Positions 1 through 23,567 of a DNA stretch of 23,567 bases are shown here, piece after piece. The notes below the pieces were generated by a model, which was not told the DNA's origin, made no database searches, and was given only the letters and a program-made list of their open reading frames with translations. Numbering within the stretch: the stretch's first letter is position 1; every line of letters starts with the position of its first letter. Location of the stretch: positions 1-23,567 of the IMG/VR virus record IMGVR_UViG_3300025093_000124; one strand, 5' to 3'. Position numbers and translations under genes: made by a program. This DNA comes from a virus.

Positions 1-35
1 TATTGGCATCCATCACTGGAAAGGTAATTGAAACA

Positions 36-386
36 ATGAAACTACTACCGCAAGAACTAAACGCCGTTGCGCCTGGGCTTTATCCTAAACCAGAGGAAGC
101 GCCAAAGCCCTCGCCTAAAATCAAAGGCCATAGGGCCACCCGCAACATCGTGGTGGATTGGCCAGCCATCACCACACAAAAGCACCAAGCGCATTGGGAA
201 GCCTGGGAGAGCGCCTATATTGCCCTGTTAGCTAACGATATGGTTAGCTTCCAAGAAATAACAACACGGTTGCGCCCACTAACAAGAAAAACGGGCCGAC
301 CAGATCGGGATAAAAACGCAATAACTTCCAGACTAAATCTATTGGGAAAAAAACATGGTAAAAAAACTAAAACAACTGTTCTGTAA
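36..386 (+). CDS. Hypothetical early-region protein (116 aa)
   Basis: I do not recognise this protein. The reading frame is open to the window edge (a TTG lies at 3), but I place the start at the ATG at 36 because a GGAAAGG ribosome site lies 11 bases upstream. The N-terminal third is rich in proline and lysine (residues about 17-30) and looks disordered. The rest is charged and probably helical, with a Trp-rich patch (HWEAWESAY) and a very basic C-terminus. A basic C-terminal half would suit nucleic-acid contact, but that is inference. The 3' end overlaps the next gene by 32 bases in another frame, which supports both being real parts of a compact operon that leads into dUTPase. Confidence 0.6.
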   Translation: MKLLPQELNAVAPGLYPKPEEAPKPSPKIKGHRATRNIVVDWPAITTQKHQAHWEAWESAYIALLANDMVSFQEITTRLRPLTRKTGRPDRDKNAITSRLNLLGKKHGKKTKTTVL

Positions 387-498
387 ACATAATTGGGAAA
401 AGCGCCCTGGCATCATTCTAATATATAGGGAGTGCCCAAAATGCGGGCGAGTAGAATTCAAACACAAACATAAACAGGAAAGGTACAGACCGATATGA
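355..498 (+). CDS. Small zinc-ribbon-like protein (47 aa)
   Basis: This 47-codon gene starts at an ATG inside the 3' end of the upstream gene and stops in an ATGA overlap with dUTPase, so it is probably translationally coupled to both. The sequence shows a Cys-Lys-His near the N-terminus (C10, H12) followed by W14, then a C-P-K-C pair at C27 and C30. That is the layout expected of a four-ligand zinc-binding knuckle. The C-terminus is strongly basic (K, H, R). Small proteins with a CKH...CxxC layout are common in phage early regions, usually without a known function. Nucleic-acid binding is plausible but unproven. The conserved-looking cysteine spacing and tight packing make a chance ORF unlikely. 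Confidence 0.65.
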   Translation: MVKKLKQLFCKHNWEKRPGIILIYRECPKCGRVEFKHKHKQERYRPI

Positions 499-914
499 TT
501 AGCTTCAAACGATTAACTGAATCCGCAACGATCCCCAAACGTGCAACTGAAGGGAGCGCAGGATTTGACTTGTACTTCAGTGAAAGCAAGCCGGTTGTCA
601 TCCCTGCTGGTATGCGTGTGACTCTCTCAACTGGTATCGCTTGCAAGATACCAACGTGCTTCTGTGGTCAAATCTGGCCCCGAAGTGGCTTGGCTAGTCG
701 TGGTATTGATGTCTTAGGTGGTCTTATAGACTGCGACTATCGTGGAGAAATTAAGGTGATGTTAATAAACCACAGCCCGAACATGATCACGATTGATCCA
801 GGCGAGCGTATAGCGCAATTAGTTGTGAGTGTCTTTCTGGAAGATGCTCAAGAAGTTGAACACTTGGATGATACCGAGCGTGGTGCAGGTGGATTTGGGA
901 GTACAGGGAAATGA
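495..914 (+). CDS. dut: dUTP diphosphatase (dUTPase)
   Basis: Trimeric dUTPase, which hydrolyses dUTP to dUMP and pyrophosphate. It keeps uracil out of newly made phage DNA and supplies dUMP for dTTP synthesis in the host cytoplasm. All five family motifs are present in order: AGFDLY (22-27), PRSGLA (62-67), the GLIDCDYRGE motif (76-85) with the catalytic Asp and the Tyr that stacks on the base, PGERIAQL (102-109), and the Gly-rich C-terminal arm RGAGGFGSTG (129-138) that closes over the phosphates. The length of 139 aa is normal for a single-domain enzyme, so it appears intact. The start is the ATG overlapping the stop of the zinc-ribbon gene, and the end overlaps the next ATG in the same ATGA manner. 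Its place in a short plus-strand operon opposite to the virion genes fits early or middle expression. Confidence 0.97.
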   Translation: MISFKRLTESATIPKRATEGSAGFDLYFSESKPVVIPAGMRVTLSTGIACKIPTCFCGQIWPRSGLASRGIDVLGGLIDCDYRGEIKVMLINHSPNMITIDPGERIAQLVVSVFLEDAQEVEHLDDTERGAGGFGSTGK

Positions 915-1075
915 ATAAATTCACAATAGCGCAATATTGCCTAGTCATCTTGATCGGGCTTTCTGCGGCCTATGCTGCCGCGTCAAAATTTAACGACCTA
1001 TTGGTGCTGGTAACAACGTTATGGAGTATGGTTTTTTTTATTACGCTCCACATCGACGATAGAATTAAAAAATGA
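911..1075 (+). CDS. Small two-helix membrane protein (54 aa)
   Basis: This 54-codon gene starts in an ATGA overlap with dUTPase and ends in another with the next small ORF. The product has two hydrophobic segments, about residues 8-26 and 29-47, and ends in a charged tail (HIDDRIKK). It is therefore predicted to be a helical hairpin in the inner membrane. There is no recognisable family motif. Its location in the early/middle operon, away from both lysis clusters, argues against a classical holin. Small membrane proteins in this position may alter host membrane physiology, but nothing in the sequence proves that. The case for a real gene rests on the paired overlaps and the clear hydrophobic pattern. 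Confidence 0.6.
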   Translation: MNKFTIAQYCLVILIGLSAAYAAASKFNDLLVLVTTLWSMVFFITLHIDDRIKK

Positions 1076-1119
1076 AACCATTTGATTTAGAAAAAACAAA
1101 AGCGGGGTGGAAAGAATGA
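1072..1119 (+). pseudogene. 15-codon ORF, likely truncated remnant of a phage MKPFDLE-type protein
   Basis: An ATG overlapping the stop of the membrane peptide opens a frame reading MKPFDLEKTKAGWKE and then a stop that overlaps the next ATG. The opening residues resemble the start of a widespread family of small phage proteins beginning M(K/N)PFDLE..AKAG, which normally continue well beyond this point; that resemblance is from memory. I infer that the body of such a gene was deleted, leaving a leader-sized frame. It could still be translated as a coupling peptide, because both of its ends are ATGA overlaps. Confidence 0.35.
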
Positions 1120-1316
1120 TTCAGCACAAAGTATCTGAATACCTAAAACGCAATGGCCCTGCTGTTGCGCGTTATATTCAAGACTTGAAAGCAGTGTGGG
1201 GTGATATGAGCGAGGCGGATAAACGCGAGGCCCGTAATATTGTGACTACCGCACTCCATTATGATCAAGTTAAAGACCGGATCGCCTGGACTAATTTTTT
1301 AAATTGTGTTTCTTAA
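1116..1316 (+). CDS. Hypothetical protein, last gene of plus-strand operon (66 aa)
   Basis: Unrecognised. I chose the ATG at 1116 over the in-frame GTG at 1107. The ATG overlaps the preceding stop as ATGA, the pattern used throughout this operon, and a GGGGTGG purine stretch lies about 6 bases upstream. The product is mostly helical and charged, without membrane segments or cysteine motifs, and looks like a small soluble protein. Its stop (TAA 1314-1316) shares the palindrome TTAA with the stop of the opposing gene, so the two genes converge with a 4-base overlap. A plus-strand terminator follows immediately. Confidence 0.6.
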   Translation: MIQHKVSEYLKRNGPAVARYIQDLKAVWGDMSEADKREARNIVTTALHYDQVKDRIAWTNFLNCVS

Positions 1317-1582
1317 TCTTTAGCGGCTCTCGGTCGGGCCGCGTCTTTTTTAAGAATTTCAATCTCTAACTGGGATTTCTTAATGTCTAGCAACCCTTTG
1401 CGCACATGAAAAACAATTAAAACACTGGTAAGACATATACCAATTAATGATGCGAACTTTCCGATATCATCAGGTATGACATCGAACCACGTGCTAAGTC
1501 CTGTTCCTGTCGTTGCTCCGCCCGCTATAGCTGCGGCTTTTACGCTCGTTGCATGTTGAACTAACTGATCTTGAATACTCAT
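1313..1582 (-). CDS. Holin-like small membrane protein (89 aa)
   Basis: Probable phage holin or holin-like protein. The sequence has an Ala/Gly-rich weakly hydrophobic stretch (about 16-31) and a strong transmembrane segment (about 41-60, running through LIGICLTSVLIVFHV). A charged helical tail (KKSQLEIEILKK) and a basic end follow. This size and layout (short N-terminus, one or two helices, charged C-terminus) match class II holins of the T7/lambdoid type. Its ATG overlaps the stop of the upstream membrane protein (ATGA). The alternative, an inner-membrane spanin-like protein with a short coiled coil, is less likely because the periplasmic part would be very short. It is the last gene of a three-gene minus-strand cluster and converges on the dUTPase operon. 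Confidence 0.65.
   Translation of the reverse strand: MSIQDQLVQHATSVKAAAIAGGATTGTGLSTWFDVIPDDIGKFASLIGICLTSVLIVFHVRKGLLDIKKSQLEIEILKKDAARPRAAKD
1323..1351 (+). terminator. Intrinsic terminator of the plus-strand operon, inside the opposing gene
   Basis: GCGGCTC (1323-1329) pairs with GGGCCGC (1336-1342) as seven pairs including one G-U, around a six-base loop. It is followed by GTCTTTTTT (1343-1351). This is a standard rho-independent terminator for plus-strand transcription, placed 7 bases after the stop at 1316. The bases also encode the basic C-terminus of the minus-strand holin-like gene. Read on the minus strand there is no T-run after the hairpin, so it should act in one direction only. 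Confidence 0.8.
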
Positions 1583-2010
1583 TTTTTAGCCTGCATTGTA
1601 TGATGAAAAATACGCCATGGCTTACTATCAGTATAAAGATTAAAACCACCGCGATAAAGTCCAGCACGCGTCCCACTCCCCCGATCCATTGTTATTACAA
1701 ATGCTGCAACTATGTACAGTATACAACAAGTGTAGTTATATATCGTCGGTGGCATGTACAAATACCACACCATATAACCAAACATATTAAGCACTATACT
1801 AATTAAGCATATTACCTGTACAACAATTGAACGACTGCTGAGAAGTAACGTTAAGTAAGCAAAAAAAGCGGCTGAGCCGTAATATAAAAAACCATCCAAG
1901 TGGGCTAGAAAAGTGGAGTGCAGGAAACTGGCAGCAACAAATAACAGGCCGCACGCATTGCGAGCCAGTAGTGACGCTAAGGTAAGCGCAATGAGCGCAG
2001 AGGTAATCAC
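1579..2010 (-). CDS. Multi-helix membrane protein (143 aa), GTG start
   Basis: Unrecognised integral membrane protein. About four hydrophobic segments can be seen, at roughly residues 2-28, 39-57, 61-84 and 88-108. A polar C-terminal tail (about 110-143) with Arg, Lys and His would be cytoplasmic. The start is a GTG overlapping the stop of the 35-residue peptide gene (GTGA), and the end overlaps the holin-like gene, so all three are probably translated as a unit. Being next to a holin-like gene suggests a role in lysis timing, superinfection or membrane remodelling, but no motif supports any of these. The C-terminal part is read from the same DNA as several spurious frames, none of which has its own ribosome site. 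Confidence 0.6.
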   Translation of the reverse strand: MITSALIALTLASLLARNACGLLFVAASFLHSTFLAHLDGFLYYGSAAFFAYLTLLLSSRSIVVQVICLISIVLNMFGYMVWYLYMPPTIYNYTCCILYIVAAFVITMDRGSGTRAGLYRGGFNLYTDSKPWRIFHHTMQAKK

Positions 2011-2114
2011 GGTCTACGGGGGCGTTTTGGTTTTGTATTTGGGGTTTTCTTAGGTTTGCTTTTTGGTTTAGCTTTGCGCTGCTTGCCGTAACCGCCGACT
2101 ATTTTTAGAAACAT
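2007..2114 (-). CDS. Lys/Pro/Arg-rich basic peptide (35 aa)
   Basis: A 35-codon gene with a good ribosome site (TAAGGTG, about 6 bases before the ATG at 2114). After a short hydrophobic start (MFLKIVGGYG), nearly every residue is Lys, Arg, Pro, Thr or Asn, in KPK-type repeats. The product is strongly cationic and certainly unstructured alone. It ends in a GTGA overlap with the membrane protein gene. Possible roles are contact with nucleic acid or with anionic lipid or teichoic-like polymers during lysis, or simply a coupling leader. The sequence cannot decide between these. Confidence 0.55.
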   Translation of the reverse strand: MFLKIVGGYGKQRKAKPKSKPKKTPNTKPKRPRRP

Positions 2115-2134
2115 ATAAGCACCTTACTTTACAC

Positions 2135-2170
2135 AAAAAAAAGGCGTGTCCTTTGGGATTAAACACGCCT
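2135..2170 (-). terminator. Intrinsic terminator after the late operon
   Basis: Read on the minus strand, AGGCGTGT (2170-2163) pairs perfectly with ACACGCCT (2149-2142) around a 13-base loop and is followed by a T-run (2142-2135). This is a rho-independent terminator 63 bases after the holin stop at 2233. Only 20 bases separate its T-run from the next start at 2114, leaving no room for a promoter, so some read-through into the small membrane cluster is likely. The stretch 2171-2232 holds nothing else I can identify. Confidence 0.85.
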
Positions 2171-2232
2171 ATCAAAAAACACAACGATTTGGATAACAAC
2201 AGGGTTTATTATACACAAGTTTCACCGTTTTA

Positions 2233-2628
2233 CTATTTTGCTTTCCCGGAAATTTTTTCAAAGGATCGCAAACCAGCTAGGCCCAGCATTGCCAGTACTA
2301 ATTCAAGCATAATATCTGTTGGCATTTGCGGCCCTGGCTCACCCGTTACCCATTGGATCACCGGATTGCCCACAAAGACAAACAACAACCCCAGCGCACA
2401 AACCCACCCCAGCGCCGGACGCCAGCCAGCCACAAACGCCGTTCTGTGTGACGCTTCAATCTTATTAAGCTCCACTTGTAGCTTGCCAGGCTCTTGCATT
2501 GCTTTCAGCTTTAGCAAGTCAGCCGCTTCGCGCTCTTCGTCACTCGTGACCAGTGAATCTATGCCTTTAAAAACGGCCTCAATCGGTTGAGCGGTTGCAC
2601 TTGTAAAGAACTTACTTAATAGACCCAT
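2233..2628 (-). CDS. Three-helix phage holin (131 aa)
   Basis: Resembles the three-helix holin family of tailed phages and gene-transfer agents (Holin_3TMs type). The first 60 residues are soluble and helical and include an acidic EEREAADLLKLKA stretch. They are followed by the conserved-looking HRTAFVAGWRPALGWVCALGLLFVFVGNPV region (about 61-91, helices one and two) and a third helix near the C-terminus (about 106-121). A holin would permeabilise the inner membrane so that the cytoplasmic endolysin can reach peptidoglycan. The gene overlaps the upstream M15 peptidase by 13 bases, making a classical endolysin-holin pair, and is the last gene before the late-operon terminator. The ATG at 2628 is the only sensible start. 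Confidence 0.85.
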   Translation of the reverse strand: MGLLSKFFTSATAQPIEAVFKGIDSLVTSDEEREAADLLKLKAMQEPGKLQVELNKIEASHRTAFVAGWRPALGWVCALGLLFVFVGNPVIQWVTGEPGPQMPTDIMLELVLAMLGLAGLRSFEKISGKAK

Positions 2629-3005
2629 GTCGGTACATCCTTCCTATCTGTTTCAGTCCAAGCGATATGAACAAAACCGCAATAAGCACCACCGGCAACA
2701 CGAGTCGCACCGTGACGCCCTGCTAAGACCTTGAGCTTAGTCTCTAGCGAGCGTTCACGGCAACGCACATCAACTGCCACGCATTGTTGGTGATCCCCTG
2801 GCTTGAGTTTGTTACGCTCGTTAGCATGATTCGGGCAACGACCACCGCTTGTGATTGTGATCGGCTGCCCTAGATCATCCCGCATAAGTTGAAGCTTATC
2901 TAAAACCCATGGGCGCACTGCCCGTTGGTCACAATCTTCGTGACCGCAGGTGCAGGCAAGTTTCGGGTCGGTTTCTAAATTGAAGTTTTTGGTTTTTATG
3001 GTCAT
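2616..3005 (-). CDS. M15A-type peptidase endolysin (129 aa)
   Basis: Zinc peptidase of the D-Ala-D-Ala carboxypeptidase/L,D-endopeptidase type (peptidase M15_3), expected to cut peptide cross-links of peptidoglycan at lysis. The zinc ligands fit His72 and Asp79 in GDHQQCVAVDV and His113 in GFVHIAW. The SGGRCPNHN-like loop (53-60) and the N-terminal CTCGHEDC cysteine cluster (18-25) are typical of phage members. There is no signal peptide or SAR segment, so release depends on the adjoining holin. I start at the ATG at 3005, which overlaps the tailspike stop as ATGA; the frame extends five residues upstream, but without a better signal. The length is normal for a single-domain phage lysin of this type. 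Confidence 0.88.
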   Translation of the reverse strand: MTIKTKNFNLETDPKLACTCGHEDCDQRAVRPWVLDKLQLMRDDLGQPITITSGGRCPNHANERNKLKPGDHQQCVAVDVRCRERSLETKLKVLAGRHGATRVAGGAYCGFVHIAWTETDRKDVPTWVY

Positions 3006-5317
3006 CCATCTACCCACCATTCAACATCAGATGTGTCAGATGAGTCAGTTGAAGTGATTACGATCTGATTCGCTGTTGCGACTCCTGTGAGTGCTCCAGG
3101 GTTAGAGTCGAACCCTACGCGCCGCAACTTAACCACCGAGTTATATAATGGCTCTATTGAGCGCTGAACAACATGTAATCCTGTCACCGTAGCCGTACCA
3201 GCGACAAGGGTGGCTATACCTCTAACTTTAGTGTTATCGGAAGATAAAATATTATCAATCATCCGTGGCGTGCGAGCGTTTGTGGGCATTGTCGCATTCG
3301 TAAAAAACATAGTGCTTCCACTACCAGATACATTATAATCCGGCATATAGCTGTTCTCTATCGTTACCTTCTCAAAGTCCGGTGGATTGCCACCTGATTC
3401 TTGACCTAGCATGAAAATACCGCCTGTAGCACCCCCCCGATCATTATACAGCCCAGATATTAATAACGGATGTGTTACTGATGGCGGGTACAGATCCATT
3501 GCTCTGCCAGATCCGCTAATCTTCAATCCCTTAACGGTGCCGTGGGAACCTGACCAATTTGCACCAGAACCACTTTGCGCATTATCTTTGCATTCCCCAC
3601 CTTCCACATCACAATCATAAGTGCCGAACCCTAAACCGTTTCTTTGATTCTGATACATTTGAGGGTTAATTACCCTAGAATTAAAACCATTTTCCCGACA
3701 TACTACACCATCAAAAGTGCTGTAAGCTGCTACAGGATTAGTTAGCGTTACACCATTAGAGCGCAGCTGAAAACCAGAATCCCCCGAATAGAACGAGCGG
3801 CAATCGTTAAAAAATATTTGTTGCCCTGTGTCATGTGTGTCGAAACCGGACTTGGTGCATCGATTCGCAGTCATACCCGTGGTAATAACATCGAACGGCT
3901 CCCCGTAATCCGAAGCATTTACGATTGATACCCCATGACGGACATCTATAGTACTTCCCTGATTAATACGAATACCTCTACACGGCCCATTAACCCCAAC
4001 CCCATACCACGCGATGACCTCAGCATAAATATTATCAATAGACGCATTTACGCAGCTATCAATAAGGATTGCGTTTTTCCCTGCATCGGTTATCTCATCT
4101 TCAATAATTGTAGGGTTTTTAGATCCGTATATTTTTGGATTTGTTATTTCTAGATTGGCACAGTATTTACTTTGAATGCCAATAGTGATTAATGTTGTGA
4201 AATCCTCCTTATTGATCTGCGGGTTTTGAATGGAAATATTTTCCAGCATTGTAGCCTTTCCCGCTTTCGCTGTATCTGCTGTTAACATATCATAAGGAAC
4301 CGGCGCATCTATTTCATAAGTTGAGCCTGTGATTTTTATTACTTTACCAATCCACGCAAACTTACCGTTTAAAGCATTTGTACCAGGGAAAAGGGCTTCA
4401 CTTCTTATTTCTACCCAATCACCAACAGCAACGCCTGTGATGCTTGTTGTTGCTGTGAAAGCAGCGTCACCTTCATTCATGTCTGCTGATAAACTTACAT
4501 AACTGGACGGCTCAGAGCCTAGCGCTTGTATAGCAATGCCTGGGCTTGTCGGTTCAATAAACCCCCCATCTTCAAAAACAAGATTAAAGTTAGATTTCAG
4601 CACAATCGGAGCGCTAAACTTAAAATAATCATCAATGATGACGGCACTACCAAACAAGATGGCATTATTGATTTCAGTGACAGAATCACTGCCAGGGATA
4701 GCACCAAACATGTGCACATCAATTACCTGATCTTCCGATAATACCCACTCTACCCCATCACCATCCCACACATAGCCCGCTTGGGTACCTGTGCCTATGG
4801 TGCTAACTGCCACTGGGCTTCCTACTGTAGGCGCTGTGTTAGTGCCGCCCGTTCTGTGGCGTCTGTGTCCACCCTTCGGGCCTGCTGTAGATGGGTATGT
4901 GATCTCGTAATAAGATTCTATTTCAATGATATTAAACGAATCGTTACCCGTAGAATCACGCAAAGCTGCAACGGATGTGTATTGTTTATCTAGGCTTTCA
5001 GTTGATAAATTATCAATAACCCATACCGCGCTACCGGTAGAGTCCGCATCCGCGTCAGTAGCGTTTGTGTAAAGCACCAACTTATAATCGCGATCTATGT
5101 GCGGAATAAAAGGATCATCCGAACCGTTAACCGCCCAGCCGTTCGAATCTACTTTACATTTATCTAGCGTGGTCACACCGCTGGAAGTTGTCGCCATGGA
5201 AATGGGCGTAGTAGTGCCGGCCGCGTAAAACTTCAAATAATAATCAGCCGCCGCCGCGCCACCCGCGTTCTTTGAAAACTGTAAAGCCGAACCGCTGATA
5301 GGTACCCAATTTGCCAT
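3002..5317 (-). CDS. Tailspike with head-binding domain and right-handed beta-helix (771 aa)
   Basis: Receptor-binding tailspike, probably a trimer that binds and perhaps cleaves host surface polysaccharide. Residues 1-110 resemble the podovirus head-binding domain (VPISGSALQFSKNAGG, then YYLKFYAAGTTTP and DPFIPHIDRDYKLVLY). A neck follows (about 111-200), with the YTSVAALRD and GGHRRHRTGGTN stretches. The helix entry is at about 201-220 (VHMFGAIPGSDSVTEINNAI). From about 220 to 680 the sequence is Asn/Gly/Ser-rich with short repeating beta-strands, as in pectate-lyase-like parallel beta-helices. The last 70 residues may be a trimerising cap. No catalytic residues can be assigned by eye. It lies just after the gp16-like gene (TAATG overlap), as gp9 lies after gp16 in P22. 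AGGGG precedes the ATG by about 7 bases. Confidence 0.88.
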   Translation of the reverse strand: MANWVPISGSALQFSKNAGGAAAADYYLKFYAAGTTTPISMATTSSGVTTLDKCKVDSNGWAVNGSDDPFIPHIDRDYKLVLYTNATDADADSTGSAVWVIDNLSTESLDKQYTSVAALRDSTGNDSFNIIEIESYYEITYPSTAGPKGGHRRHRTGGTNTAPTVGSPVAVSTIGTGTQAGYVWDGDGVEWVLSEDQVIDVHMFGAIPGSDSVTEINNAILFGSAVIIDDYFKFSAPIVLKSNFNLVFEDGGFIEPTSPGIAIQALGSEPSSYVSLSADMNEGDAAFTATTSITGVAVGDWVEIRSEALFPGTNALNGKFAWIGKVIKITGSTYEIDAPVPYDMLTADTAKAGKATMLENISIQNPQINKEDFTTLITIGIQSKYCANLEITNPKIYGSKNPTIIEDEITDAGKNAILIDSCVNASIDNIYAEVIAWYGVGVNGPCRGIRINQGSTIDVRHGVSIVNASDYGEPFDVITTGMTANRCTKSGFDTHDTGQQIFFNDCRSFYSGDSGFQLRSNGVTLTNPVAAYSTFDGVVCRENGFNSRVINPQMYQNQRNGLGFGTYDCDVEGGECKDNAQSGSGANWSGSHGTVKGLKISGSGRAMDLYPPSVTHPLLISGLYNDRGGATGGIFMLGQESGGNPPDFEKVTIENSYMPDYNVSGSGSTMFFTNATMPTNARTPRMIDNILSSDNTKVRGIATLVAGTATVTGLHVVQRSIEPLYNSVVKLRRVGFDSNPGALTGVATANQIVITSTDSSDTSDVEWWVDG

Positions 5318-7548
5318 TATTTACCCCTACTCAATAATTTATTCATAACATCAAACGCCTTTTGGTCGTTCGGGCCTAATTTATCGGCCACCTTGCCTAG
5401 AGCTTTGCCCACCGGCGTAACTTTTAGTCCCGCCTCAAAAACAGCTTCCCGAACGCTGGTAGACCTCAGCCGGTTAAGATCAAGCGCTGCGTCAATATTA
5501 CCTTTAAATGATGTTTGCGCTGACACTGAACCAAAACGCCTATCAAGCACATTGGCAAACCTGTTTAGCTCCCTGTAATTGGTGTTAAACGATCCGCCCA
5601 ATTTACTTGCCGCACTATCCAACTGGTTAAGAGAATTGTTCATAGTTTGGCGTACACCATAATTGGACATCAGTTTGCGCATTTCAGTACCTAGCTGCTG
5701 GTTTGCTCCAGTATCAAATAAATCAGTGCGCCTGCCCATTGAATCCTCAACCGCGTTTAGTGCTTGAATAGCCATGCTTAAATCATCGTTAACTTTTGCG
5801 TATTTTGGCGACACTTCTCTGATGGAATCATTGAGCGAGGCCCGTATAGCTTTAGCAAATCGCCTGCCCGACTCTGTAAGCCCCTCGGATGATTTTTTAT
5901 TAAAATCGATCATGCTATCAATTTGACGTTTAACCCTGTGCGCTCTAAACGCATCAATTGGCCCACCTGGGTCATAACTCAGCAAATCAAAAACATCTCT
6001 AATGATTTTTTGCGACGTGGGGTCTTTCATGATGTCGGAACCATCAAAAAAATCTTTTGCCTTTACAGCTTCAAATATAGGAACCCTATCATTAAGCACA
6101 TCGTCAGGAATTTTTACAAACAACCGTTCTAAAGCATCATTAGCCGCCTGCTGTACGTTTTTAGGGTCAATATCCAAACCTTTCAATCTGTCGCCATTAG
6201 CACCCAGTAATTTTCGACCACTAACGGTTAATTCCCTAGACGCCATTTTATCCAGTTGATTCGCCAGCTTGTCCGCCTCTTGGCGAACATAGCGAAAGCG
6301 GTCCATTACAGAATCACCAACAACATCGGAAGGCCTGAATTTATCCACGTTTGATGAATCGGCCAGGATTGCCCGCTGCATTCGTAGCATTTTTTGAGCT
6401 AACTTCCGAGTTGGTTTATTGGCGTTTTTGGCTGCTGCGATATCACCACCTTCAAAACCCTGACTTAATGCGATTTTCCCAAGATCATCATCAACAATAT
6501 TGCCTTGATGGTCCAAGCGCAAAGATGCTGTATATTTTGCGGGTTTACCTGTTTTAATATGGCTCGTGACAATATCTTTAACGACTTTTTCCGGCTTATC
6601 GCCTGAATAGATAACAGGTAAATTTGCGTGGTCATCAACTAATGCCCCTGCATCAATATTGTATTTAGCTAAAGCCTTTTGAAATTGCGGCGTAACTGTT
6701 TCTGTAACTGGATCAATTAACGGCGTAGACGCACGAACGGAGCGCCTAAAACTCTCTACCGCCGCTTTACCGGCTTTGACAACACCCCCAACAACGGGAA
6801 CCGCTGCACCAGCTAGAGCAACTTCAGCCGGATCAAATTCACCGCCTACGGTAGTTTGTCCCGCTTCAATAGCTGCTTGTGTTAAAGCTGCGCCGCCCGC
6901 TTGCCTCGCTATCCCTGGCAATGCGCCCGATGGCGTGAAAACAGCCGCCGCGCCGCCAATTTGTAAAGCATCCATCAAAGAAGGGCCGCTTTTATTGATC
7001 GAAAAGGCTTCGTTTGTTTCTCGATTGATAGCAATTCGCTCACCTTCGGGCGTTGTTACTACTGCGATATTAGGATCAGCTGCGCTAAGTATTGCGCCAA
7101 ACTCATCAGGATCAAATGCAGTCATTCCCGCTAATGCTTCGGTAACGCCTAGCTTTTCACTTAACTGCTTAAAGCTTCCTGTAATCTCTGGAATAGCATC
7201 AATACGCGCTTTACGGACGTTTTCAACTTCCTCCGGCGTCATATCTTGAGACGTTATTAAACCCGCCTCAAAGCGTGCTAAAAGGCTTTGCGTGTCTCTG
7301 CGCTCTTGCCGTAACTCTTGCGCCCGCCCCATACGGCCAGGTAATCGTGCCGCTTGCGGTTCTGCTATTGGTTCAGGTTGTGGTTGCTGTAAGGCTTGGG
7401 GCTGTACCGTTTCAACTTGAGGCAACACAACCAATCCACGCCTAACAGCCTCATCAAAGATGGCTTTTTGATCGGCTGGCAGTTGATCTTGTAAACCTCT
7501 GCGGGCCGCTTCACGAAACAAATCTAACTTGGAGAATTCCGAACTCAT
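5317..7548 (-). CDS. Large ejection protein at the gp16 position (743 aa)
   Basis: Probable internal virion protein ejected into the host ahead of DNA, in the position of P22 gp16 but longer (gp16 is about 600 aa). The N-terminus has two related helices (FREAARRGL and FDEAVRRGL, about 11-39), then a Gln/Pro-rich linker (about 45-70). An Ala/Gly-rich hydrophobic region (about 190-265: IGGAAAVFTPSGALPG, VALAGAAVPVVGGVVKAG) could insert into membrane. The remaining 470 residues are charged and helical. It starts in an ATGA overlap with the gp20-like gene and ends in TAATG with the tailspike. Assignment rests on synteny and composition rather than on a motif; no lytic transglycosylase motif is evident. 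Confidence 0.75.
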   Translation of the reverse strand: MSSEFSKLDLFREAARRGLQDQLPADQKAIFDEAVRRGLVVLPQVETVQPQALQQPQPEPIAEPQAARLPGRMGRAQELRQERRDTQSLLARFEAGLITSQDMTPEEVENVRKARIDAIPEITGSFKQLSEKLGVTEALAGMTAFDPDEFGAILSAADPNIAVVTTPEGERIAINRETNEAFSINKSGPSLMDALQIGGAAAVFTPSGALPGIARQAGGAALTQAAIEAGQTTVGGEFDPAEVALAGAAVPVVGGVVKAGKAAVESFRRSVRASTPLIDPVTETVTPQFQKALAKYNIDAGALVDDHANLPVIYSGDKPEKVVKDIVTSHIKTGKPAKYTASLRLDHQGNIVDDDLGKIALSQGFEGGDIAAAKNANKPTRKLAQKMLRMQRAILADSSNVDKFRPSDVVGDSVMDRFRYVRQEADKLANQLDKMASRELTVSGRKLLGANGDRLKGLDIDPKNVQQAANDALERLFVKIPDDVLNDRVPIFEAVKAKDFFDGSDIMKDPTSQKIIRDVFDLLSYDPGGPIDAFRAHRVKRQIDSMIDFNKKSSEGLTESGRRFAKAIRASLNDSIREVSPKYAKVNDDLSMAIQALNAVEDSMGRRTDLFDTGANQQLGTEMRKLMSNYGVRQTMNNSLNQLDSAASKLGGSFNTNYRELNRFANVLDRRFGSVSAQTSFKGNIDAALDLNRLRSTSVREAVFEAGLKVTPVGKALGKVADKLGPNDQKAFDVMNKLLSRGK

Positions 7549-8819
7549 CTCAACAAATCCTTAAATTCATCGTCAGATAAACCGCTTAAATCGTCCGTTG
7601 GCAAATCACGTTTAGTGGTTTCTATTTCTCTTACTTTATTATCAATAAAGGCATCTAATTGAGCCAATTTCTCATCCGGTGACAAATCAGGATCACCTAA
7701 TGTAGCTTCCAGTTTTTCGCCTTCCGCCGCAGTGAAAGCGGCACCAAACGTAGGCTTTAACAATGGTAAGACTTGGTTTCTAATGATCGCTATATATTTA
7801 GCTCTGGCTGTGGCTCCTTTGGTAGCACCAAAACCCAATTCTTTCACTGCTGTATCAATCAGCCGCCCGCCCAATGTATGTGTAGCAATCGGCGCTAATT
7901 CTCGCAATTTATTAACGGTTTCTTTTAATCCTGGTAATGCCGCTTCCATTCTCGATAGATCACTAAGCTTTTCACCGCGACTTTTAGCTTCTCGTTCAGC
8001 ATTTTTAACAGCCACCGATATTTGGCTTTTAATCTTGGCGACTGTTGGCGCTGTAGCAGCTTCGCCCGCAACACGCCCTTTAACTTTCGATGTTTCAACC
8101 GCTCCCACTCCTTCTGCCTGCTCTTCTAACCTGGCTTTAGTGGTCCCCCTGGCAATATCTATCCGCTGTTGTGTTTTTTGTTTTTCCGCTTCCTCTATTG
8201 CGTCAATAGCTGCTTGGCCTGTTAACTTATTACCCGCAGCGTCAGTGACTTTTTTACCACCTGTGCTAGATGTTTGCACCGTAATCCCGCCAGGTAAGTT
8301 TACAGTAGTCGGGGAGAATTTCTCCACCACTTCGCCTTTTTTACCTATCCACCCTCGACCTTTTGCATAATCAACGGCACCTTTGGCTGTATTTATTAGT
8401 GAGGTTATAGCGTTTGAATCGTTACTTTTAAACACCTCGATAGCGTTTAGGGTGTCGGATAACTCGTCATCTGTTTGGCCCGCTGCTCTCTCACGATCAA
8501 CATAAGATTCTAAATTTTTCACTACCTCCCCGTAATTGCCCGCCTTAATATTGCGTTCGTTTATCAGGTAGTTGCGGGCAATATTGGTTGTGTCTCGTTG
8601 CTTTATAGCTTCTGCTCTCTGCGCCTCAGCTTCGGCTAACTTGATGTTATTTAATGCCGCTGTGGTTTCAGCTATCTGTTGGCGAACAGGTGCCATTGCC
8701 GCCTCATTCCGCATATTCTGAAATATGCCAGCCGTTCGTAATTGCGCTTGTTGTGTTTGTTGAATGCCTTGCGCCGTCGGTACAAATTGACGAAAAACAA
8801 TACTCGGATCTAAAGCCAT
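7545..8819 (-). CDS. Ejection protein at the gp20 position (424 aa)
   Basis: Probable DNA-ejection protein, second of three, corresponding in position and size to P22 gp20 (about 470 aa). The N-terminal 110 residues are Gln/Ala/Glu-rich and helical (IQQTQQAQLRTAGIFQN, then IKLAEAEAQRAEAIKQRD). The middle is Gly/Thr-rich, with a beta-like patch around 170-200. The C-terminal part (about 330-400) contains LLKPTFGAAFTAAEGEKLEA, followed by a DLSPDEKLAQLDAFI helix. I recall this block from many phage ejection or structural proteins. The gene begins 2 bases after the gp7-like stop and ends in an ATGA overlap with the gp16-like gene, so all three ejection genes are probably co-translated. Confidence 0.75.
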   Translation of the reverse strand: MALDPSIVFRQFVPTAQGIQQTQQAQLRTAGIFQNMRNEAAMAPVRQQIAETTAALNNIKLAEAEAQRAEAIKQRDTTNIARNYLINERNIKAGNYGEVVKNLESYVDRERAAGQTDDELSDTLNAIEVFKSNDSNAITSLINTAKGAVDYAKGRGWIGKKGEVVEKFSPTTVNLPGGITVQTSSTGGKKVTDAAGNKLTGQAAIDAIEEAEKQKTQQRIDIARGTTKARLEEQAEGVGAVETSKVKGRVAGEAATAPTVAKIKSQISVAVKNAEREAKSRGEKLSDLSRMEAALPGLKETVNKLRELAPIATHTLGGRLIDTAVKELGFGATKGATARAKYIAIIRNQVLPLLKPTFGAAFTAAEGEKLEATLGDPDLSPDEKLAQLDAFIDNKVREIETTKRDLPTDDLSGLSDDEFKDLLR

Positions 8820-8821
8820 TG

Positions 8822-9652
8822 TTACGCACCCCCACCCATACCAAAGAGCCCACCAATTTGACCAAAGTTAACAGCGCCGCCAGTTAAAGCTCCACCTAAA
8901 CCACCCGTACCAAGATTAGCTAATAAATCCTGCCTAGATTGACCCAACAAGTTGCCTCGCTGAATAGTGGTGGCGGCTTGCACGTTACCCATACCCGTTA
9001 GTAAGTTGCCCACATTGGCCGCTGTACCTTGAATAGCTGAACCTGCTCCGGTGGAAACGTTAGCACCTAACTGACCAATATTGAGTAATTGACCAAAGCG
9101 TTGCGCCTGGACGCCTAAATTCTCAGCGCGTAGTGCTTGCTGAATCTTAGCTTCGTTCAGCTGGTTAGCGATATCTTGCTGTCTGAACTCTTGCCCTAAG
9201 CGTAGCAAATTACGATTTAAAGCCTCTGCCGTTCGACCTGAACCCACCATACCGCGAGCCGCCGCTGAACTCATAAGGCGCTCTTCTTGCTGCGCTGCTA
9301 GTGCTTGAAAGAATGGGTCTTGTGTTACCCGTTCAGCACCGCGCTCAAATTCAAAGTCCTCTGGGACCATCGATAAGCCCGCCGTATCGGTAGCCGCTGG
9401 CAAACCTCTCTGGGTACCTTTAAAACGAGCGCTAACACCACCACTAGGCGCACCACCTAAAACCGCACCAAGTAAACCGCCTATGGCCTGCTGGCCTGCT
9501 TGCACAAATGGCTGTTGAATACCTAAGATACGTTCAAGCGCTGCTTCTTGCTGGCTTATGGCCTGTTCGCCCATTGCTTGTTGTTGGCGTCCGGCTTCCC
9601 GCGCCGCTTCGCGTTGGCCTTTAATTCCTACAACCTCCCTAATTTTCCCCAT
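8822..9652 (-). CDS. Ejection protein at the gp7 position (276 aa)
   Basis: Probable DNA-transfer protein like P22 gp7. Residues 1-50 form a helical Gln/Ala/Glu stretch leading to GIQQPFVQAGQQAIGGLLG (about 45-64), a pattern typical of gp7-type proteins (Q-P-F-x-x-x-G-x-x-A). The middle is helical with RVTQDPFFQALAAQQEERL (about 111-130). The C-terminus is Gly-rich and hydrophobic (GTGGLGGALTGGAVNFGQIG...), which could interact with membrane. The ATG at 9652 is chosen because GGAGG lies 6 bases upstream (9663-9659); the in-frame TTG two codons earlier lacks such spacing. Upstream lies a 67-base gap and then the divergent homing endonuclease. Confidence 0.78.
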   Translation of the reverse strand: MGKIREVVGIKGQREAAREAGRQQQAMGEQAISQQEAALERILGIQQPFVQAGQQAIGGLLGAVLGGAPSGGVSARFKGTQRGLPAATDTAGLSMVPEDFEFERGAERVTQDPFFQALAAQQEERLMSSAAARGMVGSGRTAEALNRNLLRLGQEFRQQDIANQLNEAKIQQALRAENLGVQAQRFGQLLNIGQLGANVSTGAGSAIQGTAANVGNLLTGMGNVQAATTIQRGNLLGQSRQDLLANLGTGGLGGALTGGAVNFGQIGGLFGMGGGA

Positions 9653-9719
9653 TATCAACCTCCGCTTTAATTTTTACCTTTTGATTGATACCATACTGGA
9701 AACTCAAAGAGGTCAGAGT
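9653..9719. promoter_or_regulatory. Divergent gap with two strong ribosome sites
   Basis: The 67 bases between the gp7-like start and the HNH gene carry a GGAGG for the minus-strand gene (9659-9663) and an AGAGGT for the plus-strand gene (9708-9713, 6 bases before ATG 9720). A plus-strand promoter must lie here or in the 5' part of the gp7-like gene, but no pair of -35/-10 elements with normal spacing is convincing. TTTACC (9673) and CATACT (9692) are only 13 bases apart. Confidence 0.5.
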
Positions 9720-10292
9720 ATGGAAATTTGGAAACCCATTAAGGGTTATGAAACGTTTTATATGATTAGTAATCACGGCAATATCAAAAGCCTTGATAGG
9801 TCTGTGGCCCGTAAAAACCGCGGCACCCTTTCCATACAAGGGAAACCACTCACAAAGCAACTGAACGGTAATGGATATCATAAGGTCCAATTGTGGCGAG
9901 ACAACCAAGGGCGACAAATTCTTGCGCACCGACTTGTCGCTGAACATTTCTTACCTCCGCCTAAAGAAGGTCAAACCGACGTTAATCATATTAACAGTAT
10001 TCGCACTGATAATCACATTGACAACCTAGAGTGGGCTACTCGCTCCGAAAATATGCGCCACGGTGTAAAGTATGGTTTTTGCAATTCAAAGAACGATAAC
10101 TGGAACCCTGATAAAAACCCTAAACTTTTAGCCAAAACCAACCCCAACAAAGCAAAAAAACTAACCAAGGAAGCTGTTGAAGATATGCGCGACCTTAGAA
10201 AGCAAGGTTGGACATATAAAGCTATTGGTATCAAATACAACGTATCTCGCCAAATGGTTAGCTTCGTTTGTCGTGGTAAAAGTTGGCGATAA
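9720..10292 (+). CDS. HNH homing endonuclease, NUMOD4 type (190 aa)
   Basis: Free-standing HNH endonuclease that would nick or cut a DNA site and promote its own spread. Residues 1-27 match the NUMOD4 DNA-binding module (WKPIKGYETFYMISNHGNIKSL). The HNH_3 nuclease core follows: HRLVAEHFLP (70-79), VNHIN (88-92) and NHIDNLEWATRSEN (98-111). The C-terminus (about 148-190) is a helix-turn-helix-like LTKEAVEDMRDL...YNVSRQMVSFVCRGKSW, probably contacting DNA. Although the frame is open upstream, the ATG at 9720 with AGAGGT starts exactly at the family's first motif. It is the only plus-strand gene inside the late block, and its stop abuts the gp14-like stop with no gap, as expected for an inserted selfish gene. 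The product appears intact. Confidence 0.95.
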   Translation: MEIWKPIKGYETFYMISNHGNIKSLDRSVARKNRGTLSIQGKPLTKQLNGNGYHKVQLWRDNQGRQILAHRLVAEHFLPPPKEGQTDVNHINSIRTDNHIDNLEWATRSENMRHGVKYGFCNSKNDNWNPDKNPKLLAKTNPNKAKKLTKEAVEDMRDLRKQGWTYKAIGIKYNVSRQMVSFVCRGKSWR

Positions 10293-10775
10293 TCAACCAT
10301 CGGTTTCTTTCTCCAAACCCATGTACACTTGATCTAATAATACACCATATTTTTTGAGGCTGCGCGTGTTTACACCCTCAAGCTTAAAGCCATGCGCTTG
10401 CACAAACTCGATAACATCTAAATAGATAGCCGGAATCTGAACTACAATCTTTTCAGCTGGGGTGTTTTGCCATGCCCAATTAAGAGCAAGCTTAAATAAG
10501 GGGTGCGCGTGTTTACGATACGGCTTTAAAATTTGAATATGACCTTCCCAACAAACGGGGTTATGAGGGTGCGTATTGAGTACACCAGCAAGCTCATCAT
10601 CAACATAAGCCGCCAGCCATCGATCACTGTCGCTTATGATTGGTTGCCAGTCGTGACGACTAATAACGCCATCGGATGATATGCGGGAATATATTTCCTG
10701 ATCGCACATCACCCGCCGGATTAATTCAGGGTTAAACGTTTCTTCAATTCTAAGTTTCGGTTGTGCCGCTTGCAT
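10293..10775 (-). CDS. GNAT-like protein at the P22 gp14 position (160 aa)
   Basis: Resembles the acetyltransferase-fold phage family that includes P22 gp14 (DUF2824 type), whose members affect virion assembly or loading of ejection proteins rather than having a proven transferase activity. Visible features are an N-terminal helix with YSRIS, a beta-hairpin WLAAYVDDELAGVL (about 54-67), HIQILKPYRKHAHPLFKLAL (about 79-98, in the place of the acetyl-CoA-binding loop and helix), and AHGFKLEGVNTRSLKKYG near the C-terminus, typical of GNAT folds. The GNAT pyrophosphate loop is not in its canonical Q/R-x-x-G-x-G/A form, so catalysis is doubtful. I use the ATG at 10775 (GGTGG 9 bases upstream) rather than the TTG just before it. 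It overlaps the upstream gene by 26 bases. Confidence 0.75.
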   Translation of the reverse strand: MQAAQPKLRIEETFNPELIRRVMCDQEIYSRISSDGVISRHDWQPIISDSDRWLAAYVDDELAGVLNTHPHNPVCWEGHIQILKPYRKHAHPLFKLALNWAWQNTPAEKIVVQIPAIYLDVIEFVQAHGFKLEGVNTRSLKKYGVLLDQVYMGLEKETDG

Positions 10776-11094
10776 CAAAGTTTACCACCGCCGCCGTACC
10801 TGCTTGCCCTGATATCTTCATACTAGGGCCTAGCACATGGGTTAAAATCTGTGTAAGCGCCACTGTGCGCCCCGCTGGGATTGTTTCCTTTACGATCCAA
10901 TTACCGCCCGCGCCATCAACTTCCGTAGTGCTAGAATTTAAACGCCAAAACGTTACTTCAATATTGCTAGCGCTGGTATTGGTAACGGTCACATTGCCTA
11001 AAAATTTTCGCTCGGTTCCTGTGGTTGTAATTAACGAACCTGGTGAGGCGCCTAGCTGCGTTTCGCTTTTAAAATTACTTAAAGATGTTGTCAT
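10750..11094 (-). CDS. Small beta-rich virion protein candidate (114 aa)
   Basis: No family recognised. The sequence is Thr/Ser/Gly-rich with alternating hydrophobic strands (FLGNVTVTNTSASNIEVTFW, ALTQILTHVLGPSMKI, AAVVNFDASG). This suggests a single immunoglobulin-like or jelly-roll beta domain, without cysteine, membrane segment or signal peptide. It lies 2 bases after the 212-residue gene and overlaps the gp14-like gene, inside the block between the tail genes and ejection genes. Phage genes of this kind are usually structural, for example tail accessory or decoration proteins. That is inference from position and composition. Confidence 0.65.
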   Translation of the reverse strand: MTTSLSNFKSETQLGASPGSLITTTGTERKFLGNVTVTNTSASNIEVTFWRLNSSTTEVDGAGGNWIVKETIPAGRTVALTQILTHVLGPSMKISGQAGTAAVVNFDASGTTET

Positions 11095-11096
11095 TA

Positions 11097-11735
11097 TTAA
11101 AGCCTCGATCCAAAGCCCTTGATATTAAACGCATCCATGCCCGCTGATAGATTATCGTTAACTGTAAATTGCAAACGATCAAGGGAACCTTTTTTTAGAT
11201 GCAAGCCCCATGGAAAGCCAAACGTCACTGTTAAATCAATCACCGGCAAATAAGTATCAGCACCGCCGCCCGACAAATCAGCCTTAAACGCATCAGTACC
11301 GCCGCCCACCGCTGGGGATGATAACCCTAATCGAATAAAATCTAGATTCGTTTGAATTGCATCCTGTATAACTAGCTCGCCTATAATGCCGCTAACATAC
11401 TCAAACGAAACGCCGTTAGTTAATACCGGCAAAGCCCCGAATTCATCAAGATTAGCGCCCGCATCGCTTATGCGTACTGATATCGTTTTAATGAAGATGT
11501 CTATATCTTGCTGCGCTGATATGTAAAAGCTTTGTGGATTCGTAGAACCATCAACCCGCATATCATTACTGCCGTTTGGCGTACCATCCGCCGTAAACCA
11601 TTGAGCGTATGGGTATGACTCGGTAATCTCATCAAGCGGGGGGTGTTGGTGAATAGTTACAGCTATTTCGCCTTCGCCATTCACTTTCAACCCGTTCATC
11701 GGGTTTTCACCGCTAACTATTTGGGTTTTAATCAT
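11097..11735 (-). CDS. Putative virion structural protein (212 aa)
   Basis: Function unknown. The protein is beta-rich with an N-terminal QIVSGEN... KVNGEGEIAVTIHQHPP stretch (about 5-34). A WFTADGTPNGSNDMRVDGST region (46-65) follows, and then FYISAQQDIDIFIKTISVRISD. I recall this last pattern from several phage proteins located among tail and head genes, always uncharacterised. I keep the ATG at 11735; an internal ATG at 11699 has a somewhat better ribosome site (GGTGA), but starting there would cut off the conserved-looking N-terminus. It sits between two other unknown beta-rich genes, and all three probably act in the virion. Confidence 0.68.
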   Translation of the reverse strand: MIKTQIVSGENPMNGLKVNGEGEIAVTIHQHPPLDEITESYPYAQWFTADGTPNGSNDMRVDGSTNPQSFYISAQQDIDIFIKTISVRISDAGANLDEFGALPVLTNGVSFEYVSGIIGELVIQDAIQTNLDFIRLGLSSPAVGGGTDAFKADLSGGGADTYLPVIDLTVTFGFPWGLHLKKGSLDRLQFTVNDNLSAGMDAFNIKGFGSRL

Positions 11736-11740
11736 AATGA

Positions 11741-12331
11741 TTAATCAGCCTTCAGATGACCTATCACCGCAACATAAACGTTCGTGGTCCCGCTACTCGT
11801 ATTAGTGTCAATCTTCACGGCTATGCTGTTGCCTGGGTTTAGCTCCATCTGAATATCAGCAACTAAACGCCCACCCGCCGCTTGGAAAAACAACAAAGCA
11901 TCATCACCGCCGGTCACCGTGTTACCTTCCGCACCTTTATACGTTAACGATGATGCCAAGCTGTTTGAACTACCGAAAGAACGATTTGCATTAATATCCA
12001 CTGCTGTGGCGTTACTAATTAGCGTGCCGCCAGTTGGATTTTTAATGAGCGTGATTTGGCTAACGTCCGTAACAGTACCCGCCGAACCAACACCAATTTC
12101 AATGGCTTCAATAATGAACCGCCTAGATTCGCCGTTTTTAAAATATAACACGCCGCTTTCAGTGCTAGACGTTAAACCAATAACACCCGTATTAAGGTTA
12201 TATCCATCGCCCAGCTCTGTCGCCTCTTGCGCTTCTGTCTCACTAACAGAAAAAGCCTTGATTTGCCCTCTTGCTGTTGCGCCCACTTTGTAAGTGGCTG
12301 CCCCATCATTACCTTGAATATCTAACGCCAT
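11741..12331 (-). CDS. Putative virion structural protein (196 aa)
   Basis: Unrecognised beta-rich protein. It has repeated Gly/Ser/Thr turns, a long stretch of short strands from about 50 to 196, and ends in GTTNVYVAVIGHLKAD. There is no cysteine, membrane segment or signal. The overall composition matches tail-associated or head-decoration proteins. It starts 4 bases after the 48-residue gene and is followed 5 bases after its stop by the 212-residue gene. A pairing with the 212-residue product is plausible because both show the same type of beta-sandwich composition, but no sequence similarity is obvious by eye. Confidence 0.68.
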   Translation of the reverse strand: MALDIQGNDGAATYKVGATARGQIKAFSVSETEAQEATELGDGYNLNTGVIGLTSSTESGVLYFKNGESRRFIIEAIEIGVGSAGTVTDVSQITLIKNPTGGTLISNATAVDINANRSFGSSNSLASSLTYKGAEGNTVTGGDDALLFFQAAGGRLVADIQMELNPGNSIAVKIDTNTSSGTTNVYVAVIGHLKAD

Positions 12332-12334
12332 GAT

Positions 12335-12481
12335 TTAATCTCCCGCGCCTTCGCTTGAACCTGGCTCAAAGTCTGCTATTAATTCTAATAAAAAAACCGC
12401 ACGCTTTAATAATGCGATAATCTGTTCATTGTCGTTTTCTAGTTCGCGTTCGTGTTCTTCGTTATCTGGATCAAAGCTCAT
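12335..12481 (-). CDS. Small acidic helical protein (48 aa)
   Basis: A 48-codon gene beginning in an ATGA overlap with the stop of the needle-position gene and ending 3 bases before the next start. The first 22 residues are dominated by Asp, Glu and Asn (SFDPDNEEHERELENDNEQ). A hydrophobic amphipathic helix follows (IIALLKRAVFLLELIADF, 21-38), then an acidic tail. It could be a short coiled-coil adaptor. Without it a 146-base hole would remain in an otherwise gapless operon, which supports a real gene. No family recognised. Confidence 0.6.
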   Translation of the reverse strand: MSFDPDNEEHERELENDNEQIIALLKRAVFLLELIADFEPGSSEGAGD

Positions 12482-12990
12482 CGCGCAAACCACTCATCCG
12501 AATCAATAAAATAATGGAAATGTATAGCGCTACCTTGCTTACGCAAATAGCCGCTATTACTGCCGTTAATCGTTTTGCCGTTACCATCTAAGCTTATCAA
12601 ACTAGCGTCACCATTACGTATAATTATGACACAATTTTCAGGGGGCTGGGCTGGAAACTTAATAGACGCCCGCCCTTTTGCGTTAATAAAGTCGTTTGGT
12701 AATGCTGTATAGTTTCCAGTGTTGACGCTAACAGCTCTAAACTGGTCGGGCCGCTCGTTAGTTGTAAACAACCCGCTTAACTCTGCACCTGGCTCAAATC
12801 TACTTGCATGAGCTCCAAACGGGTAAGACTCTCTAACGCTAGTATCTGCTATAGCATCTGATCCGCCGCCCGTTCGCTCTCTCAAATCATGAATAACCCG
12901 CGATAAATACTCAGCCCAGCCGCGGAGCTCAGGGTCTTTAAAAAACGCCTGTGGTATAGGGATTAAAAACGGGTCAACCTTAGTAACCAT
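12478..12990 (-). CDS. Protein at the tail-needle position with C-terminal knob domain (170 aa)
   Basis: It occupies the place of the P22 tail needle gp26, right after the gp10-like gene (TAATG overlap). The N-terminus, PFLIPIPQAFFKDPELRGWAEYLSRVIHDLRERTGG (about 7-42), is a motif I recall at the start of various small phage tail proteins and probably anchors it to the tail. After a short linker comes a beta domain (about 84-170) with the pattern VNTGNYTALPNDFINAKGRASIKFP, IIIRNGDASLISLDGNGKTINGS and FHYFIDSDEWFAR. I recall this pattern from needle knobs and fibre tips. The long trimeric coiled coil of gp26 is missing, so it may be a short tail plug or fibre instead. Confidence 0.65.
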   Translation of the reverse strand: MVTKVDPFLIPIPQAFFKDPELRGWAEYLSRVIHDLRERTGGGSDAIADTSVRESYPFGAHASRFEPGAELSGLFTTNERPDQFRAVSVNTGNYTALPNDFINAKGRASIKFPAQPPENCVIIIRNGDASLISLDGNGKTINGSNSGYLRKQGSAIHFHYFIDSDEWFAR

Positions 12991-14390
12991 TACCAGCCAC
13001 CCGCTTTAATATCTATAGCTGCACTGTGGACCGACACAAAAACAGGCGCGACAACTTTAAATCGCACCATGATTTCATAGGCGCTGGCCATGTTAAACCA
13101 TTCAACTTTTATGCGGCCTTCGTTCATGCGTCCAATATCCACCCATGACTCGTTTGTCCAACTCTTGCCGCCATCATAAGAAGCTTCAAAAATCACCACT
13201 GGATCAACACCGGCACCGCTAATAGTGCCCACGCCCACCTCCATGATTAACTGAAATCGTGACATCATTAAACGAGCGCCGCTAGGGTCCACTATGGGCG
13301 AAGCCACACGAGCCTTAACCATTTGTTCGCCGTTGCTCGTAAACGTGCCTATGTCCATTTCTCGCACGCTACCGCCAAACTCTAAAAGGCGCTTACCGTA
13401 ACACTCGACGTAATCAGTTGCCCCGTAATTAGCATAAGGCAAATCAATGCCGGTAGATAACTCGAACCAAGCATTCCCCGCCTCGCTATATACCCACGTT
13501 TGGCCAGCTGTCGGAAAGTTAAGGACGTAAAAATATTGCCCTTCTAGGTTAAGCGTAAAGCCTCTGGCATCGCTAGCATCGTCTAAGTTTTCAAACACGC
13601 TAGCGATAGCGTTAGGCGTTACCCGCTCAGCCTGATAAGCACTAACTCTATACACTGATTTATCAAAACCAAAGAAGTACATAAATTCAGCGCTAGCGGC
13701 TACGGAATAAACAGCACCAAGAGCGATATTCATTGTGCCGCCTTGAATACGGTCAAACGGTGGAAACTCGCCGCCTGAGTTATACCAAGTTTCCGTATTA
13801 TTTCTATCACCGAAAAGGTATAAGCGCTCGTTAAACGTGAAAACCCTAACGGTGTCATCTGGCGCACTTTCAGCCGTTGCAAAATTTAGCGCGTCGATGC
13901 TATCAGGGTCGCCAACATCACTAACCTGAAACTGACCGCCCGCTGAATCGTTAATCATTTGTTGGTTCAGGTATGCCACTGAATTCCCTGGCACTAGATC
14001 GCTATCCGTAATAACCGCAAGCGTTGAACCGTTATAAATATAATCGTTAACACCCGTAGCAATACGCATCGAATTCCCATCATTAGCGAACACACAAGGC
14101 GCTGAACCTGAAAGCGTGCCTATCGATGTTTGTGCGCCGTTGGCGTCAATCTTGTAAAGCGTGGAGCCTGTTACCTTATAAAGCTCATTCTTAAAAACGT
14201 GCATACCCCTAGCAGCACCGCTACCCGCCGACCAATCTTTGTCACCTGGCCAACACGTTAAAGCTTTTTGGCTTCTACCGCTGGGAGTGAATTCTGGTAT
14301 TAAGTTAACGGTGCTTTGAGAGCTTAACGACCTTGAACGGTGCTTGTACGAAGCACCAACAACATCGACGGGAACTGTGCGAAAGGTCAA
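12990..14390 (-). CDS. Packaged-DNA stabilisation protein, P22 gp10-like tail factor (466 aa), TTG start
   Basis: Matches the P22 gp10 family in length (gp10 is about 470 aa), N-terminus (VDVVGASYKHRSRSLSSQSTVNLIPE, about 9-34) and beta-propeller-like repeats (SGAARGMHVFKNELYKVTGSTLYKI, then FNERLYLFGDRNNTETWYNSGG). In P22 this hexameric tail component is added after gp4 and closes the portal against DNA leakage. The start is a TTG that overlaps the adaptor gene's stop (TTGA). GGAGG (14405-14401) lies 10 bases upstream, and no ATG or GTG occurs before residue 50, so the TTG is well supported. Slow TTG initiation and coupling to the adaptor gene may set its ratio. Confidence 0.9.
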   Translation of the reverse strand: MTFRTVPVDVVGASYKHRSRSLSSQSTVNLIPEFTPSGRSQKALTCWPGDKDWSAGSGAARGMHVFKNELYKVTGSTLYKIDANGAQTSIGTLSGSAPCVFANDGNSMRIATGVNDYIYNGSTLAVITDSDLVPGNSVAYLNQQMINDSAGGQFQVSDVGDPDSIDALNFATAESAPDDTVRVFTFNERLYLFGDRNNTETWYNSGGEFPPFDRIQGGTMNIALGAVYSVAASAEFMYFFGFDKSVYRVSAYQAERVTPNAIASVFENLDDASDARGFTLNLEGQYFYVLNFPTAGQTWVYSEAGNAWFELSTGIDLPYANYGATDYVECYGKRLLEFGGSVREMDIGTFTSNGEQMVKARVASPIVDPSGARLMMSRFQLIMEVGVGTISGAGVDPVVIFEASYDGGKSWTNESWVDIGRMNEGRIKVEWFNMASAYEIMVRFKVVAPVFVSVHSAAIDIKAGGW

Positions 14391-15016
14391 GGTGTTGGAC
14401 CCTCCATACGCATCTTAGGTGCTGGCCCGTAGCGCCCACGTTTGTATTGCTTGTTGGCACCACGGATAGCCGCTTGAAATTTGTTTTCGTGGTACTCTGC
14501 TAAATCGTTTTGCATAGTCCACTGATAAAGATTAGACAAAGCACCATGAAGATATATTTTCGGGTGATTCGTCAAAATAACGTTAGTTGTATTCGCATCA
14601 CTTAGCGCTGTTGGCTTAGCATAATATTGAATTTCTATTGTGTAGGCACTGTCGGGGGTGCGGTCAAATTCGATTTGATCCGTTACCGTAAAAAACTTAG
14701 GTATACCACTAGTGCCTGCAATCGGTAGCTGTTCAGGTGTTAAATATTGGATATCGCAATCACCGCCTGACAAATTAACTTTAAGCCGCCGCATTTCTAA
14801 ATAGTCGGATGGTAAAGCAAGCAACCGGCTTGAAGTGCTAGCGGTTAATTCGCTTTTGGTTTCCATTTGACGCAATTCCAAAGGCATCAAAGGACTAGAA
14901 AACATCGACTCTTCCGCTAGGTCAATAAATTGGTCTAAACGATCCGGTGTCATATCGTTACGATGTGACCAATCAACAATAGCGGCCTTTAAATTGTCGT
15001 AGCTATCAATAGCCAT
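14387..15016 (-). CDS. Head-to-tail adaptor at the P22 gp4 position (209 aa)
   Basis: Probable tail adaptor that binds below the portal ring, in the role of P22 gp4. The N-terminus IDSYDNLKAAIVDWSHRNDMTPDRLDQFIDLAEESM (about 3-38) and the following MPLELRQMETKSEL, LLALPSDYLEMRRLKV and IEFDRTPDSAYTIEIQYYAKPTAL segments match an adaptor family seen in SU10-like podoviruses. A helical C-terminus (about 153-209, NHPKIYLHGALSNLYQW...) ends in a basic tail that could contact DNA. I see no muramidase motif of the kind reported for gp4. The gene starts in a TAATG overlap with the 106-residue gene and ends in a TTGA overlap with the gp10-like gene. Confidence 0.8.
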   Translation of the reverse strand: MAIDSYDNLKAAIVDWSHRNDMTPDRLDQFIDLAEESMFSSPLMPLELRQMETKSELTASTSSRLLALPSDYLEMRRLKVNLSGGDCDIQYLTPEQLPIAGTSGIPKFFTVTDQIEFDRTPDSAYTIEIQYYAKPTALSDANTTNVILTNHPKIYLHGALSNLYQWTMQNDLAEYHENKFQAAIRGANKQYKRGRYGPAPKMRMEGPTP

Positions 15017-15336
15017 TAGATAAATCTGCCCGTTCTAGTGCGTAGATAAGCGTACTCTGGAGAGTGCAAGCGCTTCATTAACCAGCCCCTATTTTCCATC
15101 GAAAGAGGGTCGCTGCCTAGCTCTTTTCGCCATTCTTCAATCACGTTTATCGGTACGGATGCGATTTTCTGCAATCCATCGTTATTTCGTGCGTTCTGGT
15201 TGTCGCGTTCAATGGCGTTTTGTTTGAGATAGGGGTTAACGTCTTGGGTGCTTCTTAAAACCGTTCTATCTTCCATCTCATCGTAATGAAAAGTTGTAAG
15301 TACATCTCCGTTTACATCAAAAAGCTGACCTTTCAC
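15016..15336 (-). CDS. Conserved-looking capsid-region protein (106 aa), GTG start
   Basis: Function unknown. Read from a GTG at 15336 preceded by AGGGG about 6 bases upstream, with no ATG alternative. The sequence has an N-terminal beta hairpin (QLFDVNGDVLTTFHYDEMEDRTVL). A motif I recall from many phages next to coat genes follows: NAIERDNQNARNNDG, then QKIASVPINVIEEWRKELG and ENRGWLMKRLHSPEYAYLRTRTGRF. It is soluble and mixed alpha/beta. Its place between the 119-residue protein and the tail adaptor suggests a role in head completion or neck assembly. Confidence 0.72.
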   Translation of the reverse strand: MKGQLFDVNGDVLTTFHYDEMEDRTVLRSTQDVNPYLKQNAIERDNQNARNNDGLQKIASVPINVIEEWRKELGSDPLSMENRGWLMKRLHSPEYAYLRTRTGRFI

Positions 15337-15351
15337 GTTAACCCCTACTGT

Positions 15352-15711
15352 TTAGCGTCGAATGACTAGAGTGATATTACATTTTGCAGTGCCAGTTGAT
15401 CCGCCATCAGTTTCAATTTCAATGGCATCTCCTGGGGCTACTGTTCGCGCTCCCGTTGGATAGCTGACAAACGTACTGCCCGCCGCTGATCCTGACTGCG
15501 CCACTGTAACGGCACCATTAGTCATAGCAGTACCACCAATTTTAGGCGTTAGCGTAGCATCTGCTGTAGACAAAGCCGCATCAATCGCCGCCCTGATTTC
15601 CACAACATCACCGGCAAAGCCCGTTGGTACTGGTATATAGATTTGATCGGCGGTGCTTACGTCAACAATCGCACCCGTTAACACCACCTCGATTAAATTG
15701 TGTGTAGCCAT
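15352..15711 (-). CDS. Small beta-rich capsid-associated protein, decoration candidate (119 aa)
   Basis: No family recognised with certainty. The sequence is Ala/Thr/Gly-rich with regular beta strands (LIEVVLTGAIVDVS, IYIPVPTGFAGDVVEIRAAIDAAL, KCNITLVIRR), consistent with one compact beta-sandwich. Being the first gene after the coat gene, with a strong GGAG ribosome site about 9 bases before the ATG, makes a head decoration or cement protein a reasonable guess. It lies immediately downstream of an intrinsic terminator, so its message must come from read-through unless a promoter lies inside the coat gene. Confidence 0.68.
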   Translation of the reverse strand: MATHNLIEVVLTGAIVDVSTADQIYIPVPTGFAGDVVEIRAAIDAALSTADATLTPKIGGTAMTNGAVTVAQSGSAAGSTFVSYPTGARTVAPGDAIEIETDGGSTGTAKCNITLVIRR

Positions 15712-15723
15712 GTTTTAAGCTCC

Positions 15724-15749
15724 AAAAAAAATTAGGGGCCGAAGCCCCT
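15724..15749 (-). terminator. UUCG-loop intrinsic terminator after the coat gene
   Basis: On the minus strand AGGGGC (15749-15744), loop TTCG and GCCCCT (15739-15734) form a six-pair stem closed by the very stable C(UUCG)G tetraloop. A run AATTTTTTTT follows. It begins 8 bases after the coat stop. The next start (15711) is only 12 bases beyond the T-run, so no new promoter fits and partial termination is likely. That would lower expression of downstream genes relative to coat. Confidence 0.88.
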
Positions 15750-15756
15750 GAAATCC

Positions 15757-16701
15757 CTAGCTAGTTGTGAGGTCAAAAATTCCGCCGCTAGCCGCTTCAT
15801 TCTTAGCGCATAAAGCGTATTCAACTAGGATTTGTTCGCGCTCAGTATCGCCAGTTTTAGCTAGTTCTACTTTCTGGAATGGGCGCAGCATAGCAATCTC
15901 CCATTTGTCCATTTCAAGCACTAACGCATCACGCGAACGCTGGAAGCGATTTGGCACTACAATCAAATCTTGGAAGTCACCAACATAGATATCGATGGCG
16001 TTCACAAGCTTCTTGTCATCGCTGTTAATTTGGCGAGTTGCACCACCGGAAAAACCGCTTAGCGCTTGCTTGTTGAAAGAACCAAGCATAATAGTGTCTG
16101 GCTCGCCGCCTTGATCCCAACATGCTGCTAGAACGGTTTTAAGCTGCGCTTCTGTAAAGGCGCGTTGCGTGCCATCGGTGCGGGCGTCTGAACCATCACC
16201 CGTAGGGCTTGCACCATCACTGGCAAAATCGTCATTGGTGGCAATCCAAGAGCCGATACCGCCAGTTTCACGAGCGGTTGAATCATTACCCGCTACTTGC
16301 GCGTTGTTGGCAAGCAAAGAGCTTTCAACATCACGTTTTAGTTCTTCGGCACGCTTCATAACTTGATAGGCCATTTCATCACCACGACCGGCAGAATTAA
16401 CAGCGCGCTGTGTGCCAGTGACGCGTGCCACCTTGTCACTGATTTGCGTATAGTTGAAAAGACGTGTGGTAGCGGTTGATGCGTCTGTGGTGGCGTCATC
16501 ACCTTCAATCACTGCGTTGGTTGCGCTAGCTGCTGCTAATGCGTCAGTTTGCCATTCAACTTTGGTAGAAGTTGCAGACGTTTGGGCAATCCCTGACATA
16601 AAAGGAGTCGCCGTTGGAGATATCATAGTAATGATGTCTGATAAGTCTTCGCGGTTACCTACCGCGTCGTATGAGCTAAAAGTATCACTTGGTTGAGCCA
16701 T
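15757..16701 (-). CDS. Major capsid (coat) protein, SU10-type HK97 fold (314 aa)
   Basis: Major coat protein. The sequence resembles the SU10-like capsid family (DUF5309 type). It has an N-arm with YDAVGNREDLSDIITMISPTATPFMSGI (about 11-38), the EWQTDAL motif (49-55), a long spine helix (about 105-135, DEMAYQVMKRAEELKRDVESSLLAN), and a C-terminal domain with DIYVGDFQDLIVVPNRF and MLRPFQKVELAKTGDTEREQILVEYAL. The length of 314 aa is compact for an HK97 fold, without the large insertion domain of P22 coat. It lies directly after the scaffold gene and ahead of a terminator, the usual layout for the most abundant virion protein. AGGTGA before the ATG is a good ribosome site. Confidence 0.9.
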   Translation of the reverse strand: MAQPSDTFSSYDAVGNREDLSDIITMISPTATPFMSGIAQTSATSTKVEWQTDALAAASATNAVIEGDDATTDASTATTRLFNYTQISDKVARVTGTQRAVNSAGRGDEMAYQVMKRAEELKRDVESSLLANNAQVAGNDSTARETGGIGSWIATNDDFASDGASPTGDGSDARTDGTQRAFTEAQLKTVLAACWDQGGEPDTIMLGSFNKQALSGFSGGATRQINSDDKKLVNAIDIYVGDFQDLIVVPNRFQRSRDALVLEMDKWEIAMLRPFQKVELAKTGDTEREQILVEYALCAKNEAASGGIFDLTTS

Positions 16702-16711
16702 TTTGATTCAC

Positions 16712-17614
16712 CTATTTATATAAAAGTTTGAGCGCTGCTAGCGCATCTTGTTTGCTTCCAGATTTCTTTAATCTGGCCTTGGCTTCGTCCATTTCACTGG
16801 GTCGGCCTTTTGATTTACCTTTAACCGCGCGTACGGTTTTAGGCGCCTTAGCGACTTTTTTCTTAACAGTCGACTTTTTCAATTGCAACTCATCATACTT
16901 GGCGGCCTTGTTTGCTAGGACATATAAGCGATGGTCCAACATGCTTTCGCTTGCTAAATCATCCGCTGTAAATCCGATGTCACCCAAAGCTTTCAGTGAT
17001 AAGCCGTATTCCTTTTCTTGCACTGTAGGATCAGACCAAGCAGGCATAGAATCTAGCAGCTTTTGACTTTCTGCTGCCATCTTATCCTGTTTACGCTTTT
17101 CCTTTACCGATTTAGCCTCATTTAACTTGGTTCGTTTCGCTTCAATGGCCCGCTGCTTGCGCAAATACTCAGAGGGATCATGTTCTGCTAGTTCTTCCCA
17201 ATCTATTTCGGCTTCCTCGTTACCGAGCAACGCATCAAGCGCTGAAATTTTGTCATTAAACTGCGACTCCATTTCATTAATCTTGCTCAGCTTAGCTTCT
17301 AGGGCTTTTCGCTCTTCCGCTAAAGCTTGCGTCTTTCGGGTGTAGTCGGATTGCATTAAACCGTTATTTTTCCACTCTTGAAGCTGTTTGAGGCTGACTT
17401 CTTCACCGTCCAACTCGTAAAAAAGTTCCTCTTCATCTTCTTCGTGTACTTCTTCGGCTTCTTCTTCCAACTCTTCGACGACCTCTTCTTCATAATCGTC
17501 GGCACTATCATCAACATTGACGCCGGTTGGCGCTGGCTCAGGCTCCGCGCCAATGTTTTTGATTCTTTCTAAAATTTCTTGCTGGCTAGGTTCTTGACCA
17601 AGATTATCTAGCAT
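16712..17614 (-). CDS. Scaffolding protein (300 aa)
   Basis: Internal scaffold that directs coat assembly and is later released. Recognised by position just before the coat gene and by composition. An extremely acidic stretch at about 35-65 leads into a motif common in phage scaffolds (FYELDGEEVSLKQLQEW, then SDYTRKTQALAEERKAL, about 65-104). Long charged coiled-coil helices follow (about 95-190), and then a strongly basic C-terminus (about 235-300, KKKVAKAPKTVRAVKGKSKGRP), typical of coat-binding scaffold tails. There are no cysteines. The gene overlaps the 92-residue gene by 11 bases, with AAGG about 10 bases before its ATG. A maturation protease is not seen nearby. Confidence 0.85.
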   Translation of the reverse strand: MLDNLGQEPSQQEILERIKNIGAEPEPAPTGVNVDDSADDYEEEVVEELEEEAEEVHEEDEEELFYELDGEEVSLKQLQEWKNNGLMQSDYTRKTQALAEERKALEAKLSKINEMESQFNDKISALDALLGNEEAEIDWEELAEHDPSEYLRKQRAIEAKRTKLNEAKSVKEKRKQDKMAAESQKLLDSMPAWSDPTVQEKEYGLSLKALGDIGFTADDLASESMLDHRLYVLANKAAKYDELQLKKSTVKKKVAKAPKTVRAVKGKSKGRPSEMDEAKARLKKSGSKQDALAALKLLYK

Positions 17615-17882
17615 ATTTTAAAACCTTTTTAGTTTTTTGTAGCAGGGTTTCTTCTGCGATTTTCCCTGACTGCATAACTTTAATCATGTAGCTGTCGATA
17701 TAATCAACAACCTGTAATTTTCGCCAAATTTCGTCGCGCTCTTCACTATCTCGAAACTTAGTTTTTGAAAATTCTTCAAATAACTTAGCCCTTAGCATAA
17801 CATAGGCTTCTTTGTAAACACAATTATCTAGCACTTCTCGCGCATACCGGCCCCGTTCAACTTCTTTTTCGTCTTTTGTCAT
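17604..17882 (-). CDS. Small helical protein between portal and scaffold (92 aa)
   Basis: Unknown function. A charged, entirely helical protein (RYAREVLDNCVYKEAYVMLRAKLFEEF, then DEIWRKLQVVDYIDSYMIKVMQSGKI), without membrane segments. Similar short helical genes sit between portal and scaffold in other phages, and I recall this ARYA-x-x-VL-D-N-x-x-Y-x-E-A pattern, but no role is established. It starts in an ATGA overlap with the portal stop, so its synthesis is probably coupled to portal translation. It could be a portal or procapsid assembly factor. Confidence 0.7.
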   Translation of the reverse strand: MTKDEKEVERGRYAREVLDNCVYKEAYVMLRAKLFEEFSKTKFRDSEERDEIWRKLQVVDYIDSYMIKVMQSGKIAEETLLQKTKKVLKYAR

Positions 17883-19924
17883 ACTCTAGCCCCTGGCACA
17901 TCTTGATTATATTTCAATTCCAGCTCGGTGTATTTCGCCTCAAGCTCTGCTATCTTAGCCGCCTGATCTGCCGCTAACTTCTCGTTAAACTGGCGCTGAT
18001 CTTCCATAATCTTGGCAATTTCAGTTTCTTGCTTGGCTTCTGCTTCAATCAATTTAGCCTCTGCTTTTAATTGCTCAGGTGCTAGCAATGGATTAGCGGC
18101 TTGCTGTAACGCCTGCTGCATTTGTATATTTTGTAATTGTAGCTGCTCAACCTGGGCTTGTAGCACTTGCGTTGGCACCTCTGGATTATTGATAAAATCA
18201 TTAATCCGACCAACTCCCATTGCTTGTAGCATCTTTTCAAGCGTGTGATAGATCGTCAGCGAGTCGGCAAGCGGTGATCCGTTAGCCTGCAATTGTTGTT
18301 GCACTGTTAAGAGCGTTGCCATGTTCGCCAATATTTTATCGTCATCACCCGCAGCTAGACCGACATTACAACTCACATAATTGTTACTGGTCCATTTCTT
18401 CGGATTAATAGTCATGGGCTGACCTAACACCATGATTTCTTTTTCTTCGCTCTGATATCTGGACGCAAACCACGCTAGGCCGTTAAATAGCTTCTTATAG
18501 CCCGTTTCAGCAAAGCACCTTACCACCAACTCAATTTTAGCTTGCGCCGCATCCTGAACGCCCTCAAAGCGCGTGGCGGTTTCCCTGTGGAACCTATCAG
18601 CTTCTAATCCTTGATTCGTTATCTGTTGGCCTACCGTTTGCGCCCTTAGGGTGTCAATGTACTGAACCACCTGTAACGCCTGATTACCGATGTACGGCGT
18701 TTCTAATGCTGCTACTGCGCTCCGAGGGTCGCCTTCCGTTCTCACAATACCATTAGGCCGAACGGTCAACAGGTCATCGATGTTAGTCTGTTCGTCATTA
18801 ACAACAACACGCCCATTGTTAACGCGGTAAACGTTGTCCATGATTTGACGCCAAAGGACCGTGTTAACCCTTTGATGATCCATCACTTGCTCAGCACGCC
18901 CACGGCCTATAGCGCTATGAGGCATTAAAACAGCGCTCAACATGGCATAAGGAACCATGTCAAACTGTTCATTTTCAATGATGCGGTTGCCAGCTTTTAC
19001 GATGTAGCGCCGTTCGGCTATACCGTCACCGTCGAAATCGATATTGATATATAAATATTTAACGTCAACCAACTCGCTAGCCCAGTGCTTAACATCTTGA
19101 TCTGTTTTATAGCCGTTCTGGGATTTAAAGCGGATTGTTTGCAGATTACTTCGATCGTCCTCACCGCCTTCGTCGTGGTCTACCGATGGTAAACCCTTGA
19201 CCATAGATTCATCATAACCCGCTGCGATAAGTTCGCCTTTTGTAACGCGTTCAGCATGACCGATGACCTCAGCGTCATCTTCACAAGTAGCGTTTCTACT
19301 AATGATGAAATCTTCTGTTGGCACGCCGCGAACATACAAGCCTTTCTCAATCCACGTTTTACGCACTTGAACATAGTTTGTACCATCCTCGTTTGTGTCT
19401 TGACCAACATACTCAATCTTAAAGCCCTTATTACGCTCCAAGTTAAGCTCAACTTCTAGCTGCGCTAGTTCATCATCTGAAAAGTTGTCGTATTCTAGGG
19501 TGTCGGTTCGCTCGTTCTCTTCATACCCAAAACGGACCACCCCCATTTTCTGAATCTCAGCGTCTTTCATCCAATCATGCAGCGTTTTGAATGAGTCGGG
19601 CTGATTCCTAACAATGTGATTAATGTACTTGGTTTTTTCTAACGCCTCTTGTTTATCCGCATCTGAACCTGATGCCGGCGGAAATTGCATAATATCCTTA
19701 GCGCCTAAAAACACCCGCACCAAAGAAGGCATATCACTCTCAACAACATCCGCAACGTCCGAGCTAACAACCTGGGATTGGCCCTCAACTTCATCGCCGT
19801 ATGGTAGACGGTAATAGCGTTTCAGGTAATCTTCGTTCTCTCTTATCCACTCGCCAGCGTAACGAAGCGCATCGCGTTCAGCATCGTTAACAATCGCTAG
19901 CAATTCGTTATCTGACATCGACAT
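17879..19924 (-). CDS. Portal protein, P22/SU10 type (681 aa)
   Basis: Dodecameric portal through which DNA enters and leaves the head. The N-terminal ~160 residues (RYAGEWIRENEDYLKRYYRLPYGDEVEGQSQVVSSDVADVVESDMPSLVRVF) and DWMKDAEIQKMGVVRFGYEE match this portal family. A central wing/stem region follows, with MVPYAMLSAVLMPHSAIGRGRAEQVMDHQRVNTVLWRQIMDNVYRVNNGRV. The C-terminus (about 590-681) is a Gln/Glu/Ala-rich coiled coil (QLQLQNIQMQQALQQA, EAKQETEIAKIMEDQRQFNEKLAADQAAKI), consistent with a barrel like that of P22 gp1 (725 aa). I keep the ATG at 19924; another ATG two codons later cannot be excluded. The gene begins 2 bases after the 51-residue gene. Confidence 0.93.
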   Translation of the reverse strand: MSMSDNELLAIVNDAERDALRYAGEWIRENEDYLKRYYRLPYGDEVEGQSQVVSSDVADVVESDMPSLVRVFLGAKDIMQFPPASGSDADKQEALEKTKYINHIVRNQPDSFKTLHDWMKDAEIQKMGVVRFGYEENERTDTLEYDNFSDDELAQLEVELNLERNKGFKIEYVGQDTNEDGTNYVQVRKTWIEKGLYVRGVPTEDFIISRNATCEDDAEVIGHAERVTKGELIAAGYDESMVKGLPSVDHDEGGEDDRSNLQTIRFKSQNGYKTDQDVKHWASELVDVKYLYINIDFDGDGIAERRYIVKAGNRIIENEQFDMVPYAMLSAVLMPHSAIGRGRAEQVMDHQRVNTVLWRQIMDNVYRVNNGRVVVNDEQTNIDDLLTVRPNGIVRTEGDPRSAVAALETPYIGNQALQVVQYIDTLRAQTVGQQITNQGLEADRFHRETATRFEGVQDAAQAKIELVVRCFAETGYKKLFNGLAWFASRYQSEEKEIMVLGQPMTINPKKWTSNNYVSCNVGLAAGDDDKILANMATLLTVQQQLQANGSPLADSLTIYHTLEKMLQAMGVGRINDFINNPEVPTQVLQAQVEQLQLQNIQMQQALQQAANPLLAPEQLKAEAKLIEAEAKQETEIAKIMEDQRQFNEKLAADQAAKIAELEAKYTELELKYNQDVPGARV

Positions 19925-19926
19925 AA

Positions 19927-20082
19927 TTATTTGCTCACTCTAGTGCGCTTTACTGGCTTGGGGTCTGGGTCCGAAACACCCGCAACTTTGCGAGGTTCTG
20001 GGTTTAACTTGTTAACGATCCGCTCTAGCTTTTCGATGCGGTCCTGTAATACCTTAATATCGTTTTGCAGCTTTATACTCAT
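19927..20082 (-). CDS. Small coiled-coil protein between terminase and portal (51 aa)
   Basis: Short protein read from the ATG at 20082, which overlaps the terminase stop as ATGA. An in-frame start at 20118 would put 12 more residues inside the terminase gene and is less likely. Residues 2-27 form a heptad-like helix (IKLQNDIKVLQDRIEKLERIVNKL), good for a dimeric or trimeric coiled coil. They are followed by a Pro/Lys/Arg-rich tail (NPEPRK... DPDPKPVKRTRVSK). No family is known to me. Position suggests an accessory to packaging or portal assembly. Confidence 0.62.
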   Translation of the reverse strand: MSIKLQNDIKVLQDRIEKLERIVNKLNPEPRKVAGVSDPDPKPVKRTRVSK

Positions 20083-21500
20083 GCGATTCCTACTTTTTGA
20101 TAGTTTAATTTGCCCCATTGCTTTTTGGGCTTTGGTCTAACCATAGTCATCATTATAGCATCCGCCATGTTGGGGCTTGCAATCCCTTCTTTTTTCATAT
20201 CCTGTTTATTCATAATTTGAATTAAGCCATTGGCGTTTGGCTTTGTGGGGATGCGGCAAAGCTCGGACCTTAGCCGGTCAATGTCGCTTATCCCTTCGCT
20301 TGCAAAGCTTATCATTTCGTCGGGGTCAATGTATTCGCCTTTGGTCACAGCTCGATAAGTGTTAAAGCATCTTGTCGCTAAGTCGTTATAGTATCGCGCT
20401 CGATTGTTCTTGAACGTTTCGGCATAGGTCTTTTCTTGGTAGATAGTCTCACCATCATCTTGACCGATACCCGACAGCGAACCCCTAAAACCTCTGACCT
20501 CGCATTTCTTACCGTTAAAAGCGATATCAACCTGGCGCTTGAGGCCGGTACCCATACCGTCTAAATCCCACGTAAACAGGTCCGCGCCCAGCTTTATAGC
20601 CTCGCCGGTTGCCCAGTCGCACCCTTCGTCAATCTCTCCTGAATCGCGGCAATCAACGCGCTTAATAATAGAACCATGGCGACAGGCCAAACCATGAGCG
20701 TCACCGCCATCATCACAAGGGTCATAAGCACATATAACAGCGCCTTGAGGCTTAATCGCTGGCAGCTTCTTATGAGCATCGACACAAGCGTCAAACCACT
20801 CTGCTTTGATAATAGAATCTTCCACTTCGTCATTAAAATCCCCTTCCCATATCCAGCGGTACTTAGCGCGACTTAGGTTCTCATAATCCCACTTTCTGAG
20901 CGCCTCTTGCTCTTCATTCCACCACGGATTGTCACGCCAGTTACATTTGATAATCAGGTGTAAATCATCGACGTAGATCCCATCGCGGTCTAAATATTTT
21001 TTATAAGGATTGATAAAACGCTGGCTAAAAGGGTCGGCGCTTGATTGTGGGTTAGCTGTAAAAATACACTTAGCGCCTGGATTACGAAGGATCGTTGGGA
21101 GCAGTTTATCTAATGAGTTTTGGCTCGCGCGGTGGCTTTCTTCAAACCATGAATACTTATAACCCTGGGCGGATTGCATGGAATCTGGATTTCGATTAGC
21201 GCCCTTGTAAGTGGTCCTCGCACCCCCTGGGGCTATGATTTTATTCTCTTGAATATCCCACCCTTCAAGCTTTAAACGATCTTGGATCGAGTCTTTAAAA
21301 ACCCTATGAACCGAGTCGGCCACACTATCCTGAAATTCGCGCAAACAATAGATGTCCGCGTTCTCGGTGTCCATCTTGATTGTAAGAATGTCACCAACGC
21401 CGATAGACTTGCCGCTACCCCTACCCCCGACAATTACAATAATCTGCTGTTTAGCAGTGAATACCGGCGCTAGCTTTTTATTTATCTTTACTTGAGGCAT
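20079..21500 (-). CDS. terL: Terminase large subunit (473 aa)
   Basis: DNA-packaging motor and headful nuclease, Terminase_3 type as in Sf6/P22-like phages. ATPase: Walker A GGRGSGKS (25-32), Walker B YSWFEES (116-122) with catalytic Glu, and coupling motif FTANP (147-151). Nuclease (RNase H fold): Asp260 in ICAYDP, Asp312/Asp314 in WDLDGMGTG, and Asp447 in SPNMADAIMM, the usual acidic metal-binding set. The length of 473 aa is normal and all key residues are present, so it should be active. The start overlaps the small-subunit gene by 23 bases and has no strong ribosome site of its own, which suggests translational coupling to terS. Confidence 0.97.
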   Translation of the reverse strand: MPQVKINKKLAPVFTAKQQIIVIVGGRGSGKSIGVGDILTIKMDTENADIYCLREFQDSVADSVHRVFKDSIQDRLKLEGWDIQENKIIAPGGARTTYKGANRNPDSMQSAQGYKYSWFEESHRASQNSLDKLLPTILRNPGAKCIFTANPQSSADPFSQRFINPYKKYLDRDGIYVDDLHLIIKCNWRDNPWWNEEQEALRKWDYENLSRAKYRWIWEGDFNDEVEDSIIKAEWFDACVDAHKKLPAIKPQGAVICAYDPCDDGGDAHGLACRHGSIIKRVDCRDSGEIDEGCDWATGEAIKLGADLFTWDLDGMGTGLKRQVDIAFNGKKCEVRGFRGSLSGIGQDDGETIYQEKTYAETFKNNRARYYNDLATRCFNTYRAVTKGEYIDPDEMISFASEGISDIDRLRSELCRIPTKPNANGLIQIMNKQDMKKEGIASPNMADAIMMTMVRPKPKKQWGKLNYQKVGIA

Positions 21501-21903
21501 TGATTAACGGGTTATCATCAGCGTTAACAAATTCAATAGTGTATTTGTTATCAGTCTTCACCGCTCCACCATCGGGACCGGACAGCGTTTGATCTTGCTT
21601 ATCATGGTAACCGTGTTTTCCTAAAAGCAACTTGACTAGATTAGCGTTATAGTCGCCAACCATGCCACGATTCCAGGCTACTATCTCCTGTTCTTGGTTA
21701 ATTTTCTCCAATATGTGCGAAAACTGCTTATCTTCATGCTTTGCCCAATCATAAATTGACCGTCTAGGCCGATCAATATACGAACATAAACCAACAACGG
21801 ACGGGAAAACGTGCCCCGCTTCCTGCCAAGCCCCATTAGCATATTTCCACGCCTTTTTTTCTAGCGCCTTGCTCCACGTTGTCGGCCTACCTCCTGCTGC
21901 CAT
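21478..21903 (-). CDS. terS: Terminase small subunit (141 aa)
   Basis: DNA-recognition subunit that binds the packaging site and hands DNA to the large subunit. Visible features are an HTH-like N-terminal half (PSVVGLCSYIDRPRRSIYDWAKHEDKQFSHIL, about 35-66), a helical oligomerisation stretch (EKINQEQEIVAWNRGMVGDYNANLVKLLLGKHGYHDK), and the C-terminal SGPDGGAVKTDNKYTIEFVN. The last is a hallmark of P22 gp3/Sf6-like small subunits. GAGG about 8 bases before the ATG is a good ribosome site. In related phages the packaging (pac) site lies inside this gene; no specific pac sequence can be assigned by eye. Gene order terS-terL-portal is standard. Confidence 0.9.
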   Translation of the reverse strand: MAAGGRPTTWSKALEKKAWKYANGAWQEAGHVFPSVVGLCSYIDRPRRSIYDWAKHEDKQFSHILEKINQEQEIVAWNRGMVGDYNANLVKLLLGKHGYHDKQDQTLSGPDGGAVKTDNKYTIEFVNADDNPLINASSKDK

Positions 21904-21916
21904 AATAGAACCTCAA

Positions 21917-22150
21917 TTACTTTTTAGATTTAGAGCCGATACACTTCCAGCGCTTGCGGCTTAATCGTAACGGACTGTTAGGATCTTTCGCTGCTTTGGG
22001 GTGTTTCTTCATCTGCCCAGCTGATCTTGCACAATAACTATCGCCTTTCTTTGTGCCTGGCTGAACTTTCGCACCCTTTTGACCGTAACTCACTTTTTTG
22101 CCGGTCGCTGTTGTTTTAACTCGCGCTTTACCCTTCGCAGGCTTCGGCAT
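21917..22150 (-). CDS. Small very basic phage protein with GDSYCARSAGQ motif (77 aa)
   Basis: The first 35 residues are Lys/Gly-rich and unstructured. The second half carries a pattern I recall from many phage genomes: KKGDSYCARSAGQMKKH (34-50), then AAKDPNSPLRLSRKRWKC (53-70), with two cysteines (C40, C70). I believe this corresponds to the uncharacterised DUF6321 family, but cannot verify it here. Such genes are usually close to terminase. The basic character suggests DNA binding, perhaps in packaging; this is inference. It begins in a TAATG overlap with the upstream gene. Confidence 0.72.
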   Translation of the reverse strand: MPKPAKGKARVKTTATGKKVSYGQKGAKVQPGTKKGDSYCARSAGQMKKHPKAAKDPNSPLRLSRKRWKCIGSKSKK

Positions 22151-22425
22151 TAGATTACCACCGTTAAATTAAAATTAGGGCTTCCAGTCGTAACAACTTT
22201 AAGATCGGCATTCATATCCACTTCAATCGATGTTGGTAAAGCTGTGATGGTCCCGTTCTCAAGTGTGCGGTCGGTCCCTTCGTCATCTGTGTATTTCACC
22301 TCGCAAGTGGTGCCCACTGAGCTACCCGCAAACAGTAACTGTCTAGTGGCTGGCGTTGCGGCTAAAAGTGCGGCGCTCTTGTCGCCGGTCTTGCTAACGG
22401 TTCCTGCGCTGCTGATATCAGGCAT
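22150..22425 (-). CDS. Small beta-rich protein (91 aa)
   Basis: Unrecognised. A compact Thr/Ala/Ser-rich sequence with beta strands (RQLLFAGSSVGTTCEVKYTD, LKVVTTGSPNFNLTVVI) and one cysteine. It resembles minor virion proteins in composition. GGAGG lies about 8 bases before its ATG, the strongest ribosome site in this part, which suggests high expression. It sits between a LamG-like protein and the basic protein upstream of terminase. Confidence 0.65.
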   Translation of the reverse strand: MPDISSAGTVSKTGDKSAALLAATPATRQLLFAGSSVGTTCEVKYTDDEGTDRTLENGTITALPTSIEVDMNADLKVVTTGSPNFNLTVVI

Positions 22426-22443
22426 TAGATTAATTCCTCCAAA

Positions 22444-23154
22444 TTATGCTAAATCAATTATAGGGCTACCATCGTCGGCCACCCACCGCTGATTAGCTTC
22501 ATCAAAAGTAAACTTTTCGCGGTTAGCGTCTGGGATATTCGTATAAGTAACCGATCCGCTGTTAATCGTGCTGTTTTCGACGTTTGATCCTGGGCCTAGT
22601 GCTAGTGGGAATATTCTACTGTTAGCTGGTGTTGCTAAGTCTGTCAGCTTAACGTTAGCTATGATGCCATCGAAGTAATTTAACAGTCCTGGTCTAAAAC
22701 CAATATAACTTACATCCTGGTTTCCATCTAACGCCCATGTTGCTGTACCTTGACTAACCCCATCAACAAATAATTCCGCCGTAGTGCCTGTGTAAGTGGC
22801 TTTAATTGTGTGTAAATCACCATCATTTACTGTAGCAGTTGAGGTTATAAGACTTTGTATCGATGTGCCGACATACGCAAAGAAACGCACACGGCCAGTA
22901 GTACCTTCCACATCTAACGTAATCACATCAGTTGCTTGTGTTGCTCCTGTCAGTATAGAGTTAACACCACTGGATGATGTCGTACTAACATCAGCTTCAA
23001 CAACAAAATCACCGCTAGGCTGAGACGCACTATCAAGCTCATAATAGCTGGTTTGCGCTGGGTCAAGGGTTGAGAAGTAGCGCGAAGGGGCCGCGATAAC
23101 TTTGCGGATCGCGTCAGAAAGTGCGGATTTTATAACGGGAAAAATTACGGGCAT
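22444..23154 (-). CDS. LamG/concanavalin-like domain protein (236 aa)
   Basis: Residues about 33-185 look like a laminin-G/concanavalin A-like beta-sandwich. The diagnostic stretch is DGDLHTIKATYTGTTAELFVDGVSQGTATW (about 112-141), followed by DVSYIGFRP and YFDGIIANVKLTDL. The N-terminus (about 5-25) is an amphipathic helix that may anchor it to the virion. The C-terminus ends in EKFTFDEANQRWVADDGSPI. Such domains in phage proteins usually bind carbohydrate or decorate the capsid or tail. The unusual point is the location upstream of terminase, outside the tail genes. GGAG lies 10 bases before the ATG. No signal peptide. Confidence 0.75.
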   Translation of the reverse strand: MPVIFPVIKSALSDAIRKVIAAPSRYFSTLDPAQTSYYELDSASQPSGDFVVEADVSTTSSSGVNSILTGATQATDVITLDVEGTTGRVRFFAYVGTSIQSLITSTATVNDGDLHTIKATYTGTTAELFVDGVSQGTATWALDGNQDVSYIGFRPGLLNYFDGIIANVKLTDLATPANSRIFPLALGPGSNVENSTINSGSVTYTNIPDANREKFTFDEANQRWVADDGSPIIDLA

Positions 23155-23190
23155 TGGAATAGTCTCCTATACCCGCATTCTAGGCTAATT

Positions 23191-23523
23191 TCAATACTCA
23201 CGCAACAATCCATAAACTTTACGGTCTATCTCATCCACAAAAACTGGCTTTATTGCTTGTCTCATACTTACAAGCTGTTGCGGTTTTACGCCCAAAATAT
23301 TAGCGGCTTTGGTTGTGCCGCCCTGCTCATGAATAAAAACATTCAAAGGCCTTAAGAGTATGCTAGGCGGCAATGATTTAGCCGCATCTTTAAAACCTCG
23401 CTCGTAAGCCTCTTCATATTTCGCCTGCTCATGTTGCATCATATCTACCAAGGTGCTTTCTTGAGATAATCTGAGTAGCTTTTCCTGAAGTTCTACAGAC
23501 TCTTTACCGTTCATAGTAATCAT
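23191..23523 (-). CDS. Small protein with HTH-like C-terminus (110 aa)
   Basis: The first 50 residues are charged and helical (QEKLLRLSQES, EQAKYEEAYERGFKDAAKSL). Residues about 63-92 (FIHEQGGTTKAANILGVKPQQLVSMRQAI) have the spacing of a Cro/YdaS-like helix-turn-helix, where GGTTKAANILGV resembles the GSQKAAARALGV-type turn. It could therefore be a transcription factor for the late operon, of which it is the first visible gene, or a packaging accessory. GGAG lies 10 bases before the ATG at 23523. Upstream is a strong hairpin that may control it. The HTH assignment is by eye. Confidence 0.6.
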   Translation of the reverse strand: MITMNGKESVELQEKLLRLSQESTLVDMMQHEQAKYEEAYERGFKDAAKSLPPSILLRPLNVFIHEQGGTTKAANILGVKPQQLVSMRQAIKPVFVDEIDRKVYGLLREY

Positions 23524-23544
23524 TTCGTTGTTGCTCCGATCAAT

Positions 23545-23560
23545 GCGCCCCGAAGGGCGC
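23545..23560 (-). promoter_or_regulatory. UUCG-loop hairpin in the leader of the 110-residue gene
   Basis: On the minus strand GCGCCC (23560-23555), loop TTCG and GGGCGC (23550-23545) form a perfect six-pair stem with the stable C(UUCG)G loop. It lies 21 bases before the ATG at 23523 and about 7 bases before GGAG. No T-run follows (ATTGATC), so it is not a normal intrinsic terminator. It may be an mRNA-stabilising hairpin, an attenuator part, or the weak end of an upstream gene beyond the window. Confidence 0.5.
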
Positions 23561-23567
23561 TGGGCTA

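Follow-up and report, generated by a model that had tools for sequence, protein, structure and literature searches.

The S pinholin of phage P21 has two helices, a weakly hydrophobic first transmembrane segment (TM1) rich in small residues, a short proline-containing loop and a charged C-terminal tail, and a two-helix (2TM) protein coded at the locus described here resembles it in this layout. P21 uses S with a SAR lysozyme, and relatives of the locus have SAR lysozymes beside the 2TM protein, but the endolysin coded beside the locus itself is soluble instead. We know of no overlapping gene for a single-helix (1TM) protein in P21, and of no GGxGKxR peptide or polytopic partner there. In phage N4, the adjacent small membrane proteins gp62 and gp63 form a pair of pinholin and regulator that is used with a SAR endolysin and spanins (PMC12642591). 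Compared by description, this pair is unlike the present locus, as the pinholin gp63 belongs to class III and is anchored by its C-terminus, and two helices are given for gp62 (PMC12642591). Phage P1 codes for several holin-like proteins, LydA, LydB, LydC and LydD, together with lydE; lydE comes after lydD, whereas here the 1TM gene comes before the 2TM gene (PMC9025707). Releasin gp25 of phage Mu is small, spans the membrane once and has a cytoplasmic part; it aids release of the SAR endolysin, and members of its family were also found alongside cytoplasmic endolysins (PMC9239132). It is a DUF2730 protein of a holin-less phage, whereas the present 1TM gene has a holin gene as its partner. For Jedunavirus KpTDp1, an endolysin and spanins were described, but no holin (PMC11672853).

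Organization of the late region

The DNA analysed here is a virus fragment of 23,567 nt (IMG/VR record IMGVR_UViG_3300025093_000124), referred to as the window. Its minus-strand late operon closes with a tailspike, an M15 peptidase endolysin and a 3TM holin (Table 1). In a Pfam profile search the endolysin scored 40.5 bits for PF08291 against a cut-off of 23.2, and as it has no N-terminal anchor, it is of the soluble type. The 3TM protein is a member of GTA_holin_3TM (49 bits for PF11351 against the curated cut-off of 24.8), to which the proteins of the second cluster do not belong, and its gene overlaps the endolysin gene by 13 nt. With these scores, the overlap and a hairpin followed by eight U residues, the pairing of a holin with the M15 endolysin ahead of a terminator, proposed in the first-pass annotation, was confirmed. 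A consensus promoter and terminator scan of the window gave nothing above shuffles; the hairpin was missed by it because of its long loop. The first ATG past the terminator is only about 20 nt away, and the second cluster is therefore probably expressed by read-through.

Beyond the terminator, the genes of the basic peptide, the polytopic protein and the 2TM protein are chained by 4-nt overlaps. They had been noted as a translationally coupled trio, and the coupling of these three stands, but the cluster has four genes, as the 1TM gene had been missed. The families of the polytopic and 2TM proteins are both PHROG families of unknown function; the E-values of these matches and the recurring gene order place the two genes beyond chance.

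The tailspike (3002-5317, minus strand) has K1 capsule lyase Rider and C-terminal domains (PF24149, 1.7e-10; PF24146, 3.3e-9), which suggests a capsulated host. A NUMOD/HNH homing endonuclease-like ORF, recognized by eye, lies at 9558-10292 on the plus strand within the minus-strand structural operon. At 911-1075 on the plus strand, a 54-aa ORF with two hydrophobic segments comes right after a dUTPase-like gene and is convergent with the module.

Table 1. Features of the lysis region of the window, all on the minus strand.
Feature	Position	Strand	Evidence
M15 peptidase endolysin	2616-3020	-	PF08291 3.2e-10; phrog_894 endolysin 9.7e-15
3TM holin, GTA_holin_3TM	2233-2628	-	PF11351 1.1e-12; phrog_3427 holin 2.4e-27
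Intrinsic terminator between the two clusters	~2133-2170	-	10-bp stem and U8, -13.6 kcal/mol, z -2.6
Basic peptide, 35 aa, GGxGKxR motif (GGYGKQR)	2007-2114	-	Motif conservation across loci
Polytopic membrane protein, 143 aa, 4-5 helices, phrog_15451	1579-2010	-	E 1.5e-17
Hidden single-TM (1TM) protein, 60 aa, overlapping frame	1494-1676	-	Frame, hydrophobicity, substitution, standalone copies
2TM class II holin-like protein, 89 aa, phrog_13707	1313-1582	-	E 2.9e-21

Overlapping 1TM gene

An unlisted ORF at the junction of the polytopic and 2TM genes was found when the region was compared with ten other phages. It overlaps the end of the former and the start of the latter in the third remaining frame, starts in the window with GTG at 1676 or alternatively at 1667, and its product has one helix and a charged basic tail. 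The ORF is present with the same frame offsets in all 27 non-redundant loci carrying the polytopic gene, always +1 relative to this gene; the 2TM gene is in turn shifted by +1 from the ORF, and a Shine-Dalgarno-like stretch usually precedes the ORF.

The ORF could be a by-product of composition and no gene at all, as it has no PHROG family and several loci keep the frame open under synonymous shuffles. In the window, 46% of these shuffles were at least as long (p 0.46); the length test is thus weak for single loci, and reliance was placed on hydrophobicity, substitution and standalone-gene tests. The helix is more hydrophobic than in synonymous recodings of the polytopic gene (mean z 1.95; P 0.004 for the window). 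Of the substitutions in the polytopic gene, 46% are third-position changes outside the overlap vs. 27% inside it (p 3e-8; 11 independent pairs, with which the all-pairs count agrees). Independent support comes from Jedunavirus, where third-position diversity is halved within the overlap, from 0.212 to 0.108. Between the polytopic stop and the conserved 2TM start, a stretch of only 26 nt, most variation falls at third positions of the 1TM frame. Loci L021, L022 and L051 lack the polytopic gene but have a standalone copy of the 1TM gene ahead of the 2TM gene, and in L031 a copy overlaps an o-spanin gene instead. Among the public records examined, one, that of phage ZCEC13, has the gene annotated. 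Against the identical frame in every locus and these tests, a composition by-product is extremely improbable; the ORF is almost certainly a real overlapping gene, and it constrains substitutions in the polytopic frame.

No convincing PHROG match was obtained for the 1TM protein, and the copy in the window gave no Pfam match that passed the cut-off. The tail is more positive than the N-terminus in 24 of 25 proteins, which predicts an N-out, C-in orientation and argues against an i-spanin, whose orientation is opposite.

Polytopic protein and GGxGKxR peptide

Four helices had been assigned to the polytopic protein in the first-pass annotation. It is a polytopic membrane protein, but its AlphaFold model shows five membrane-type helices (pLDDT about 80-95; overall pLDDT 79), and the tail is modelled as disordered where the 1TM gene overlaps. 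Structures were modelled for window and viral-contig sequences. A PDB search gave no match for the fold, and in BFVD good E-values were obtained only for its own kind.

The peptide lies directly upstream of the polytopic gene in 22 of the 27 loci and in none of 14 loci without that gene, the background rate of the motif being 2e-5 per six-frame residue. In JD001-like phages it is degenerate. A tblastn search with a GGxGKxR peptide gave no matches, probably because of the short, low-complexity query. Peptide and polytopic protein form a linked pair, probably best seen as regulators.

Conservation of the module

The order peptide, polytopic, 1TM and 2TM gene recurs in divergent phages, so the genes noted as a trio are conserved as a unit. 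The module was found in phages of Klebsiella, Vibrio, Edwardsiella, Iodobacter and Aeromonas and in environmental phages. Of 50,697 phage records, 82 have places related to the polytopic protein and 69 have places related to the 2TM protein; the same queries retrieved no relatives from GTDB genomes. The module has two halves, a core pair of 1TM and 2TM genes and the linked pair of peptide and polytopic genes, and the core pair occurs with or without the linked pair. In L049 and L028, the 2TM gene directly follows the endolysin gene and the 1TM gene is missing; L049 also has no 3TM gene. The modules of the window and of L016 are 92-96% identical, while their 3TM holins belong to different families, which indicates that the module genes are passed on together.

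L016 (same contig as L002, 2960-3807) is the closest relative of the window and has the other 3TM family in the interval between M15 gene and module. An extra secreted-looking protein of 119 aa is coded there between endolysin and holin. At the usual position of the 3TM holin, L031 codes for a 75-aa two-helix protein (3975-4202) with no PHROG match.

Small membrane proteins of phages often act in superinfection exclusion, and the module could be such a membrane defence, stopping a second phage from entering the cell; its place beyond the terminator in the window makes separate expression possible. However, the module is placed with the lysis genes in most loci (in PhiPLPE and phiA005 it is not adjacent to the endolysin gene), one of its proteins is a holin relative, and it holds the sole holin candidate of phages with a SAR lysozyme. 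Superinfection exclusion is unsupported and quite improbable.

Endolysins, 3TM holins and spanins

The module occurs in two settings. The first combines it with a SAR-type lysozyme (PF00959) and Rz/Rz1, and never with a 3TM holin; it is represented by JD001, the PEAT2-like L048, G012, PEi21, Erwinia phage AnSW2-5, G010, G004, PhiPLPE and phiA005, with only an o-spanin-like partner detected in G004. The second combines it with a soluble endolysin (M15, GH108 or amidase) and usually with a 3TM holin, and the spanin scan picked up no Rz/Rz1 pair there except in L031. A 3TM holin is present in 17 of 22 soluble-endolysin phages vs. 0 of 9 SAR-lysozyme phages (p 1e-4), or 13 of 18 vs. 0 of 7 with close relatives collapsed (p 0.002). 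In a TM scan of JD001, PEi21, G004 and G010, which discards overlapping ORFs and may thus miss some genes, no multi-TM holin candidate was revealed besides the module. Apart from the module, no holin candidate was seen in the SAR-lysozyme phages.

These counts bear on the view that the 3TM protein is the sole holin and the module serves a late function at the membrane that has no bearing on lysis timing. The 3TM protein belongs to an accepted holin family, its gene is coupled to that of the endolysin, and the terminator separates the module from both in the window phage. Nevertheless, all nine SAR-lysozyme phages keep the module without a 3TM holin, and L016 has swapped the 3TM family beside an almost unchanged module, which makes this view unlikely.

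The first-pass annotation recognized no spanin pair. This holds within the window, where no lipobox ORF or Rz/Rz1-like pair was detected and the module proteins have no lipobox; genome-wide absence of spanins cannot be inferred from a 23.6-kb fragment. The trio was considered there as a possible spanin substitute, with outer-membrane disruption by the cationic peptide and the membrane proteins. On this reading the module would act in phages lacking Rz/Rz1, comparably to the phiKT disruptin. The peptide is indeed strongly basic, and no Rz/Rz1-like pair was found in several relatives with soluble endolysins, among them Vibrio phage 97.13, for which the complete record was scanned. The reading is nevertheless disfavoured, as at least eight phages have the module together with canonical spanins, and we regard it as very improbable. 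Spanins were assigned to phiPLPE, MSW-3 and JD001 (PMC6139136), and Rz/Rz1 occurs with the module including the peptide in PEi21, PhiPLPE, phiA005, G010 and Erwinia phages. JD001-like phages have Rz/Rz1 beside a module with the degenerate peptide, and spanin-poor loci without the polytopic gene are also without the peptide. The peptide thus follows the polytopic gene and not the absence of spanins. The first-pass annotation had named two findings that would speak against it: a canonical Rz/Rz1 pair elsewhere in the genome, and a trio not conserved as a unit. Such a pair is present in relatives, whereas the trio is clearly conserved.

A disruptin (phiKT gp28-like cationic lysis peptide) as spanin replacement was rejected, as the peptide co-occurs with Rz/Rz1. 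A unimolecular spanin was rejected as well: no convincing ORF with lipobox and C-terminal TM was found, and those flagged in G011 and V97 look non-coding. The table of PMC3391216 gives no holin, lysin or anti-holin for CP-T1. Its gp36 (L054, 24989-25195) is annotated as "Rz-like spanin"; the protein is a lipoprotein of 68 aa coded at a distance from the lysis genes, the scan found no partner for it, and the annotation looks doubtful. An orphan 51-aa o-spanin-like lipoprotein is coded at the end of the amidase gene in G001 (L060, 7929-8084); an i-spanin was not found.

2TM holin-like protein

The second holin-like protein of the first-pass annotation is indeed present. Hydropathy and a model of low confidence (helices 3-32 and 39-88) both give two TM segments and a short loop. 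TM1 is weakly hydrophobic and SAR-like (KD 0.89, 75% G/A/S/T; TM2 1.67), S21 TM1 having KD 0.22 and 71% G/A/S/T. The family matches three holin PHROGs that are also matched by P21 S, namely phrog_4237 (7 of 28 members), phrog_1350 (4) and phrog_20 (3), all weakly, with a best E of 1e-4. The direct comparison with S21 was weak too (hhalign probability 20%, p 0.0012). Pairing with a SAR endolysin was found in nine relatives but not in the window, where the endolysin is the soluble M15 type. Two Klebsiella records annotate the 2TM protein as "holin family protein". By its P21 S-like layout and weak sequence likeness, it is most likely a membrane-lesion component; it seems remotely P21-pinholin-like, with at best weak homology to S21.

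Proposed function

Positions 1313-2114 of the minus strand fairly probably hold a mobile four-gene lysis-timing module of holin/antiholin type. This reading starts from what was observed: the genes, their conservation, the constraint on the hidden frame, the linkage of the parts and the co-occurrence with endolysin types. The first-pass annotation had offered an antiholin as one option, and this option gained support as an antiholin/holin-regulator module from conservation as a unit, placement in late or lysis regions, the P21-type relative and the lack of any other holin candidate seen in SAR-lysozyme phages. The module is best regarded as a variant of a holin-regulator cassette, larger than first noted, and not as a new kind of system.

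From sequence and genomic context we infer the biochemical activities, topologies and inhibitor or activator assignments as follows. The 2TM protein would be a pinholin-like holin of class II, making the inner membrane permeable or depolarising it. Its usual partner, the 1TM protein, would most likely be an antiholin or co-holin pairing with it in the membrane, and translational coupling would set their stoichiometry. Antiholin genes embedded in holin genes are an established precedent, and by analogy the coding overlap of the 1TM gene with the holin gene points to a partner made in fixed ratio, for instance an antiholin. Triggering may be tuned by the polytopic protein and the GGxGKxR peptide, acting as a regulatory pair of a probably antiholin-like kind. 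In the SAR-lysozyme relatives, the module would release the lysozyme. To our knowledge, a pinholin is unable to release a soluble endolysin; the M15 endolysin of the window phage is probably released through the 3TM holin, and the module would make a second membrane lesion that sets the timing. That a depolarising pinholin set with its overlapping-gene antiholin triggers the unrelated 3TM large-hole holin of soluble-endolysin phages, in a two-stage, hierarchical manner, is possible but doubtful.

The module supplies a holin candidate for phages without a recognised one, including a large group of Klebsiella phages. The 1TM gene is a conserved overlapping gene that is missing from family databases and omitted by nearly all public records examined. 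The module also raises the question of why many soluble-endolysin phages keep two unrelated holin systems.
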